Of a stretch of 64,000 nucleotides of DNA, positions 1 through 64,000 are shown piece after piece. Position 1 is the first letter of the stretch. Every line of letters begins with the position of its first letter. The notes under the pieces were generated by a model that saw only the letters and a program-made list of their open reading frames with translations, was not told the DNA's origin and did no database searches. The stretch covers positions 496,001 to 560,000 of the forward strand of contig FUZM01000001.1 of NCBI GenBank assembly GCA_900167925.1, given 5' to 3'. The position numbers and the translations under genes were made by a program. The stretch is from Bacteroidales bacterium WCE2008 (GTDB lineage: Bacteria > Bacteroidota > Bacteroidia > Bacteroidales > UBA932).

Positions 1-1080
1 GAGACCATCGGTTACAAGCACTACATGGCAAGGTACGTCCAGACCAACAGCGGCGTCATCAAGGAACTCCCTTACACCGGTTCCGACCTCGGCGGCACAG
101 GCGAAAAGATCAAGAAGATCTACAATGATTATCTGATTACCGACGGTTCTACCAAGAACTATGTCCATGTGACCGACTACATCGACTTCAACAAGGGTAT
201 CACCATCGACTTCTACAAGAACGGAAACGTTGTTGCAACCTACACCACAAGCTCAGTCGTTTCTGTCAAGCGCGGCAGGGTGACCAACCTCGGCGACATC
301 ACCTCAGCCCTTTCTAACGGCGGCAACCCTGGCGGCGGCAGCGATCCTGGCGAGGTCAAAAAACCTTATATAAACTATGTTGCATGGTCAAAGTCACTCA
401 AGAAGAGTGATAGAGATTATGTGGTCGAGCTTTCAGGTCTCTGCCTCAGCGAGGGCAAGGACTTCCTCTGGGGAGTAGGCGACAACGGCCATGTATACAA
501 GATCAACCTCGACGGTTCATACTCATTATACACGGATTTAGATACCGACCTTGAAGGCGTCACCATGCATCCTGATACCAAGGATCTCTATGTTTGCATC
601 GAGCCTAAGCGCATAGCCAAGATTGCGGCTTCAAGCTACAACAGCAGGACAAACGTCGCTACTGTTACCGATGCCGAGAATTATGATAACTCAGGTCTTG
701 AGGGTATTACCTGGTACAAGGGTAACCTTCTCGTCGGAAGCCAGACCGGAGCCTATGTATGGGCATACTCTACAAGTGGATCCAAGGTCATGAACCGCAA
801 GAGTCTCAGGGATATCGAATCCAGCATCTCCGAGGTGGCCGACCTGTACTATGATTCAGAGACCGACCTTCTCTGGGTTCTGGACTCAGAAAAATATATG
901 ATCTTCATCTTCAATGGTGCCATCACAGAGTTGGTTACTACCGTCGACATCAGCGGCTTCGCTGACTGGAACCCTGAGAGCATCTTTGTGGACCATAAGC
1001 ACGACTGCGTATGGATTGCCGATGACTGCAGCGATGACCATCCTTCAATCCTCCACAAAGTCATCTTCCACAATCTTTAG
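1..1080 (+). CDS. SdiA-regulated-like beta-propeller protein, 5' end outside window
   Basis: The frame is open from base 1, so the gene starts outside the window; the first ATG at 25 is probably internal. The N-terminal part (to about residue 105) is beta-rich and ends in a Gly/Pro linker (GGNPGGGSDPGE). The remaining ~240 residues look like the SdiA-regulated/YjiK-type propeller: repeated strand motifs such as LEGVTMHPDTKDLYV, LEGITWYKGNLLVG and DLLWVLDSE. Such proteins are usually exported and bind or hydrolyse small ligands, but no catalytic site can be assigned here. No signal peptide is visible because the start is missing. A strong terminator follows 50 bp downstream. The family call is by motif memory and the function is unknown. 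Confidence 0.6.
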   Translation, partial: ETIGYKHYMARYVQTNSGVIKELPYTGSDLGGTGEKIKKIYNDYLITDGSTKNYVHVTDYIDFNKGITIDFYKNGNVVATYTTSSVVSVKRGRVTNLGDITSALSNGGNPGGGSDPGEVKKPYINYVAWSKSLKKSDRDYVVELSGLCLSEGKDFLWGVGDNGHVYKINLDGSYSLYTDLDTDLEGVTMHPDTKDLYVCIEPKRIAKIAASSYNSRTNVATVTDAENYDNSGLEGITWYKGNLLVGSQTGAYVWAYSTSGSKVMNRKSLRDIESSISEVADLYYDSETDLLWVLDSEKYMIFIFNGAITELVTTVDISGFADWNPESIFVDHKHDCVWIADDCSDDHPSILHKVIFHNL

Positions 1081-1130
1081 TCCGATCACTGCTCATTGAT
1101 TTTCTGAGAATCAGTGAAAGATTATATCCA

Positions 1131-1160
1131 GCGATACCGCCCTGCGGTATCGCTTTTTTT
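1131..1160 (+). terminator. Rho-independent terminator
   Basis: A perfect 10-bp stem (GCGATACCGC / GCGGTATCGC) with a 3-nt loop is followed by seven T. It ends the transcript of the propeller gene. Confidence 0.92.
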
Positions 1161-1233
1161 GCTCCCCCATTGAAGCCAAAATTTGAGGAAATTGTAAAAA
1201 CGCTATCAATTTGCTTAAATATTGACTTTGGGT

Positions 1234-1320
1234 GTGCATATGGGTCCATTCCGTGGACCCATATGCACGAAAAAGGGGGTTAAACGTGTTTATGGGTCCA
1301 AACTTTGGACCCATACGCAC
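1234..1320. repeat. Two related long palindromes
   Basis: The first palindrome (1234-1268) has 15-bp perfect arms around a 5-nt loop. The second (1286-1320) has an 11-12 bp core plus partial outer pairing. Both share the core ATGGGTCCA ... TGGACCCAT. Neither has a T-run, so they are not ordinary terminators. They lie between the propeller gene and the 33-bp repeats in front of the DUF4143 ATPase. Function unknown. Confidence 0.75.
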
Positions 1321-1357
1321 ACCTGGGCGCATATTGTCGACCAGGTCTTTTGCTCTC

Positions 1358-1453
1358 AAATTTTGAGGAAATTGTAGTTTTTGGCAAAATAAATTTTGAG
1401 GAAACTGTAGTTTTTGGCGAAAAAAATTTTGAGGAAATTGTAAAAACGCTATC
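1358..1453 (+). repeat. 33-bp tandem repeats in front of a DUF4143 ATPase
   Basis: TTTTGAGGAA recurs at 1361, 1394 and 1427, exactly 33 bp apart. The first two units share the downstream part GTAGTTTTTGGC; the third continues as GTAAAAACGCTATC. A fourth, isolated copy of the third type lies at 1177-1207, before the palindromes. The last unit carries the probable -33 box of the ATPase promoter, so the repeats multiply promoter-proximal DNA. Confidence 0.85.
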
Positions 1454-1457
1454 TTTG
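1428..1457 (+). promoter_or_regulatory. Promoter of the first DUF4143 ATPase
   Basis: TTTG at 1428-1431 and TATCTTTG at 1450-1457 are separated by 18 bp, close to the Bacteroidetes consensus. The start codon at 1478 lies about 14 bp after the expected transcription start. The -33 box lies inside the last 33-bp repeat. Confidence 0.65.
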
Positions 1458-1477
1458 TGTCGTGTAATCAATGAGTT

Positions 1478-2821
1478 ATGGACGATAGACATCTCTTTAA
1501 AAGAAAGATATACGATCGCTTGCTAAGATGGAAGCAAGAAAGTAACGGTAAGAGCGCGCTTCTTATCGAGGGCGCCCGCCGTATTGGTAAGTCTACCATC
1601 GTTAAGACTTTTGCCCAAAATGAGTATGAGTCGTACATTCTTATAGATTTTACAAAATGCTCACAGGAAGTAAAAGACCTCTTCAATGATATTTCAGACC
1701 TTAGCTATATCTTCCTCAGGCTTCAGCTTATATATGACGTCCGGCTAGTCGAACGCAAATCTCTGATAATTTTTGATGAAGTGCAGTTCCAACCTCTGGC
1801 CCGTCAGGCGATAAAGTCTTTAGTGGAGGATCGCCGTTATGATTATATTGAGACGGGGTCCCTCATTTCCATCCGGAAGAACACTGAAAAGATACTTATT
1901 CCAAGCGAAGAAGAACGAATAAGTATGTATCCTATGGATTATGAAGAATTCCGTTGGGCTCTCGGTGATACGGCCACTGTTCCATTGCTCAACAGTGTAT
2001 GGATGAATCCTCAGCCGTTAAATGAGGCCCATCGTAAACTCATGAGAGACTTTAGGTTATATATGCTTGTCGGCGGTATGCCACAGGCGGTCGAGGCATA
2101 TCTGGAGTCTAATAATTTCGAAGTTGTCGACAGAGCAAAAAGGCTCATTCTGGATCTGTATGATGAGGATTTCAACAAGATTGATCCTTCAGGGAAGGCG
2201 GCCAGAATATTCTCCGCTATTCCGGCCCAGCTTAACAGTAATGCATCAAGATATCGGATCTCTCAGGTCATCCCGAATTCTCGTGCCAAGGACTTCATCG
2301 AAGTTATTTCTGAGATGGAAAAGACCAGGACTGTGAACATTTGTCACCATTGTGACGATCCAAATGTCGGCCTTGGCTGCTCAGAGGATTTGATACAATA
2401 CAAGATGTATGTCGGAGATACTGGATTGTTCGTCACGCTTGCGTTCAGAGACAAGGCTTTTACTGAGAATGTCATTTATGAACGTCTCTTAAGCGATAAG
2501 TTGGCCGCAAATCTGGGATATCTCTATGAAAATGTAGTAGCTCAGATGCTTACGGCCTCCGGTAATAAACTATATTACCATACCTGGCCTACAGAGAATG
2601 GAAAGCATAATTATGAAGTGGATTTCCTTCTGTCACGCGGGACTAAGATACTGCCGATTGAAGTAAAATCTTCTTCTTATAAAACCCATGTTTCGTTGGA
2701 TGCTTTTTGCAGCAAATACTCTTCCCGTATTACCAATGATCGTTACCTCGTCTATACAAAAGATTTCTTCAAGGATGGAGCCGTGAAGTACATTCCCGCG
2801 TATATGGCTTATTTCCTATAG
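1478..2821 (+). CDS. AAA_14/DUF4143 family ATP-binding protein
   Basis: The 447-residue product has the two-part layout of this family. An N-terminal P-loop ATPase carries Walker A GARRIGKST at residues 32-40, Walker B LIIFDE at 96-101 and a sensor-like ETGS near 125-128. A C-terminal DUF4143 region has a nuclease-like pattern, EVDFLL ... LPIEVKSS around residues 385-405, recalling the D...ExK core of PD-(D/E)XK folds. The ATG at 1478 follows a good promoter. Bacteroidetes and archaea often carry many paralogs with no settled function. A second paralog lies at 10187; both have period-32/33 repeats just upstream. The family call is firm; any role in defence, DNA handling or signalling is speculation. 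Confidence 0.88.
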   Translation: MDDRHLFKRKIYDRLLRWKQESNGKSALLIEGARRIGKSTIVKTFAQNEYESYILIDFTKCSQEVKDLFNDISDLSYIFLRLQLIYDVRLVERKSLIIFDEVQFQPLARQAIKSLVEDRRYDYIETGSLISIRKNTEKILIPSEEERISMYPMDYEEFRWALGDTATVPLLNSVWMNPQPLNEAHRKLMRDFRLYMLVGGMPQAVEAYLESNNFEVVDRAKRLILDLYDEDFNKIDPSGKAARIFSAIPAQLNSNASRYRISQVIPNSRAKDFIEVISEMEKTRTVNICHHCDDPNVGLGCSEDLIQYKMYVGDTGLFVTLAFRDKAFTENVIYERLLSDKLAANLGYLYENVVAQMLTASGNKLYYHTWPTENGKHNYEVDFLLSRGTKILPIEVKSSSYKTHVSLDAFCSKYSSRITNDRYLVYTKDFFKDGAVKYIPAYMAYFL

Positions 2822-2826
2822 TCGCC

Positions 2827-3195
2827 CTACCGGATTTCTTTACCGAACGGGAAGATGCTGGCGAGAGCCATGCTGAAATGCTTGAGCCCCAGCGGAATGC
2901 CGATGATGCTGACGCAGAATATGAGCCCGCAGAACAGGTGGATGATCGCAACCTCCCACCAGCCGCACAATATCCACAGGAGATCCATCACCACCGAGAG
3001 GCAGCCCGGCTCGTTCGGGCCGTTCACCAGCTCATGCCCGAAAGGATGCAGGGCATATGCGCCAAGCTTGAACAACTGCAGCCCGAACGGAATGCCGATG
3101 ATGGTAATGCACATCAACAGCCCCACGACGAAATAGATTATGGCGACCACAAGTCCGCCCAGCACCAGCCAGATAAGATTTCCTATTATGCTCAT
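2827..3195 (-). CDS. YccF domain membrane protein
   Basis: A 122-aa, very hydrophobic protein made of two similar halves, each with a membrane segment and a conserved block: ITIIGIPFGLQLFKL in the first, VSIIGIPLGLKHFS in the second. This is the two-repeat arrangement of YccF (DUF307) inner-membrane proteins, whose function is unknown. It is convergent with the DUF4143 ATPase (5-bp gap). The 5' half is duplicated as a truncated copy at 4686-4856. Confidence 0.85.
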   Translation of the reverse strand: MSIIGNLIWLVLGGLVVAIIYFVVGLLMCITIIGIPFGLQLFKLGAYALHPFGHELVNGPNEPGCLSVVMDLLWILCGWWEVAIIHLFCGLIFCVSIIGIPLGLKHFSMALASIFPFGKEIR

Positions 3196-3239
3196 ATCTA
3201 ATTTTTTCTGAAAGATAATTGATTTTTTTGATTTTTATC

Positions 3240-3247
3240 TACCTTTG
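3240..3247 (+). promoter_or_regulatory. -7 box of the candidate ncRNA
   Basis: TACCTTTG matches TANNTTTG exactly. The region upstream is very T-rich; the -33 box cannot be placed with confidence. Transcription would begin near 3254. Confidence 0.55.
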
Positions 3248-3251
3248 CAGC

Positions 3252-3389
3252 GAGACAGTAACACCGTGGTACGGATGGGTAATCGAGTCGTGCAAAGTCC
3301 CCGCCCGCGAGGCCCTCGCTTTCGAAGTAATTCCGCCACGTAGTCTTGGGGCAAAGCTTACAGGAGGTCATTTTGGCCTCCTGTTTTTT
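3252..3389 (+). ncRNA. Candidate structured small RNA
   Basis: A -7 box and a strong terminator delimit a transcript of about 135 nt with no convincing ORF. The predicted fold is a long interrupted hairpin: AGAC with GTCT outermost, then CGTGG with CCACG, then CGGA with TCCG. Inside are a GCGAG-GCC-CTCGC hairpin and a small CTTTCGAAG hairpin. A CCCC/GGGG pairing between the apical part and the segment before the terminator could form a pseudoknot. I cannot match it to tmRNA, SRP or RNase P RNA. A Bacteroidetes 6S RNA or the Bacteroidales-1 motif are possibilities that I cannot test. No plus-strand gene follows closely, so a riboswitch is unlikely. Confidence 0.55.
3360..3389 (+). terminator. 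Terminator of the candidate ncRNA
   Basis: The stem ACAGGAGG / CCTCCTGT has a 9-nt loop and is followed by a T-run. It overlaps the 3' end of the minus-strand gene at 3368. Confidence 0.85.
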
Positions 3390-3739
3390 GTAGCATCGAT
3401 TGCCGTTATGCAATACTGAACCTTTGATTTATCGCTTTTCTTTACTCCGACCAGCATCTTGACCTGTCCTATCCCCGGGCAGTTATATGTCATTCGCAAC
3501 ATTCTCATGAATCCATGCTGGTTCTTTTTATTCTGGTTAATGGGTGTGGTCTCTACGAGCACAGCATTCGTCAGGATTGCATCCAGCTGAAGAACGGCGA
3601 GTGTGGATAAATATGTCAAAGATGCTTGCCCGGCCGTCTCCTCTAAAGAGACATACCTGATGTTAATATTGTCTTTAAGGTTAAGATTATACTTCTTTGC
3701 GTCCGGATTCCGTTCTTTCCATTTGTGATAATACGACAA
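3368..3739 (-). CDS. Hypothetical protein, possibly truncated, with LPD/PBECR-like features
   Basis: The 123-aa frame begins at TTG, not ATG. An in-frame TGA lies 16 codons further upstream, beyond which the frame is open again, so the gene may have lost its N-terminus. The sequence is protein-like: a charged N-terminus (YYHKWKERNPDAKKY), then VSLEETAGQASLTYLSTLAVL, then ILTNAVLVETTP and a C-terminal VKMLVGVKKSDK ... YCITAID. The 'NAV.VE ... VGVK ... YCITA' pattern reminds me of nuclease-like domains at the ends of phage polyvalent proteins (LPD/PBECR type), but this is recall, not a search. It lies between the two yccF copies. The start site is unsupported. Confidence 0.45.
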   Translation of the reverse strand: MSYYHKWKERNPDAKKYNLNLKDNINIRYVSLEETAGQASLTYLSTLAVLQLDAILTNAVLVETTPINQNKKNQHGFMRMLRMTYNCPGIGQVKMLVGVKKSDKSKVQYCITAIDATKNRRPK

Positions 3740-3855
3740 AATGATTTTCTGTCTTTCCCTGCGATCCTCGTTAGAGTCTCCTCGTCATTCAGAAGACATC
3801 CGGTATGATTTCGAATATGCGAATAAGGAAGGGTATGAATTTTCACCTTTGAACC

Positions 3856-4671
3856 TTATAACGAATTTATTGCTTGACTCTCGCTGGATTTAACCATCTC
3901 GTCGTAATCGGAAGACAACTTCAGCAGCTGTTCTTCATAGGCGGGATAGCGCTTCTTGCTATAGATCATCATGGAATGCTTGTAGTTTCCATAAGGCGAG
4001 CGATTAGGCTCCATATGGAAGGACTCATTCTTCTCGTATTCCAATGCCACTGTTTCATTCTCCCAACTATGCTTCTCTTCTATAACTTGTATGACTGTAA
4101 GGTTTGAATTGCTGTTAGATTTAGTCAGATCAAAGGAATACAGTTTCCCGCGTCCGTTGCCATATTTCTCTTTGTAATGGGCGATCACCTTATCTTCGAT
4201 CTTGTCATCAGGATAGAAAAAGATGGCCACTAAAGTATCGTTAAGGAAGGCCATATCAAAGGGCTCAAACTTCAGCATTCCAAGTGTAATCCCTGTTAGG
4301 GGGCTGGATGGCAATTGCTTCAGTCTTGACCCAGTTTTAGACTTCATCCACTTCACCTTGGGGTCTCCAGGAAGAACATGGTTTTCACCTTTTTTATTCC
4401 AGAAATCTATGCCCCAATGTCCGTTATACATATTGCTTTGCCTATCATAGATAGTTGTTGCAACTTTCTTAAAGTCTTTGTCATTAAGAACTTGCTTGAA
4501 GGTGGTTTTGCCTATGATGAATTGTCCGACCCCTTTGAGCTCAGCACATGCGGCGTAGAGTTCCTCATCAGTGGGATCGTATTTTTCATCGGTAACAGTG
4601 TGAGTGCCCGAAGGATTCGAACCGCAGGATACGATAATAATACATATTAGAGATAGGAAGATGCTTCTCAT
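3856..4671 (-). CDS. Hypothetical lipoprotein
   Basis: A 271-aa protein with a clear SPII signal: hydrophobic segment, then VSC with the lipidated Cys at 16. The mature part has no domain I recognise. It contains GVGQFIIGKTTFKQVL, a phrase seen in small exported proteins with a 'G.I.GkTt.keV' motif, then a mixed alpha/beta region and a basic-acidic C-terminus. It probably sits in the periplasm or on the inner face of the outer membrane. It belongs to the segment bracketed by the complete and truncated yccF copies. Confidence 0.75.
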   Translation of the reverse strand: MRSIFLSLICIIIVSCGSNPSGTHTVTDEKYDPTDEELYAACAELKGVGQFIIGKTTFKQVLNDKDFKKVATTIYDRQSNMYNGHWGIDFWNKKGENHVLPGDPKVKWMKSKTGSRLKQLPSSPLTGITLGMLKFEPFDMAFLNDTLVAIFFYPDDKIEDKVIAHYKEKYGNGRGKLYSFDLTKSNSNSNLTVIQVIEEKHSWENETVALEYEKNESFHMEPNRSPYGNYKHSMMIYSKKRYPAYEEQLLKLSSDYDEMVKSSESQAINSL

Positions 4672-4685
4672 TGTAATTATTGCAT

Positions 4686-4856
4686 TTACTGGTTTATCTC
4701 GTTAAGATGGATGGTATATGCGTCAAGCTTGAACAGCTGCAGCTCGAACGGAATGCCGATGATTGTGATGCACATCAACAGTCCCACGACAAAATAAATT
4801 ATGGCGACCACAAGTCCGCCCAGCACCAGCCAGATAAGATTTCCTATTATGCTCAT
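4686..4856 (-). pseudogene. Truncated second copy of the yccF gene
   Basis: The minus-strand frame reads 56 residues. The first ~47 match the YccF protein at 2827-3195 almost exactly (MSIIGNLIWLVLGGLVV ... ITIIGIPFELQLFKL), including DNA-level identity from the start codon for about 150 bp. It then diverges to DAYTIHLNEINQ and stops, so the second YccF repeat is missing. Upstream flanks of the copies differ. It looks like a partial recent duplication, 1661 bp from the parent; the short membrane peptide might still be made. Confidence 0.8.
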
Positions 4857-5019
4857 TTATTTAGAAGCTTTTTCGCCTGCAAAGCACATAAAGGGGATAA
4901 ACCACTTAGAAAGTATGCAAATATAGAAATTATTTTGTTTTCTTTTATATGGAGCAAATGAACGACATTCTTAGATAAACAGTCTTAATTACGGATGTTA
5001 ATATCCAACCCTTTGATGT

Positions 5020-5068
5020 TATGCTAACTATAGTATGTTGATAACTTTAGTTAGCATATCTACCTTTG
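5020..5068 (+). promoter_or_regulatory. Promoter and operator palindrome of the XRE regulator
   Basis: An 11-bp inverted repeat (TATGCTAACTA at 5020-5030, TAGTTAGCATA at 5048-5058) with 17-bp spacer overlaps a promoter with -33 GTTG (5037-5040), 20-bp spacing and -7 TACCTTTG (5061-5068). The position suits autoregulation by the XRE protein encoded 27 bp downstream, like controller proteins of restriction systems. Confidence 0.65.
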
Positions 5069-5094
5069 TAATGAGTAGATCTAGTAATTACATA

Positions 5095-5304
5095 ATGGAA
5101 AAAGAACCAGTTCTCAAGGCTTTCGGACAGAGAGTACGGGAGCTTAGAAAAAAACGTAATATGTCACAAGAACAGCTTGCTGACTTGGCAGGTGTACATC
5201 GAACATATATCGGTATGATAGAACGTGCAGAAAAGAATATTACACTTTGTAATATCGAGAGGATAGCTAAGGCACTCGAGGTCAATATCAAGGATTTATT
5301 CTAA
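5095..5304 (+). CDS. XRE-family regulator, likely restriction-modification controller protein
   Basis: A 69-aa single-domain helix-turn-helix protein. The core is VRELRKKRNMSQEQLADLAG ... RTYIGMIERAEKNIT ... IAKALEVNIKDLF, with the family's helix 2-turn-helix 3 at about residues 24-44. The ATG at 5095 is preferred over upstream ones (5035, 5071) because those lie in or before the promoter whose -7 box is 5061-5068. Size and position next to a GATC restriction-modification set fit a C protein that times endonuclease expression. It heads an operon with two unknown genes (12-bp gap to the next). Whether it also controls the minus-strand genes is inference. Confidence 0.85.
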   Translation: MEKEPVLKAFGQRVRELRKKRNMSQEQLADLAGVHRTYIGMIERAEKNITLCNIERIAKALEVNIKDLF

Positions 5305-5316
5305 AAGCAAAGCAAT

Positions 5317-5853
5317 ATGGAAACCCAAAAAACAGTCACTATCAAAGCAAATACTCGTGAGGATTATCACAAGCAGTTGATTATGCTTTTTCTTGAGGAA
5401 CAGCACGGTACTTCAGAAGAATGGAATTACTACGATTATTATGTAGAAACCGGCAAAAACGGCAAGAGGGTGTATCTGCACCGCCCTGCGCATAAAAATA
5501 AGGGAATGGATTTCGAAGTCCGTGTCGAAGATTATCAGTTCAGATACGGGAAATATGGTAATGTTATCAGTACTGGTAACCGTCCTAGCCATCCTGAAAT
5601 ATGGAATGATGTTAAAGCAAAAGTTATTGAAAATCCAGAGGACGGGGAAAAACTGAAAGACTTAATCACTCAGGTCTATAATTGTGAGGAACCGAATGAT
5701 AATGTTATTAATTCTTGTCGTTTCACAACCGGACTGCCACTTGATTTGCTGCTTTACACGATTAAATGGCTCTTTATAGAACAAGATATGACATACTGGA
5801 ACCAGAGTGGAAGGGAAATGAACTACAATGGTTTAATGGAAATTTGGGAATAA
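5317..5853 (+). CDS. Hypothetical protein of the GATC restriction-modification island
   Basis: A 178-aa soluble protein with no signal peptide or membrane segment. Visible blocks are NTREDYHKQLIMLFLEEQHGT, EEWNYYDYYVETGKNGKRVYLHRPAHKNKGMDFEVRV, and near the C-terminus GLPLDLLLYTIKWLFIEQDMTYWNQSGREM. The aromatic-rich first half and hydrophobic helix near residues 145-165 look conserved rather than random. I believe similar proteins occur next to Dam/DpnII-type systems, but cannot prove it here. It sits between the XRE regulator and another unknown gene in one operon that converges on the methylase-endonuclease operon. Function not assigned. Confidence 0.75.
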   Translation: METQKTVTIKANTREDYHKQLIMLFLEEQHGTSEEWNYYDYYVETGKNGKRVYLHRPAHKNKGMDFEVRVEDYQFRYGKYGNVISTGNRPSHPEIWNDVKAKVIENPEDGEKLKDLITQVYNCEEPNDNVINSCRFTTGLPLDLLLYTIKWLFIEQDMTYWNQSGREMNYNGLMEIWE

Positions 5854-5864
5854 TCAGACTCCAT

Positions 5865-6428
5865 ATGTACAATCCGAAGTACTTCAAAAATGGTGATATG
5901 TGGCAGTACCGAGGCCCAAAGGGCCCTGCCATTCATACTTTTACTGCAGCTGACGGCACGGCTATCGGAATGTTTCAAGGAAAGAAAGGGGCTCGTCCAG
6001 ATTTAGACTTCCGAGTGAAAATTCTTCAGCCAAAACCTGATGCAAGGCCATTTCTTCTTCCCCATAACGAATGGGTAGTAGACTTACTACTAAAAGCACA
6101 GCACCACAAGGAAGCGGTTGTTTGTTTACTGGATTATTATCTTGAGTTCTATGAATCATGCAAGCCTTTCGCTACACAGGAAGAACGTAAACTGTATCAG
6201 CCTCGCACCCTGAAAGAGATCGAGACAAAGTTTGCAAATGTCAGTACCCCAGGGACAATGTCCATTGGTGGAATTGCCATTATACTGGAGCTTTTCTGCT
6301 TATGTGAGAAACAGACTCCTGATGCGCATCAGTTTAAACTGGCGCTTCAGTGGACAAAAGAGTGTATTTTGGGTCAACGGGACTTCAAAAATGTCCTTAA
6401 CTTGGTGATACGACACAGGGAGTATTAG
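5865..6428 (+). CDS. Hypothetical protein of the GATC restriction-modification island
   Basis: A 187-aa soluble protein starting at the ATG 11 bp after the preceding stop; an upstream start in the same frame would overlap the previous gene by 88 bp and is less likely. The N-terminal half holds a Gly/Pro-rich stretch (MWQYRGPKGPAIHTF, IGMFQGKKGARPDLDFRVKIL). The C-terminal half is helical (VVCLLDYYLEFYESC, LFCLCEKQTPDAHQFKLALQWTKECI). No family is recognised. Its stop overlaps the stop of the convergent methylase by 4 bp, so the two operons meet tail to tail. Confidence 0.72.
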   Translation: MYNPKYFKNGDMWQYRGPKGPAIHTFTAADGTAIGMFQGKKGARPDLDFRVKILQPKPDARPFLLPHNEWVVDLLLKAQHHKEAVVCLLDYYLEFYESCKPFATQEERKLYQPRTLKEIETKFANVSTPGTMSIGGIAIILELFCLCEKQTPDAHQFKLALQWTKECILGQRDFKNVLNLVIRHREY

Positions 6429-7306
6429 AACGGCAATTCTAGCCCATAGTAGACTTCAGGCTCACAGAGAACACGTATGTCGCTATCTTGGAAGAGTTTG
6501 GCTTGCTTCTCCAGCTTCTCTAGCATCTCTCCTCTACGATTGATATTGTCCAGTTCTTCGCGACGGGCTTTGCTCATCTCGAGGAACTTTTCTTCTTGGT
6601 CAATACCTAAGAAACGGCGTCCAAGTAGATTTGCCGCTATGCCTGTGGTGCTACTTCCTGTGAACGGGTCTAGTATCCATGCTCCGGGTTTCGTGGAAGC
6701 CTGAATAATTCTCGACAAAACGCAAAGCGGTTTCTGGGTGGGATGCTTGCCACAAGACTTCTCCCAAGGCGCAATCGCCGGCAGTGTCCACACATCACGC
6801 ATCTGGGTGCCGCCGTTGATTTCCTTCATCAACTCATAGTTGTAGTAGTGGGCCACTTTCTGTTCCTTACGTGCCCACAAAATATACTCAGCAGAGTAAG
6901 TGAAATATCGACAGGAAAGATTGGGCGGAGGATTTGTCTTTACCCATGTGATACAGTTGAGAATCTTGAAATTCAGTTCTGTAAGGCACCTAGCCACAGA
7001 GAATATGTTGTGGTAGGTCCCGCTAACCCAGATTGTGCCATCAGATTTCAAATGCTCCCTGCAGGCGGTCAGCCAGGTTTTATCAAATTTGTAGTCTTCT
7101 TCAAATCCCTGAGACTTATCCCACTTGCCTTTATTCACAGAAACAGGGACTCCACTCTGAATGCTAATTCCCCCGTTGGACAGATGGTATGGCGGATCTG
7201 CGAAAATCATATCGAACTTGAAATCGAAGGAGTTCAGAAGTTCGATACAATCTCCCTGCAGGAGTGTGAAGTTTTTATCCTGTGATTTGTAGTAGGCCGT
7301 GGGCAT
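6425..7306 (-). CDS. dpnA: Second adenine-N6 DNA methyltransferase (DpnA-like)
   Basis: A 293-aa beta-class N6-adenine methylase. Catalytic DPPYHL lies at residues 37-42, followed by a variable target-recognition region. The AdoMet-binding block HPTQKP ... ILDPFTGSSTTGIAA is near residues 188-225. In DpnII systems DpnA methylates GATC, including single-stranded DNA, and protects incoming DNA. Gene order here is dam-type methylase, endonuclease, then this gene, 3 bp after the endonuclease stop. The specificity is inferred from the neighbours rather than from this protein's target domain. Confidence 0.87.
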   Translation of the reverse strand: MPTAYYKSQDKNFTLLQGDCIELLNSFDFKFDMIFADPPYHLSNGGISIQSGVPVSVNKGKWDKSQGFEEDYKFDKTWLTACREHLKSDGTIWVSGTYHNIFSVARCLTELNFKILNCITWVKTNPPPNLSCRYFTYSAEYILWARKEQKVAHYYNYELMKEINGGTQMRDVWTLPAIAPWEKSCGKHPTQKPLCVLSRIIQASTKPGAWILDPFTGSSTTGIAANLLGRRFLGIDQEEKFLEMSKARREELDNINRRGEMLEKLEKQAKLFQDSDIRVLCEPEVYYGLELPF

Positions 7307-7309
7307 ATC

Positions 7310-8134
7310 TTAAGCCATTCTCTTAAGTTCTTCGACGAAAGACGGGAGAGTTGTGAGGTTGTAAACGCGAGGGATAATACCATAGGCTTCCTCCAGTTTA
7401 TTCTTAGCACTAAGCCAACCCTGCCCATCGGTTATCCATACAAATTCGTATTTCTTATTAGAGTTGATTTTTGGAGCAATATCTGAATATGAGCGCGCGA
7501 CTTCATTGGGTTTAGAACCGCCGTCATTGTAGAAGTTAGTCTCGATTAAGAAGATTTTGTCCTTTTTCCTTATGACAAAATCGAATCGTTTAAGGTCTTT
7601 CCCGAGTCCTTTTAAGTCATTAAATGTCGCACTATTGACCTCTTCTTCATAAACTACGTTGGCTTCAGCAAATACTTTTGCAACAGCTTCTGCCATTAGT
7701 TTTCCGGAGCGATTCTTTCGTGCATTTGTATCAAGACCGACCTCGACACCAAAAACATAATCAACAAGATTGGTAATTCTCTTTGAGCGAAACACTTCCC
7801 CTAACCCTGTACCCTCAATATATTTGCAGATACTATCAACATCATTGAAACAACTCTCTAAAAGTACTGGCTGAAGCTTTTCGTTCAAGACTAATTTCTT
7901 GTCCTTCTTTCTCACTGCCACAAGAATGTCTAAGACTTCGAAGGCCTTAGGATTCTCGTTATAGACCAACTCAACAGCTGCGCGTAAGTTATCCTTGCCG
8001 AGAAGGTAATTAAGTTGATTGAGCTTAACTGCAATCTTGGCAACGCTTGAAGAGACTTTGGAAAAATCAGTGAAGAAGCCCAGTGTTGCATTTGTCTCCT
8101 TTAACTGGGAGAGGAAAACATCAAATTCAGCCAT
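7310..8134 (-). CDS. DpnII-family type II restriction endonuclease (GATC)
   Basis: A 274-aa protein resembling DpnII/MboI. The N-terminus has the family phrase LKETNATLGFFTDFSKV (residues 11-27). A helical middle follows. The C-terminal core has RFDFVIRKKDKIFLIETNFY (183-202), in which D185 and the ETN at 198-200 take the place of the usual D...ExK residues, as I recall for this family. It lies 4 bp behind the dam-type methylase and 3 bp before the second methylase, so all three are probably co-transcribed. It should cleave unmethylated GATC. Confidence 0.88.
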   Translation of the reverse strand: MAEFDVFLSQLKETNATLGFFTDFSKVSSSVAKIAVKLNQLNYLLGKDNLRAAVELVYNENPKAFEVLDILVAVRKKDKKLVLNEKLQPVLLESCFNDVDSICKYIEGTGLGEVFRSKRITNLVDYVFGVEVGLDTNARKNRSGKLMAEAVAKVFAEANVVYEEEVNSATFNDLKGLGKDLKRFDFVIRKKDKIFLIETNFYNDGGSKPNEVARSYSDIAPKINSNKKYEFVWITDGQGWLSAKNKLEEAYGIIPRVYNLTTLPSFVEELKRMA

Positions 8135-8138
8135 AATG

Positions 8139-9050
8139 CTAAGCGTTAACTACGTTGGAAATCATTAATTCAGAGATAGCCCCGCGACCGGAAGCATCCG
8201 AGTTTATCATTCTCGCGGCAGAGACTCTCTTGATGAAGAAATGATTGTATAAAGTATCGAAGAAATTTTCGGAAGGATTGACATCCTTCGGGTCGGAATT
8301 GCTGGCCACAAACAGGGCCTTCTCCTTACTAATTTGGTCACAGAAGTCACGAAGACGAATCTGCTCGTCATCATCGAATCCTTCTTTCGCGTAGGACGTG
8401 AAGGAGGAAGTCTCCGTGATAGGCTTGTAAGGAGGGTCGAAATAGAACAGCGTGTTGGGGGCGGCGTAGCGTCCTGTCTCGGCAAAATCACCACAAAGGA
8501 TTTCCACCTTCTGCAGGACCTTAGAGCAGGCACGGAGGTTCTCAGCATCGCAAATGCGAGGATTCGCATACTTGCCATGAGGAACGTTGAATTCGCCCTT
8601 TGAGTTCACGCGGTAAAGGCCGTTGAAGCAAGTGCGATTGAGGAAGATGAACAGGGCGGCCGTTTCAACCGGAGTCGTCTTCTTCGTATTAAAACGAGCT
8701 CTCTTCTCTAAGAAATAAGCCTTGCGGCCTTCTGCCCCTAAGGGAATATATTCATCTTGAATATGAGCAAGTACCGCTGTCAATTCTTCGACATTCTCCT
8801 TGATAACTCGATAGGTACAGATGAGTTCCTGATTAATATCGTTGATTACAGCCCTCTCAATATTGGGATACTCCTGAAGAATCCAGAACATAACGGCACC
8901 ACCACCGACAAACGGCTCTACATACGTTACGTGCTGACGGGATGCGAAATCGCGAGGAAGCAATTTACGAACTTCATCCAGCAGTTGTGTCTTCCCTCCA
9001 ACCCATTTGATGAATGGCCGAGCTTGTGTTTTGTATTCAAACAGTCTCAT
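8139..9050 (-). CDS. dam: Dam-family GATC adenine-N6 methyltransferase (DpnM-like)
   Basis: A 303-aa alpha-class m6A methylase. It has the N-terminal PFIKWVGGKTQLL (residues 12-24), the AdoMet motif EPFVGGGA (45-52), FNGLYRVN (142-149) typical of the Dam target region, and catalytic FDPPY (204-208). It is the first gene of the three-gene operon and would protect host GATC sites. Its promoter at 9069-9098 itself contains a GATC site. Confidence 0.93.
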   Translation of the reverse strand: MRLFEYKTQARPFIKWVGGKTQLLDEVRKLLPRDFASRQHVTYVEPFVGGGAVMFWILQEYPNIERAVINDINQELICTYRVIKENVEELTAVLAHIQDEYIPLGAEGRKAYFLEKRARFNTKKTTPVETAALFIFLNRTCFNGLYRVNSKGEFNVPHGKYANPRICDAENLRACSKVLQKVEILCGDFAETGRYAAPNTLFYFDPPYKPITETSSFTSYAKEGFDDDEQIRLRDFCDQISKEKALFVASNSDPKDVNPSENFFDTLYNHFFIKRVSAARMINSDASGRGAISELMISNVVNA

Positions 9051-9068
9051 AAGTAATACATATTTCTA

Positions 9069-9098
9069 CAAAGTTACAAAAAGTTCGGATCGGTCAAA
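9069..9098 (-). promoter_or_regulatory. Promoter of the dam-DpnII-dpnA operon
   Basis: On the minus strand, TTTG (plus 9095-9098) and TAACTTTG (plus 9069-9076) are 18 bp apart. The spacer contains GATC at 9088-9091. The start codon lies about 18 bp downstream of the -7 box. Confidence 0.7.
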
Positions 9099-9216
9099 GT
9101 GAGAAGTTAAAAAAATGACAGAGCATAATAAGTGACATCCCATCAGTCGAATTTTTGCGGCAATAAAAGAAGCCAGGGTGGTGTCTATAAGACTTGAAGT
9201 GTACCGATTACTTTCA

Positions 9217-9600
9217 TTATTTCAGCACCTCCCAGAAACTTTCTGGCAACCAGATGTTGGCGAGGGGGAGGGCGGAGTGGAACATGGGGGCGATGTCGGA
9301 GGGGGTGTAGCCGGCGATGCCGCAGCCGATCGGGGTGACGAGGAATGTCAGTTCGGGGTGGTTGCGGGCGTAGTCGATGAAGCGGCGGACGGCGGCGCGG
9401 GTGCTTTCCAGGCCTTCCATGGTCGGGATGGCATAGGACTGGCCCTGAAGGCCTTCGCCAGCTCCCCAGACGGCCCCGAAACGCTCCATCGCGACACGGG
9501 CCGCTCCGCCCATATGGCGTCCCGCCTGATTGCTTCCAAATACGAAAATCTGGCCGGCATCAAGCTGAAAAATCAATGGCGGAGTGGTCCTGGATTCCAT
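9217..9600 (-). CDS. Macro-domain-like protein (A1S_2505 type)
   Basis: A 127-aa soluble protein. The block IFVFGSNQAGRHMGGAA (residues 18-34) and the later FLVTPIGCGIAGYTPSDIAPMF match the small macro-fold family often annotated A1S_2505-like and common in phages and bacteria. The FGSN..GRH.GGAA loop is where macro domains bind ADP-ribose-like ligands. No catalytic function is shown. It starts 7 bp after the TonB-like gene stop and is probably co-transcribed with it. Confidence 0.75.
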   Translation of the reverse strand: MESRTTPPLIFQLDAGQIFVFGSNQAGRHMGGAARVAMERFGAVWGAGEGLQGQSYAIPTMEGLESTRAAVRRFIDYARNHPELTFLVTPIGCGIAGYTPSDIAPMFHSALPLANIWLPESFWEVLK

Positions 9601-9607
9601 TGCCGAA

Positions 9608-10018
9608 TTAGATTATAAATTCAACAGAGAACGTGTAGATGACTTTTTGGGGACGTCCATTGACGGTGCCGCATTCCCATTTTGGAGAGGAAGACACTAC
9701 CCTTACTGCTTCTGCATCTATTGATTCGTAGACACCAGAGACGATATTGATGTCTTTGACCGTGCCGTCGACATCTACTGCGAAATTCAATATGACAGTT
9801 CCTTGGATTCCTTTTTTCAGTGCATCTTTTGGATAAGCAATGTGTCTGTTGACCCATTTTCTGAACTTGTCGGGATCTCCGCCTTTGAATTTCGGGGCTA
9901 CTCTTACTACATCAAGCTGTTCCAGAGAATCTATTTGTGGTTCGACAACTGGCGGCTCCTGGCAGAGAGCTGTCAGGGAAAACAGCACAAACAGTGCTGA
10001 AACAAGGATTTTTTTCAT
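9608..10018 (-). CDS. TonB C-terminal domain protein, exported
   Basis: A 136-aa protein with an N-terminal signal peptide (MKKILVSALFVLFSLTALCQ). A TonB-type C-terminal domain follows, with WVNRHIAYPKDALKKGIQGTVILNFAVDVDGTV and VVSSSPKWECGTVNGRP. It lacks the long Pro-rich spacer of a true energy transducer, so it may be an accessory periplasmic protein. The ATG at 10018 is chosen because the longer frame would translate the 32-bp repeats and has no signal peptide at its start. Confidence 0.78.
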   Translation of the reverse strand: MKKILVSALFVLFSLTALCQEPPVVEPQIDSLEQLDVVRVAPKFKGGDPDKFRKWVNRHIAYPKDALKKGIQGTVILNFAVDVDGTVKDINIVSGVYESIDAEAVRVVSSSPKWECGTVNGRPQKVIYTFSVEFII

Positions 10019-10070
10019 GATAAACGTGGTTTTTATTGCCGCGATAATAGCAATAATTACGCCATCGAAT

Positions 10071-10186
10071 GTTGGAAAAGTGGAAATTTTGGCCAAAAAT
10101 GCGTTGGAAAAATGGAAAAAATGAGTCAAAATGTGTTGGAAAAGTGGAAATTTTAGTCTAAATTGCGTTGGAAAAATGGAAATTGT
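10071..10186 (+). repeat. 32-bp tandem repeats directly before a DUF4143 ATPase
   Basis: Four units start with GTTGGAAAA at 10071, 10103, 10135 and 10167, exactly 32 bp apart. The typical unit is GTTGGAAAARTGGAAA, then a TTTTGGCC/AAAA-like segment, then TGC. The fourth unit is cut to 20 bp and runs straight into the ATG at 10187. The TTTTGGC...AAAA segment and GGAAA block echo the 33-bp repeats before the ATPase at 1478, although the units are otherwise different. No -7 box is obvious between the last unit and the start codon. Confidence 0.9.
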
Positions 10187-11533
10187 ATGCTTAAAAGGAA
10201 GATAGACAAGTACTTAAGAGACTACTACGAAAAGTCCAACAATGCGTTGCTGATTGCCGGCGCCCGCCAGGTCGGCAAGACGCATTCTATCCGGGAATTC
10301 GGCAAGACTTTCAAGAGTTTTATCGAGATCAACTTCGTCGAAAATCCTGATGCGGTAGGCTTGTTCAAGGACGCGGTGGGGAGCGATGATATATTGAGAC
10401 GTCTGTCTACCATCACTTCTGCTCCGATGATCAAGGGCGAGACCTTGATTTTCTTCGATGAAGTACAGGAGTGTCCGGACATCGTCACGGCAATCAAGTT
10501 CCTTGTAGAAGAAGGATCCTATCGTTACATTCTCAGCGGTTCGATGCTCGGCGTCGAACTCAGGGATATCCGTTCCGTCCCGGTCGGGTATATGGGCGTA
10601 AAAGAAATGTATCCGTTGGATTTCGAGGAATTTATATCCTGCGTGGGGATAAATGACGAAGTGATAGGGCTGTTGAGGACATCCTGGGCGGAAAAGAAGC
10701 CTGTCGATGATTTCATACATAAAAAGATGATGGAGCTTTTCCGTCTCTATCTTATTGTCGGAGGCATGCCTGCCGCCGTGAGTGAGTACATTGACAGCAA
10801 TAACCTGCAAAATGTGCTTGGCGTACAGAAAGAAATCGTCCAGATGTACAAAAAGGACATATCCAAATATGATCCTGAAAACAAGTTGTATATAGAAGAA
10901 ATCTTCAATCTGATACCGCCGGAACTCAATGCTAAAAACAAGCGCTTTATACTGAAGCGTCTTAACGAGAATGCAAAGTTTGAACGGTACGAGAACAGTT
11001 TCCTCTGGCTGAAAGATGCCGGCGTAGCCTTGCCGGTTTACAACATAGAGGAGCCCAAAGTTCCCTTGCTGCTTGCGCGCTCCAGGAACCTTCTCAAGCT
11101 TTTCCTGAATGACATAGGCCTTCTCGCCTCCCAGTATGCGGATGGGATTCAGATGCGCATCATCAAAGGCGACAAGGATATCAATTTCGGATCCATCTAT
11201 GAGAATGCCGTCGCCCAAGAGCTTGTCGCCCATGGTCTGGAACCATATTACTACAACAACAAGAAAAGGGGAGAGCTTGACTTTGTCGTCGAGATCGGCG
11301 GTAAAATCTTGCCTGTCGAGGTCAAATCCGGGAAAGACTACACTTACCACCGTGCTCTCTCCAATGTCATGGATTGCAAGGAATACAGTATCCCCGAAGC
11401 AATCGTCCTGAACAACGACAACATAGTCGTGGAGGGGCGGATTGTCTATGCTCCTGTCTATATGGTGATGTTCCTTGAGAAAGAGAATAATGTGCCCGTC
11501 AGTTATAAAGTAGATTTGACCGGGCTGAGGTAG
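10187..11533 (+). CDS. AAA_14/DUF4143 family ATP-binding protein (second paralog)
   Basis: A 448-aa paralog of the protein at 1478. It has Walker A GARQVGKTH near residues 24-32, Walker B TLIFFDEVQ near 85-93, the sensor-like LSGS near 115-118, FRLYLIVGGMPAAV in the middle, and the C-terminal GELDFVVEIGGKILPVEVKSG with D...ExK spacing. I take the ATG at 10187 (MLKRKIDKYL), which aligns with the start of the first paralog. The longer TTG-initiated frame would translate the last repeat. Function unknown. Confidence 0.88.
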   Translation: MLKRKIDKYLRDYYEKSNNALLIAGARQVGKTHSIREFGKTFKSFIEINFVENPDAVGLFKDAVGSDDILRRLSTITSAPMIKGETLIFFDEVQECPDIVTAIKFLVEEGSYRYILSGSMLGVELRDIRSVPVGYMGVKEMYPLDFEEFISCVGINDEVIGLLRTSWAEKKPVDDFIHKKMMELFRLYLIVGGMPAAVSEYIDSNNLQNVLGVQKEIVQMYKKDISKYDPENKLYIEEIFNLIPPELNAKNKRFILKRLNENAKFERYENSFLWLKDAGVALPVYNIEEPKVPLLLARSRNLLKLFLNDIGLLASQYADGIQMRIIKGDKDINFGSIYENAVAQELVAHGLEPYYYNNKKRGELDFVVEIGGKILPVEVKSGKDYTYHRALSNVMDCKEYSIPEAIVLNNDNIVVEGRIVYAPVYMVMFLEKENNVPVSYKVDLTGLR

Positions 11534-11556
11534 GTGCAGTGTATCAATAATTTTCT

Positions 11557-11564
11557 TATTTTTG
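11557..11564 (+). promoter_or_regulatory. -7 box of the diaminopimelate operon
   Basis: TATTTTTG lies 14 bp before the first start codon of the operon; the -33 box is poorly conserved. It is the only match between the ATPase stop and the operon. Confidence 0.5.
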
Positions 11565-11578
11565 TAGATTGGTAGAAA

Positions 11579-12568
11579 ATGGACACGAAATTATTCATAG
11601 AGATGCTTTCGATCGACTCGACCTCAGGGCAGGAGAGGGCGATGGGAGAGTTTCTTGTTTCATGTCTGAAGACCCCTGCCAACACAGTCGAATCATTCGA
11701 AGTGGGAGACGGCACAATCAACATCCTTGCAAAATGGGGCGAGCCGAAAGTGTACTTCTGCTCCCACATGGACACAGTCCCGCCTTACATCCCGCCACAG
11801 CTCCACTCCGACCGCATCACCGGCCGCGGCAGCTGCGACGCCAAAGGCCAGGTGTTCGCCATGTTCGAAGCATGCCGCAGGCTTGAGGCCGAAGGCCGCA
11901 CAGGGTTCGCCCTGCTCGTGCTCTCCGGCGAAGAGACCGGATCCTTCGGAGCGAAAGCCTACACCAGGGACTGCCAGGGCGGCGAAATCGTCATCGTCGG
12001 CGAGCCGACCGACAACCGCATGGTCACGGCCAGCAAAGGCACCAAATCCTTCGACGTCAGGATCCTCGGCAAGAGCTGCCACTCCGGCTATCCCGAGAGG
12101 GGCGTAAGCGCGGTCGAGAGATTCATCGACTTCATGGAAAAGGTCCGCACGACCGGCTTCCCTGAGGACAAGGTTCTCGGCCCGACCACCTACAACGTCG
12201 GTCTTCTCTCCAGCCCGAACCAGCAGAACATCCTCAGCCCGGAGCTGACGTTCAGAATCTACTTCCGGACGACATTCGCCAGCGACGCTGCGGTCTGCGG
12301 GTTCATGGAGTCCATGAAAAACGAATTCACGGAGATCACCGCCCGGGGCGGCGACACTCCGATGGAGTATCTTACCGTCGCCGGAATACCGCAGACGACA
12401 GTGGCTTTCGGCAGCGATGCTCCCCAGCTCCACAAGTTCTCCCGCAGGGCGCTTTGCGGCCCGGGATCGATACTCGTGGCCCATACCCCGGACGAATTTG
12501 TCTTGCTCGAAGACCTCGAAAAGGCCGCCGGGCAGTATGTAAAAATGTATAAAGAGTTGACGAAATAA
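11579..12568 (+). CDS. dapE: M20 metallopeptidase, probable succinyl-diaminopimelate desuccinylase
   Basis: A 329-aa zinc hydrolase of the M20/ArgE-DapE family. Metal and catalytic residues are visible: HMDTVPP (H63, D65), GRGSCDAKG (D87), SGEETGSFG (E118/E119), VGEPTD, and HTPDEF near the C-terminus. A dimerisation insert with KSCHSGYPERG is present. It is the first gene of an operon containing dapD and an aminotransferase, so it is the obvious desuccinylase giving LL-diaminopimelate. The length is slightly short for DapE (about 375). Acetylornithine deacetylase is the main alternative from sequence alone. Its stop overlaps the lysC start by 1 nt. Confidence 0.8.
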   Translation: MDTKLFIEMLSIDSTSGQERAMGEFLVSCLKTPANTVESFEVGDGTINILAKWGEPKVYFCSHMDTVPPYIPPQLHSDRITGRGSCDAKGQVFAMFEACRRLEAEGRTGFALLVLSGEETGSFGAKAYTRDCQGGEIVIVGEPTDNRMVTASKGTKSFDVRILGKSCHSGYPERGVSAVERFIDFMEKVRTTGFPEDKVLGPTTYNVGLLSSPNQQNILSPELTFRIYFRTTFASDAAVCGFMESMKNEFTEITARGGDTPMEYLTVAGIPQTTVAFGSDAPQLHKFSRRALCGPGSILVAHTPDEFVLLEDLEKAAGQYVKMYKELTK

Positions 12569-13722
12569 TGATAGTCATGAAATTTGGCGGCACCTCCGTG
12601 AAGGATGAGGCCGCGATTTCCAGAGTCATCGGAATAGTGCGCGGAAGGCTCGCGGAGAAGCCTCTGGTGGTAGTGTCGGCGATGTCCAAGGTTACCAGGA
12701 ACCTGTGTTCTCTCGGAGAGGCAGCCGCTGCCGGAAATGAGGCCGAAGTCTCCATGATACTGAAAGAACTGCGCGAGAGACATTTCGGCACCGCCGCCGA
12801 GCTGATGCAGGGCGGCCTGCTGGAGGAGACCAAGTCCAGGCTCGCGGAGATACTGGAGTCCCTCTCGGAGATGGCCGCGAAAGTCGCCGGGGCCGGGAAA
12901 CTCGACGACGACATGAACTCGGCGATCATCTCCTGCGGAGAGCTGATGTCTTCGATCATCGTCGGCGCTGCCATGAATGCCGCCGGACTGCGCTGCACAT
13001 GGCTGGACGCCAGGAAAATGATGACGACTGACTCTGCATGGCTCGCCGCCCGTCCGGATATGGACGCTACGGAGGCCAAGGTGCGGAAGGCTGTGGACGG
13101 TTCCGCAGAGGTCTTCCTTACCCAGGGCTTCATCGCCGCGGACACTGCCGGCAGGACTACGGTTCTCGGTTTCGAGGGCTCGGACTATTCGGCCGCCATC
13201 TTCGGGCGCTGTCTGGATGCGGCCAGAGTGGAGATATGGACGGACGTGGACGGCATCAGGAGCGCGGATCCGAGGATTGTCGAGGATACCTGCAGGATTG
13301 AGAGGCTGTCATACGCCGAGGCCGCGGAGATGGCCTACATGGGCGCGAGAGTGCTCCACCCGCTGACGATTTATCCCGCAAGGGAAAAGAACATACCTAT
13401 CCATGTGCTGAACTCAGCCAGACCTGACGGGGCCGGCTCCGTGGTATGCGGAGACTGCGCCGACATTCCGGAAGGACCGAAGTCGGTGGCCCTGATGACC
13501 GCCGCAGACCTGAAGGAGGTCGTTTCGATGGCCGCTTCTGACATGGACGGAAAATCCAGGATCTCGGTGATCGGCAAAGGCGTCGCAGCCGTGCTGGACA
13601 AGATCGGGAAAGTGGCCGGAGAGGCCGTGGTTTCGGAGAACGGGCTAAGCGCCAGCGTTATGGTCCCTGAAGCCGATGCCCGCAGGATAGTAGTAGAATT
13701 GCATAAATTATTGTTCGTATGA
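12568..13722 (+). CDS. lysC: Aspartate kinase, short form
   Basis: A 384-aa aspartokinase, first step from aspartate to lysine, threonine and methionine. KFGGTS is at residues 5-10, VVVSAMSKVTR near 33-43, GFEGSDYSAA and WTDVDGIRSADPR in the catalytic half. Usual monofunctional enzymes are about 400-460 aa with two ACT domains. Here only about 65-85 residues follow the catalytic part, room for one clear ACT domain (SRISVIGKGVA ... ), so feedback control may differ. The start overlaps the dapE stop by 1 nt and the stop overlaps dapB by 4 nt. Confidence 0.92.
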   Translation: MIVMKFGGTSVKDEAAISRVIGIVRGRLAEKPLVVVSAMSKVTRNLCSLGEAAAAGNEAEVSMILKELRERHFGTAAELMQGGLLEETKSRLAEILESLSEMAAKVAGAGKLDDDMNSAIISCGELMSSIIVGAAMNAAGLRCTWLDARKMMTTDSAWLAARPDMDATEAKVRKAVDGSAEVFLTQGFIAADTAGRTTVLGFEGSDYSAAIFGRCLDAARVEIWTDVDGIRSADPRIVEDTCRIERLSYAEAAEMAYMGARVLHPLTIYPAREKNIPIHVLNSARPDGAGSVVCGDCADIPEGPKSVALMTAADLKEVVSMAASDMDGKSRISVIGKGVAAVLDKIGKVAGEAVVSENGLSASVMVPEADARRIVVELHKLLFV

Positions 13723-14393
13723 AAGTGATGATATCAGGTTATGGCCGGATGGGCCATATGGTCGAGAAGGCCCTGGCAGCCAAGGGCGTCGAGTGCGCCG
13801 GCTGGACGGAGGACGTCGCAAGCGTCGACAAGGCTCTCGCCAAGGAGTGCGTCTGCATTGACTTTACGGTTCCGGAGGCTTTCCGGGCCAACTATAAGGT
13901 TCTTGCCGAGAACTTCAAGGCCGTCGTCGTGGGCACGACCGGCTGGTATGACATCAAGGATGAGATTTTTGCTTATTTCGAGAAATGCGGCACCCCGATG
14001 ATCTGGGCGTCCAATTTCTCCGTCGGAGTCAATGTCTTCATGGCTGCGGTGGACCTCGTTTCGAAGTATCTCGCCGACGAGGGCTACATGCCGTATATCA
14101 TGGAGAAGCATCATATCCATAAGCTCGACGCTCCGAGCGGCACTGCAAAGAGCCTTGCCGCTATCGTGGACGGGAACATGGGGCTGAAGACCGATGTCGG
14201 CGCAGTGCGCGTGGGCGAGCTTGCCGGTACCCATACGGTCGGCTTCGAAGGCAGCTGCGACCGCATCACCATGGAGCATGAGGCATTTTCCCGCGAGGGC
14301 TTCGCGATGGGCGCCGTGACTGCTGCCCAGATGACTGAAGGCCTGACCGGAGTGCATGAATTCAATGAATTATTCTTTAAAAAAAGACAATAA
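13719..14393 (+). CDS. dapB: 4-hydroxy-tetrahydrodipicolinate reductase
   Basis: A 224-aa NAD(P)H-dependent reductase. The nucleotide motif GYGRMGHM is at residues 7-14 (GxGxxGxx form), GTTGW near 72-76, and the substrate/catalytic loop EKHHIHKLDAPSGT at 129-142 has the conserved His pair and Lys. It is shorter than the ~270-aa enterobacterial enzyme but typical of compact Bacteroidetes forms. A 4-nt ATGA overlap with lysC suggests translational coupling. Confidence 0.94.
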   Translation: MKVMISGYGRMGHMVEKALAAKGVECAGWTEDVASVDKALAKECVCIDFTVPEAFRANYKVLAENFKAVVVGTTGWYDIKDEIFAYFEKCGTPMIWASNFSVGVNVFMAAVDLVSKYLADEGYMPYIMEKHHIHKLDAPSGTAKSLAAIVDGNMGLKTDVGAVRVGELAGTHTVGFEGSCDRITMEHEAFSREGFAMGAVTAAQMTEGLTGVHEFNELFFKKRQ

Positions 14394-14394
14394 A

Positions 14395-15258
14395 ATGAAC
14401 GAACTTAAAGGTCTTGGAACGGCTCTCGCCACTCCTTTCAGCGGAGGCCGCGTGGATTATGACAGCTATGTGAAACTTGTCACCAGGCAGGTTTCCAAGG
14501 GCGTGGATTTCCTCGTTCCTCTCGGAACGACTGCTGAGACTCCATGTCTCGACGACGACGAAAAGGTCGAACTCCTCAAGCTCACAAGAGAATTGTGCGA
14601 CAAGCCGGTGATCGCCGGCTGCGGCACCAATTCCCTTGCCGGGACTCTCCGCAACATCAAGCTTCTCGAGCCTTGCGGCCCGGATGCCTTCCTCGTAGTA
14701 ACCCCATACTACAACAAGCCTACCCAGGAGGGTCTCTACCAGTATTTCAAGGCGGTCGCCGAATCCGCCGGGAAGCCGATCGTGCTCTACAATGTGCCGA
14801 GCCGTACCGGCGTCAACATGAAGGCCGAGACGACCCTCAGACTCGCAGCTATCCCCAACATCATTGCGGTCAAGGAGGCGTCGGGCGATCTCAACCAGGT
14901 TCTGGAAATCAAGCGCAAGGCTCCTAAGGGATTCTCAGTGCTCAGCGGCAACGACGACCAGACTTTCCCGTTGATGGCCGGCGGTGCTGACGGTATCATA
15001 AGCGTTGTCTCCAACATCGAGCCGATGCTGATGTCGTCCCTCGTCAGGGCCCTCCAGGCCGGAAAGATCGAAAGGGCACGCGAGCTCAACGACAGGCTCA
15101 TTCCTCTCTACAAGGCATGCTTCGTGGAGAGCAATCCTATCGCCGTCAAGGGAGGACTTTCAGTCATGGGCCTTTGCCGGAACGAGTGCCGTCTGCCTCT
15201 TACCCCGGCGACCAGCCAGACCCTCGCATTGATGAAAGAAATTATCAAGGATCTTTAG
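14395..15258 (+). CDS. dapA: 4-hydroxy-tetrahydrodipicolinate synthase
   Basis: A 287-aa TIM-barrel aldolase that condenses pyruvate with aspartate semialdehyde. GTTAETP is at 44-50, the catalytic Tyr in LYNVPSRTG (Y132) and the Schiff-base Lys in IIAVKEASGD (K160) are all present. The ATG at 14395, one base after the dapB stop, is chosen; an in-frame ATG at 14356 lies inside dapB. Confidence 0.95.
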   Translation: MNELKGLGTALATPFSGGRVDYDSYVKLVTRQVSKGVDFLVPLGTTAETPCLDDDEKVELLKLTRELCDKPVIAGCGTNSLAGTLRNIKLLEPCGPDAFLVVTPYYNKPTQEGLYQYFKAVAESAGKPIVLYNVPSRTGVNMKAETTLRLAAIPNIIAVKEASGDLNQVLEIKRKAPKGFSVLSGNDDQTFPLMAGGADGIISVVSNIEPMLMSSLVRALQAGKIERARELNDRLIPLYKACFVESNPIAVKGGLSVMGLCRNECRLPLTPATSQTLALMKEIIKDL

Positions 15259-15261
15259 GAC

Positions 15262-16035
15262 ATGAACGCAGAACTCGAAAAATTCTACGATACCATAGCG
15301 AAGCTCGAAAGCGGCGAAGTCCGTGTCGCCGAGAAACGTGACGGGCAGTGGGTGGTGAACTCCTGGGTCAAGGAGGTCATCCTCAGCGGTTTCCGTTACG
15401 GCAATCTCACCGACATGACCGAGGGCCAGTTCTCCTTCTTCGACAAGGACACGATTCCGGTGCGCAAGTTCTCCGCCGAGGACAGGCTGCGCATCGTTCC
15501 GGGAGGCAGTTCGGTGCGTCGCGGAGCCTATCTCGCCCCGTCGGTCATCATGATGCCGCCGTCTTATGTGAATATCGGAGCATACGTCGATGAGAGCACC
15601 ATGATTGATTCCCATGCCCTCGTGGGCTCATGCGCCCAGGTCGGGAAACATGTCCATCTGTCCGCCGCGTCGCAGCTCGGAGGCGTTCTCGAGCCTGTCG
15701 GAGCCCTGCCGGTCATCATCGAGGACAATGTGTTCATCGGAGGAAACTGCGGCATCTATGAGGGCACGATCGTCAAGGAGTGGGCCGTCATCGCTACCGG
15801 AGTGATCCTGAACAAATCTACGGCAATCTATGATTCTACTACCGGAGAGTATATCCGGGCCAACGAGAATGGCCAGCTGGTCGTTCCTGAGGGAGCGGTG
15901 GTGGTTGCTGGCAGCCGTCCTCTTGCCAAGGGGCCGGGCGCCGAGGCCGGGATCCATGTATATACTCCGGTGATAATCAAGTATCGCGACACGCGAACCA
16001 GCGCTTCTGTCGCCCTTGAAGATGCTTTGAGATAA
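15262..16035 (+). CDS. dapD: Tetrahydrodipicolinate N-succinyltransferase
   Basis: A 257-aa protein with a left-handed beta-helix core of hexapeptide repeats ([38 protein letters not shown]) and an N-terminal helical cap. It transfers succinyl from succinyl-CoA to tetrahydrodipicolinate, which defines the succinylase branch. It lies 3 bp after dapA and overlaps the aminotransferase start by 1 nt. Confidence 0.93.
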
Positions 16036-17222
16036 TGTACGGCAAGTTTTTTTCTAAAGATACGACATCGTTCATGAGGTCGCCGGTCCGCGAGATATTC
16101 AAGCGCGTGGACCTCGGCAGCATTTATTCTTTTGCCGGAGGGTATCCGTCCGCGGATACTTTCCCGCTGGAGGATATCAGGCGTGCGACCGACATCGTGA
16201 TCCAAAAATACGGAGCGAAGGCTTTCCAGTATGGGGCCACCCAGGGCGTGCCGGAGCTTCGCCAGGTGCTTTCCGAAAGGTACGGGGTGCCTCTCGAGCG
16301 TATCCAGGTGACGACTTCTTCCCAGCAGGGAATCGATGTGTGCACCAGGGTGCTTGTCGATCCGGGGGATGTCATCCTGACGTCCAATCCTTCCTATCTC
16401 GGCGCCCTGCAGTCGTTCTGCTCCTATCGTGCCGAGGTTGTCGGAGTGAGCCATGAACCTTCTCTGGATGCATTCAGGAAGGCTTATGTAGAGGCGATCG
16501 AAGCTGTTCGCGCCGCCGGCAAGAAACTGAAGTTCCTCTATATGATTCCGGATTTCCAGAATCCGTCGGGGGAGACTCTCTCTCTGGAGGAAAGGCTGGT
16601 GCTGGTGGAGCTTGCCGAGAAATATGATTTCCTGATCGTTGAGGACAGCCCGTACAGGGAGTTGCGGTATGAGGGTTCGGATGTTCCGACCATCTATTCG
16701 CTTTGTCCTGACCGGGTGCTGCATCTCGGGTCGTTTTCGAAGATTCTGGCGCCGGGATTCCGTATCGGATGGATCCTCGGTGCTCCGGAGCTTCTGGACA
16801 TGATCTATGTGTGCAAGCAGTCCCTTGACCTCTGCCCGCCGATTTTCGACCAGTATCTGGCTGCCGAGCTCATGGGTTCGGGGCTGCTGGATGCTAATCT
16901 GGTCAAGAGCATCGCGCTGTACAAGTCGAAGCGGGACCTGTTGCTTTCGCTTCTCGAAGAATATATGCCCGAGGGTGTGTCCTGGACCCATCCTGAGGGC
17001 GGTCTTTTCCTTTTCCTGACGCTGCCTGAGGGCTTCGATACGATTGCCTTCTATGACAAGGCGTTGGATGCCGGAGTGGCTTATGTGGCCGGTTCGTTCT
17101 TCCATGTCGACCGTTCGATGGCCAGGAATACCATGCGCATGAACTTTTCGTTCATGACCCATCAGAAGATTACCGAGGGCGTCAAGCTTCTCGCCGGACT
17201 CATCAAATCTGAGCTGAAATGA
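16035..17222 (+). CDS. PLP aminotransferase, probable succinyl-diaminopimelate aminotransferase
   Basis: A 395-aa fold-type I aminotransferase of the MocR/LysN (2-aminoadipate transaminase-like) group. It has QYGATQGVPELR (residues 65-76), PDFQNPSGE (172-180), the PLP-phosphate and Schiff-base block GSFSKILAPGFRIGW with K236, and the substrate carboxylate Arg R243. It is not a close match to classical DapC/ArgD or DapL. Its position between dapD and dapF, with overlaps on both sides, argues that it supplies the N-succinyl-LL-diaminopimelate transamination step. Confidence 0.82.
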   Translation: MYGKFFSKDTTSFMRSPVREIFKRVDLGSIYSFAGGYPSADTFPLEDIRRATDIVIQKYGAKAFQYGATQGVPELRQVLSERYGVPLERIQVTTSSQQGIDVCTRVLVDPGDVILTSNPSYLGALQSFCSYRAEVVGVSHEPSLDAFRKAYVEAIEAVRAAGKKLKFLYMIPDFQNPSGETLSLEERLVLVELAEKYDFLIVEDSPYRELRYEGSDVPTIYSLCPDRVLHLGSFSKILAPGFRIGWILGAPELLDMIYVCKQSLDLCPPIFDQYLAAELMGSGLLDANLVKSIALYKSKRDLLLSLLEEYMPEGVSWTHPEGGLFLFLTLPEGFDTIAFYDKALDAGVAYVAGSFFHVDRSMARNTMRMNFSFMTHQKITEGVKLLAGLIKSELK

Positions 17223-18025
17223 AATTCATGAAGTACCATGGAGCGGGAAATGATTTCTTGCTCGCTGACAACAGGGACGGTTCGATTTCTCTCGATGCCG
17301 CCCGGATCGCTGCGATCTGCGACCGCCATACCGGTTTCGGGGCTGACGGGATCATGCTTCTCGGCTCATGCGAGGGCTATGATTTCAGCATGGATTATTA
17401 TAATTCCGACGGCTCCGGGGGCATGATGTGCGGCAACGGAGGCCGCTGCATCGTGGCTTTTGCCCGCGATCTGGGGATCGTGCCTTCGGACGGTGATGGC
17501 CGTTATCGGTTTGTCGCCGCTGACGGGCCTCATGATGCTGTCCTTGTCTCGGAGTCCGGTCTTTCCAAGGTCGTCAGTCTGGGGATGAGGGATGTCTCAG
17601 TGGTGGACAGGCTTTCGGAGAATGAGTTTTTCCTGGATACCGGGACGCGACATTATGTGCGTTTTGTCGAAGGCCTCACGTCTTATGACGTGGTGGGAGA
17701 GGGCCGTGCTGCCCGCAATGAGGCCCGGTTCGCTCCTGTGGGGGCCAATGCCAATTTCGTGGAGGTTTCCGGCGGCGTTGTGAATGTGCGTACCTATGAG
17801 AAGGGTGTCGAGGATGAGACCCTGGCCTGCGGCACCGGCATCGTCGCTTCGGCGATCGCGTCGTTTGTCCATGGGGATTTCGATGAGCTTGAGACTCCTT
17901 TCGTGATTCCTGTCCGCGCGCGCATCAGCGACCTCCAGGTCTCTTTCGAATATTCTGCCGGCACCTTCCGCCGCGTTACGTTGATCGGTCCCGCCACCCG
18001 CGTCGGGATGGTGGAGCTGTGCTAG
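17219..18025 (+). CDS. dapF: Diaminopimelate epimerase
   Basis: A 268-aa cofactor-independent epimerase converting LL- to meso-diaminopimelate. The two catalytic cysteines are in MMCGNGGRC (C71) and TLACGTG (C204). Other family blocks: KYHGAGNDF (5-13), GFGADGIM, YYNSDGS and GANANFVEV. The start overlaps the aminotransferase stop by 4 nt. It is the last gene of the operon. Confidence 0.95.
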   Translation: MKFMKYHGAGNDFLLADNRDGSISLDAARIAAICDRHTGFGADGIMLLGSCEGYDFSMDYYNSDGSGGMMCGNGGRCIVAFARDLGIVPSDGDGRYRFVAADGPHDAVLVSESGLSKVVSLGMRDVSVVDRLSENEFFLDTGTRHYVRFVEGLTSYDVVGEGRAARNEARFAPVGANANFVEVSGGVVNVRTYEKGVEDETLACGTGIVASAIASFVHGDFDELETPFVIPVRARISDLQVSFEYSAGTFRRVTLIGPATRVGMVELC

Positions 18026-18030
18026 ATTTT

Positions 18031-18066
18031 TCGTCGGTCGTTTCGTCGGTTTTTTCGTCGGTAAAA
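18031..18066. repeat. Three 12-bp tandem repeats after dapF
   Basis: TCGTCGGT occurs at 18031, 18043 and 18055, each followed by four variable bases, giving a 12-bp period; CGTCGG appears once more at 18071. The repeat starts 5 bp after the dapF stop. Confidence 0.8.
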
Positions 18067-18120
18067 TCCCCGTCGGAAAGTCCCTTGTCGGCAGCTTAGT
18101 GCAGTGCCTGGCTCAGGTGA

Positions 18121-18340
18121 CTTCGGAGATCTTTTCCGGCCGGCCGGTGCCCGAGACGGCGGAGGAATTGAGGAAAAGCGTTAAGTGAGGGAGCGGCCAC
18201 CGGAGCCGTCAAGAACGGCGTGTGTCTGACGACCGTTACGACGGCTCGCCGGCGTAAAAGGGAGGAGTTAGCCGTTTAGGCGACGGTAGCGACTGAATAG
18301 CTTTTCCGAACTTGACGGAGCTGGCCGGGCACCGGCCGTC
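18121..18340. other. GC-rich non-coding element with nested inverted repeats
   Basis: The outer arms CGGCCGGTGCCCG (18141-18153) and CGGGCACCGGCCG (18326-18338) are perfect 13-bp complements. Inside them, GAGCCGTC (18203-18210) pairs with GACGGCTC (18240-18247), enclosing AACGG/CCGTT (18214-18218, 18233-18237). There is no convincing ORF and no flanking T-run. It could be a structured RNA or a small inverted-repeat element. The rest of the 18026-18366 gap shows only the 12-bp repeats. Confidence 0.6.
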
Positions 18341-18366
18341 ACGAGAAACGTCTTACGTTACGGGAG

Positions 18367-18780
18367 TTATTGCTGGGTCACTTTGACGGTAGTGAAGGCG
18401 TCTCCGGCTTCCATGTCAATGAAAACCGTACGTTGTTTGCCGGTGGTGTTGGCATCGACTGTAACGACCAGTTTGTTGCCCCTGAGCGGGACTTTGGCAT
18501 GGTACCATTCTCCATCCAGGACATCGAATGTGCGGGCTTCTTCTCCACCTGAAGAGGTGGAATATACATAGTCTACATCTGGGTGGTTTTCATACCCTCC
18601 GTTGATCCACCATCCGCTATAATTGGTTGCGGTCGCGGTCTGAGTCCCACCTTCTGCCGTAAATTCCAACGTTGGATTATCAACTTTAATCGGATCCCAG
18701 CCTCCGTATTTTGGATCTTCATCACATGCGGATAAAGCAAGGCATGTTGCCAGAAGGGCAAATATAATCGGTTTCTTCAT
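18367..18780 (-). CDS. BACON-like domain lipoprotein
   Basis: A 137-aa protein with an SPII signal (ALSAC, Cys19). One Ig-like beta domain follows: NPTLEFTAEGGTQTATATNYSGWWI ... LVVTVDANTTGKQRTVFIDMEAGDAFTTVKVTQ. The 'l.f.a.Gg...t.T......W.i' opening and 'I...aGd..ttv.VtQ' ending are typical of Bacteroidetes BACON-type domains, associated with carbohydrate or mucin binding. It stands alone. Confidence 0.78.
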   Translation of the reverse strand: MKKPIIFALLATCLALSACDEDPKYGGWDPIKVDNPTLEFTAEGGTQTATATNYSGWWINGGYENHPDVDYVYSTSSGGEEARTFDVLDGEWYHAKVPLRGNKLVVTVDANTTGKQRTVFIDMEAGDAFTTVKVTQQ

Positions 18781-18860
18781 GATTGTTTTTTTTCAATCTA
18801 AATTCTCAACGAAAGTAAACCTTGCATCGGCCGGCCTTAAATATCCGGTGGATGTTGGTA

Positions 18861-19665
18861 GGCCGAAAAACAGTGTTGAGGGTGCAGCGGTATGCCTTGC
18901 ACTGCACTCTGTGGCACATCCTTGCCCCCTCACTGGCCGAAAAACAGTGTTGAGGGTGCAGGCGTATGCCTTGCACTGCACTCTGTGGTATGTCCTTGCC
19001 CCCTCACCGGCTGAAATAACTGTTTGAGGGTGCAGCGGTATGCCTTGCACTGCACTCTGTGGCATGTCCTTGCCCCCTCACCGGCTGAAATAACTGGTTG
19101 AGGGTGCAGGCGTATGCCTTGCACTGCACTCTGTGGCGCATCCTTGCCCCCTCACCGGCTGAAATAACTGGTTGAGGGTGCAGGCGTATGCCTTGCACTG
19201 CACTCTGTGGCATGTCCTTGCCCCCTCACCGGCCGAAATAACTGGTTGAGGGGGATTAGCCGAAGTATAAGGTTGAGGGTGCAGCGGTATGCCTTGTACT
19301 GCACTCTGTGGCATGTCCTTGCCCCCTCACCGGCCGAAATAACTGGTTGAGGGTGCAGCGGTATGCCTTGCACTGCACTCTGTGGCACATCCTTGCACCC
19401 TCATCGGCCGAAAAACGGTGTTGAGGGTGCAGCGGTATGCCTTGTACGGTTCTCTGTTGCGTATCCTTGCACCCTCATCGGCCGAAAAACGGTGTTGAGG
19501 GTGCAGGAGTATGCCTTGCACTGCTCTCTGTGGCATATCCTTGCCCCCTCACCGGCTGAAAAACAGTGTTGAGGGTGCAGCGGTATGCCTTGCACTGCAC
19601 TCTGTGGCATGTCCTTGCCCCCTCACTGGCCGAAATAACTGGTTGAGGGTGCAGGAGTGTGCCTC
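18861..19665. repeat. 74-bp tandem repeat array of imperfect hairpins
   Basis: The marker GAGGGTGCAG (or GAGGG at 19248) starts at 18878, 18952, 19026, 19100, 19174, 19248, 19275, 19349, 19423, 19497, 19571 and 19645. All intervals are 74 bp except one of 27 bp, caused by a short insertion near 19250-19274. In each unit GAGGGTGCAG-N-GGTATGCC can pair with GGCATGTCC-TTGC[AC]CCCTC, giving a hairpin of about 53 nt, with a ~21-bp linker holding GGCCGAAA or GGCTGAAA. The linkers are nearly identical, so this is not CRISPR. Since 74 is not a multiple of three, the frames rotate and the many minus-strand ORFs here are artefacts. Confidence 0.92.
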
Positions 19666-19720
19666 AGACTTGCGTAGAATGGGGATCGCTGCACCCTTAG
19701 CGAGGAAGTGACTGAAAACG

Positions 19721-19752
19721 AAAAAAGTCCAGCCTGAAAAGACTGGACTTTT
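19721..19752 (-). terminator. Terminator of tRNA-Leu
   Basis: On the minus strand, AAAAGTCCAG and CTGGACTTTT form a 10-bp stem followed by T residues. It lies immediately 3' of the tRNA and may act in both directions. Confidence 0.85.
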
Positions 19753-19753
19753 G

Positions 19754-19836
19754 TGCGGTTGGGGAGACTCGAACTCCCATGAGCCAACGCTCACTACCCC
19801 CTCAAAGTAGCGTGTCTACCATTTCACCACAACCGC
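19754..19836 (-). tRNA. tRNA-Leu (anticodon GAG)
   Basis: An 83-nt class II tRNA. Acceptor arms GCGGTTG and CAACCGC pair. The D-arm has GAAATGGTAGAC, the anticodon stem CTACT/GGTAG encloses loop TTGAGGG, giving anticodon GAG. The long variable arm contains TGAGCGTTGGCTCA and the T-arm GGGAGTTCGAGTCTCCC. CCA is not encoded. It reads CUC/CUU leucine codons. Confidence 0.96.
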
Positions 19837-19866
19837 ATTGTGGATTGCTCCTTGACTTTGGGACTG

Positions 19867-19897
19867 CAAATATACGCACTCTTTCCAAAACTCCAAA
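19867..19897 (-). promoter_or_regulatory. Promoter of tRNA-Leu
   Basis: Minus-strand TTTG (plus 19894-19897), a 19-bp spacer and TATATTTG (plus 19867-19874) match the Bacteroidetes consensus fully. Confidence 0.8.
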
Positions 19898-19934
19898 CAT
19901 TTTTCTTAAAAAAATTCACTTTTTCGATCGGGTA

Positions 19935-19967
19935 TTGCAGGGAATTCCATAATTATTCCTATATTTG
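19935..19967 (+). promoter_or_regulatory. Promoter of rpsP-rimM
   Basis: TTG at 19935-19937 and TATATTTG at 19960-19967, 22 bp apart. The leader is about 60 nt and AT-rich. Confidence 0.65.
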
Positions 19968-20031
19968 CGGTCGCTTTCACGAGTTGGAAGCAATATGATT
20001 ATTAATTTTTTATACTTAAAACAGATTTACA

Positions 20032-20598
20032 ATGGCTGTTAAAATTCGTTTACAGCGCCACGGAAAGAAGAATTTCGCATTCTTCCACATTGTAGTGGCT
20101 GACTCTCGCGCACCACGCGACGGTCGTTACATCGAGCAGATCGGCTCTTACAATCCTAACACCAACCCTGCAACCATCGTCCTCAACGACGAGCGTGCTC
20201 TTGCATGGCTTAAGGTAGGTGCCCAGCCAACTCTTACTGCACGTCGTATCCTCTCTTACGAGGGTGTCCTTCTCCGCAACCACCTCGATGGTGGCGTAGC
20301 AAAGGGTGCTCTTACCCAGGAGCAGGCTGACAAGAAGTTCGCAGAGTGGAAGGCACAGCAGGATGCTAAGATCGAGGCTAAGAAGCAGGGTCTTACCAAG
20401 GAGGCTGCTGCAAAGGCTAAGGCTGCTGCCGAGGCTGAGGCTAAGATCAATCAGGAAAGAGCTGAGGCTATCGCCAAGAGAAAAGCTGAGGCTGAGGAAG
20501 CTGCACGCAAGGCTGCTGAAGAGGCTGCCGCTGCTGCTGCCGAGGAGACCGCTAGCGAGGACGCTGCTCCTGCTGAGGAAGCTGCTCCGGAGGCCTAA
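20032..20598 (+). CDS. rpsP: 30S ribosomal protein S16 with long C-terminal tail
   Basis: Residues 1-~85 form normal S16 ([24 protein letters not shown] ... [13 protein letters not shown]). A further ~100 residues are rich in Ala, Glu and Lys and would form a long helix or coiled coil ([28 protein letters not shown]). Typical S16 is 80-90 aa; tails are known in Bacteroidetes, and this one is strongly low-complexity. rimM follows after 3 bp. Confidence 0.95.
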
Positions 20599-20601
20599 GC
20601 C

Positions 20602-21120
20602 ATGTCTGAGGCAGGTGCAAATAGCTTGCTGAAGATAGCCCGGGTATTGAAATCCAATGGTACCGACGGGGAAATTCTTATGGGTTTCCGCGAAGTGTAT
20701 CCTGAAGATATCGACCTTAATGAACCGGTGTTCATCGAATTCGATGGACTGCCGGTTCCTTTTTTTATTGAGGAATTCCAGCCGAAAGGCACCACGAAGG
20801 CCCTTGTGCGGCTGACTGGCGTCAAATCTCTCGCCGATGCCGAGGAACTCGTCGGAAAAGACGTGTCCGTCGAAGAAGGCACTCTTGACCTTGAAGAGGA
20901 AGAAGGCCTCGGAGACATCACTGGCTGGACTCTTGTCCAGGACGGCGGCACCGAGATCGGTACTGTCGAGGACTACGAAGACATCCCCGGCAACCCGTGC
21001 ATCTATGTAGAGACCGCCGCAGGCTCGAAGATGATCCCTCTCCATGAGGATCTCATCGTCGATGCCGACCCTGAGGCCAGACGACTCACGATGAGGATTC
21101 CGTCTGGATTGCTCGACTGA
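20602..21120 (+). CDS. rimM: Ribosome maturation factor RimM
   Basis: A 172-aa protein with an N-terminal RimM barrel (KIARVLKSNGTDGEILM ... PVFIEFDGLPVPFFIEEF) and a C-terminal PRC-like barrel (GTVEDYEDIPGNPCIYV ... MIPLHEDLIVDAD). It assists 30S head assembly by binding S19. Pairing with rpsP is conserved in bacteria. Confidence 0.93.
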   Translation: MSEAGANSLLKIARVLKSNGTDGEILMGFREVYPEDIDLNEPVFIEFDGLPVPFFIEEFQPKGTTKALVRLTGVKSLADAEELVGKDVSVEEGTLDLEEEEGLGDITGWTLVQDGGTEIGTVEDYEDIPGNPCIYVETAAGSKMIPLHEDLIVDADPEARRLTMRIPSGLLD

Positions 21121-21161
21121 TATCCCTATTTCTTGGGATTTTATAAAGACTTTATAATAAC

Positions 21162-21169
21162 TACCTTTG
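21162..21169 (+). promoter_or_regulatory. -7 box of the hemerythrin-LuxR operon
   Basis: TACCTTTG ends 13 bp before the ATG at 21183, so the leader would be very short (about 7 nt). The ATG at 21192 is an alternative start. Confidence 0.6.
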
Positions 21170-21182
21170 CACCGTATCCGAA

Positions 21183-21905
21183 ATGAAGAAAATGACATCT
21201 AAAAGACATGACAACGAGAGGCACCTTTTCTCCGGCACCATGAAGATGGCGGACCTTCTCGACATTAATTTTCAGCTGATGGGTGTCCTTAGCAGGGTAG
21301 GAATCCCTTTTGGATTCGGGGATGATTCCGTCGAGGAAGCTTGTCAGAAGTATGGGGTGAGCACCAACACATTCCTGTTGATATGCAACGTCTATACTTA
21401 TGACGGCTATATCCCGTCCGCCGAGACTCTCAGGAACATTGATCTCAAGGACATCGTCACATATCTTCGCCAGAGCCATTCCTATTATATGGGAGTGCTC
21501 ATGGACCTGCTCGAAGGCGCCATCGAGAGGATGGTCCAGCCGTGCACTGACAAGTACAAGGCCATCATCCGCAACTTCTTCCTCCAGTACAAGGAAGAGC
21601 TCGCCAAGCATTTTGAGTATGAAGAAAAAGAAGTCTTCCCGTATGTGGAATCAGTACTGAACCACAGCGCCGGCGATGATTTCAAGATATACCAGTATGA
21701 GGAAAACCACAGCAATGTGGAAGAGAAACTCTGCGATCTCAAGAACATCGTGATGAAGTATATGCCTAAGGAGTGCGACAGCCAGAAGGTCTATCACGTC
21801 CTCCTCTATATCTTCTCCCTCGAGAAAGACCTTGAGAAGCATACTTCGATTGAAAACGACATACTCGTACCGGTAGTAAACAGGCTCGAAGAGCATGAAA
21901 AATAA
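21183..21905 (+). CDS. Hemerythrin-like domain protein
   Basis: A 240-aa soluble protein. The C-terminal four-helix bundle carries iron-ligand candidates spaced as in HHE/YtfE-type proteins: LRQSHSYYMG, LAKHFEYEEKEVFPYVE, YEENHSNVEEKL and LEKHTSIENDILVP. The first ~80 residues are a separate helical region. Such proteins bind a di-iron centre and take part in oxygen or nitric oxide sensing or iron-sulphur repair. The next gene, a LuxR-type regulator, overlaps it by 11 nt, suggesting that the two proteins act together. Confidence 0.82.
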   Translation: MKKMTSKRHDNERHLFSGTMKMADLLDINFQLMGVLSRVGIPFGFGDDSVEEACQKYGVSTNTFLLICNVYTYDGYIPSAETLRNIDLKDIVTYLRQSHSYYMGVLMDLLEGAIERMVQPCTDKYKAIIRNFFLQYKEELAKHFEYEEKEVFPYVESVLNHSAGDDFKIYQYEENHSNVEEKLCDLKNIVMKYMPKECDSQKVYHVLLYIFSLEKDLEKHTSIENDILVPVVNRLEEHEK

Positions 21906-22497
21906 CAGCAGAAAGGTTTTGCTGATCATACCTTCGATGGTCGTCGCGAGAGGACTGGAGAATGTATTCAGCGACCTGGGGGAGTTCGAGGTGGTTGGCA
22001 TCCTGCCCGACCTTTCCAGAAACAGCGAGACTCGTCTCAAGAACATAGATGCCGACGTGATCATATTGGATCCGATAGTGTTCGACTACACGTCGAGAGC
22101 TGTCGGCCGCAATGTCATTTCCGAGTATTCCAATGCCTCCGTGGTCGCCCTTCAGACCACCCTCATGGAAGAGGAATCGCTCAAACAGTATGATGATGTG
22201 ATTGGTATCTATGACGATGCGACCACTATCATACGCAAGCTCCGCAACGCCCTCGAGACCCGTCAGGACTCTCCGAAGGTGGATGGGGAGGAACTCTCTT
22301 CAAGGGAGAAAGAAATCCTCGTGTGCGTGGCGAAGGGCATGCTCAACAAAGAGATCGCAGACCTCTACAGCATATCCATATATACCGTCATTACCCACAG
22401 GAAAAACATCACGCGCAAGACCGGAATCAAGACTGTCGCTGGTCTGACCGTCTATGCGCTGCTCAACAACTTAATTGACGTTAACTCTTTTGAATAA
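21895..22497 (+). CDS. LuxR/NarL-type transcriptional regulator
   Basis: A 200-aa protein with a receiver-like N-terminal domain and a C-terminal LuxR HTH (SSREKEILVCVAKGMLNKEIA ... SIYTVITHRKNITRK, residues ~134-175). The receiver holds VIILDPIVFD with D59 as possible phosphoacceptor, but the paired acidic residues near the N-terminus are absent (KVLLIIPSMVV), so it is probably an atypical receiver. The 11-nt overlap with the hemerythrin gene suggests direct partnership. Confidence 0.83.
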   Translation: MKNNSRKVLLIIPSMVVARGLENVFSDLGEFEVVGILPDLSRNSETRLKNIDADVIILDPIVFDYTSRAVGRNVISEYSNASVVALQTTLMEEESLKQYDDVIGIYDDATTIIRKLRNALETRQDSPKVDGEELSSREKEILVCVAKGMLNKEIADLYSISIYTVITHRKNITRKTGIKTVAGLTVYALLNNLIDVNSFE

Positions 22498-22854
22498 ATG
22501 CATTTTTCAGGAATAATTCTCGGTGCCGCCGTGTTCCTTATCATCGGAATCGGACACCCGATAGTCATCAAACTCGAATATTACTACGGAAAGAATAGCT
22601 GGTGGGTCCTTTTTCTTGCAGGCGTAATCGCCGTCGTGCTTTCGCTCATAATTGAAAACAACCTGATATCCTCTATCTGCGGCGCCTTCGCTTTCTCCAA
22701 GTTCTGGGGAATCCATGAGCTTATAGCGCAGGAAAAGAGGGTGCTTCGCGGCTGGTTCCCGGAGAACCCTGCCCGTCATGAGTACTACGAAAAGCGCCGC
22801 CGTGAACTCGGCGACGCTATATATCCGAAAGGCAGGAAACCTCAGTCTAGATAG
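22498..22854 (+). CDS. DUF4491 family membrane protein
   Basis: A 118-aa protein with about three membrane helices (residues ~5-22, 35-52, 55-68) and a basic C-terminal tail (WFPENPARHEYYEKRRREL). The GHPIVIKLEYY and FWGIHELIAQEKRV blocks fit DUF4491, a Bacteroidetes family of unknown function. It starts directly after the LuxR stop and is likely co-transcribed. Its end overlaps the convergent ROK gene by 8 bp. Confidence 0.78.
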   Translation: MHFSGIILGAAVFLIIGIGHPIVIKLEYYYGKNSWWVLFLAGVIAVVLSLIIENNLISSICGAFAFSKFWGIHELIAQEKRVLRGWFPENPARHEYYEKRRRELGDAIYPKGRKPQSR

Positions 22855-23731
22855 TAAACGTGGCGGCGGCGCCGGCCATCGCGGCCTTGTCCAGAAGGAC
22901 GGAGGCCTTGATTTTTACGTCCATGCCGGCCTCGGCGAACTTCTCCTGCATCGGCCCGATGAACAGGTCGAGGCTGCGGGAAATGTTGCCTCCGAGAAGC
23001 AGGCTGTCCGAACCGAAGTTCTTGAGGATCGGAGCCGAGAACTCAGCGAGCTCCCTTCCGAAAGACTCGAACACTTTCCTTGCCGACTCGTCGGTATCAT
23101 AAAGCTTGCGCACGTCGAGCGCTCCGCTCACTTCCTTTCCGGTAAGGGCCTTGTAGCGGCCTGTGATGCCCCTGGTAGAAAAAGCCTCGTCAGCGATTCC
23201 ACTCCCGTACGGCAGGTTCCATACCTCTCCGTCAGGAGGAACTGAAGGCCCGCTCTCGACGATTCTTCCCTTGTCCACGAAACCGGAGCCGAGTCCTGTG
23301 CCGAGGGTCATCGCGACGACCTTTTCCATGTCCTTTCCAGCGCCGTAAAGGCTCTCGCCGAGGGCGAAAGCATTGGCGTCATTTATGAAACGGAATTCAA
23401 GTCCCGGGTATTCCGGAAGCCTGCTGCGGAGAGTGTCGCCGATGTTGATCCCTTTCAGTGCCGGGAATTTATGGTCCATGTGGGAAATGCCGAGCTTATA
23501 GTCGAACGGTCCCGGGAAAGCCATGCCTACGCCCACGATCTCGACGCCGGCGGCGCCGATCACTTCGCGAAGGTTCTTTTCCCATGCCGCCGTGATCTCC
23601 CACGCGCTTAGGGTATGTTCAATATCCGTGTTAACCGGCTTTCCGATGAAAGCCCCATTCTCGAGATCGACTACGCAAGAGCAAATGTGACTGCCGCCGA
23701 TATCGGATCCAACTGCATATCTTTTCGTCAT
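22847..23731 (-). CDS. ROK-family sugar kinase-like protein
   Basis: A 294-aa protein with ASKHA features: VGSDIGGSHI (residues 6-15), FPGPFDY, INDANAFALGE, and MTLGTGLGSGFV. The zinc motif CxCGxxGCxE usual in ROK kinases is absent; the matching region reads GEVWNLPYGSGIADEA. It may be a zinc-free glucokinase/N-acetylhexosamine kinase or a non-catalytic relative. The ATG at 23731 is chosen because the longer frame starts within the -7 box. Confidence 0.82.
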   Translation of the reverse strand: MTKRYAVGSDIGGSHICSCVVDLENGAFIGKPVNTDIEHTLSAWEITAAWEKNLREVIGAAGVEIVGVGMAFPGPFDYKLGISHMDHKFPALKGINIGDTLRSRLPEYPGLEFRFINDANAFALGESLYGAGKDMEKVVAMTLGTGLGSGFVDKGRIVESGPSVPPDGEVWNLPYGSGIADEAFSTRGITGRYKALTGKEVSGALDVRKLYDTDESARKVFESFGRELAEFSAPILKNFGSDSLLLGGNISRSLDLFIGPMQEKFAEAGMDVKIKASVLLDKAAMAGAAATFTI

Positions 23732-23749
23732 AGTGTTACTTTTATCTAT

Positions 23750-23781
23750 CAAAGGTACTTTTTTTCGTATAAATTCACAAC
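23750..23781 (-). promoter_or_regulatory. Promoter of the ROK gene
   Basis: Minus-strand GTTG (plus 23778-23781), 20-bp spacer and TACCTTTG (plus 23750-23757). Confidence 0.7.
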
Positions 23782-23845
23782 ATTAAAGGATGCCGGAAAC
23801 GAGAAATACCAACATATTGTGATGGCATTATTCGATGGAAAAGAC

Positions 23846-23853
23846 TAATTTTG
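23846..23853 (+). promoter_or_regulatory. -7 box of feoAB
   Basis: TAATTTTG, 23 bp before the ATG at 23877. It lies downstream of the longer ORF's first ATG (23835), which argues for the later start. Confidence 0.6.
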
Positions 23854-23876
23854 CCGCCGCAAAATTAAAGGATTGT

Positions 23877-26369
23877 ATGAGATTATCGGAAATGCAGACG
23901 GGAAGCGTGGGCGTGATCGTCAAGGTAAACGGTCACGGCAGCTTCAGGAAAAGATTGATCGAGATGGGATTCATCGCCGGCAAGAAGGTCAGCGTGATAC
24001 TGAATGCCCCTCTCAAGGATCCGATCGAATATGAGATACTGGGCTACAAGCTTTCCCTGAGAAGGGACGAAGCCCGCATGATAGAAGTGATAAGCGAGGA
24101 AGAAGCAAAGGCCCAGCTTATCAGCGAAGGCATGAAGATACCTCCGGTGGATGCCGATGCAGACGAGAAGGACTGGCTCGACCGCGAGATGGAGAAGCTG
24201 GCCAATGAGCGCGGCCATGTAATCCGCGTCGCCCTGGTCGGCAACCCGAACTGCGGAAAGACCTCCCTCTTCAACATAGCCTCCGGCAGCCATGAGCATG
24301 TCGGCAACTACAGCGGCGTGACCGTGGATGCCAAGGAAGGCCGCTTCGAATACGGCGGGTACAAATTCGTGCTCGTTGACCTGCCCGGTACATACTCCCT
24401 TTCCGCATATTCCCCGGAAGAACTCTACGTCAGGAAAAACCTGCTTGAAGCGATGCCGGACGTGGTAGTCAACGTAGTGGACGCATCCAACATCGAGAGA
24501 AACCTCTACCTGACCACCCAGGTGATCGACATGAACCTCCGCACCGTGGTCGCCCTGAACATGTACGACGAACTCGAGGCCAAGGGCGACAAGATCGACA
24601 TCAAGCAGCTCGGCTGGCTTCTCGGCATTCCGATAGTGCCGACCGTCAGCAGGGACGGCAAAGGCATCCCGGAGCTCTTCGACACGGTCATAAAGATCTA
24701 CACCCAGAGCGACCCGACTCTTGCGAGACATATACATATCAACCATGGTCCCGAAATCGAGAAGAGCATCGACCGCATCAAGCTGATGCTCCAGGAGAAC
24801 GAGGAACTGCGCACCAGATACTCCACCAGATATCTGGCCATCAAATATCTGGAGAACGACTCCGATGTCGAGAGGATCGTCGAGAGCCTGCCGGGACGCA
24901 ACCTGCTGATCGCCGCCCGCGTCGAGGAGCAGCGCAGGATCGAGGATCTCATGCATACGAACACTGAGTCCGCGATCGTCGATGCGAAATATGCGTTCAT
25001 ACAGGGAGCGCTCGCCGAGACATACACCCGGCACATCGAGAAGCGTCCCCGCCGCACCATAACCGACAAGATCGACGCCGTCGTCACCAACAAGTGGATG
25101 GCTTTCCCGATATTCGTACTGCTTCTGTACATAATGTTCGAGGCCACATTCGCCCTCGGCAACTATCCGATGGACTGGATCGACTGGCTCGTCGGCAAAT
25201 TCGGAGAATTCGTCGCGATGTTCATGAAAGACGGCTGGCTGAAGGATCTCATGGTCAACGGCGTCATCGCCGGAGTCGGCAGCGTCCTGGTGTTCCTCCC
25301 GAACATCATGATACTGTATTTCTTCATCTCGCTGATGGAGGATTCCGGATACATGGCCAGGGCCGCCTTTATCGTGGACAAGCTGATGCATAAGATCGGC
25401 CTGCACGGCAAGAGCTTCATTCCTATGGTCATGGGCTTCGGCTGCAATGTGCCTGCAATCATGGCCACCCGCTCGATCGAGAGCCGCAAGTCCAGGCTCA
25501 TAACCATCGCGATCATCCCGTTCATGTCCTGCGCCGGCCGTCTCCCGATATTCGTGCTGATCGCCGGAGCGTTCTTCCCGGCCAATGCGGCCCTGGCCAT
25601 GCTGGGCATATATCTGCTCGGAATAGTGCTGGCGATTCTCTCCGCCACCGTGCTCAGCCGCTTCGTGAAGGATGACGACCTGCCTTTCGTGATGGAGCTT
25701 CCTCCTTATCGCGTGCCTACGGGCAAGGCTATCTGGAGACATACTTGGGAGAAAGGAAAGCAGTATCTGCAGAAGATGGCCACCACCATCCTTATCTGCT
25801 CGATAATCATCTGGTTCCTGGGCTTCTTCCCGAGAAATACCGAACTGATCGATGCCCAGGCTCGTTATGCCGAGCTTACCGAGCAGCCGGTACTGACGGA
25901 GGACCTCCAGGCTGAGCTTGATTCCGTCTCCGCAAAGGTCAATGACCTCTATGAATACCAGCAGGAAAATTCCTATATAGGAATGCTCGGGCGCGCTGTC
26001 GCTCCTGTGATGAATCCTCTCGGATTCACTTGGAAGATGGATGTCAGCCTCCTTACCGGCGTCGCTGCAAAGGAGCTTGTGGTAAGTACTCTCGGCGTTA
26101 TGTATTCCCAGGGAGCGAAGATTTCCCAGGGAGAGGACCTTCAGGACGATACGGCCCTCCAGTCTGCCTTGGTGCAGGCCATAAGATGGCCGGCGGCCCT
26201 TGCCTTCATGGTCTTCATATTGCTGTACTTCCCGTGCGTGGCGACTTTCGTAGCCATCAAGAACGAGACGGGCAGATGGCGCTGGGCAATCCTCTGCTGT
26301 GCCTACACCATGGTCGTGGCCTGGGTATTCGCCCTCCTCGCCAACCAGATCGGTACGCTCTTCCTTTAG
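23877..26369 (+). CDS. feoB: Ferrous iron transporter, FeoA-FeoB fusion
   Basis: An 830-aa fusion. An N-terminal FeoA SH3-like domain (MRLSEMQTGSVGVIVKVNG ... about 75 aa) and a short acidic linker lead into the FeoB GTPase: G1 VGNPNCGKTS at 122-130, G3 DLPGTYSLS, G4-like LNMYDE. Next come the helical GDI-like region and the membrane permease with paired Gate motifs (GFGCNVPAI, MSCAGRLPIF, GVAAKELVV). It imports Fe2+ across the inner membrane. The fused form is usual in Bacteroidetes. The stop is followed by a hairpin region and an iron/haem cluster. Confidence 0.96.
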   Translation: MRLSEMQTGSVGVIVKVNGHGSFRKRLIEMGFIAGKKVSVILNAPLKDPIEYEILGYKLSLRRDEARMIEVISEEEAKAQLISEGMKIPPVDADADEKDWLDREMEKLANERGHVIRVALVGNPNCGKTSLFNIASGSHEHVGNYSGVTVDAKEGRFEYGGYKFVLVDLPGTYSLSAYSPEELYVRKNLLEAMPDVVVNVVDASNIERNLYLTTQVIDMNLRTVVALNMYDELEAKGDKIDIKQLGWLLGIPIVPTVSRDGKGIPELFDTVIKIYTQSDPTLARHIHINHGPEIEKSIDRIKLMLQENEELRTRYSTRYLAIKYLENDSDVERIVESLPGRNLLIAARVEEQRRIEDLMHTNTESAIVDAKYAFIQGALAETYTRHIEKRPRRTITDKIDAVVTNKWMAFPIFVLLLYIMFEATFALGNYPMDWIDWLVGKFGEFVAMFMKDGWLKDLMVNGVIAGVGSVLVFLPNIMILYFFISLMEDSGYMARAAFIVDKLMHKIGLHGKSFIPMVMGFGCNVPAIMATRSIESRKSRLITIAIIPFMSCAGRLPIFVLIAGAFFPANAALAMLGIYLLGIVLAILSATVLSRFVKDDDLPFVMELPPYRVPTGKAIWRHTWEKGKQYLQKMATTILICSIIIWFLGFFPRNTELIDAQARYAELTEQPVLTEDLQAELDSVSAKVNDLYEYQQENSYIGMLGRAVAPVMNPLGFTWKMDVSLLTGVAAKELVVSTLGVMYSQGAKISQGEDLQDDTALQSALVQAIRWPAALAFMVFILLYFPCVATFVAIKNETGRWRWAILCCAYTMVVAWVFALLANQIGTLFL

Positions 26370-26389
26370 CGTAAGGGTTACATATATAA

Positions 26390-26501
26390 AAGTTAAGCAG
26401 CCGGCCTTTCACAAGGGCGGCTGCTCTCAACAACAATTAAAAGGATAACTCACTAAACTTGTTAACTATATGGCTTGATTAACTTTCATTAATCTTGATT
26501 T
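26390..26501 (-). ncRNA. Candidate small RNA next to feoB
   Basis: On the minus strand a full promoter (ATTG at plus 26536-26539, 20-bp spacer, TACCTTTG at plus 26508-26515) points towards feoB. About 80 bp later comes a terminator-like hairpin: AGCAGCCG / CGGCTGCT with an inner CCTT-GTGA-AAGG stem, then TTAACTTTT. There is no gene on this strand. The RNA would be about 105-115 nt. Its place between feoB and an iron-linked operon suggests iron-related regulation, which is inference. Confidence 0.45.
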
Positions 26502-26545
26502 CTGATGCAAAGGTAATACGGCAGGCCTTTCGTGGCAATACTGAA

Positions 26546-26607
26546 AAGTTGGTATTTTCCCCGATTTGCCATACCAACTTATTTGAACAAATTACCAATT
26601 CTTGGTA
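26546..26607. promoter_or_regulatory. TTGGTAT operator cluster
   Basis: AAGTTGGTAT (26546-26555) and ATACCAACTT (26571-26580) are perfect 10-bp inverted arms. A second pair, TACCAA (26593-26598) and TTGGTA (26602-26607), follows. The four half-sites lie between the two divergent promoters, 30-90 bp upstream of the porin -33 box, as expected for a dimeric regulator serving both. The remaining 26370-26693 gap is AT-rich leader sequence. Confidence 0.6.
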
Positions 26608-26638
26608 TCCTTAAAATGTTTTATCACAATTATTAAGG

Positions 26639-26670
26639 ATTGTCCCGAAAACTCTCATGGACTAATTTTG
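26639..26670 (+). promoter_or_regulatory. Promoter of the porin-imelysin-oxidoreductase operon
   Basis: ATTG (26639-26642), 20-bp spacer, TAATTTTG (26663-26670). The first start codon lies 24 bp downstream of the -7 box. Confidence 0.72.
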
Positions 26671-26693
26671 TGAGCGTAAACAAAAAAGAGTCT

Positions 26694-27950
26694 ATGAAAA
26701 AAATAATTCTGTTCTTCGTGCTGTTCTTTTCCCTTTCGGGAATCCTTTCGGCACAGAAACTTACGATAGGCGGATATGGCGAAGTCGCCATGACCAGGAA
26801 CTATTATAGTGACAACGTATATCGCTATTCAAGCGCAGCATCACATAAGGATGAAAACCACGGACGCTTCGACATTCCCCATGCAGTAATATACCTTTCT
26901 TATGATTTCGGCAAAGGTTGGTTGATGCAGTCTGAGATCGAGTTTGAGCATCTCGGAACCGGAGCGGCTTCAGAGAAAGAATTTGAGGAAGCCGGAGAAT
27001 GGGAGACGGAAATCGAGAAAGGCGGAGAGGTCGCCCTCGAGCAGTTCTGGATCCAGAAGACGTTCCTTCCTCAGCTGAATGTCCGCGTGGGCCATATCGT
27101 AGTACCTGTCGGAGGTCTCAACAATGCTCATGAACCTCTGGAATTCTTCACCGTGTATCGCCCTGAAGGTGAATATACAATCCTCCCTTCTACTTGGCAT
27201 GACACCGGAATCAGCATCTGGGGCCGTGCCGGGAAATGGCGCTATGAGGCCATGGTAGTCGCAGGTCTCGACGCATTCATGTTCGGCCGCGACAATTTCA
27301 TCAAAGGCGGGGCCGGCTCGCCGTTCGAATTCAAGGTTGCGAACAAATACGGCTATGCCGGACGTATCGACAACTATTCTATAAAGGGACTCCGTCTCGG
27401 TCTCAGCGGATTTTACGGGGAGTCCATGCACAATACCTACCCTGACGAGATGAGCACCGGCAAATATGCCGATATCAAGGGCAGGGTTCTTTTCGGAGCA
27501 TTTGACTTTACATATAGTGGCCATAACATACTGGCAAGGGGAAATGCCGATTACGGCACTCTTTCCGATGCAGGTATCATCAGCAATGTCAAGCGCAACC
27601 GCACGGCCAACAATGCTCCATACGACAAGTCTCCTGTAGGAAAGGCTGCGTTCGCTGTCGGCGGAGAGATCGGCTATGACATCGCGGCGCACATCTCGAA
27701 GATGAAGTCCGACGGACAGAAACTCTACGTCTTCGGACGCTATGAGTGCTACAACCCATATATCGCCGATTCATCCCAGGAGGTAGCCGGTTTCACCAGG
27801 AAACAGCGTATCGCCGCAGGCGTCAACTGGTTCCCTATCCCGCAGATCGTGGTCAAGGCTGAATATTCGCACCGCTTCCTCATGAGCGGATATAACGACG
27901 AGCCGTCGGTTTCCCTCGGCATCGCATATATGGGATTCTTTACGAAGTAA
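26694..27950 (+). CDS. Outer-membrane beta-barrel (porin-like) protein
   Basis: A 418-aa protein with a signal peptide (MKKIILFFVLFFSLSGILSAQ). Alternating amphipathic strands, aromatic girdle residues and a C-terminal aromatic-rich strand end in YMGFFTK. Segments such as IPHAVIYLSYDFGKGWLM and RVGHIVVPVGGLNNAHEP resemble phosphate-selective or Bacteroidetes porin families. As first gene of the iron/haem cluster it may carry a metal complex or small substrate through the outer membrane. The ATG at 26694 fits the signal peptide; the earlier in-frame start lies within the promoter. Confidence 0.75.
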   Translation: MKKIILFFVLFFSLSGILSAQKLTIGGYGEVAMTRNYYSDNVYRYSSAASHKDENHGRFDIPHAVIYLSYDFGKGWLMQSEIEFEHLGTGAASEKEFEEAGEWETEIEKGGEVALEQFWIQKTFLPQLNVRVGHIVVPVGGLNNAHEPLEFFTVYRPEGEYTILPSTWHDTGISIWGRAGKWRYEAMVVAGLDAFMFGRDNFIKGGAGSPFEFKVANKYGYAGRIDNYSIKGLRLGLSGFYGESMHNTYPDEMSTGKYADIKGRVLFGAFDFTYSGHNILARGNADYGTLSDAGIISNVKRNRTANNAPYDKSPVGKAAFAVGGEIGYDIAAHISKMKSDGQKLYVFGRYECYNPYIADSSQEVAGFTRKQRIAAGVNWFPIPQIVVKAEYSHRFLMSGYNDEPSVSLGIAYMGFFTK

Positions 27951-27970
27951 ATTCATATAAGGTTATAAAA

Positions 27971-29227
27971 ATGAAAAAGACGTTCAAACTACTTGCAGCC
28001 GCAGCATCAGTTGCTGTATGTCTCGCTGCATTCTCATCTTGTGACGACAAAGATGACAACAAGACTTCAGAGCTCTCCTCGGAGGAGGCCGCCATCAAGG
28101 CAGCCGTAGAGGAGTATGTTCCTAACGTGATTTATAAGATTTATGGCAACCTTGCCGATGAGACCGAGTCTCTCAACGAGCAGCTCGCCGCTCTCAAGGA
28201 TGCTTTCAAGAAGGATCCTAATTCCGTGTCACAGGCCGATATCGACAAGGCCTGCAGGACTTTCCTCTCTGCCCGTTCATGGTGGGAGCAGTCCGAGGCT
28301 TTCCTCTACGGAGCCGCTACCCAGTTCGGTATCGACCCGCACATCGACTCTTGGCCTCTTGATAAAGATAAGCTTGCAAAGTCCCTCAGCAACGCCGTGA
28401 CTATCGCTGACCTTGACGAGGAAGGCGCCGGCGCAGTGGACGAGGTGGGCGCTGCTTCCCTCGGTTTCCACGGTATCGAGTTCATACTTTTCCGCGATGG
28501 CGCCAGCCGCAAGATCGCAGACCTCAAGGGCAATGAGACCGACGAGGCCTTCGCTGATTATTCAGTCTCAGGAGTCTCAGAGATCATCTTCGCTTCAGCA
28601 GTCGCAGAGGACCTCATGAACTACTGCTTCGAGCTTCAGGTTTCATGGGACCCGGACGCTCCGGCAGACCGCCGCGAACTCGTAGAGGATGAGCTTGAGC
28701 TGAATACCACCGTCGCAGGTTCAGACATCTCTTATGGCGAGAACCTCCTCCTTACCGGTAAAGCCGGAAGTACCTACAAGACTTGGCCGGAGGCTGCTGC
28801 CAAGATCCTCATCGCAGGATGCTCGAACATCTGCAACGAGGTAGCCAACACCAAGATCGGTACAGCCCACTATGTAAACGGCGAGGAGTATGACCCGGAC
28901 TACATCGAGTCTCCATACTCAAAGAAATCTTACCAGGACTTCAAGGACAACATCCTCAGCATCCAGTATAGCCTCTACGGTGCTGCAGGCGCCACTTCAG
29001 CCAGCTCAAAGTCTCTCATGACCTTCCTTAAGAGCAAAGGCTATGCAAACGCTTCAGCTCTCGAGTCCGACCTCAAGGCTGCAATCGCATCCCTCGATGA
29101 ATGCCTTGCGAGCGGCGTAGCTTTCGTCGATGACCCTACTGCAGCCGTTGCCGAAAAGGCCATCGTAGCCATCAACAAGCTTGACGGCGACCTTAACGAT
29201 GCTGCCGACTGGATTTCTAAGCTGTAG
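27971..29227 (+). CDS. Imelysin-family lipoprotein
   Basis: A 418-aa lipoprotein (AFSSC, Cys24). It is predominantly helical, with the imelysin/M75 signature GFHGIE at residues 165-170 (GxHxxE) and RSWWEQSEAFLYGAA near 102-116. Imelysins are periplasmic, iron-regulated proteins related to EfeO/IrpA, thought to bind metal rather than cleave peptides. Neighbours (porin, di-haem oxidoreductase, FeoAB) support a role in iron acquisition. Confidence 0.9.
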   Translation: MKKTFKLLAAAASVAVCLAAFSSCDDKDDNKTSELSSEEAAIKAAVEEYVPNVIYKIYGNLADETESLNEQLAALKDAFKKDPNSVSQADIDKACRTFLSARSWWEQSEAFLYGAATQFGIDPHIDSWPLDKDKLAKSLSNAVTIADLDEEGAGAVDEVGAASLGFHGIEFILFRDGASRKIADLKGNETDEAFADYSVSGVSEIIFASAVAEDLMNYCFELQVSWDPDAPADRRELVEDELELNTTVAGSDISYGENLLLTGKAGSTYKTWPEAAAKILIAGCSNICNEVANTKIGTAHYVNGEEYDPDYIESPYSKKSYQDFKDNILSIQYSLYGAAGATSASSKSLMTFLKSKGYANASALESDLKAAIASLDECLASGVAFVDDPTAAVAEKAIVAINKLDGDLNDAADWISKL

Positions 29228-29243
29228 TATAATTTTTCATGGG

Positions 29244-29272
29244 ATCTGTCCTGGCGATTAACCAGGACAGAT
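29244..29272 (+). other. Intergenic hairpin between imelysin and oxidoreductase genes
   Basis: ATCTGTCCTGG and CCAGGACAGAT form a perfect 11-bp stem with a 7-nt loop. No T-run follows, so it is more likely an mRNA processing or stabilising element than a terminator. Confidence 0.65.
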
Positions 29273-29303
29273 ATCCTGTTTATAACCTAAGATTTAATGG
29301 ATA

Positions 29304-31091
29304 ATGAATAAGTACTTGTTAATTGGAGCATCCTTGGCAATGCTGGTGTCATGTCACATCAGCGATCAGGCCCCGGCTCCAGAGAAAATTGAGTCCGACG
29401 CGAAATATGTCGGACAAGCTGTCGGCAATTTCCTGGCTGAAGAATGGTATCCTGGCGGCGAGCTCGGAACCACTGATGACGTTTCAGAGGGTTGCTACGA
29501 AAATGAGGCTCCGGCTGTAAACGAGCAGGGGCTCATAAAGGCTTTCAACCACGGAGAGATGTTCTTCGAAAGGAACTTCACTCTCAATACGGCCCCGTTC
29601 AAGGGCCTCGGTCCTGCTTCCGTCCGTAAATCCTGCCTTGACTGCCATCCGGGCTACGGCCATGGCGCATGGCAGAGCTCTTATGAGGCCAACACCAGCC
29701 GTGCGTGGAGCAACGGTTATCTTCTGGTAGTTTATTATGCTCCTGACGGTACGAGCAATGACGGCCCTTATGTAGGAGAAGTCACAGGCATGCCTCAGAC
29801 TATGGCCGCCGAGCCGTTCCTCCCTCCGATCGACGAGACAAAGATCCAGCTCAGCTGGTCTTCTGTCGCAGCCATGGAGAGCGGCCTTCCGATGAAGTTC
29901 GAAGACGGAGAAACGTATGAGCTAATCTATCCGACCCTCTATATCCCTGAAGATGCTTTCAATACAATCCCGACTCCATACGACAACGTGAGGAACCCTG
30001 AGAATGCCAATTACGGAAAGACCGTGGCATTCAGGCTGGAATCTACGATCGGAGTGATCGGCACCGGCCTCATCGATGCCATTCCGCAGGAAGCCATCAA
30101 GGAACAGTACCAGAGGGAGGCTCCTTACGTAGAGCTTAATCCGGCTTTCTGGGACAAGGACGCCAATGATTTCGCAGCCAGCGCATTCTATCATAACTGG
30201 CAGAAAGGCGACCTCGGAGCGGGGTATGATGCCAACGGCACATATTACCCGCGTGACACCTATATGGATGGCAAGCATCTCAAGAAATTTACTTATGCGA
30301 TGACCCGCTCCACCCTGCAGGACGGAGCAGGCGCAAATGCAATCTGGAACATCACCAATGTGTCCCGCCCGGACCGCCCGTATCTCTATACTACTGTGGC
30401 ATGGGCGAAGGCGATGTCCGAGAATCCGGATGTGATCGCTTCTATCCTGGCTGACAAGAATTCTCCATATCGCTGCGATGTCGATAAAGACGGCACAGTC
30501 ACCGCCGAGGAAGTCAAAGAGGCCGTGTATGCCCTTCTGAGTCCTTCTACAAACCAGTTCGACAACGCTTACCACAACTTCCAGCCGGAGATGAGCGCTG
30601 ATGATTTCTATGATTTCATGGTATGGCACCGTGGACTTTCGATTCCTCGTGCCCGCAATCTCAATGATCCTGCCGTCCAGAAGGGAAAGGAGATGTTCAT
30701 GAGCATAGGCTGCGCAAACTGTCACCGTCCGAAGTGGGAGACCGCGGACGACAACTACTGGTCTCCTGCAATGAACGGAGGAAAGCCTCTCCCGAGATAT
30801 CAGAACCAGACAATCTATCCATACTCAGACTTCATCCAGCATCGTCTGTACATGAAGAATGACATTCATGGTACATGGTGCCGTACTACCCCGCTGTGGG
30901 GCCGCGGGCTTTCAGCCGAGAACTCCGGAAGGGGAGACCGCTTGCATGACTGCAGGGCCAGGAACACCCTCGAAGCTATCATGTGGCACGCTTACAGCAA
31001 GGATAGTGATGCTTACAGTTCTGCCGAGAAATTCTACCATCTTTCCAAGGAGGAAAGGGATGCCGTCGTTAAATTCATCGACTCAATCTGA
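29304..31091 (+). CDS. Di-haem oxidoreductase lipoprotein (DHOR type)
   Basis: A 595-aa lipoprotein (LVSC, Cys17) with two c-type haem sites: SCLDCH near residue 110 and GCANCH near 470. The arrangement resembles the di-haem 'thiol oxidoreductase' family often paired with imelysins. An EF-hand-like loop (DVDKDGTVTAEE, about residues 392-403) lies between the haem domains and may bind calcium. It probably faces the periplasm. The stop overlaps the start of the ResB-CcsA gene by 1 nt, fitting its need for haem attachment. Confidence 0.88.
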   Translation: MNKYLLIGASLAMLVSCHISDQAPAPEKIESDAKYVGQAVGNFLAEEWYPGGELGTTDDVSEGCYENEAPAVNEQGLIKAFNHGEMFFERNFTLNTAPFKGLGPASVRKSCLDCHPGYGHGAWQSSYEANTSRAWSNGYLLVVYYAPDGTSNDGPYVGEVTGMPQTMAAEPFLPPIDETKIQLSWSSVAAMESGLPMKFEDGETYELIYPTLYIPEDAFNTIPTPYDNVRNPENANYGKTVAFRLESTIGVIGTGLIDAIPQEAIKEQYQREAPYVELNPAFWDKDANDFAASAFYHNWQKGDLGAGYDANGTYYPRDTYMDGKHLKKFTYAMTRSTLQDGAGANAIWNITNVSRPDRPYLYTTVAWAKAMSENPDVIASILADKNSPYRCDVDKDGTVTAEEVKEAVYALLSPSTNQFDNAYHNFQPEMSADDFYDFMVWHRGLSIPRARNLNDPAVQKGKEMFMSIGCANCHRPKWETADDNYWSPAMNGGKPLPRYQNQTIYPYSDFIQHRLYMKNDIHGTWCRTTPLWGRGLSAENSGRGDRLHDCRARNTLEAIMWHAYSKDSDAYSSAEKFYHLSKEERDAVVKFIDSI

Positions 31092-33160
31092 TGCTTCGAA
31101 TAATAAAGAAAGTTGCATATTGTGCTATGGCAGTCCTCGTCTTGATGATGATGGCTGCCACAGTCATTGAGAAAATAAGCGGTACACCGGCCGCTTTCAG
31201 GCTGGTGTACCATAATCCTTTGTTCATAGGACTCTGGTCTGTCGCCGCCATATCTGTCATCATCTCTATTTGGTCGAACCGCAGGTCCATCCCTCTCTTT
31301 ACCAAGGCCCTGCACCTTTCATGTATCCTTATCCTGGTTGGGGCTATGGTGACTTTCCTTTTTGGGAAGAAGGGAAATGTCCATTTATACTTGGACGAAC
31401 CTGAAAGTGAATGGAACTGCACTGACGGTCAGACCAGAGTATTTCCTTTCGTGCTTACCCTCAAGGATTTCCATGTGGAGTACTATCGCGGCTCGATGGC
31501 CCCGTCCGATTATGAAAGCCGTCTTACCGTGGACGGCGAGCCTGTGACTGTTTCCATGAACAATATACTGCGCCGTGACGGATACCGGCTCTATCAGACC
31601 AGTTTCGACAGGGACATGAAAGGCTCCCTGCTGACAGTAAGCTATGACCCTTGGGGCGTCGGGATTACATATGCCGGATATCTTCTCTTGCTGCTGTCGA
31701 TGATTGGTTTCTTCTTTCAGAAGGATACTGCTTTCAAGGCCGTTCTCCGCAGGGTTGCAGCGGCATCCGCGGTGACCGCTTTGTTTGTGGTGTCGGAGGC
31801 CGGAGTATCGGCCAAGACTGTCGTTGATACTCCGAAAGTGTTGCCGGAGGAAGTGGCCTCGCAGTTCGGAGACCTGTATGTCTATTATAACGACAGGATT
31901 GCCCCCGTCCAGACAATGGCCAGGGATTATTGTCTCAAAGTCTATGGCAAGAGCCATTGGAAAGATTATACCGCAGAGCAGGTCTTTACCGGCTGGCTGT
32001 TCTACTATGACTGGTGGAGGGTTGTCCCATACAAGTTGAAGGCAAAGGATAAAGGCACCCCTGCCGAGGGTGAGAAGGAGTTTCTGGTACGGAGCGTCGC
32101 TTCGGGTGACGCCCTTAGGCTGTTTCCCATCGCTGATTCCGCGGGTGTCGTGAGCTGGTATGGATGCAACGACACCCTGCCAGCCGAGGTGCTCGACAAC
32201 TATGAGCTTTGGGTGTTCATACGAAAGGTGATGGACGTGGTCAACGAGTCCGTGCGGGCCGAAGATTGGGACGAAGTTTCGAGACTGCTCGGCCGTATCA
32301 AGGCCTATCAGGAAAAGACCGCGATGGCGGTGTTGCCGTCCGCGGACAAGGTCCGGGCCGAGAAATTTTACAACCGGATTTCCAGGCCTATGGTGCCGTT
32401 CATGGCTTCAGTGACGCTGGGCATGATCCTGTTCGTCCTTTCCGGAATCTGGATATCCAAGGGACGGAAGACTCCGAAGGGGCTGCAGCATGTTCTTGCT
32501 GTGATCTCCGGATTGCTTTTCATTTATCTGACGGCGGTTCTGGGCCTACGTTGGTATGTTTCCGGACATGCTCCTTTCGCCGGAAGCTATAGCGTGATGA
32601 TGCTGATGGCATGGATGTCAGCCCTTTTTATGACCATTGTCTATCGCAAGTTCCCTCTGGCGCAGCCTCTGGGGTTCTTGCTGGCAGGCTTTACTATGCT
32701 GATGGCGTCCATGGCCTCTGCCAACCCTCAGATAACTCATCTGATGCCGGTGTTGCAGTCGCCGCTGCTCTCGATCCATGTCCTTGCCATGATGATTTCC
32801 TATACCCTTTTCGGGTTGATAGCGTTGAACGGAGTCATGGGACTGGTAGTGCCGGCAGGAGAACCCAAGGACAGGCTAAGGGATATAAGTCTTGTGATTC
32901 TTTATCCGGCGTTGTTCCTGCTTACTTTCGGAACCTTCCTCGGTGCTGTGTGGGCCAATATTTCCTGGGGCAGCTACTGGCAGTGGGACCCTAAAGAGAC
33001 TTGGGCTCTGGTTACGATCCTGGTGTATCTTTCGGCCCTGCATGGGACATATCGCAGCGCGAGGGCCTTCCATTTGTTCTGCATCTTCGCCTTTCTGTCA
33101 GTGCTGATTACATATTTCGGTGTGAACGTAATTTTAGGGGGCATGCATTCATATGCTTGA
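31091..33160 (+). CDS. ccsBA: Cytochrome c biogenesis protein, ResB-CcsA fusion
   Basis: A 689-aa polytopic membrane protein. The N-terminal part has membrane helices and a large extracytoplasmic ResB-like region. The C-terminal part is CcsA-like with the haem-handling motif SYWQWDPKETW near residues 627-637 and several helices with conserved His (LPVLQSPLLSIHVLAMM). The fusion performs System II cytochrome c maturation: haem export and ligation to CxxCH. It is translationally coupled to the di-haem protein. Confidence 0.92.
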   Translation: MLRIIKKVAYCAMAVLVLMMMAATVIEKISGTPAAFRLVYHNPLFIGLWSVAAISVIISIWSNRRSIPLFTKALHLSCILILVGAMVTFLFGKKGNVHLYLDEPESEWNCTDGQTRVFPFVLTLKDFHVEYYRGSMAPSDYESRLTVDGEPVTVSMNNILRRDGYRLYQTSFDRDMKGSLLTVSYDPWGVGITYAGYLLLLLSMIGFFFQKDTAFKAVLRRVAAASAVTALFVVSEAGVSAKTVVDTPKVLPEEVASQFGDLYVYYNDRIAPVQTMARDYCLKVYGKSHWKDYTAEQVFTGWLFYYDWWRVVPYKLKAKDKGTPAEGEKEFLVRSVASGDALRLFPIADSAGVVSWYGCNDTLPAEVLDNYELWVFIRKVMDVVNESVRAEDWDEVSRLLGRIKAYQEKTAMAVLPSADKVRAEKFYNRISRPMVPFMASVTLGMILFVLSGIWISKGRKTPKGLQHVLAVISGLLFIYLTAVLGLRWYVSGHAPFAGSYSVMMLMAWMSALFMTIVYRKFPLAQPLGFLLAGFTMLMASMASANPQITHLMPVLQSPLLSIHVLAMMISYTLFGLIALNGVMGLVVPAGEPKDRLRDISLVILYPALFLLTFGTFLGAVWANISWGSYWQWDPKETWALVTILVYLSALHGTYRSARAFHLFCIFAFLSVLITYFGVNVILGGMHSYA

Positions 33161-33186
33161 CGAAATGTAAATAAGGTCGAAATAGT

Positions 33187-33217
33187 ATTGTATTTTGGTA
33201 GAAAACTATTACCTTTA
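33187..33217 (+). promoter_or_regulatory. Promoter of the fimbrial operon
   Basis: ATTG (33187-33190), 19-bp spacer, TACCTTTA (33210-33217, one mismatch to TANNTTTG). The first start codon is 22 bp downstream. I see no other clear promoter up to 50656. Confidence 0.55.
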
Positions 33218-33238
33218 TTTCCAGAAATCGGATAACAT

Positions 33239-34525
33239 ATGACCCTAAACCGCTATCGAATTCCTTTTCTGGTACTAATATCGTGTGTTTTAGCTTCTGC
33301 CGGCTTGTCTGCCCAGACAGTCAGGACAGACAGCCTCGAGTTCAGCGTTTTCTTCAGGCAGGGACTTTCTGAGGTTGACCTCAATTACAGGGACAACGGG
33401 AAAAATCTCCAAGACTTCGCCGACACTGTCGCCACCCTGCTCGAAGACCCCCTTTCAGATTTGAAACATGTTTACATTGAAGGTGCAGCCTCTCCTGAGG
33501 GAGCTTCTGACCTTAATGTCAGGCTTGCCGGAGACCGCGCCCGCAATATAAAGGAATGGCTCGTCGGGAATACCGTGCTCACCCCAGGTCAGATATCCAC
33601 TGGCGGCGTCGGAGCCGACTGGGCCGGTCTCGCCAGACTGGTCAGCAAGACCGAATGGGAGCATAAGGATACCGTCTGCAACATTATCAGGACCACTCCG
33701 GTCTGGATCCGCAAGGACGGAGTCATCGTCGATGGCCTCAAGAAAAGGTTGATGGAACTTTATGGCGGTACTGCATGGAACTGGATGTATGCGAACCTGT
33801 TCCCGGAGCTGAGGCAGGGCGGTGCTTCAGTCAAGTGCTATATCACCAGGGCCGCCGATCCTGTGGAGGCCCGGAGAGATACCGTCGTGATGCGTCAGGT
33901 CGATACCGTATATGTAATGGTGCCGGCTCCGGCGCCGACCGTATATATCCCTACCATTGAGAAAGACCTGCTGATGGCCGTCAGGACCAACCTGCTTGCC
34001 CCTCTCATGAACTTCGGAGTTGAGGTTCCCCTGGGCAACCGCTGGTCTGTCGGGGGAGACTGGTACTATACATGGCTGTGGAGGCACTGGTCCAAGGAAC
34101 TTGACATGACCAACTGCATGCAGCTTCTCGGCGGCGGTCTGGATGTGCGTTACTGGCTTGGCGAAAGCCATGCTCCGGGCTCGCACAACAGGGCAAACCG
34201 TCTGCTCGGACATTCCGTCGGCGCCGATCTCTATGGCGGCTATTATGACTTCGAACGTGATTTCAAGGGGTATCAGGGCGAGTATTTCGGTCTGGGCTTT
34301 GATTATAAATACACAGCCCGTCTCAACAGGCGACGCTATGGCCTCAGGATGGAATTCACCATCGGCGTAGGCTATATCCACAGCGACGCCCGCGAGTACA
34401 AGGTGTTCACTGCCGGCGGAGATGCTATCAAGACCGGAGCCACCAAGAACATTAACTGGTTCGGCCCGACCAAGGCCGGTATTTCGCTGGTAATTCCTAT
34501 TACCCGCAATGTCGTACATGAATAG
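33239..34525 (+). CDS. DUF3575 / OmpA-like fimbrial-locus protein
   Basis: A 428-aa exported protein (signal peptide to about residue 25, GLSAQ). The first half has an OmpA-C-like region: FRQGLSEVDLNYRDNG ... VYIEGAASPEGASDLNVRLAGDRARNI, the peptidoglycan-binding layout. The second half is a DUF3575-type beta-barrel (LMAVRTNLLAPLMNFGVEVPLGNRWSV ... GIGVGYI-like strands). Such proteins precede Mfa/Fim-type fimbrial genes in Bacteroidales and probably help assembly or anchoring in the outer membrane. Confidence 0.85.
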   Translation: MTLNRYRIPFLVLISCVLASAGLSAQTVRTDSLEFSVFFRQGLSEVDLNYRDNGKNLQDFADTVATLLEDPLSDLKHVYIEGAASPEGASDLNVRLAGDRARNIKEWLVGNTVLTPGQISTGGVGADWAGLARLVSKTEWEHKDTVCNIIRTTPVWIRKDGVIVDGLKKRLMELYGGTAWNWMYANLFPELRQGGASVKCYITRAADPVEARRDTVVMRQVDTVYVMVPAPAPTVYIPTIEKDLLMAVRTNLLAPLMNFGVEVPLGNRWSVGGDWYYTWLWRHWSKELDMTNCMQLLGGGLDVRYWLGESHAPGSHNRANRLLGHSVGADLYGGYYDFERDFKGYQGEYFGLGFDYKYTARLNRRRYGLRMEFTIGVGYIHSDAREYKVFTAGGDAIKTGATKNINWFGPTKAGISLVIPITRNVVHE

Positions 34526-34526
34526 A

Positions 34527-35558
34527 ATGAGGATGAAAGGATATTTTGACCACATCAGGTATTTCAGCGCAGCCGTACTGATCGTCGCTGGTTTGTTTTC
34601 AGCATCCTCGTGCAAACGAGTTCCCCTCCATGACCCGGAGTCGTCCATTTATCTGGAACTGAGTCCGAGGCTCGATGTCGGCATCGCCGTCCCGGACACG
34701 ATCGACCTGCAGGCCAATCCGCAGTACAACAGCAAGCTGCATATCGCCACGCCTTCCCGCATGGTGGCCTGTTTCTATGATTCCAAGACCCACAAGCTCG
34801 CAGACAAGGAGTATGTGGACGCTGAGGGCGGCTACATCTCGTCGCTTCCTGCCGGCACCTACGACATGCTCGTCTATCAGCTCGGCACGAGCAGCACCCA
34901 GACGGAGAAGGACGGAGTCAGGGACGAAATGAGGGCCTTCACCTCCGACATCACCGCAAGCGCCGGCCGCTGGCGCCGCACTTCCGCGGACCCGCGGACC
35001 AAGGCGAACAATGACATCGTGATCGTAGAGCCGGACCATATCCTCGTCGCCAGGCTCGCCAGCGTGACGATCCCTGAAAATGCCGGTTCCGACGGGCCGT
35101 TTGTCATAAAGGCTGACGCCGCTACTTCCCTTGATACATATTCATTCATAGCAAGGAATATCCAGGGCATCGAAAATGCCAGGACCGTCCAGGCCATGGT
35201 CACGGGCCAGGCGGGCAGCAAGTACCTCTGGGAGGGCAACTATCCTCTGTCTCCTGCCAACCTTCTCACTTCGGCCGTGGTGGATCTGCCCCACAAATGT
35301 TTTTACGGAGTATATAACACCTTCGGAAACTTTTCCGGCAAGGTCTGCATAAATCTGATCATCATCGCCACCGATGGCCAGGAGCACATATTCTCTTCGG
35401 ACGTGACCGACCAGGTCAATGACCCGGGGAACACTGACCATGTCATATATATCGACGACCTCATCGAAATCACCGTCTCCGGCGATTCCGGCGAGAGCGG
35501 ATATAATCCGACAGTGGATGAGTGGGATGATGAGATCATCGATATACCAATCAGCTGA
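34527..35558 (+). CDS. DUF5119 fimbrial-locus lipoprotein
   Basis: A 343-aa lipoprotein. The start at 34527, 1 nt after the preceding stop, gives a short basic N-terminus, hydrophobic segment and SASSC with Cys29. In-frame ATGs at 34509 and 34518 are alternatives overlapping the previous gene. The body contains the DUF5119/FimB-Mfa2-like pattern: LELSPRLDV ... MVACFYDSKTHKL ... LPAGTYDMLVYQLGT. FimB/Mfa2 proteins cap and anchor the fimbria at the outer membrane. That role is inferred. Confidence 0.82.
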   Translation: MRMKGYFDHIRYFSAAVLIVAGLFSASSCKRVPLHDPESSIYLELSPRLDVGIAVPDTIDLQANPQYNSKLHIATPSRMVACFYDSKTHKLADKEYVDAEGGYISSLPAGTYDMLVYQLGTSSTQTEKDGVRDEMRAFTSDITASAGRWRRTSADPRTKANNDIVIVEPDHILVARLASVTIPENAGSDGPFVIKADAATSLDTYSFIARNIQGIENARTVQAMVTGQAGSKYLWEGNYPLSPANLLTSAVVDLPHKCFYGVYNTFGNFSGKVCINLIIIATDGQEHIFSSDVTDQVNDPGNTDHVIYIDDLIEITVSGDSGESGYNPTVDEWDDEIIDIPIS

Positions 35559-35590
35559 CAATTATATTAACATTAACAAATACCCTATTT

Positions 35591-36583
35591 ATGAAAAACA
35601 GTTTTCTTTACTTGTTGGTTGCAGGTGTGGTAGTCGCATCCTGCGCCAAGTCAGAAACAGTTGATTCCGCCAAGGAAGTTTCTTTCGAACCTGCCAGTAT
35701 TCCAGTTACAAGGGCTGCAGTTGCAACTACGGCGTTCCCTGATGACAACGTAATCTACGTGTCCGCTTCGAACAACAAGACCAAGTTCTTCGAGGGCAAG
35801 ACCTTCAAGAAGGACGGCACTGTATGGAAGAATTTCGAGGGCGCAGTCCAGACTCCTCTCTACTGGCCTCTCGGCGGTGCAGGCAGCTTCGACTTCCTCG
35901 CCTACAGCACCACTCTTGACGCTACTGCAGTATGGGGCGACGGCGACCCTGCATCCGACGATGATGTGGCAGGTCTCGTAAAGATCACCTATCCTGCCAA
36001 CTATGCTGCTCCGGCAGCAGGCGTGAAAGCCACCCAGGACGACCTGCTCTATGCTACCACTTCTTCTTCATCAAGGAATAACGCTCTCCCTATCGAGTTC
36101 AAGCATGCTCTCGCATGGGTAAACTTCATGGTTAAGTCAAACATCCCTGTAGACATAAAGAAGATCGAGCTCGTGGATGTTTTCACTGAAGGTGTCTTCA
36201 CCATCGACCAGACTTCCAACACCCCTCAGGTTTCATGGGAACCTGGCGCCCGTGCCGACAAGGCAATTCTTACCTATGTGGATGACGATACAGAGAATGT
36301 ATTAGCTTCAGTCGATATCGACGGCTCTGTCAATGCGCTTGATACAGACCATGCATTCGGCGACATGGGTATCCTTCTCCCTGCGCAGACTATCCCTAAC
36401 TTCAGGATCACCTACAGCACTGACGGCGTAAACGACCTCGTCTATGTCGTTAACAGCGTGCGCAGTACTTGGGAGAACGGCAAGAAGTATACTTACAAGT
36501 TTGCCATGACTTTCAACGAGATTACTCTTGATCCAAGCGTAACTCTTTACGACGAAAGTACCGGAATGCCGATTAACCTCTAG
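35591..36583 (+). CDS. Fimbrillin-family lipoprotein 1
   Basis: A 330-aa lipoprotein (VVASC, Cys18). An Arg at about residue 40 (SIPVTRAAV) is where Arg-gingipain-like proteases cut fimbrillins to free the donor-strand groove. Fimbrillin blocks follow: FKKDGTVWKNFEG, TPLYWPLGGAGSFDFLAYS, LPIEFKHALAWVNFMVKS. Codon usage is noticeably even and biased compared with later genes, suggesting high expression and a major stalk subunit. A 32-bp AT-rich gap precedes it. Confidence 0.88.
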   Translation: MKNSFLYLLVAGVVVASCAKSETVDSAKEVSFEPASIPVTRAAVATTAFPDDNVIYVSASNNKTKFFEGKTFKKDGTVWKNFEGAVQTPLYWPLGGAGSFDFLAYSTTLDATAVWGDGDPASDDDVAGLVKITYPANYAAPAAGVKATQDDLLYATTSSSSRNNALPIEFKHALAWVNFMVKSNIPVDIKKIELVDVFTEGVFTIDQTSNTPQVSWEPGARADKAILTYVDDDTENVLASVDIDGSVNALDTDHAFGDMGILLPAQTIPNFRITYSTDGVNDLVYVVNSVRSTWENGKKYTYKFAMTFNEITLDPSVTLYDESTGMPINL

Positions 36584-36585
36584 TA

Positions 36586-37533
36586 ATGGGTAACAAGATT
36601 ATCAATATCGTGTCTGCTCTGCTCCTGGTTGCAGGATTTGCTTCCTGCGACCGGGAGGGGCGCATGATACCTGAGCCTCAGGAAGAGATAGCCGTATCTC
36701 CGGGCTTGCAGACACGCGCGGTAATCTCGGGCCCTGAAATGCCTGACGGTTTCCATATCTGGGTCTCATCATGGCTCAATGACGATGTGTATCCCGGCGG
36801 CGGACTGAACTATTTCACCGGCGTCGAGTTTGCCAAGGACGGCACTGAGTGGAGATCGGATCCGGCAAGATATTGGCCGCTGTCCGGCACCCTTGACTTC
36901 CTGGGCATAGCTGCGGATCCGGCTGAGCTGACCCTTGGATTCAACTGGGATTCTGCCAAGAATGTAAGCCGGGTCGAAGTTGATGTCCCGGATACATATG
37001 ACTCGCAGTCAGAGGTGTTCTACGCTGCATCATACCCTCTCGAGGGCTTCCACGGCAGCGTTCCGATGGAGTATCACCGCAGCCAGGCCGTGCTTCGTTT
37101 CATGATCAGGACGGACGTGCTCGACCTGATAAAGGTCGATGACATCACTATCAAGGACCTTTATACGGCAGGCACCCTGACGGTTGAGGGAGACGGTCCG
37201 CTCAAGGCGAGCTGGGATTTCAGCTCGGCGACCGCTTCGGACCGCGCAGTCCCGAAGCCTTCGGCTACATATGTCTTCGAACCGGGAGGCTCCTTCGAGG
37301 AGTTCGGTCTGGGCATCTTGGTGCCGGAGCAGAAGAACAAGACGTTCACCATAACCTTCCGCCAGAGGGCCAATACCGGCATCGCCTGGGACTCCGACCT
37401 GGTGCTGGAAGAGACTTTTACCTTTGACGACAATTTCCGTATGTGGTTCATGGGCAAGCAGTATGTCTATAAAATCGACATTTCCCTTTCGACAATTACT
37501 GTCGAGCCTGTAATAGAAGACGGATTTATTTAA
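36586..37533 (+). CDS. Fimbrillin-family lipoprotein 2
   Basis: A 315-aa lipoprotein (FASC, Cys21). It has the same core as its neighbour: FAKDGTEWRSDPARYWPLSGTLDFLGIAA, PMEYHRSQAVLRFMIRTD, LGILVPEQKNKTFTITF, and a QTRAV segment near residue 45 as possible protease site. It starts 3 nt after the previous stop. Probably a fimbrial subunit, minor or alternative. Confidence 0.86.
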   Translation: MGNKIINIVSALLLVAGFASCDREGRMIPEPQEEIAVSPGLQTRAVISGPEMPDGFHIWVSSWLNDDVYPGGGLNYFTGVEFAKDGTEWRSDPARYWPLSGTLDFLGIAADPAELTLGFNWDSAKNVSRVEVDVPDTYDSQSEVFYAASYPLEGFHGSVPMEYHRSQAVLRFMIRTDVLDLIKVDDITIKDLYTAGTLTVEGDGPLKASWDFSSATASDRAVPKPSATYVFEPGGSFEEFGLGILVPEQKNKTFTITFRQRANTGIAWDSDLVLEETFTFDDNFRMWFMGKQYVYKIDISLSTITVEPVIEDGFI

Positions 37534-38576
37534 TGAAGACAGCATATCATATAGTTTATTTCGTACTGCCGCTTCTTTTGGCTGCGGGAGCATGTTCGGA
37601 ACATAACGGACCGGAATCGCAGGATCAGCCTGTCGCTGACCATGATTCCCCGATCGTCGTGGATATGCCCGGGACAAAGGGCGTCGATCCGCTGACGACC
37701 GCCACCCTTGTCGATTTCGACATGTCTGCCATATGGAATTTTAACGGGACTTCCACCAACACGTGGTACCTGAAGCAGGAAAAGGTGACAAAGTCCGGCT
37801 CGGTCTGGACCACGACCCCGCCTTCCTACTGGACGGTCACCGGCAACCTGAGCTTCTTCATGTATGCTCCTTCTTCCGCTTCATCCCCGGGCATAGAACC
37901 TGTATTCCCGACGACCGGGATGCCTGGAGTGCGATATACTCCGAGCGTGACCAACATCGAGAACCAGGCGGACCTGTGCCTGGCCCGTCCTGTCCTCAAT
38001 GCTACCAAGCACATCGGTCCTGTTCCTGCCGAGTTCCACCACTCCCTTACGCAGATCTGGTTCGACATGAACTATAAGGGCACTCCTCCGGGAACGTATT
38101 CCGTGCTGGTCGAGGACATCAGGCTCCGCAACGTCAGAGGCGTCGCTACGGCAACTTTTTCCGCCTCCGCCCCGTATTTCGACTGGACTGACTATGGTCC
38201 GGCCGACTGCACTTATGAGCTGAAACTGTCTTCCAGCCACCTCAGAAGCGATTACCTGCCGGCGTGGCCGGCTGCCGAGATCCCTGTCCAGAACACTCTG
38301 GGACGACTTTATCTCCTGCCTCAGACGCTGGATTCTTCGGCCGACATCGAGATTACATACAGTTTCTTCGATACGTCCCATACTCCGAATGTCCGCCAGG
38401 CTACCTTTACGAAGACGGTGTCCATACCTTCTTCTTCGCAGTGGCCGGCAGACCGTTCAGTCCATTATAAGATCACTCTCGACGTGGGTGAATCTACGCC
38501 GGTCAGCCTTACCGGCTATACGATCGACGACTGGACCGAATCCGGAAACAACCATGTAGATATTGAATTTGACTGA
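37533..38576 (+). CDS. Fimbrillin-family lipoprotein 3
   Basis: A 347-aa lipoprotein (AAGAC, Cys21). After a PGTKG segment come the fimbrillin blocks KSGSVWTTTPPSYWTVTGNLSFFMYAP, PAEFHHSLTQIWFDMNYKG and RLYLLPQTLDSSADIEITY. The stop/start overlap with the previous gene is 1 nt. Confidence 0.85.
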   Translation: MKTAYHIVYFVLPLLLAAGACSEHNGPESQDQPVADHDSPIVVDMPGTKGVDPLTTATLVDFDMSAIWNFNGTSTNTWYLKQEKVTKSGSVWTTTPPSYWTVTGNLSFFMYAPSSASSPGIEPVFPTTGMPGVRYTPSVTNIENQADLCLARPVLNATKHIGPVPAEFHHSLTQIWFDMNYKGTPPGTYSVLVEDIRLRNVRGVATATFSASAPYFDWTDYGPADCTYELKLSSSHLRSDYLPAWPAAEIPVQNTLGRLYLLPQTLDSSADIEITYSFFDTSHTPNVRQATFTKTVSIPSSSQWPADRSVHYKITLDVGESTPVSLTGYTIDDWTESGNNHVDIEFD

Positions 38577-38578
38577 TC

Positions 38579-39592
38579 ATGAGACATCAGATTGCAGCAT
38601 ACGCCATATTGGTCCTCGCGATCGCCGGATGTTCCGGCTCTCGCGGGACTTATGAGCCTTATCCGAAGCCGAAGGACCCCGTGGCGACCAAGATATCGAT
38701 TTCGGGAAACAGCTTCGTGCAGTATTCCACCTTCGGACTCTTTGTCTGCAGGCACGAGGACCAGGCCGCCAACCCGGACAATCTCGAATTCGTCGAGCAC
38801 AATGTCGGATACAACAACATCAAGGTGACCAAGACGGCTACTGCGTGGTCGTTCTACAACCAGATCCTCGGACTGGACCTTTCCAAGCTCTATCTTTCGA
38901 CGGCGGAAGGCAACTACACTGCGGATGTCTATGCCTATGCCCCTCATATCGAGGGCGTTTCGTCGCCTGACTCGATCGCCTTCGACGTCAACTCCAACCA
39001 TGACCTTATGTACGTGGCGGAAAACCTTGACAAGAATGTCAACAAGGACCTCCAGCCGGGAGTCGATGCCGACGGCCAGCTTACCCTGACCTTCAGGCAC
39101 GTCATGGCAAGGCTGAGGTTCGGCATGAGAATAAAGAATACTTCTCCTGTCAGCGTCCATACCGTCGATTCCATAGTTATAAGGAAGTCGGGCGCCGCCC
39201 ATACCGAGCTGTACAAGACCGGAGTGCTCAATGCCATTACCGGAGAGGTACTGCCGCAGACGACGTCGGACAGTGTCAGCGTAAAGCGTTTCTTCTTCAA
39301 TTCCAACGGCTCCGGTTCGTTCAATTCGGGGACGTACAAGTACTTCGACATGATGATCTTCCCTGTGGAATACCAGTCTGACGGAGACTATGAGGTCATC
39401 ATCGTGGTGGACGGATTCCGCAAGGCATTCCCGATCCGCCGTGCCGATGTCATGCATTCGGACGGCACTACATGCGGCTTCCTTGCATCAAACAGCTATG
39501 TGTTCAACATAACGATAGACAATTACATCCATATGGACGGAGTCGAGATCAAGACTGACTGGGAAGAGGAGGAATTGTCAGATGAGATATAG
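38579..39592 (+). CDS. Fimbrillin-family lipoprotein 4
   Basis: A 337-aa lipoprotein (AIAGC, Cys18). Its body has a Mfa/fimbrillin pattern (VTKTATAWSFYNQILGLDL, ADVYAYAPHIEGVSSPDSI, LTLTFRHVMARLRFGMRI) and a second half with KYFDMMIFPVEYQSDG. It ends in an acidic tail (DWEEEELSDEI). Likely a minor subunit between the fimbrillins and the A-B-B' modules. Confidence 0.82.
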   Translation: MRHQIAAYAILVLAIAGCSGSRGTYEPYPKPKDPVATKISISGNSFVQYSTFGLFVCRHEDQAANPDNLEFVEHNVGYNNIKVTKTATAWSFYNQILGLDLSKLYLSTAEGNYTADVYAYAPHIEGVSSPDSIAFDVNSNHDLMYVAENLDKNVNKDLQPGVDADGQLTLTFRHVMARLRFGMRIKNTSPVSVHTVDSIVIRKSGAAHTELYKTGVLNAITGEVLPQTTSDSVSVKRFFFNSNGSGSFNSGTYKYFDMMIFPVEYQSDGDYEVIIVVDGFRKAFPIRRADVMHSDGTTCGFLASNSYVFNITIDNYIHMDGVEIKTDWEEEELSDEI

Positions 39593-39599
39593 GACGGAT

Positions 39600-40661
39600 A
39601 TGCGAAACTTTACCATTATATTGTTGCTGACTGCAGCCTTGGTGACAGGATGCTCCAAGGATGGTTCCTCGTCTGCCGGCGGGGAGTCCGGGGCAATCGC
39701 GTTTTCCATGAAGACCAAGGACGGCTCGGCGGCAAGCGCCACCTATCGTATGGTATTGTTCGGGTACAATGCCGTCAGTTCGACTTACTCTGCCAGATCC
39801 CAGGGCTCCTATCGCGACAAGGATGCCAAGGACTGGATGACCCCTTGCCGTGTCGATCCTGCGACAGGAGAATGGATGGAGGACGGCAGCGTATATGGAC
39901 TCCGCTCCACTTATAATGGCGATTACATGCTCAGCATAGTGACTCCGGCCAGACAGCCGGACTATCTGGTCACGGAGCCCAATTCCAGCGTAAGAGGCTG
40001 GGGCTACAATCTTGAGAGGACGGGAGATGCACTTTTGGTCAGCTCTCCTGTGAAGGTGACCGTAACCGGTAACCATCTGAACCGGAAATATGTATATCAG
40101 GCCGATGCGAGCCTGCTGAGGGACTGCCGGTCCAAGCTCACCGTGAAGCTTCAGTGTGGAGACGACCTGACGTCAGTCCATGTCAATAAGCTTACCATCA
40201 GGAATTTCTACTCTGCCATGTCGTATGATTTCGGCTCAGACAGCCTGGTCAATCCGACTCTTGACGCTGTCGGTCTCGTAATGCACGATACGACGGACCC
40301 TGAGATAGAATTGCTCCATGGGGAGCCGGCTGAAGAGGTATTCTCGGATTTCTATCTTTTCTCCCTGAACTATGACAAGATAGACGATGAATACCATTTC
40401 GTGTATGATGTCCCGCAGCTGGAAGTGACGATCGGCTCGGGCGTCGTATCCGTTCCCCTGCACTATGAATTCAAGCCGCAGCATACCTATACTTACACTC
40501 TCTCCATCAACTCGGCGTTCGTGAAGATGTCGGTTACCGCTTTGCCGTGGAACGACCTCTCGGGGAGCCTTGATGAGACGATAGGCGAGCCCAAGACTGA
40601 AGTATTCACGTTCGATCCCGGAACATGGGACCTCGTCGACGGGGGCAGCGGCACAATTTAA
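39600..40661 (+). CDS. Fimbrial-locus lipoprotein, type A copy 1
   Basis: A 353-aa lipoprotein (LVTGC, Cys18); the ATG at 39600 gives the best signal and lies 8 bp after the previous stop. Paralog of the protein at 45121: both share GSYR.K.AK.WMTPC.VD, DGS.YGLRS, VTVTGNH.N.KYV, KL...LQCG.DL and a C-terminal TFTFD...W....GG..TI. It opens an A-B-B' module. The fold looks like a two-domain Mfa/fimbrillin-type subunit. Exact function unknown. Confidence 0.8.
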   Translation: MRNFTIILLLTAALVTGCSKDGSSSAGGESGAIAFSMKTKDGSAASATYRMVLFGYNAVSSTYSARSQGSYRDKDAKDWMTPCRVDPATGEWMEDGSVYGLRSTYNGDYMLSIVTPARQPDYLVTEPNSSVRGWGYNLERTGDALLVSSPVKVTVTGNHLNRKYVYQADASLLRDCRSKLTVKLQCGDDLTSVHVNKLTIRNFYSAMSYDFGSDSLVNPTLDAVGLVMHDTTDPEIELLHGEPAEEVFSDFYLFSLNYDKIDDEYHFVYDVPQLEVTIGSGVVSVPLHYEFKPQHTYTYTLSINSAFVKMSVTALPWNDLSGSLDETIGEPKTEVFTFDPGTWDLVDGGSGTI

Positions 40662-40673
40662 TGGACATTTGAG

Positions 40674-42863
40674 ATGACATATAGCATAAGGAAAATATTC
40701 ACATTTGCGGTCGCAGCCATTCTGGCGGCCGGATGCGCCGATGAAGACCTTCGTCAGCCGGACCTCAGGGAAGACGATCCGGTGGACGTGCGCTTGTCCC
40801 TTGACGTGGCTCCGGTTTCCGAGCATGTGATCGGGACCCGAAGCGCATTCGTGGACGAGTCCACCATGGAAGACGGCACCATCCACGACCTCTGGGTGCT
40901 GCAGTTCGCCGGTACCGACGGGACTGCTCCGCTGCGCGAAGCCAGATACTACAGCAGCTATGATCCTTCCCAGATGTTCAAGCTGATCGCTTCGTCGGTG
41001 CCTAACAGGGTGGTCCTGGTGGCCAACACATTTGACGATGCGATAGCCTTCAGCCACTGCGTGGACCTGGCGGAGTTCATGGAGTCGTTCAGGGCAGTGA
41101 GACAGGAGGAAGACCTTACCACTGTCGTCGGGGGCAAGCACAGCTCGCTCATGAGCGGATACAGGGATGTCATCCTCAACGAGGCCGGCGCGGAAATCGA
41201 CTTCGAGCTGATCCGCACCATCTGCAAGGTAAACGTGAATATTACTAATACTACAGCAGAGACCGGAGCCAAGGATATCGAAATCAAGAAGGTGACCATG
41301 CGCTCGGTGACTTCCAAGTCGTTTTTCTTCAACAGTTACGAGCTTCCGGAACGGTATCCGGCCAAGTATGAAGGAGACCGTATAGATTATCCGGGCAACG
41401 AATGGACCGACGGCACGGGGACCGGAGATACCCGCAGTTTCACTTTCTACCTTCCGGTCAACAAGAGCGGGACGATGGATGTTCCCCATAACCCGTTGAT
41501 GCGTTCCGCATGCGCGCCTGACGGGGCGACATATCTGAGCATCAGCGGTACATATGACGACCCGGATGACCCGACCATGAAGCGTCCTGTAGAGTTCAGG
41601 CTCATGCTCGGGGCGAGCGAGACGGATTACAACCTTCTCCCTAACAGCAAGTACGACATCTCCGTGACAATCGACGACATGTCGGACGCGCTGCTGGACA
41701 GCCGCCAGGCGGAGCAGGGCGTGGTGGATTTCCGTTCGGACGAACATGCCAACTCCTACATAATAAACCCGACGACTGTCGAAGGTACATGGAAGAGCTA
41801 CCGCATCCCGGTTGCCAAGTGCCATGATTTCTGGAATACCTTTGACGGCTATTATAAGGATGCGGGCAATGCGCTGATGCCGGGAGGCTATGGCTGGGAG
41901 GTTGAGATCATTTGGAGCGAGATGCCGATCACCTATGATACCAATTTCAAGTGGGTAAAGGATGAAGGCACTGACTATCGTGATTATTTTGAGTTCGCGC
42001 TGCCTTATGGAGTTGAGCACGGCAATATGGTCATAGGCCTCAGACGTTATCTCGATGCCGGACATACCCAGCTTAGCGACGTGTTTACATGGAGCTGGCA
42101 TATGTGGGTTACCGATTATAATCCGAATGCGGCGCTTCATTATGCGCCCCAGGTTGACGTCGACGGGAACGAGAGCCGTTTTGCCTATTGCGTCCCCGGA
42201 GGCGATGTGCATCGCTATCCCGGCGCTGACTGGAAGCGGGGCGCCAAATATGACGGCTGCTACATTATGGACCGCAATCTTGGAATGCTTTCGATGGAGC
42301 ATTATGCCCCCAAGGCCAAGGGATTCCTTCTGTATTGGAACGGTCGCAAGGATCCGAATAGTATCAACCAGAAACAATATCCCGGACCGCTGGGACTGAT
42401 TTCCGCGAGGGTGGACAATCAGGCTGACAATATTCTGTATTGCATTCAGAATCCGACCAAGTTCATAGCTGGCAGTGAGTGGTCTGGAGAGTGGCGCAAC
42501 AACCCTGAATACGCACAGGCAGGTTTGACGTGGAGCGACCCCAAAAGCCGGGCTGATGAGACAAAGAGCGTGTTCGACCCATGTCCTCCGGGTTGGCGCC
42601 TCCCGGTAAAATCTGCTTATAACGGCCTTACATCGTGGGCCCAGGACGGTAAATATTGCAGGACGGCGTTGATTGGGAACGGCCTTTATATACACGGTCC
42701 GACAGGAATAACCCGTTTTGCATGGGGCGTTTATAATGATTTTGTATACCCGGGCTATACATTCTTCTGGTGTACGGACGGTTTCTTCAGTAATGGAGGA
42801 TCCCTTGCGTCGAACCTTATAGGAAGACCTGCGCGTTGTGTCTCTTATCCGAGTGTTTATTGA
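40674..42863 (+). CDS. DUF4906-type large adhesin lipoprotein, type B copy 1
   Basis: A 729-aa lipoprotein (LAAGC, Cys21). The N-terminal half has DUF4906-like blocks (IHDLWVLQFAGTDG, SSVPNRVVLVANTF, RSFTFYLPVNKSGTM). The middle has NSYIINPTTVEGTWKSYRIP and DYRDYFEFALPYG. The C-terminal ~200 residues contain YIMDRNLGML, LLYWNGRKDP, VFDPCPPGWRLPV and a final GRPARCVSY, as in Fib_succ_major domains. Most similar in the window to 46182. Candidate fimbrial tip adhesin. Confidence 0.83.
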   Translation: MTYSIRKIFTFAVAAILAAGCADEDLRQPDLREDDPVDVRLSLDVAPVSEHVIGTRSAFVDESTMEDGTIHDLWVLQFAGTDGTAPLREARYYSSYDPSQMFKLIASSVPNRVVLVANTFDDAIAFSHCVDLAEFMESFRAVRQEEDLTTVVGGKHSSLMSGYRDVILNEAGAEIDFELIRTICKVNVNITNTTAETGAKDIEIKKVTMRSVTSKSFFFNSYELPERYPAKYEGDRIDYPGNEWTDGTGTGDTRSFTFYLPVNKSGTMDVPHNPLMRSACAPDGATYLSISGTYDDPDDPTMKRPVEFRLMLGASETDYNLLPNSKYDISVTIDDMSDALLDSRQAEQGVVDFRSDEHANSYIINPTTVEGTWKSYRIPVAKCHDFWNTFDGYYKDAGNALMPGGYGWEVEIIWSEMPITYDTNFKWVKDEGTDYRDYFEFALPYGVEHGNMVIGLRRYLDAGHTQLSDVFTWSWHMWVTDYNPNAALHYAPQVDVDGNESRFAYCVPGGDVHRYPGADWKRGAKYDGCYIMDRNLGMLSMEHYAPKAKGFLLYWNGRKDPNSINQKQYPGPLGLISARVDNQADNILYCIQNPTKFIAGSEWSGEWRNNPEYAQAGLTWSDPKSRADETKSVFDPCPPGWRLPVKSAYNGLTSWAQDGKYCRTALIGNGLYIHGPTGITRFAWGVYNDFVYPGYTFFWCTDGFFSNGGSLASNLIGRPARCVSYPSVY

Positions 42864-42865
42864 TT

Positions 42866-45124
42866 ATGAAAAGACAGATTGCTTTTATATTGGTGATACT
42901 TGCTATGTTCGCGGGCGGATGCACGGAGCAGCCGCTGATTCCTGACGAGCAGCGTGAGATAGATGTTTGTCTGAATTTCAGTGCGGTCCTGCCGGAATCT
43001 TCGACAAAAGCCTCGGCGGATGTGACCGCTCTTGAGAGCACGGATGTCAAGGACCTTTGGGTGCTGCAGTTTAACGGCACATCCGCCAGCTCGGGTCTGC
43101 TGATGGCAAGATACTATCCGGACTATGCGCCGGGCACGAAGGTCAAGCTGCTTACGTCGGATGTCGAGAATTACCTGCTCTTCGTCGCAAACAGTCATAA
43201 TCCTTCGATAGAGTTCGGGAAAGGACGTACTCTGGATGAAGTCAAGGATATAAGAATCGCAATACTGACCGATACCGAGGCTGCCGGGGAATTGCATTCC
43301 GGTCGCTACGACATGATAATGAACGGACATGTGCAGACTGTCGTGAGCGGGGCGTCGCTCTCTCTCGACGTGCCCCTTAAGCGCAACGCCGTCCGTCTGA
43401 ATTTCAAGGTCACCAACACTACCGGCGGTACGGAGAATCCTATAACGATAGATTCATTGAGACTTTGCTCCGGAACGGCATATATGAGCTATTACACAGA
43501 TTATGAGCTCCCTGACAATTATCCTGCAAAATCTGCCATAAGACCTGTTTCCTATCCTTCAACCGCTTGGAATGACGGTTTGGAAGACGGATCTGCCCGC
43601 CGTTTCACTTTCTACTGTCCGGCCAACAAGAAGGGTACGGTGCCGACTGATGATCCTAAGCAGAAGCTGCTTCTTGCTCCATATGGCGTAACTTATCTTC
43701 AGGTTGTGGGTACAGACTCGCAAGGCCGTAGAGTAGCGTACAAGTTCGCTCTGGGCAGCGACCTGGTGACGGACTGCAACCTTCTTCCAAATACTGACTA
43801 TTCTTATGACATCATCATAAGCAGCCCTGGCGATTATGTTACGGACAGCAGGGTCGAGAACCTCTATATGCAGGACTTTACCGACAAGCCGCTTGCCAAT
43901 TCTTACATGATCCAGCCTCCTACCGTAGAGGGCGTATGGAAACATGTGCGCATCCCGGTAAAGCGTATATATGACTTCTGGAATATCACGGACGGTTATG
44001 AGAGGGTCAGCGGCAACGCCCTTGACGCCGGTTCATTCGGATGGCGGGCCGAAATATTGAAGAGTACCGTGGAGCTGGTCGAAGATGTCAACTTCAAGTG
44101 GATTAAGCGTGACGGAGTTGACTACAGGGATTACTTCGAGTTTGCCATCGCAGCCGGTCTGGAGGGTAATTTCATGTTGGGAGTACACCGTTTCACTGAC
44201 GTCGGCCGCACCCTGCTCGACGACGTGTTCCTGTGGAGCTGGCATATGTGGGTGACTGACTACAACCCTGACGCTACCTTACCGCTGCTTACGCCGCAGG
44301 TCGACGGCAACGGCTATGAGACATGTTATGCCTATGACGTGGCGGGCGGTCAGGTGAACCGCTATTACGGCAATCTCTGGAAGGTGGGAGGCGTGCTTGA
44401 AGGCCGGTTCATGATGGACCGCAACCTGGGCGAATTGTCGGTTGACAAGAATGCCGCCACTGATATCCTTACATATCAGTGGGGTCGCAAGGATCCTTTC
44501 CCTTATGAGTCTTCCAACAGCAATTCGCTTCATAAGACAATGACTACCTATAACAGGTATAACGATGGAAGCTCTTTCCCGTACAGGACCCAGGCCCAGC
44601 TGACCGAAGAGAACGTTACTGACGGGGTTGTCTATTCTGTCTATCATCCTGACACATATATTGCCATTTTCAGCAATTGGATGCTTCAGGACAGGAATGC
44701 GGACAATATCCTATATAATGCAGCCTATAGCTGGAATGATCCTCGGTTGGGTACCGGAAAAACAATTGATTACAACTCAAAGAGCATATTCGATCCTTGT
44801 CCGGCAGGCTGGAGGGTTCCTCCTCAGGGTGCGATAGAATTCCCGGCCAATACTAAAAACAGCACGAATTCGCTCGTGCATAAAAGGATTCTGCCGAACG
44901 GCGTTGTCATGAGATACCCTGTTACCGGAGTCAATAACGGAGTGAATGGTGGCACCGTCCAATACAATGTCAACAACTCATGGGGATTCTGGTCTAACAG
45001 GGCCAGCAACATCAATAACGCGTATTCTTTGTTCGGAAACGGTACCAATGTCAATCAAATGAGTGCCAATCCGGCCAAAGGCGTAGGTATGCCCGTCCGC
45101 TGCGTCTCATATTCGGAAGAATGA
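42866..45124 (+). CDS. DUF4906-type large adhesin lipoprotein, type B' copy 1
   Basis: A 752-aa lipoprotein (FAGGC, Cys19), ATG 3 nt after the previous stop. Same architecture as its neighbour, but clearly of the B' subtype shared with 48398: KLLTSDVEN, LKRNAVRLNFKVTNTTG, RVENLYMQDFTDKPLANSYM, VELVEDVNFKWIKRDG, RTLLDDVFLWSWHMW. The C-terminal domain has FMMDRNLGELS, YQWGRKDPFPYES, SIFDPCPAGWRVPP and MPVRCVSYSEE. Confidence 0.83.
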   Translation: MKRQIAFILVILAMFAGGCTEQPLIPDEQREIDVCLNFSAVLPESSTKASADVTALESTDVKDLWVLQFNGTSASSGLLMARYYPDYAPGTKVKLLTSDVENYLLFVANSHNPSIEFGKGRTLDEVKDIRIAILTDTEAAGELHSGRYDMIMNGHVQTVVSGASLSLDVPLKRNAVRLNFKVTNTTGGTENPITIDSLRLCSGTAYMSYYTDYELPDNYPAKSAIRPVSYPSTAWNDGLEDGSARRFTFYCPANKKGTVPTDDPKQKLLLAPYGVTYLQVVGTDSQGRRVAYKFALGSDLVTDCNLLPNTDYSYDIIISSPGDYVTDSRVENLYMQDFTDKPLANSYMIQPPTVEGVWKHVRIPVKRIYDFWNITDGYERVSGNALDAGSFGWRAEILKSTVELVEDVNFKWIKRDGVDYRDYFEFAIAAGLEGNFMLGVHRFTDVGRTLLDDVFLWSWHMWVTDYNPDATLPLLTPQVDGNGYETCYAYDVAGGQVNRYYGNLWKVGGVLEGRFMMDRNLGELSVDKNAATDILTYQWGRKDPFPYESSNSNSLHKTMTTYNRYNDGSSFPYRTQAQLTEENVTDGVVYSVYHPDTYIAIFSNWMLQDRNADNILYNAAYSWNDPRLGTGKTIDYNSKSIFDPCPAGWRVPPQGAIEFPANTKNSTNSLVHKRILPNGVVMRYPVTGVNNGVNGGTVQYNVNNSWGFWSNRASNINNAYSLFGNGTNVNQMSANPAKGVGMPVRCVSYSEE

Positions 45125-46176
45125 GAAGGATAGGATACATATTCATGGTGATGTCGCTCATGCTGGCCGGGTGCTCTGAACGGGAGACAATCCCGGATGA
45201 AGACGGGGTGGTCATGCTGTCCGGAGTCTCAAAGGCAGGCTCGTCGGCTGACGATACCTACATGGCCCTGCTTCTTGACAAGAGTTCCAGGCTTTTTACC
45301 GGGTTGAAGGGAAGCTATCGCCAGAAGGCCGCCAAGGAGTGGATGACCCCATGCCAGGTCGATGCGGAGGGGACATGGATAGCCGATGGAAGCCTCTACG
45401 GACTGCGCTCGAACAATATCAACTCCAACACCTACCAAATGACGGTGGTGTCTCCGGCCATCGCTCCGGACTGGCACATGCCTGCCGTAGTCGACCCTCC
45501 GACACCCGAGAGATGGGGCTTTAGCATTGACAGGGAAGGTCCGGCACGGTATATCAGTCATCCTGTCACGGTCACGGTAAACGGCAACCATGTCAACAAA
45601 AAATATGTCTGGCAGTTCCCTGAGGACAACAAGCTTACCGACAGGCGTGCGAAGATCAGTCTCAATCTTCAGTGTGGAGAGGACTTGGAACTGGTGACCG
45701 TGGACAGGGTCGAGATCAAGGATATCTATTCATCCGCCAAGTATGACCTCGCCCTTGACAGTCTCGTAAGCTATTCAGTGGATGCTGTCGGAAAGGTCCT
45801 GTACCCAGATACAGATCCCGTGATCGAGCTAAGGCATGGCGAGCCGGCGGTGACCGTCGCTTCCGGTTTCTTTCTCTTCGCCCTCGACTATGTGGCCAGG
45901 GATGAAGAATTCCATTATCTGCATAAGATCCCGAGGATTGTCCTGAGCATGAGCGGCAGCGAGGTTTCGGTGCCGTTCTACCATAAGCTCAAGCCTCAGT
46001 ATGACTATACATATACGCTGATTATCAACTCAGCGTTCATCAAGCTTGATGTCACGGCTGAGCCGTGGTTCCCGTATCCGTCCCGGGACCATGAGATAGA
46101 CGGTCCTCTGACCGATACATTCACATTCGACCGGAATGGATGGCATGACTGGGATGGCGGTACAAGCACGATCTAG
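45121..46176 (+). CDS. Fimbrial-locus lipoprotein, type A copy 2
   Basis: A 351-aa lipoprotein (MLAGC, Cys18). Paralog of 39600, sharing GSYRQKAAKEWMTPCQVD, DGSLYGLRSN, VTVNGNHVNKKYVW, LNLQCGEDLELV and the C-terminal FTFDRNGWHDWDGGTSTI. It opens the second A-B-B' module and overlaps the preceding gene by 4 nt. Confidence 0.8.
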   Translation: MRRIGYIFMVMSLMLAGCSERETIPDEDGVVMLSGVSKAGSSADDTYMALLLDKSSRLFTGLKGSYRQKAAKEWMTPCQVDAEGTWIADGSLYGLRSNNINSNTYQMTVVSPAIAPDWHMPAVVDPPTPERWGFSIDREGPARYISHPVTVTVNGNHVNKKYVWQFPEDNKLTDRRAKISLNLQCGEDLELVTVDRVEIKDIYSSAKYDLALDSLVSYSVDAVGKVLYPDTDPVIELRHGEPAVTVASGFFLFALDYVARDEEFHYLHKIPRIVLSMSGSEVSVPFYHKLKPQYDYTYTLIINSAFIKLDVTAEPWFPYPSRDHEIDGPLTDTFTFDRNGWHDWDGGTSTI

Positions 46177-46181
46177 AGAGC

Positions 46182-48398
46182 ATGAGAACTATCGTCAGAA
46201 TAATATTTTCCGTGTTGTCGCTTTGTCTGGCCGGCTGCGTTTCAGAGACGATGCCGGTTCCCGTCGTGGAAGGCGAGGAAATAGAGGTATGCATGTCTCT
46301 TGCCGTAGAGCCGGAACAGTTGTTCGGAGAGGCGACCAAGGGGGCGTATGTGTCCGATGAGTCCGTCCAGGAGGACGACGGCATCCATAACCTGTGGGTG
46401 CTCCAGTTCGGAGGAACGACAGCCGACGCACCGCTACGGGAGTCCCGGTATCTGGAGGACTTCGACCCTTCTGAGCTGATCAAGCTTATTGCCACGTCAG
46501 TGCCGAACAGGGTGATTCTGATCGCGAATACCTTCGACTCTAACCTCGCCTTCGCGGATTGCGAGAATCTTCAGGAGTTCATGGGGGCCTTCAAGCCGAT
46601 AGCCGACGAGTCCGATGCTACAAAGGAAGTCGGCGGCAGGCGCTGCCCGATAATGAGCTCATATAAGGATCTGGTGCTGACAGAGTCCGGGGCGACCGTC
46701 TCGTTCCTTCTCAGGCGCTGTATCAGCAAGGCGGACGTGACGATAACCAACAATACGGTCGATAACGGAGCTCCGGTGGTGACGATCAAGTCCGTAACTG
46801 TATGCTCAGTGCCGAACAAGCTTTTCTTCTACACGAGCTATGAGCTTCCGAAGAGGTTCCCAGTCGCGTGCAATGCGGACAGGATCGACTATACGGACAT
46901 GGATTGGACGGACGGCGCCGGGGACGACAGGACCCGCAGCTTCACTTTCTACCTTCCGGTCAACAAATGCGGTACCATGCAGGAGGTCGTCAACCCGACG
47001 ATGAAGTATCGTCAGACCCCTGCAGGAGCTTCTTACCTGCGGGTGCTGGGAACATATGTGGACGAATCATCCATTGAGAGGGCCGTGGAGTATCGCATTC
47101 CGTTCGGCTCCGGCGCTGACGACTGCGACCTTCTTCCCGGCGGCAAATATTCATGTTCCCTGACAATCAACGACCCGTCAGACAGGGATGCGGATGGTCG
47201 TGTGGCAGGGGATGCCCTTGTGGATTATTGCCAGAGCGAACTTGCCAATACGTATATCATAAACCCTCCGAAAGTTGAGGGCGCATGGAGAAATTTCCGC
47301 ATACCCGTGTCGAGAGTGTTCGATTTCTGGAATCCCGCCTTCGGTTATTTCAAGGAGCCAGACAACGCCCTGCTGCCCGGATGTAACGGTTGGCAGGTAG
47401 ATATCCTCTGGAGCGAATTCCCGATAGAGGAGGACGTGAACTTCAAGTGGGTGAAGCGGACTGGCGACGATTATAAGGATTTCTTTGAGTTTGCGATAAA
47501 AGAAGGGGCCGGGGAGGGCAACTTCGTGATATGCCTGCGCCGGTTCCTCGATTCCGGAAGGACAGAGATCGGCGACGTGTGCCTGTGGAGCTGGCAGATG
47601 TGGGTGACTGACTACAACCCGGATGCCGCCTTGAACTATGTCCCTAATGTGGACGACGGCGGCAACGAGCTCCAGTTCTCATATCCAGTAAGCGATGGCG
47701 AAGTGCACAGGTATAATTTCCCTGCATGGAGGACGGGGATATATCGCGACTGTTTCATCATGGACCGCAATCTGGGAAACATAGCTGCCGCTCCATACGT
47801 CAAGACAGCCAAGAAGGGCCACCTGTATTACCAGCACGGGCGCAAGGACCCTTTGACATCGATGAGTGGTTCCGGATCGACTCTGCATGCCGTATATAAT
47901 CAGCTTGAGGGTTTTGCCAGGGCGCTGGTGGGTGTTGCCGGCACTGGATTCCAGGATAATGTCCCATATAGCGTTTATTATCCTACCCATAAACTGGGAT
48001 GGAGCATCAATTCCTCCGTACCGTGGCAGTACGACAAGTATAAGTATTGCGATCCCGTATGCTATTGGGGTGATCCGAGAGCTACAAAGCCAAGTACCAA
48101 GAGTCTTTTCGATCCTTGTCCTCCAGGGTGGATAGTGCCGGACTGGAGTGTGGTGCAGAACAAGTCGGTCATAGCCAATATCGTCTTGTCGGAAAATGTC
48201 ACGGCAATAATACCGGGGGCGGGTTTCCTTGGCGGCAAGAATGGCACTGAGGAATACGTGGGATGGGCAGGACAGCAGGGCGTAGGGCTGTATTACTCAA
48301 ACATTGCAGGCGTAGCAAGTATTAATGGTGCAGGCTGTAGCAGTCCTAATGTGGGCGGTGTCCCGGTGCGCTGCGTCACGGATAAAATTTCAGAGTGA
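46182..48398 (+). CDS. DUF4906-type large adhesin lipoprotein, type B copy 2
   Basis: A 738-aa lipoprotein (CLAGC, Cys19). Close paralog of 40674: IHNLWVLQFGGTTADAPLRESRY, LIATSVPNRVILIANTF, DRTRSFTFYLPVNKCGTM, NTYIINPPKVEGAWRNFRIP. The C-terminal domain has FIMDRNLGNIA, YYQHGRKDPL, LFDPCPPGWIVPD and VPVRCVTD. The extreme C-terminal core differs strongly from copy 1, as expected if it determines binding. Confidence 0.83.
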   Translation: MRTIVRIIFSVLSLCLAGCVSETMPVPVVEGEEIEVCMSLAVEPEQLFGEATKGAYVSDESVQEDDGIHNLWVLQFGGTTADAPLRESRYLEDFDPSELIKLIATSVPNRVILIANTFDSNLAFADCENLQEFMGAFKPIADESDATKEVGGRRCPIMSSYKDLVLTESGATVSFLLRRCISKADVTITNNTVDNGAPVVTIKSVTVCSVPNKLFFYTSYELPKRFPVACNADRIDYTDMDWTDGAGDDRTRSFTFYLPVNKCGTMQEVVNPTMKYRQTPAGASYLRVLGTYVDESSIERAVEYRIPFGSGADDCDLLPGGKYSCSLTINDPSDRDADGRVAGDALVDYCQSELANTYIINPPKVEGAWRNFRIPVSRVFDFWNPAFGYFKEPDNALLPGCNGWQVDILWSEFPIEEDVNFKWVKRTGDDYKDFFEFAIKEGAGEGNFVICLRRFLDSGRTEIGDVCLWSWQMWVTDYNPDAALNYVPNVDDGGNELQFSYPVSDGEVHRYNFPAWRTGIYRDCFIMDRNLGNIAAAPYVKTAKKGHLYYQHGRKDPLTSMSGSGSTLHAVYNQLEGFARALVGVAGTGFQDNVPYSVYYPTHKLGWSINSSVPWQYDKYKYCDPVCYWGDPRATKPSTKSLFDPCPPGWIVPDWSVVQNKSVIANIVLSENVTAIIPGAGFLGGKNGTEEYVGWAGQQGVGLYYSNIAGVASINGAGCSSPNVGGVPVRCVTDKISE

Positions 48399-50656
48399 TG
48401 GATTCTATGATAAGGAGATACTTCATATATTTGGCTGCATTGCTCTCTGTCGTTGCCGGATGCGACGGGGGAGTCGAGATTGATATGCCGGATGTGTCCG
48501 GTCATGAGATAGAGGCCTCTCTCAACATCTCTGCCGAGCCGATGCCGTCAGGGACGCCTTTATCCAAGGCCGGATTCATAGACCAGTCGGAGGAGAGCGT
48601 CGAGGTCAGGGACTTGTGGGTGCTCCAGTTTGACGGCACCGACGAAAGTTCCAAGTTGCTGAAGGCCTGTTACTATCCGGAGTATTCGTCGGCGACGAAA
48701 GTAAGGCTGCTCACATCCACTGTCGAGAATACCATCATCATTGTCGCGAATACGGGGGATCCGGCTGCGGGACTGGGGCGTTGCCGCACTTTGAGAAGTG
48801 CTGCGGATATCGGCAAGACCGTGATCGATGATACTTCGGCCCATGGCGGCAAGACTGAGGGCAAGTGGGACGTGATAATGAACGGCAAGACATCTGCGAC
48901 CATAACGGATTCCATGGGCCCGCTCAGCGTCTCCCTGAAGCGTAATGCGGTTAGGGTGGACGTGACTGTCGTCAATTCTACCGGCTCGACAGCCAATCCT
49001 GTCACGGTCAGCTCGGTCGCCGTCTGCTCCGGCGTACAGCGTCTGTATTACTATACCGACTTCGATTTGCCGGAAATCTATCCGTCCAAGGTCAATGATC
49101 CCCCATATATATACCCGGCCACGGACTGGGCTGACGGGACTGGAACCGGCGATACACGCAGGTTTACGTTCTATGTCCCGGCAAACATGCGTGGCAAGAC
49201 GGTGAATTCGGACCCTTCCTGCAAGCCTGTCCTTGCTCCGTCCAATTCTACATACTTGCTTTTGCTTGGCACGGATTCGGAATCCCGGAAAGTCGTTTAC
49301 CGTTTCTATCTCGGGGCCGACATGATGCAGGACTATAACCTTATCCCCGGTTACAGGTATTCATATGAGATTAATCTTACCAGTTCGGGCGACTGTTTCT
49401 CCGACAGCAGGGTGGAGAATCTCTACATGCAGGATTATACAGCCGCTCCTCTGGCCAATTCGTATATGGTGCATCCTCCTACGGTCGAGGGAGTATGGAA
49501 AAACGTCCGCGTGCCTGTGAGGCGTATCCATGATTTCTGGAATACCACCAACGGCTATGAAAAGGTCGCCAGCAATGCTCTCGAGACTGGTAGTTTCGGC
49601 TGGCAGGCGGAGATAGTGCTGTGCACCGTGGAACTGGTGGAAGACGTCAATTTCAAGTGGATAAAGCGCATCGGCGATGATTATACCGATTATTTCGAGT
49701 TTGCCGTTCCGTCCGGTATCGAGGGCAATTTCGTCGTGGGCGTGCATCGTTTCACGGATGCCGCCAGGACGTTGCTGGACGACGTATTCCTCTGGAGCTG
49801 GCATTTCTGGCTGACCGCTTATGATCCGGACGCGTCGTTGAGGTTCCTGACTCCGGAGACCGATGGCAGCGGCAACGAGACGCGTTTTGCCTATCCTGTA
49901 AAGGAAGGGCAGGTCAACCGTTTCCTCGGAAATATATGGAACAGCAACAGCGGCGTCCTCAGGGGCTGTTTCATGATGGACCGCAACCTGGGCGCGCTGT
50001 CGACGACTGAGGCCAGGGGTCCTGGATCATTGTACTATATGTGGGGCAGGAAGGACCCTTTTCCTTACTCGTCGGCCAACTGGCATGCCATCAAGAATGG
50101 TGTCGTCATATACAACAGGTACAATAGCGAGAACATGATTCCTTACAGGACTCAGAACCAGCTCGCGAACATCGGAATCACCGAAGACTTTATCCGTTAT
50201 TCCGTGTATCATCCGGAGATTTATATTGCGATCTCCTCAAACTGGAGCCTGAATGATGTGGATTCGGACGGGGCTGCCTACAACAATGCCGGAAATTGGT
50301 TCGACACAAAGCTCGGTAATGACCTTGCCGCCAAAAGCATTTTCGATCCATGTCCTCCCGGGTGGAGAGTGGCGCCAAACAACTGCTTTGCAACACCTTC
50401 GGGCACAGTCACTGTCGCGAACTCATATACGCAGACTCGCACCCTGCCGAATGGGGCGGTGATAACTTTCCCGTGCCAGAGCTATTATTCCGGGCTCGTA
50501 TGGTCCAACTCCGTACAGTTCCCGGGGGAGTGTACTTCGTTCTCCCCGCCATGGTCAAACCAGAGGTCGAATGTCAATAATGCATTTTACTCGACAGGAG
50601 GCAACTCCGGGACCGGAACCGGCCGTCCCGTCCGCTGCGTCTCCTACGCCGAGTAA
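48398..50656 (+). CDS. DUF4906-type large adhesin lipoprotein, type B' copy 2
   Basis: A 752-aa lipoprotein (VVAGC, Cys22), same length as 42866. The ATG at 48398 overlaps the previous stop by 1 nt; a GTG at 48395 is possible but less likely. Shared B' blocks: VRLLTSTVEN, LKRNAVRVDVTVVNSTG, RVENLYMQDYTAAPLANSYM, VELVEDVNFKWIKRIG, RTLLDDVFLWSWHFW. The C-terminal domain has FMMDRNLGALS, YMWGRKDPFPYSS, SIFDPCPPGWRVAP and GRPVRCVSYAE. Last gene of the operon. Confidence 0.83.
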   Translation: MDSMIRRYFIYLAALLSVVAGCDGGVEIDMPDVSGHEIEASLNISAEPMPSGTPLSKAGFIDQSEESVEVRDLWVLQFDGTDESSKLLKACYYPEYSSATKVRLLTSTVENTIIIVANTGDPAAGLGRCRTLRSAADIGKTVIDDTSAHGGKTEGKWDVIMNGKTSATITDSMGPLSVSLKRNAVRVDVTVVNSTGSTANPVTVSSVAVCSGVQRLYYYTDFDLPEIYPSKVNDPPYIYPATDWADGTGTGDTRRFTFYVPANMRGKTVNSDPSCKPVLAPSNSTYLLLLGTDSESRKVVYRFYLGADMMQDYNLIPGYRYSYEINLTSSGDCFSDSRVENLYMQDYTAAPLANSYMVHPPTVEGVWKNVRVPVRRIHDFWNTTNGYEKVASNALETGSFGWQAEIVLCTVELVEDVNFKWIKRIGDDYTDYFEFAVPSGIEGNFVVGVHRFTDAARTLLDDVFLWSWHFWLTAYDPDASLRFLTPETDGSGNETRFAYPVKEGQVNRFLGNIWNSNSGVLRGCFMMDRNLGALSTTEARGPGSLYYMWGRKDPFPYSSANWHAIKNGVVIYNRYNSENMIPYRTQNQLANIGITEDFIRYSVYHPEIYIAISSNWSLNDVDSDGAAYNNAGNWFDTKLGNDLAAKSIFDPCPPGWRVAPNNCFATPSGTVTVANSYTQTRTLPNGAVITFPCQSYYSGLVWSNSVQFPGECTSFSPPWSNQRSNVNNAFYSTGGNSGTGTGRPVRCVSYAE

Positions 50657-50679
50657 TGTCCTTTTATATATCTGTATTG

Positions 50680-50837
50680 GCGGGAGTCCTCTGGCCTCGG
50701 CGAGCGTGGCCACCCTCGGCCACGTTAGAGGGAGGGGCCCGCTGGATACGAGTTCTGCGGAGCAGGACGAAGTAGACAGTGGGAGGGATGGAGCCGACGT
50801 AGTCGGCGGAACAGAGCCGAGACCAGAGGATTCCCGC
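50680..50837. repeat. 158-bp imperfect inverted-repeat element
   Basis: The outer 21-bp arms (50680-50700 and 50817-50837) pair at 20 positions including one G-T, with one mismatch. Two perfect inner hairpins lie inside: CGTGGCC/GGCCACG (705-711, 718-724 of 50,000) and GCCGAC-GTA-GTCGGC (793-807). It is GC-rich against an AT-rich flank. No transposase or target duplication is visible. It may be a mobile palindromic element or the folded 3' end of the fimbrial mRNA. Confidence 0.8.
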
Positions 50838-50882
50838 AAACAGCAAAATGTAATGGAAAACTTTGCGATAGGAAAAAATGTG

Positions 50883-50890
50883 TATATTTG
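50883..50890 (+). promoter_or_regulatory. -7 box of the pnuC-like gene
   Basis: TATATTTG, with TTTG at 50862-50865, 17 bp upstream. The start codon is at 50912. Confidence 0.6.
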
Positions 50891-50911
50891 CAGGCTGAAT
50901 TTTAGTTGGTT

Positions 50912-51715
50912 ATGAAAAATAGTACAAAAGGATTCAACTTCTGGTTCAATATGTTCATACTTGTCGGTATGATCGTCGCAGTATGCATTGTGAACTGGTT
51001 CAAGCTGCAGGAACCTGATGTGGTAGCAATCAAGCAGATTATAATCGCAGTCGGTGCCGTGATGGGCGTTGTCAACACGGTGCTGGTCGCAAACGGCAAT
51101 ATATGGACCTTCCTTTTCGGCGTCATCGACGTCTGCATCTGTTCATATGCAAACTATGACAGCGGCAACATGGGCCAGTTCCTCCAACACGTCCTCTACT
51201 TCCTCCCGATGCAGTTCGTCGGCCTCTGGCAGTGGCGCAAGCGCGGTGCCGGAGTGAAAGTCAACGAGGACGGCAGCAAGGAGACCGTGAAAGTCCGCGC
51301 ACGCAGGCTCTGCCCTAAGCACTGGGGATACGTCATCGTCGGTTTCGTCTTCGGAACAGCCATAGCCTATGGCATCCTCTATTGGATAGACATGTCCCAG
51401 TTCAACGCTGGCCGCATCGCCGAGGTAGACAAGGCAAAGCTTCTCCTGGACGCTTCCGTCGTCGTTCTCAACATCATCGGCCAGATCCTGCTGTCTCTCG
51501 CATACGCCGACCAGTGGTTCATCTGGAACATGGTTAACGTCTTCTCAATCATGCTCTGGACCAATCGCCTGACGGCCGATGCGTCAAGCTATACGGTAGT
51601 CATGATAGTCAAGTACAGCTTCTATCTGCTGAACTCTATCAATGGACTGCGTATCTGGCTCAAACTCAGCAAGGAAGGCTCTTCTGAGCTCCCTGAAAAG
51701 GCCGGTTGCTGCTGA
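50912..51715 (+). CDS. pnuC: PnuC-family vitamin (nicotinamide riboside-type) transporter
   Basis: A 267-aa membrane protein with about seven helices. Conserved features include NGNIWTFLFGVIDVCICSYANYDSG, FLPMQFVGLWQWRK and the PnuC signature WFIWNMVNVFSIMLW near the C-terminus. PnuC proteins take up nicotinamide riboside or related B vitamins by facilitated diffusion. A ~30-residue hydrophilic insert follows WQWRKRG. The ATG at 50912 is preferred to an upstream TTG. Substrate is not certain. Confidence 0.88.
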   Translation: MKNSTKGFNFWFNMFILVGMIVAVCIVNWFKLQEPDVVAIKQIIIAVGAVMGVVNTVLVANGNIWTFLFGVIDVCICSYANYDSGNMGQFLQHVLYFLPMQFVGLWQWRKRGAGVKVNEDGSKETVKVRARRLCPKHWGYVIVGFVFGTAIAYGILYWIDMSQFNAGRIAEVDKAKLLLDASVVVLNIIGQILLSLAYADQWFIWNMVNVFSIMLWTNRLTADASSYTVVMIVKYSFYLLNSINGLRIWLKLSKEGSSELPEKAGCC

Positions 51716-51767
51716 TGGGAAAATGTCGTTTTTGGGCAAAAAGTTTTATTTATAGCGTTTTTTTGCT

Positions 51768-51775
51768 TACCTTTG
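51768..51775 (+). promoter_or_regulatory. -7 box of acpP
   Basis: TACCTTTG with a T-rich -33 region; leader about 65 nt. Confidence 0.65.
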
Positions 51776-51843
51776 CCGAAATTTATGCGACTAAGAAGAT
51801 AATTAGTGTATTTTAAATCATAAACTATTTAAATCATTACATT

Positions 51844-52089
51844 ATGGCAAACGAAGCTGTAGTAAAAAAAGTAAAAGACATCATCGTTGACAAGCTCGGC
51901 GTTGAAGAGTCAGTAGTTACCGAGTCAGCAAACTTCACCAACGACCTCGGTGCAGATTCTCTCGATACAGTTGAACTTCTTATGGAGTTCGAGCGCGTAT
52001 TCGGCATCAAGATTCCTGATGAGGATGCTGCCAGCATCGCTACTGTAGCTGACGCAGTCAACTATGTAGAATCTAAACTCGAAAAGTAA
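51844..52089 (+). CDS. acpP: Acyl carrier protein
   Basis: An 81-aa acidic helical protein with the phosphopantetheine site [15 protein letters not shown] (Ser39). It carries growing acyl chains in fatty acid synthesis. It has its own promoter and terminator. Here it is not adjacent to fabF, its usual partner in many bacteria. Confidence 0.97.
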
Positions 52090-52114
52090 GCTTATAGTCT
52101 ATATCTATAGCGAA

Positions 52115-52150
52115 AAAGAGGATGACCGTAAGGCCATCCTCTTTAATTTT
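52115..52150 (+). terminator. Terminator between acpP and DUF4270 genes
   Basis: AAAGAGGATG and CATCCTCTTT form a 10-bp stem followed by TAATTTTATT; on the minus strand the A-run before the stem gives T residues, so it is bidirectional. Confidence 0.88.
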
Positions 52151-53762
52151 ATTCTGATCTCTCGATAGAGTATGTTATCTTGATCTTAGGACCGTCGGCT
52201 GCAGCCGGACCACGAAGTTTCGCGCGATAGAAACGTATGAAATCCATCATCTGCTGAGTCTGGGTCTGTGTCGTGGATGAATTCATCATCTGAGCCATCA
52301 TCATATAGTTATAGTAGTTGCTATATGCGCTGCCGTAACCGCCGTAACCACCATAACCGCCATAGCCATAGCCGCCGTATCCGCCATACATGCTGTTGTA
52401 ATAGTTGGCGTAGGCCATCTGCTGATAATACTCGCTCATATCGTTGTTGCCCGACGTAGTAGTCGTTGTCGTCTCGTCTGCAAGAGCCAGGAACCATATG
52501 TCATAGTTCTCGATCTTGCTCATGTCCTCGAGTTTCAGAAGCTGCTGGACATGATGAGTGATGTCCGGGCTGTAGACGCAGAGCGAACGGTTGATATCAC
52601 CGTGGTTCTCGCTGGAGATGCTGGCGTCCGTGATTCCGGCGAAGGTTATGCTCTCGTCTTTGTTGACGATTCTGCATGTAGGACTCAGATATTTCGGGAA
52701 GAGCCTCATCTCGAGATAATCCTCCGGGAAGTCATAAGGCATGACGACAGTAGCTTTGTTGATGATAGCCTTTGCCGGGTCGCCATGTTCGCTGATTATG
52801 TCCAGAACCTTTTCCCTGATTCCTGCAGCCTTGACTACCGGCTTGAGGCCGTTTCCGCCTTCGAAGTAAACTACGTCTGACGCAGGGCCTTCCAAGCCCT
52901 CCGAACTATGGGTGGTAAGGTTGTAGGCAACCTGAGGATATTCGGAAACCGAGGTACTGGAAATCTCGGAAAGGTCATATTTCTTGACCGGACCGAGGTA
53001 GAAAAGGAATGTGGTATCTACCTGACCGCGTCCCTCATATTCTGCTGAGAAGGTAAGGGTAGCGTAACTTCCGGTTATGCTGCCGCTGCTTACGGCAAGA
53101 GGAAGCTTGAACATATTGATTCTTCCGCCTTCGCCATGAGGTGCGTCGCAGGTAAGGAAGATTCCCGGGAAACGCTGCTCATACAGAGGAAGGGAATCCA
53201 GTTCTTCCTTGGTAATCGTAAGGTATTCTTTTCCGAACGCTTCTGTAAAGTCTATTGAAAGCGAATCGCTTCCGTTGAGCACGGGACTTGCCTTGGCGAT
53301 GGATACCGAGCCATGCTCGATCTCCGGCCTGGAACTGTTCTTGTCAAGGGGCTTCAGGAGCGCATAGACAGAAACGTTCTGAAGTATGTTCGCCTGTTTC
53401 GGATCGCAGGTCGATATAGAGTCGTTCACGGCAGTCAGATGGAAATTGCGGAATACCTGGGTGCCAGGTTTACCGAAATCCAGGTCGTCAAATGCCGGAA
53501 CAAGCGTAAACGCTGCGGAACGGGTCGTCAGACCGAAATCCGCATCACGGACGGCACCAATGCTGAATCTGTAAGAGCTATAGCTGGAAAGGCTGTCCGG
53601 CTGCCTCAATTCTATATCATCAATATCGAATTCGGCTGTATACAGGTCATATTTCATGTTGGTGGCAAGATAATTCTCTCCGAGAGAGTTATCTACGCTG
53701 ACACATGAATATAGAAGAGCCGATGCGGCAAGAGCCGCGATTACTGGAAACTTCAGTTTCAT
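52149..53762 (-). CDS. DUF4270 lipoprotein
   Basis: A 537-aa lipoprotein (LLYSC, Cys20). It matches DUF4270 proteins of Bacteroidetes: DNSLGENYLATNMKYDLYTAEF at the N-terminus, then repeated beta-rich modules and a C-terminal MDFIRFYRAKLRGP. Near residue 460-480 lies a low-complexity Tyr/Gly tract (repeats of GGYG). In this phylum it is regularly encoded beside the GT5-like protein, as here (zero-base spacing). Function unknown; likely outer-membrane or periplasmic. Confidence 0.83.
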   Translation of the reverse strand: MKLKFPVIAALAASALLYSCVSVDNSLGENYLATNMKYDLYTAEFDIDDIELRQPDSLSSYSSYRFSIGAVRDADFGLTTRSAAFTLVPAFDDLDFGKPGTQVFRNFHLTAVNDSISTCDPKQANILQNVSVYALLKPLDKNSSRPEIEHGSVSIAKASPVLNGSDSLSIDFTEAFGKEYLTITKEELDSLPLYEQRFPGIFLTCDAPHGEGGRINMFKLPLAVSSGSITGSYATLTFSAEYEGRGQVDTTFLFYLGPVKKYDLSEISSTSVSEYPQVAYNLTTHSSEGLEGPASDVVYFEGGNGLKPVVKAAGIREKVLDIISEHGDPAKAIINKATVVMPYDFPEDYLEMRLFPKYLSPTCRIVNKDESITFAGITDASISSENHGDINRSLCVYSPDITHHVQQLLKLEDMSKIENYDIWFLALADETTTTTTSGNNDMSEYYQQMAYANYYNSMYGGYGGYGYGGYGGYGGYGSAYSNYYNYMMMAQMMNSSTTQTQTQQMMDFIRFYRAKLRGPAAADGPKIKITYSIERSE

Positions 53763-54581
53763 TTACAACTGATCATAAAAACTGTTATACTCATCCATGT
53801 AGGATCCGTCTTCCATGGCGGCTTCGTTGAACGGAAGCATAGGGAGACCGAGACCCTTGCAGTACTCAACGACTTCGGCCGGGACCTCCTTAGCCCCGAG
53901 GATGATACCGTCAGAGTACCGTGCGGCAGTTTTAGCAAGATTTATGCCATCAGCTTTTTCGAGAAGACTGAACTCTTCCGCATCGGCGCCGCCGAATCTG
54001 GCGAGTTCAGCGAAGTCGGCTGCGAATGGTGCAGTCGGTGTATCATCATAAAGAGAAAGTACAACCTTGCTTTCAGAGAAGATAGGATCGTCTTTGTACG
54101 CCTTCTTGAGATAGGCGGGAAGAATATGCGAAATCCAGCCGTGGCAGTGGATTATATCCGGAGCCCAGCGGAGTTTCTTGACGGTCTCGAGCACGCCGCG
54201 GGCAAAGAATATAGCCCTTTCTGCGTTATCCTCGAAGAATACGCCATTCTCGTCGCAATATGTCTGTTTCCTTCTGAAATAATCCTCGTTGTCGATGAAG
54301 TAGATCTGAAGTCTGGCGGCGGAAATCGAAGCGACCTTGATCACGAGAGGGCGGTCCACGTCGTTGATTATTATATTCATGCCGGACAGGCGGATGACTT
54401 CATGAAGCTGGTTCTTCCTTTCGTTGATACAGCCATAACGCGGCATGAACGAACGGATTTCCTTCTTCCTTTCCTGGATGCCCTGAGGAAGGTATCTTCC
54501 GATGTTTGCTATCGGAGACTCCGGGAGGTAGGGATAGATCTCAGAATTGACAAACAGTATTTTTTTTGCGGCTTCTCCCAT
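53763..54581 (-). CDS. Glycogen/starch synthase-like GT5 N-terminal domain protein
   Basis: A 272-aa protein that corresponds to the N-terminal Rossmann half of GT5 synthases: KKILFVNSEIYPYLPESPIANIGRYLPQGIQERKKEIR, then DNEDYF, APDIIHCHGWISHILPAYL. The C-terminal half carrying the nucleotide-sugar KxGGL/EPCG elements is absent, so it may be non-catalytic or regulatory. The ATG at 54581 lies after the -7 box at 54609-54616; the longer start at 54611 is inside that box. Confidence 0.82.
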   Translation of the reverse strand: MGEAAKKILFVNSEIYPYLPESPIANIGRYLPQGIQERKKEIRSFMPRYGCINERKNQLHEVIRLSGMNIIINDVDRPLVIKVASISAARLQIYFIDNEDYFRRKQTYCDENGVFFEDNAERAIFFARGVLETVKKLRWAPDIIHCHGWISHILPAYLKKAYKDDPIFSESKVVLSLYDDTPTAPFAADFAELARFGGADAEEFSLLEKADGINLAKTAARYSDGIILGAKEVPAEVVEYCKGLGLPMLPFNEAAMEDGSYMDEYNSFYDQL

Positions 54582-54608
54582 CTTAAACAAATTTTGTTTT
54601 ACCAAATA

Positions 54609-54616
54609 CAAAGGTA
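54609..54616 (-). promoter_or_regulatory. -7 box of the GT5-DUF4270 operon
   Basis: Minus-strand TACCTTTG. It is divergent from the ftsX promoter 30 bp away. Confidence 0.65.
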
Positions 54617-54646
54617 AGATTTTTTTTTCATATTTCCATAAATTGC

Positions 54647-54654
54647 TATCTTTG
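54647..54654 (+). promoter_or_regulatory. -7 box of the ftsX operon
   Basis: TATCTTTG, 18 bp before the ATG at 54673. Its position rules out the long ORF start at 54547. Confidence 0.65.
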
Positions 54655-54672
54655 GAAGATATTTGGAGAACT

Positions 54673-55551
54673 ATGTCTAAAACGGAAAATAAACTAATGC
54701 GCAGGCGTATGGTGAACGCCTACCTGTCTTCTGTGATCAGCATCAGCATGGTCCTGCTGCTGGTCGGAATCGCCAGCATGATCCTGGTCAATACGGACAG
54801 CATCTCCAACTATTTCAAGGAGAACATGAAGATCAGCGTGATAATGCTGCCTGAAGTCTCCGAAGAGCAGGCTCTCGATTACAAGACGACCGTCGATTCC
54901 AGACCGTTCATCCATACGGCCGAATTCGTGTCCCGCCGTCAGGGAGAGGAAGAGATGAAGCAGATGCTCGGCGAGGACTTCCTCAGTGTATTCGAGACTT
55001 CTCCGATCCCGGTTTCCATAGACATAACCCTGGTTGCCGACTATGTGGTCGAAGACAGCCTGGAAGTCGTCAAGAACATTCTGTCGGAGTCGTCGCTGGT
55101 CGATGAAGTCGTATATCAGAAATCACTGGTCGATGATCTCAATGCCAATCTCGGAAAGATATCGGCCATACTTGGCGTATTCATAATCCTGCTGCTCTTC
55201 ATCTCGTTCGTGCTGATAAGCAATACGGTCCGGCTGAATGTCTATGCCCGGCGTTTTACGATCCATACGATGAAGCTGGTCGGCGCGACCAGATCCTTTA
55301 TCCGCGGACCGTTCCTGGCCAGGGCTGCGATTCTTGGAGTATTTTCGGCGCTGATTGCCATAATGATCCTTGTCGGCCTGCTGTTTGTAATAAGAGCAGA
55401 GCTTTCAAGCATGTTTGAACTGTTCGACCTGCGGCTGCTGCTCCTCGCCATGGGCATTGTTCTTGCCTCCGGAGTGGTGATCTGCGTGGTCAGCTCGTAC
55501 TTTGTGGTGAACAAGCTGCTGTCGCTGGATAAATCTGAATTATACTATTGA
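54673..55551 (+). CDS. ftsX: Cell division protein FtsX
   Basis: A 292-aa permease-like protein with the FtsX layout: short cytoplasmic N-terminus (MSKTENKLMRRRMVNAYLSS), first membrane helix, a ~110-residue periplasmic loop (SVIMLPEVSEEQALDYK ... RQGEEEMKQMLGEDF), then three C-terminal helices with VYARRFTIHTMKLVGATRSFIRGPFL. With FtsE it controls peptidoglycan hydrolases at the septum. ftsE is not adjacent, as is common in Bacteroidetes. Confidence 0.93.
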   Translation: MSKTENKLMRRRMVNAYLSSVISISMVLLLVGIASMILVNTDSISNYFKENMKISVIMLPEVSEEQALDYKTTVDSRPFIHTAEFVSRRQGEEEMKQMLGEDFLSVFETSPIPVSIDITLVADYVVEDSLEVVKNILSESSLVDEVVYQKSLVDDLNANLGKISAILGVFIILLLFISFVLISNTVRLNVYARRFTIHTMKLVGATRSFIRGPFLARAAILGVFSALIAIMILVGLLFVIRAELSSMFELFDLRLLLLAMGIVLASGVVICVVSSYFVVNKLLSLDKSELYY

Positions 55552-55552
55552 T

Positions 55553-55798
55553 ATGGATAAGAAGTTTGCAATGAACAAGAAGGGGCTGAGAATGCTTCTG
55601 GCCGGTCTGCTCGTCATGGTCGCCGGTTATATACTCATGATCGGTGGCGGAAGCGACGACCCGGCCGTATTCAACTGGTCGATGTTCGATTTCCGCAGGC
55701 TGGTCGCTGCTCCGCTGGTAATCATCTGCGGAGTCGTCGTGGAGATTGTCGCTATCATGGGCTGCTTCAAGGGCGGTAAAGACGCAGAGGAGAAATAG
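55553..55798 (+). CDS. DUF3098 membrane protein
   Basis: An 81-aa protein with two membrane helices (KGLRMLLAGLLVMVAGYILM; LVAAPLVIICGVVVEIVAIM) around a conserved GGGSDDPAVFNWSMFDFRRL. DUF3098 is typically encoded between ftsX and uppP in Bacteroidetes. It starts 1 nt after ftsX. Function unknown. Confidence 0.88.
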   Translation: MDKKFAMNKKGLRMLLAGLLVMVAGYILMIGGGSDDPAVFNWSMFDFRRLVAAPLVIICGVVVEIVAIMGCFKGGKDAEEK

Positions 55799-55800
55799 AT

Positions 55801-56619
55801 ATGGAGTGGTGGCAGGCGATACTTCTCGGAATAGTCCAGGGACTTACTGAATTCCTTCCGGTCAGCAGCAGCGGGCATCTTATGATCTTCAGGGAACTGC
55901 TCGGCGCTGATGCCGAAGGCTTCCTGGATTTTACGGTCACGGTACATTTCGCTACTGTGCTCAGCACGGTCGTGGTATTCTGGAGTGCCATCTGGAATCT
56001 TCTGAAAGGCTTCTTCAAGTTCAGATATAACGACGAGACCGATTACGTCCTGAAACTTCTGGTTTCGGTCATCCCGGTCGGCATCGTCGGATTCATGTTC
56101 AAAGACAAGGTGGAGGCCTTCTTCGGGGATGACCTGACCACCGTCGGCGTCGGTCTCTGCATCACGGCCCTGCTGCTCTGGCTTTCGGATTTCCTGGCAG
56201 GACGCAGGTCCATAGTGAAGGAAAGCCAGGCCCGCAACGGCATCAGCTACTGGCAGGCTCTGCTGGTAGGTGTCGGCCAGGCCTTCGCAGTCGCTCCGGG
56301 AGTCTCCCGCAGCGGAACCACTATCGCGACAGGACTTCTGAGCGGCGTAAGGCGCGATGTCATGGCCCAGTTCTCTTTCCTCATGGTCCTGATCCCGATC
56401 ATAGGGGAGCAGTTGCTTGACCTGCTGAAAGTCGCGACCGGAGAGGTGTCGTTCGGCGACGGTGTCGGACCGCTGGCGCTTGTGCTTGGCTTCATATTCG
56501 CATTTATCTCGGGACTTTTCGCCTGCAAGGTGATGATCGCTCTGGTGCGTAAGGCCCGTCTCGGCTGGTTCTCGCTCTACTGCGTGCTGGTCGCAATTCT
56601 TATATTCATATTCGCATAA
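55801..56619 (+). CDS. uppP: Undecaprenyl-diphosphatase
   Basis: A 272-aa integral membrane BacA/UppP protein. The two signature loops are present: GLTEFLPVSSSGHL (residues 15-28) and VAPGVSRSGTTIATG near 165-180. It recycles undecaprenyl pyrophosphate for peptidoglycan and other envelope polymers. It is coupled to DUF3098 (2-nt gap) and lpxH (1-nt overlap). Confidence 0.95.
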   Translation: MEWWQAILLGIVQGLTEFLPVSSSGHLMIFRELLGADAEGFLDFTVTVHFATVLSTVVVFWSAIWNLLKGFFKFRYNDETDYVLKLLVSVIPVGIVGFMFKDKVEAFFGDDLTTVGVGLCITALLLWLSDFLAGRRSIVKESQARNGISYWQALLVGVGQAFAVAPGVSRSGTTIATGLLSGVRRDVMAQFSFLMVLIPIIGEQLLDLLKVATGEVSFGDGVGPLALVLGFIFAFISGLFACKVMIALVRKARLGWFSLYCVLVAILIFIFA

Positions 56620-57386
56620 TGGCGGAAAGGACGCTGACATTCTTCGCATCTGACGTGCATCTCGGACTCGATGTCAAAGACAAAGACAGGCGGGAAGCCA
56701 GGTTCGTGTCTTTTCTGAATGCCATTCCTAAGGACAGGACGGAATCGCTCTTTCTGCTCGGGGATATATGGGACTTCTGGTATGAGTACCGGGATGTCGT
56801 CCCGAGAGGGTATGTGCGTGTCTTTGCGGCCCTGACTGCCCTGATGGACGCAGGAGTCAAAGTCTATTTCTTCCCCGGGAACCATGATATCTGGTGCTAC
56901 AGCTACTTCGCTTCGCTCGGGATCACGGTCTTTGAGCAGCCTTACAGCTGCCGGATCGGGACGAAGACTTTCTGTCTGGGACATGGCGACGGACTCGGCC
57001 CCGGCATGCACATGTACAAGCTGATGCGGTGGACATTCCACGAGCGCTTCTTCCAGCGTCTGTTCTCGACTCTCCATCCGAGGATAGCCTTCAGCCTGGG
57101 AAACAGCTGGTCCAAGAGCAGCCGTCTGGCGAAGAGCCTGGAGTATCATTTCAGGGGAAAAGACGAGCCTCTGTACAAATGGGTCGTGTCCGAAGAGGCC
57201 AAGGCCCATGCGGACTATTATATCTTCGGCCATTTCCATACTTCTGTGGATATGGAGGTTCCCGGGGGAGCCAGGCTGATGATTCTTAAGGACTGGATGG
57301 ATTCTTCCCCTTATTTCTTCTTCGACGGCGAGGCGCTGAGGTCGGCGACGTATACTTCTGGCGGATATGTGCCGAATATAGAGTAA
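56619..57386 (+). CDS. lpxH: UDP-2,3-diacylglucosamine diphosphatase-like metallophosphatase
   Basis: A 255-aa calcineurin-type phosphoesterase. Metal ligands: SDVHLG, LGDIWDFW, GNHDIW, LGHGDG and GHFHTS. The aromatic IWDFWYEY and FHERFFQRLF lid match Bacteroidetes LpxH, which makes lipid X for lipid A. The 3' end overlaps the convergent DUF4294 gene by 76 bp. Confidence 0.88.
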   Translation: MAERTLTFFASDVHLGLDVKDKDRREARFVSFLNAIPKDRTESLFLLGDIWDFWYEYRDVVPRGYVRVFAALTALMDAGVKVYFFPGNHDIWCYSYFASLGITVFEQPYSCRIGTKTFCLGHGDGLGPGMHMYKLMRWTFHERFFQRLFSTLHPRIAFSLGNSWSKSSRLAKSLEYHFRGKDEPLYKWVVSEEAKAHADYYIFGHFHTSVDMEVPGGARLMILKDWMDSSPYFFFDGEALRSATYTSGGYVPNIE

Positions 57387-57982
57387 TACAGGCCTTCGAA
57401 AGTATCGTTCTCCCATGATTTGACGAGGTCCTCTATGGCCTTGTCTTCCTGTTCCGGATCATAGTGTCTCTTCAGGTCTCCTCCGAAGATCTTCGCGATT
57501 CCCTGCCAGAAACCGGCGGCGACTCCGCTTTTGTAGTTCTTTATGATCTCGTATGGAGTCAGGCCTGTCTCTCTTCCGATAAGCTGGATCAGCAGTTTGC
57601 CCTGCGATACGGTCATTTTCCTGATGACCGGCTCGTAGTTGTCGAGAACGTTGCTCTGGATCGCGTTTATGTATTTGTCTCTTTTCCTTCGTCTTAGATG
57701 GTCCGATGCTATCGTGCTGTCGACTTCCCGGATCATTTCCCGGGCCTGGATGGCGTAAGGGTATGTCTTGCTGAAATTATGGACCAGCTTGTAGTATTTC
57801 CTCCACTGGCGGCCTTTCTTCTTGCCGGTGTAGGTGTATGCCGGTTTCAGGACGTCGACGAAGACGGTGTCTCCGTTCTCGACTATGTATGTCATGTAGC
57901 CGCGATTCTGGGCGCCGGCGTCGAAGCCCGCGAGAATCGCCGCTGTCATGATCATTATATATATTGTAATCCTTTTTCTCAT
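57311..57982 (-). CDS. DUF4294 protein
   Basis: A 223-aa exported protein with a signal-like N-terminus (ITIYIMIMTAAILAG). The DUF4294 core is YIVENGDTVFVDVLKPAYTY ... YYKLVHNFSKTYPYAIQAREM ... LLIQLIGRETGLTPYEIIKNYKSG. The start at 57982 is preferred over 58021. The last 25 codons overlap the lpxH 3' end on the other strand, so one of the two annotated ends might be inexact. Function unknown. Confidence 0.82.
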   Translation of the reverse strand: MRKRITIYIMIMTAAILAGFDAGAQNRGYMTYIVENGDTVFVDVLKPAYTYTGKKKGRQWRKYYKLVHNFSKTYPYAIQAREMIREVDSTIASDHLRRRKRDKYINAIQSNVLDNYEPVIRKMTVSQGKLLIQLIGRETGLTPYEIIKNYKSGVAAGFWQGIAKIFGGDLKRHYDPEQEDKAIEDLVKSWENDTFEGLYYSIFGTYPPEVYVADLSASPSKKK

Positions 57983-58034
57983 CTTTTTACAAAAATACTC
58001 ATTTTTCAGATAATATGCCATTGTCCGGCGGCCT

Positions 58035-58125
58035 GTGTCGAAAAGTTACGCGAATATTTTTCGACACTTCTCATAAAGTGCTGAAAAAGCGACAGATAGC
58101 TGCGAGATTTTTGTGTCGAAAAGTT
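58035..58125. promoter_or_regulatory. GTGTCGAAAA motif cluster upstream of the ribosomal operon
   Basis: GTGTCGAAAA (58035-58044) and TTTTCGACAC (58058-58067) form a 10-bp inverted repeat. A direct copy TGTGTCGAAAAGTT is at 58112-58125, matching 58034-58047. It lies between DUF4294 and the rplP promoter and could be a regulator site or a bidirectional hairpin. Confidence 0.55.
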
Positions 58126-58145
58126 TGAAAATTTTTTCAGAAAAT

Positions 58146-58176
58146 GTTGGTTAATCAGATATTTTTCGTAACTTTG
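58146..58176 (+). promoter_or_regulatory. Promoter of the rplP-secY operon
   Basis: GTTG (58146-58149), 19-bp spacer, TAACTTTG (58169-58176). Leader length is about 85 nt. Confidence 0.78.
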
Positions 58177-58185
58177 CAATCCCAA

Positions 58186-58226
58186 AATTGAGGTGAACTA
58201 TGCCCAAGAGATTGGAACTCAATTAG
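58186..58226 (+). promoter_or_regulatory. Leader hairpin with an eight-codon ORF
   Basis: AATTGAG (58186-58192) and CTCAATT (58218-58224) can pair right at the start of the leader. The loop holds GAGGTGA and an ATG opening an ORF of MPKRLELN (58200-58226). It may be a ribosomal-protein autoregulation site or a leader peptide; evidence is structural only. Confidence 0.4.
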
Positions 58227-58266
58227 TTAGGGAATTTTTAGGAAAATTAATAAAAGTAATACAGCA

Positions 58267-58686
58267 ATGTTACAACCTAAGAGAACCAAATTCAGAAGGG
58301 AACAGAAAGGTGTGATGAAAGGCAATGCCCAGAGGGGAAACCAGCTTGCCTTCGGATCTTTCGGTATCAAAACCCTTGAAAATTGTTGGCTTACTGCACA
58401 GCAGATAGAGGCTGCCCGTCAGGCAATCACCCGCCGTATGAACCGTGAGGGTCAGGTATGGATCAGGGTATTCCCTGCTAAGCCTTTCACTAAGAAGCCG
58501 TTGTCAACCCGTATGGGTAAAGGTAAGGGAGACCCTCAGGGTTTCGTTTGCCCTATCACCCCGGGACGTATCCTCTTCGAGGCAGAAGGTGTATCGCTCG
58601 AGACAGCGAGAGAGGCTATGAAGCTCGCAGCTTCCAAGCTTCCTGTAGACACCAAGTTCGTCGTTCGCAGAGACTATGTGGAATAA
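58267..58686 (+). CDS. rplP: 50S ribosomal protein L16
   Basis: A 139-aa protein with L16 hallmarks: [60 protein letters not shown]. It lies near the A-site tRNA. Unusually it is the first gene of the operon here; rpsC normally precedes it, but an unrelated minus-strand gene does so in this window. Confidence 0.97.
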
Positions 58687-58704
58687 TTTAATGGTAGAGA
58701 GAAA

Positions 58705-58899
58705 ATGAAAATCAAAGAAGTACGCGAGATGTCAATAGCGGATCTCAAAGACCGCATCGCAGCAGAGAAAGCTAATCTTGATAGCCTCAGGGTTAATCAC
58801 GCAATCTCTCCATTAGAGGACACTTCCATTTTTAGCAAGACCAGAAAGGATATCGCCAGAATGATGGCCGTCCTCGCTGAGAAAGAAAACAATCAGTAA
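58705..58899 (+). CDS. rpmC: 50S ribosomal protein L29
   Basis: A 64-aa two-helix protein (MKIKEVREMSIADLKDRIA ... FSKTRKDIARMMAVLAEKE). It sits at the peptide exit tunnel rim. Order rplP-rpmC-rpsQ is canonical. Confidence 0.95.
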   Translation: MKIKEVREMSIADLKDRIAAEKANLDSLRVNHAISPLEDTSIFSKTRKDIARMMAVLAEKENNQ

Positions 58900-58910
58900 A
58901 TTGAAGTCCT

Positions 58911-59165
58911 ATGGAAAGAAATCTTCGTAAGGAAAGAATCGGTATCGTGGTCAGCAACAAGATGGATAAGACCATCATCGTTGCCGTCGAGACAAAAGAG
59001 AAGCATCCATTATATGGAAAGTTCGTAAACAAGACCACAAAGTTCGTCGCACAGGACGAAAAGAATGAGTGCAGCGAAGGCGACAAGGTTCTCATCATGG
59101 AGACCCGTCCTCTGAGCAAGACCAAGAGGTGGAGATTAGTTGAAATCGTAGAAAAAGTCAAGTAA
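58911..59165 (+). CDS. rpsQ: 30S ribosomal protein S17
   Basis: An 84-aa OB-fold protein: [55 protein letters not shown]. Primary 16S rRNA binder. Confidence 0.97.
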
Positions 59166-59167
59166 CA

Positions 59168-59533
59168 ATGATACAGCAGGAATCACGTTTAAAGGTGGCT
59201 GACAACAGCGGTGCAAAGGAAGTCCTCTGCATCCGTGTCCTCGGGGGTACCCACCACCGTTATGCATCTGTAGGCGATCAGATCGTCGTATCAGTAAAGA
59301 GCGCCATCCCTGGCGGCGATGCCAAGAAGGGTACAGTTTCAAAGGCTGTTGTAGTGCGCACTAAGAAAGAAGTCCGCAGACCGGACGGATCTTACATCCG
59401 TTTCGATGACAATGCATGTGTTCTTCTCAACAATGCAGGAGAACTCAGGGGCACCCGTATTTTCGGCCCTGTAGCAAGAGAGCTGCGTGAGAATTATATG
59501 AAGGTTGTTTCACTGGCACCGGAGGTCCTTTAA
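59168..59533 (+). CDS. rplN: 50S ribosomal protein L14
   Basis: A 121-aa protein: [53 protein letters not shown]. Starts 2 bp after rpsQ. Confidence 0.97.
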
Positions 59534-59545
59534 TCTATAAGTATC

Positions 59546-59860
59546 ATGAAAAAGTTTCATATCAAAAAAGGAGACACCGTTTTTGTGAACGCCGGCAACG
59601 ATAAAGGTAAGACCGGAAAGGTCCTCGAAGTCCTCAGAGACAAGGATCGTGTCATCGTAGAAGGAATAAATGTAGTAAGCAAGCATACCAAACCTAATGC
59701 TCAGCACCCTCAGGGCGGTATCGTAAAGCAGGAAGCAGGAATCCATATTTCCAATGTCCAGCTCGTAGATCCTAAGTCAGGTGCAGCTACAAGGGTCGGC
59801 TACAAGGAAGTAGACGGCAAGAAGGTTCGCTATGCTAAGAAATCTGGAGAGGAGATTTAA
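59546..59860 (+). CDS. rplX: 50S ribosomal protein L24
   Basis: A 104-aa KOW-motif protein: [44 protein letters not shown]. Assembly initiator of the large subunit. Confidence 0.97.
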
Positions 59861-59862
59861 TT

Positions 59863-60462
59863 ATGGCAAAGAAGAAAAACGAATCTGTTGAGGTTATGGA
59901 GCTGCCTGCAGGCTACGTTCCTACTCTCAAGAAAGTATATAAAGAAGAGATCGTTCCTGCTCTTATGAAGCAGTTCTCTTACACTAGCGTAATGCAGGTT
60001 CCGAAGCTCGTCAAGATTACCATCAACGAAGGTATCGGCGACGCTACCCAGGACAAGAAGCTCGTTGAGGAGGCAGCTGAAGAGCTCAGCCTCATCACCG
60101 GCCAGAAGGCTATCGTTACTTCTTCAAAGAAGGACGTTTCCAACTTCAAGCTCCGTAAGGGTATGCCGATCGGCACCAAGGTTACTCTCCGTAATGTAAA
60201 AATGTACGAGTTCCTCGAGAAGCTCATCCGTGTATCTCTCCCTCGTATCCGTGACTTCAACGGTATTTCAGAGAAGATGGACGGTCAGGGTAACTACACC
60301 CTCGGTCTCAAGGAGCAGATTATCTTCCCGGAGATCGATATGGACAAGAACCCAAGGATCCACGGTATGGAGATCACTTTCGTGACCACCGCCAAGTCTG
60401 ACGAAGAGGCTTATGCACTTCTCAAGGCTATCGGTCTTCCATTCAAGAAACATAACAACTAA
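59863..60462 (+). CDS. rplE: 50S ribosomal protein L5
   Basis: A 199-aa protein binding 5S r[63 protein letters not shown]. It carries a short N-terminal extension ([20 protein letters not shown]) before the usual start region. Confidence 0.97.
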
Positions 60463-60473
60463 AAGAGTATACA

Positions 60474-60743
60474 ATGGCAAAGGAAAGTATGAAAGCCCGC
60501 GAAGTAAAACGCGCGAAATTAGTTGCTAAATACGCCGAGAAGAGAAAGGCTCTCAAAGAGGCAGGCGACTGGGCAGCTCTCGACAAGCTTCCTAAGAACT
60601 CAGCTTCTTGCCGTCTCCACAACCGTTGCTCTCTCACCGGACGTCCAAAGGGATATATGCGTGCCTTCGGTATCAGCCGTATCCAGTTCCGCGAGATGGC
60701 TTCCAACGGTCTCATCCCGGGCGTAAAGAAAGCAAGCTGGTAG
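60474..60743 (+). CDS. rpsN: 30S ribosomal protein S14 (zinc-free type)
   Basis: An 89-aa S14 of the long, C-minus form: [51 protein letters not shown]. The CxxC zinc pairs of short S14 are absent. Confidence 0.97.
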
Positions 60744-60786
60744 TAAATATTACACATTATATATTATTAACAACAATCGGATATCG

Positions 60787-60800
60787 GGCGTCATGACGCC
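60787..60800. promoter_or_regulatory. Perfect palindrome in the rpsN-rpsH gap
   Basis: GGCGTCATGACGCC lies in the 80-bp gap before rpsH, the largest gap inside this operon. It could be an mRNA site for a ribosomal protein (S8 regulates this region in Escherichia coli) or a processing site. Confidence 0.4.
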
Positions 60801-60823
60801 GGTCCATAAAAAAAGACAAAAAA

Positions 60824-61219
60824 ATGACTGATCCAATTGCAGATTTTCTGACCAGAATCCGTAACGCTTACCGTGCAGGTAAGAAGGTGGTCGAGATCCC
60901 TTCATCTAAGCTGAAGGTCGCTATCACAGAGATTCTGTTCGAGCAGGGTTACATCCTCAGCTACAAAGTAGTCGAGGGCCAGCCTGCAGACACAATCAAA
61001 ATCGCTCTCAAGTATCATCCTCAGACCAAGGTCGCTGCCATCAAGGGTCTCGACCGTATTTCTAAGCCAGGTCTCAGGAAGTACGTTGACGTAAAGGACA
61101 TGCCTCGAGTTCTCAATGGCCTCGGTGTAGCTATCCTTACTACTTCAAAGGGTGTCATCACTGACAAGAAGGCTCGTGAGCTCGGCGTCGGCGGTGAGGT
61201 AATATGCTATGTATATTAA
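60824..61219 (+). CDS. rpsH: 30S ribosomal protein S8
   Basis: A 131-aa protein: TDPIADFLTRIRNAYRAGK, ISKPGLRKYVDVKDMPRVLNGLG, ILTTSKGVITDKKARELGVGGEV. Confidence 0.97.
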   Translation: MTDPIADFLTRIRNAYRAGKKVVEIPSSKLKVAITEILFEQGYILSYKVVEGQPADTIKIALKYHPQTKVAAIKGLDRISKPGLRKYVDVKDMPRVLNGLGVAILTTSKGVITDKKARELGVGGEVICYVY

Positions 61220-61235
61220 TATTAAAGATTAAGAA

Positions 61236-61796
61236 ATGTCAAGAATAGGAAAACTTCCTGTAAACCTTCCGTCCGGAGTTAAGGCAGAGCTTCTCCCCGG
61301 CAACGTCGTTAAGGTTAAAGGTCCTCTTGGTGAGCTCAGCCAGAAGGTTGATCCGGATATTACCGTCACCATTGAGGATGGCCAGATTAAGTTTACCCGT
61401 CCTACCGACCAGCCACGCCACCGTTCTATGCACGGTCTCTACCGCGCTCTCGTGAACAACATGGTTGTCGGTGTTTCTACGGGTTATGAAATTAAGCAGG
61501 AGTTCGTCGGTGTAGGTTACCGCGTAGAGGTTAAGGGCCAGCTCCTTACCTTCGCTCTCGGTTACTCCCACGATGTCCAGCTCCTTCTCCCAGATGAGAT
61601 CAAGGCAGAAGCCGCTCCGATCAAGAAAGGTGAGAACCCTGTTCTCATCCTCAAGAGCTCAGACAAGCAGCTCATCGGTCAGGTAGCAGCCAAGATCCGT
61701 TCACTGCGTAAGCCTGAACCTTACAAGGGCAAGGGTATCAAGTTCGTCGGCGAGCAGCTCCGTCGCAAGGCCGGCAAGACCGCATCCGCTAAATAA
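61236..61796 (+). CDS. rplF: 50S ribosomal protein L6
   Basis: A 186-aa two-domain protein: MSRIGKLPVNLPSGV, HRSMHGLYRALVNNMVVGV, and the C-terminal EPYKGKGIKFVGEQLRRKAGKT. Confidence 0.97.
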   Translation: MSRIGKLPVNLPSGVKAELLPGNVVKVKGPLGELSQKVDPDITVTIEDGQIKFTRPTDQPRHRSMHGLYRALVNNMVVGVSTGYEIKQEFVGVGYRVEVKGQLLTFALGYSHDVQLLLPDEIKAEAAPIKKGENPVLILKSSDKQLIGQVAAKIRSLRKPEPYKGKGIKFVGEQLRRKAGKTASAK

Positions 61797-61811
61797 TAGG
61801 AGGACACAATT

Positions 61812-62174
61812 ATGGCATTGAGTAAAATAGAAAGAAGAAGAAGGATTCACTACCGCATCCGTAAGCATGTGAACGGTACTGCTGAAAGGCCAAGACTTGT
61901 TGTCTTCAGAAGTAACAAGCAGATTTACGTGCAGGTTGTTGACGATGAGCAGGGCGTAACACTCGTCGCTGCCGCTTCAAATGATAAGGCTCTCGCCGCT
62001 GAGTGCAAAGGCAAATCCGGAAAGGATGCAGCTGCTGTAGTCGGAAAGGCAATCGCAGAGCGCGCTATCGCCAAGGGTATCAGCGAGGTCTCTTTCGACC
62101 GTGGCGGATATCTCTACCATGGCAGAGTTAAAAGTTTGGCAGACGCTGCCCGTGAAGGCGGCCTTAAATTCTAA
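61812..62174 (+). CDS. rplR: 50S ribosomal protein L18
   Basis: A 120-aa 5S rRNA-binding protein: [71 protein letters not shown] sequence precedes the start by a few bases. Confidence 0.97.
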
Positions 62175-62182
62175 TCGGGACT

Positions 62183-62701
62183 ATGGCAAATACAAATGTA
62201 AAAAGAGTCAAGACTTCAGAGCTTGAGCTTAAGGACAGACTGGTAGCCATCAATCGTGTCACCAAGGTGACCAAGGGTGGCCGTCACTTCCGCTTTGCGG
62301 CTATCGTAGTCGTAGGCGACGAGAATGGTGTCGTAGGTTATGGTCTCGGTAAGGCAAATGAGGTTACCGCAGCTATCCAGAAGGGTATCGAGGATGCTAA
62401 GAAGAATCTCGTCAAGATTCCTGTAATCAACAAGACAATCCCTCACGAGCAGGTTGCAAGGTTCGGTGGAGCAGAAGTGTTCATGAAGCCTGCAGCTCCT
62501 GGTACCGGTGTTAAGGCAGGTGGTGCCATGCGTGCCGTGTTCGAGTCTGTAGGAATCCAGAACGTGCTTGCAAAGAGCAAAGGTTCTTCAAACCCTCACA
62601 ACCTCGTTAAGGCTACCGTTGCAGCCCTCACAGAGATGCGCGACGCTTATACCGTTGCAGGTCTCCGTGGCGTGCCTATGACAAAAGTATTTAACGGATA
62701 G
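62183..62701 (+). CDS. rpsE: 30S ribosomal protein S5
   Basis: A 172-aa protein: [60 protein letters not shown]. Involved in translational accuracy. Confidence 0.97.
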
Positions 62702-62714
62702 GAGGACCAGAACT

Positions 62715-62894
62715 ATGGCAAAATACAGAATTACACAGGTTATCAGCAAGAACGGCGAAACCAAGAGACAGAAAGCTAACCTTTCTTCACTCGGTATCCG
62801 CAGAATGCATCAGACCGTAGAGGTTGAGAAGAACCCTGTTACAACAGGTATGTTGGAGAAGGTTCGTCACCTCGTGAAAGTTGAAGAAATCTAA
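62715..62894 (+). CDS. rpmD: 50S ribosomal protein L30
   Basis: A 59-aa protein: MAKYRITQVISKNGETKRQKANL, SLGIRRMHQTVEV, and C-terminal GMLEKVRHLVKVEEI. The start follows GGAGGACC. It fits the canonical rpsE-rpmD-rplO order. Confidence 0.96.
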   Translation: MAKYRITQVISKNGETKRQKANLSSLGIRRMHQTVEVEKNPVTTGMLEKVRHLVKVEEI

Positions 62895-62909
62895 TTTTAG
62901 GAGGAACAA

Positions 62910-63365
62910 ATGATGAATTTGCATGATCTGAAACCTGCTAAAGGTGCTACAAAAAGTTCAAAGAGAATCGGCCGCGGCGAAGGCTCAGGCAAGGGCGGTA
63001 CCGCTACCCGTGGTACCAAGGGTGCTCAGGCACGCGCCGGATACTCTCACAAGATAGGATTTGAAGGTGGCCAGATGCCAATCCAGCGCCGTCTTCCGAA
63101 GTTCGGCTTCAAGAACCCTACAAGAGTTGAGTTCAAGGCAGTCAATGTTGCCGATCTCCAGAAGCTCTACGAAGCTACAGGTATTTCTGAGATTAATCTC
63201 GACGTTCTCGTTGAGTACGGTCTCGCACCTGTAAAGGAACTTGTAAAGGTTCTCGGCAACGGTGAGCTTACCGCAAAACTCGAAGTTTCTGCCGACGCTT
63301 TCTCAAAGTCTGCAATCGCTAAGATTGAGGCTGCAGGTGGCAAGGCAACAATTGTTGAGGAATAA
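62910..63365 (+). CDS. rplO: 50S ribosomal protein L15
   Basis: A 151-aa (or 150-aa) protein: NLHDLKPAKGATKSSKRIGRGEGSGKGGT, GFEGGQMPIQRRLPKFGFKN. Two adjacent ATGs (62910, 62913) are possible; the second gives the usual MNLHDL start. GGAGGA precedes it. Confidence 0.96.
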   Translation: MMNLHDLKPAKGATKSSKRIGRGEGSGKGGTATRGTKGAQARAGYSHKIGFEGGQMPIQRRLPKFGFKNPTRVEFKAVNVADLQKLYEATGISEINLDVLVEYGLAPVKELVKVLGNGELTAKLEVSADAFSKSAIAKIEAAGGKATIVEE

Positions 63366-63375
63366 TCAAGACAAG

Positions 63376-64000
63376 ATGAAGAAGTTTATAGAGACAATCC
63401 AAAACATCTTCAAGATCGAGGAGTTACGCAAGAGGATCGTTTATACGGTTCTCTTGGTACTCGTTTATCGACTGGGATGCTTTATCGTGCTTCCGGGCAT
63501 CGATTCAAGGCTCCTTGCCAACTTCCAGAGCAGCACTCAGGACGGCCTCGTAGGTCTCCTCAACATGTTCTCTGGCGGTGCATTCGGTAGAGCATCGATC
63601 TTCGCACTGGGTGTGATGCCTTACATCTCGGCATCCATCGTGATCCAGCTCCTCGGTATGTTCGTGCCTCGTTTCAGAAAACTCCAGATGGAGGGCGAGA
63701 GCGGCCGTAGGAAAATCAACCAGTACACCAGGATCCTTACTGTAGCTATCCTTGCTGTGCAGTGCCCTGCATACATGGCTGCCGTATACAATGAGATCCC
63801 TGGATCTGCATTCGTTGCTGTCAACCAGCTTGGATGGAGCACTGTTACATTTAACATCGTCTCTACCATTGTTCTTATGGCCGGCTCGATGTTCGTGATG
63901 TGGCTCGGCGAGCGTATCACTGACCGCGGTATCGGAAACGGTATTTCCCTGATCATCATGATCGGTATCGTTGCCCGTCTCCCTTACGCCCTCGTCGGTG
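63376..64000 (+). CDS. secY: Preprotein translocase subunit SecY, 3' end outside window
   Basis: The first 208 codons are present. MKKFIETIQNIFKIEELRKRI leads into membrane helix 1. The plug and helix 2 region (GIDSRLLANF ... LLNMFSGGAFGRASIFALGVMPYISASIVIQLL) and further helices to about TM5 follow. It forms the inner-membrane Sec channel. Last gene visible of the operon. Confidence 0.97.
   Translation, partial: MKKFIETIQNIFKIEELRKRIVYTVLLVLVYRLGCFIVLPGIDSRLLANFQSSTQDGLVGLLNMFSGGAFGRASIFALGVMPYISASIVIQLLGMFVPRFRKLQMEGESGRRKINQYTRILTVAILAVQCPAYMAAVYNEIPGSAFVAVNQLGWSTVTFNIVSTIVLMAGSMFVMWLGERITDRGIGNGISLIIMIGIVARLPYALVG

Follow-up and report, generated by a model that had tools for sequence, protein, structure and literature searches.

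The repeat array, the promoter and the ATPase gene

The stretch of DNA analysed (64,000 nucleotides, referred to as the window) contains on the + strand a DUF4143 ATPase gene (1478-2821) encoding a protein of 447 amino acids with AAA_14 and DUF4143 domains, the best PADLOC match of which is PDC-S01. It is preceded by a three-copy 33-bp direct repeat array (1358-1442, + strand) with TTTTGAGGAA cores at 1361-1370, 1394-1403 and 1427-1436, i.e. at a spacing of exactly 33 bp. Tandem Repeats Finder recovered the interval 1358-1442 with a period of 33, 2.6 copies, 92% matches and a score of 149. For statistical evaluation, the 180 bp before each start codon were searched at periods of 18-50 for three equally spaced copies, the score being the highest number of columns, out of 14, in which all three copies agree. 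This score was compared with those of 200 Markov shuffles of that sequence, which gives a floor of p = 0.005. The array of the 1478 gene reached 14 of 14 identical columns, a value that none of the 200 shuffles equalled (p = 0.005). Thus, the 33-bp period at 1361, 1394 and 1427 put forward in the original prediction was confirmed by the exact cores at all three sites, by Tandem Repeats Finder and by the shuffle test. The −33 box had been predicted to lie in the last unit, and TTTG was indeed located at 1428-1431 (+ strand) within the third core. It is followed after 18 bp by the −7 box TATCTTTG (1450-1457, + strand), which gives a Bacteroidota-type promoter ahead of the 1478-2821 gene.

The array has a single occurrence in the 2.37-Mb genome. 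A dispersed regulon site was rejected, as a search allowing three mismatches gave, elsewhere in the genome, only the solo copy of the unit at 1178 plus four weaker matches at scattered positions. A CRISPR array was likewise rejected, judged on the repeats, which comprise just ~10-14 bp cores in three copies, with the promoter −33 box inside the unit. The solo copy (TTTGAGGAAATTGTAAAAACGCTATC, 1178-1203, + strand) is identical over 26 bp to the last unit plus spacer and lies ~180 bp upstream of the array; it may be left over from an array or insertion that existed earlier. Between the solo unit and the array, the segment 1220-1330 contains two long palindromes built on ATGGGTCCA..TGGACCCAT, and an 85% copy of most of this segment is present at G000:C3:367237-367321.

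The second DUF4143 ATPase gene of the window (10187-11533, + strand, 448 amino acids, assigned to PDC-S01 by profile match) has its own array at 10071-10184 (+ strand), with 3.6 copies of the 32-bp unit GTTGGAAAARTGGAAA; as anticipated, this array at 10071 differs from the first one in its unit, both in period and in core. Among the 48 window genes tested, these two ATPase genes were the only ones with significant arrays. The third ATPase gene of the genome (L001) is associated with a weaker 23-bp array (p = 0.02), so that all three DUF4143 genes of the genome appear to own an array.

Further repeats were observed in the window. About ten copies of a 74-bp unit form a long tandem repeat at 18861-19654, and a partial second copy (4706-4856) of a YccF-like gene (2827-3195) shares 93% DNA identity with it over 151 bp. 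A segment of ~120 bp (3237-3360) turns up again in many genomes of the genus (~75-95% identity), away from the neighbouring YccF-like gene, and may represent an unlisted structured RNA or repeat; an Rfam search over 1-12000 gave no match, this segment included.

An AlphaFold model of the 447-amino-acid protein (pLDDT 92, pTM 0.91, 76 sequences) comprised, in this order, an AAA+ domain (amino acids 1-201, 1478-2080, + strand; Walker A GARRIGKST, Walker B LIIFDE), a helical stretch, a winged-helix region (amino acids ~236-312, 2183-2413, + strand) and a C-terminal PD-(D/E)XK nuclease-like domain (amino acids ~313-447, 2414-2818, + strand). The winged-helix region, assigned on the basis of secondary structure and kinship, is the putative DNA reader. 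Solved structures were not detectable by sequence search. In structure comparisons, residues 2-323 matched 2qen with a Z score of 16.6 (rmsd 3.9, 264 residues), and further matches of the AAA+/winged-helix part were SSO1545 (2fna, Z 14.5), then CED-4, plant NLRs and Orc1/Cdc6. The C-terminal domain alone matched McrC, Can2/Card1, restriction enzymes and Holliday-junction resolvases with moderate Z scores of 5-8. At the catalytic positions, E351, D382 and K397 are invariant and E395 is nearly invariant. Based on these structure matches and conserved residues, the C-terminal domain most likely adopts a PD-(D/E)XK nuclease fold whose catalytic set is complete, and the ATPase may accordingly be an active nuclease. 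The PDC-S01 profile of PADLOC covered the window proteins over their full length (E values of 1.6e-97 for amino acids 7-446 and 1.2e-200 for amino acids 1-445), and the predicted fusion of AAA+ to PD-(D/E)XK is also the trait described for PDC-S01.

Extent of the cassette

Array, promoter and open reading frame form a cassette of ~1.47 kb (1354-2821, + strand) that is shared as one among related copies at different loci, with homology beginning at the first repeat unit and ending at the stop codon. Copies with 88-94% DNA identity in several unrelated contexts had only this part in common. Among 124 close pairs with enough flanking sequence, 103 shared just the array-to-stop stretch, and none of the 75 close pairs with a known array start extended more than ~35 bp past that start. 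In 173 pairs at different loci (79 loci), which overlap in members and hence are not independent, identity was ~0.8 on the cassette side of the array start and 0.3 on the other side, and it likewise fell from 0.78 to 0.29 in the first bases past the stop codon. This boundary analysis supports the predicted gene-plus-repeat unit, with array and gene together as the unit that moves, and the cassette appears to spread horizontally as a whole. Its edges may be set either by a dedicated mechanism or by selection for a minimal working unit.

A related cassette on Bacteroidales plasmids (L357, L369) lies between a hipB-like gene and the sequence behind hipA, where it stands in place of the hipN-hipA of L368 and L366. 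On the left, the junction precedes the first unit by a few bases; on the right, it is no more than ~6 bp away from the stop codon. At this one plasmid site, the array-ATPase cassette and the hipN-hipA toxin module thus replace each other.

The sharp edges at the first unit and the stop codon (173 pairs, 79 loci; none of 75 close pairs reaching more than ~35 bp beyond) would also suit an array whose main role is that of the left end in a minimal mobile element, recognised by the ATPase-nuclease in order to excise, copy or insert its own gene in a homing- or transposon-like manner, with the promoter overlap being secondary. The replacement of hipN-hipA between hipB and the sequence behind hipA points in the same direction, and the combination of a nuclease with AAA+ recalls TnsA/TnsC. 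However, neither a clean empty site nor a target-site duplication was found among the loci examined. The search for the empty site of the window cassette used the YccF-like downstream gene in 250 genomes of the genus, and the queried stretch was matched at the DNA level in 126 of them; in the 29 loci retrieved from relatives, no counterpart of the left-hand gene or of the left flank of the window was found. The records listed for Vibrio and Acinetobacter plasmids contained no clear version of an unoccupied site, and no target-site duplication was obvious at the cassette edges inspected, the Bacteroidales plasmid site included. Moreover, the right end lacks an obvious partner sequence, the repeats are direct and present at one end only, and Pfam assigns only AAA_14 and DUF4143 to the ATPase, with no transposase or integrase domain. 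As mobility also has no need of a promoter lock, we consider this explanation rather unlikely and favour the operator function of the array proposed below.

Distribution of the arrays and their relation to the protein

Triple arrays at p ≤ 0.01 were found upstream of 186 of 333 DUF4143 ATPase genes versus 6 of 324 other genes taken from these or related loci, with start codons picked automatically and many of the genes being related to one another. The raw control figure was 7/325, from which L371 2942-4271 was taken out as an annotated AAA family ATPase missed by the filter. None of the six array-positive control genes had a period of 32-34 bp. About 44% of the ATPase genes are without a significant triple array, some of them holding two or diverged copies. 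Across 61 genomes of the genus, an array at p ≤ 0.01 was assigned to 49 of 108 ATPase genes. Named loci with an array at this threshold comprised 34 of 49 from Bacteroidota, 16 of 23 from Bacillota and one Treponema MAG, and array-bearing cassettes were present on complete plasmids of Agathobacter, Glaesserella, Collinsella and Criblamydia; the plasmid records are the firmer ones, as MAG taxon labels may be wrong. Close homologs of the ATPase were also encoded on short viral-labelled contigs. In a phylum-wide sample (E ≤ 1e-140), no close homologs were found beyond the window's own genome.

In the clade around the 1478 gene (identity of 48% or more), 152 genes could be assessed and 110 of them had arrays at p ≤ 0.01, with a period of exactly 33 bp in 106 and of 32 bp in four; this clade kept the 33-bp period in both Bacteroidota and Bacillota. 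Periods in other ATPase clades were 32, 34, 23, 22 or 39 bp. The core sequences differ among the genes of the clade (ATTTTGAGG, ATTTCGGGG, ATTTGGTGG, ATTTTGCGC and others).

Two observations at individual loci were made in this survey. On a Segatella copri plasmid (L360), a stretch of 4.4 kb holds three genes for AAA family ATPases; two of these genes have triple arrays, which differ from each other (32 and 33 bp). At L005, the gene for an ATPase of another DUF4143 clade has a direct repeat of ~35 bp (TGTAATTTCGGAGTTCAATTCC..TTGCATAAA) before its start and again at its stop codon, as though a duplicated site flanked the gene.

The check named in the original prediction was to compare unit type with ATPase clade across genomes, and a correlation was found. 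Mapped on the protein tree, the repeat type (period label) changed 21 times versus 48 times with shuffled labels (0/200 shuffles as low), and motif distance correlated with protein distance with r = 0.80 over 58 independent (non-overlapping) pairs. In agreement, unit similarity increased with protein identity from 7.35 of 12 for proteins <30% identical, versus 6.78 for shuffled units, to 11.3 of 12 for those >85% identical. Paralogs inside one genome gave a unit similarity of 7.45 of 12 and were as unlike as strangers. With unit similarity near chance at such divergence, the GGAAA and TTTTGGC..AAAA pieces that had been noted as common to the two window arrays carry little weight. Physical linkage alone would lead to co-inheritance of array and gene, so that the tracking is consistent with, rather than proof of, a protein that reads its array.

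Mutual information between core bases and protein sites was highest at residues 261-278, 301-302 (helix-turn-helix) and 372-377. The covariation of the top sites, in a region chosen after a first look, gave p values of ~0.02 under one weighting and 0.11-0.24 under the other, and covariation of residues with the core was not significant in the independent-pair test. A covariation of protein residues with the core is therefore suggestive at most. These tests point to no definite reader of the array, which would be in line with control of expression by a regulator or nucleoid protein of the host that has no relation to the ATPase. However, the core differs among paralogs of one genome and is conserved between genomes with the same protein clade, and arrays occur in records from Bacteroidota, Bacillota, Pseudomonadota, Actinomycetota and Chlamydiota, for which a common host factor is unlikely. 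A host protein is thus quite improbable as the reader of the array.

In the 33-bp arrays of the clade, core columns 17-19 were the same in all three copies in 90-97%, and spacer columns 2-5 in 8-19%. Cores that are alike next to diverged spacers indicate that the cores are maintained by selection at fixed spacing and do not stem from recent duplication, which would have kept the spacers alike as well. Short tandem repeats do arise by slippage and the copy number is low, but the extremely improbable reading of the array as a slippage by-product or a functionless tandem duplication near the promoter is already contradicted by random spacers, identical cores and a fixed period, by the frequencies in ATPase and other genes (186/333 vs 6/324) and by the conservation of the period across clades.

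Of 117 clade genes, 53 have a TAnnTTTG box that begins 19-20 bp beyond the core G of copy three, and in 13 others the box lies one 33-bp step further on, the best triple having missed the last copy there; the last core thus also serves as the −33 box. In Clostridia, the last copy is close to the start codon, and the promoter geometry of Bacteroidota is not applicable. This position near the ribosome-binding site would fit repeats that act in RNA as a leader structure, an explanation with hardly any chance, as the Bacteroidota array lies upstream of the inferred transcription start and would therefore not be transcribed from that promoter.

Proposed operator function and relation to known systems

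We consider it fairly probable that the array is a cis-acting operator of the ATPase gene within a compact, horizontally spreading cassette, and that the ATPase represses its own promoter. The natural binder would be the ATPase itself, for three reasons. No other protein accompanies the array throughout (families of neighbouring genes recur in at most 4 of 80 loci), the array varies with the paralog and not with the host, and the fold of the ATPase groups with DNA-reading AAA+/winged-helix proteins. The protein would bind the three cores side by side on one helix face, with 33 bp corresponding to about three helical turns, and to two turns in the 22/23-bp clades. Self-assembly of AAA+ would aid binding and lead to a cooperative occupation of the cores. 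As the last core is the −33 box, its occupation would shut out RNA polymerase and keep the gene silent. Silence may end when the protein is titrated or switched, e.g. upon phage infection if PDC-S01 is a defence gene; a defence nuclease would, through autorepression at a phased array, stay at a low level until infection. An extended scheme, in which one AAA+ nuclease uses the three-unit array both as a repressor dock and as a mark for cassette excision or copying, is unlikely; if true, PDC-S01 would be a minimal self-moving immune element that unites defence, control and mobility in one protein and 100 bp of DNA.

According to the available parts of the respective reports, PDC-S01 is an ATPase fused to PD-(D/E)XK and a single-gene phage defence candidate that ranks as the fourth most common defence system across all prokaryotes, with validation pending for most such candidates (PMC12988326), and a rumen survey found it more often than any other single locus (PMC13356809). 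In these parts, both reports deal with the protein only and say nothing of the array, of its overlap with the promoter or of the exact edges of the cassette; the terms "tandem repeat", "direct repeat" and "promoter" are all absent from PMC12988326. The window proteins match PDC-S01 (AAA_14 PF13173 plus DUF4143 PF13635, COG1373-like) end to end, and they share with it the organisation as a single, widespread and horizontally moved gene. The phage defence candidates were reportedly defined in a 2024 preprint by Payne et al. A literature search for DUF4143 together with tandem repeats gave no hits, and no description of arrays at DUF4143/PDC-S01 genes was found in the literature searched, with a mention by Payne et al. 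being possible. The 22/23-bp repeats of P. gingivalis, considered as an earlier description, were absent from the paper checked. The presumed novelty of the gene-plus-repeat unit therefore held in part: the gene family is already listed as PDC-S01, and the array, the promoter overlap and the cassette edges are new as far as the literature was searched and the cited reports were available.

Related features are found in a number of known systems. The archaeal AAA+ ATPases SSO1545 and PABY2304 (2fna and 2qen, Z 14.5 and 16.6), the best structural matches, also combine AAA+ with a winged helix, but their alignment covers residues 1-323 only and the window protein adds the predicted PD-(D/E)XK domain; we know of no array for these proteins. 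The Orc1/Cdc6 initiators, which are among the structure matches, are likewise AAA+/winged-helix proteins and read short origin repeats. In contrast to these, the ATPase genes have strictly spaced direct repeats at their own promoter, with one array per gene, and encode a fused putative nuclease. Autoregulated toxin-antitoxin and restriction-modification modules such as hipBA are compact and mobile and have operator repeats over their own promoter. Unlike these, the PDC-S01 cassette consists of a single gene without a separate antitoxin or regulator, and its three cores are helically phased. The mycobacterial AAA+ regulator IniR contains an SSO1545-like ATPase and is reported to bind and regulate a promoter (PMC5760070). 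It differs from PDC-S01 in having three described domains without a nuclease and a separate C-terminal DNA-binding domain, and in activating another operon, iniBAC.

The arrays are a first concrete clue to the DNA bound by PDC-S01 and to its control. They provide each of many divergent homologs with a candidate cognate DNA with defined edges, so that binding, repression, triggering and nuclease specificity become testable together. The cassette edges define the minimal DNA to be cloned, from the first unit to the stop codon, and a recognition code might be learned from these natural protein/DNA pairs.
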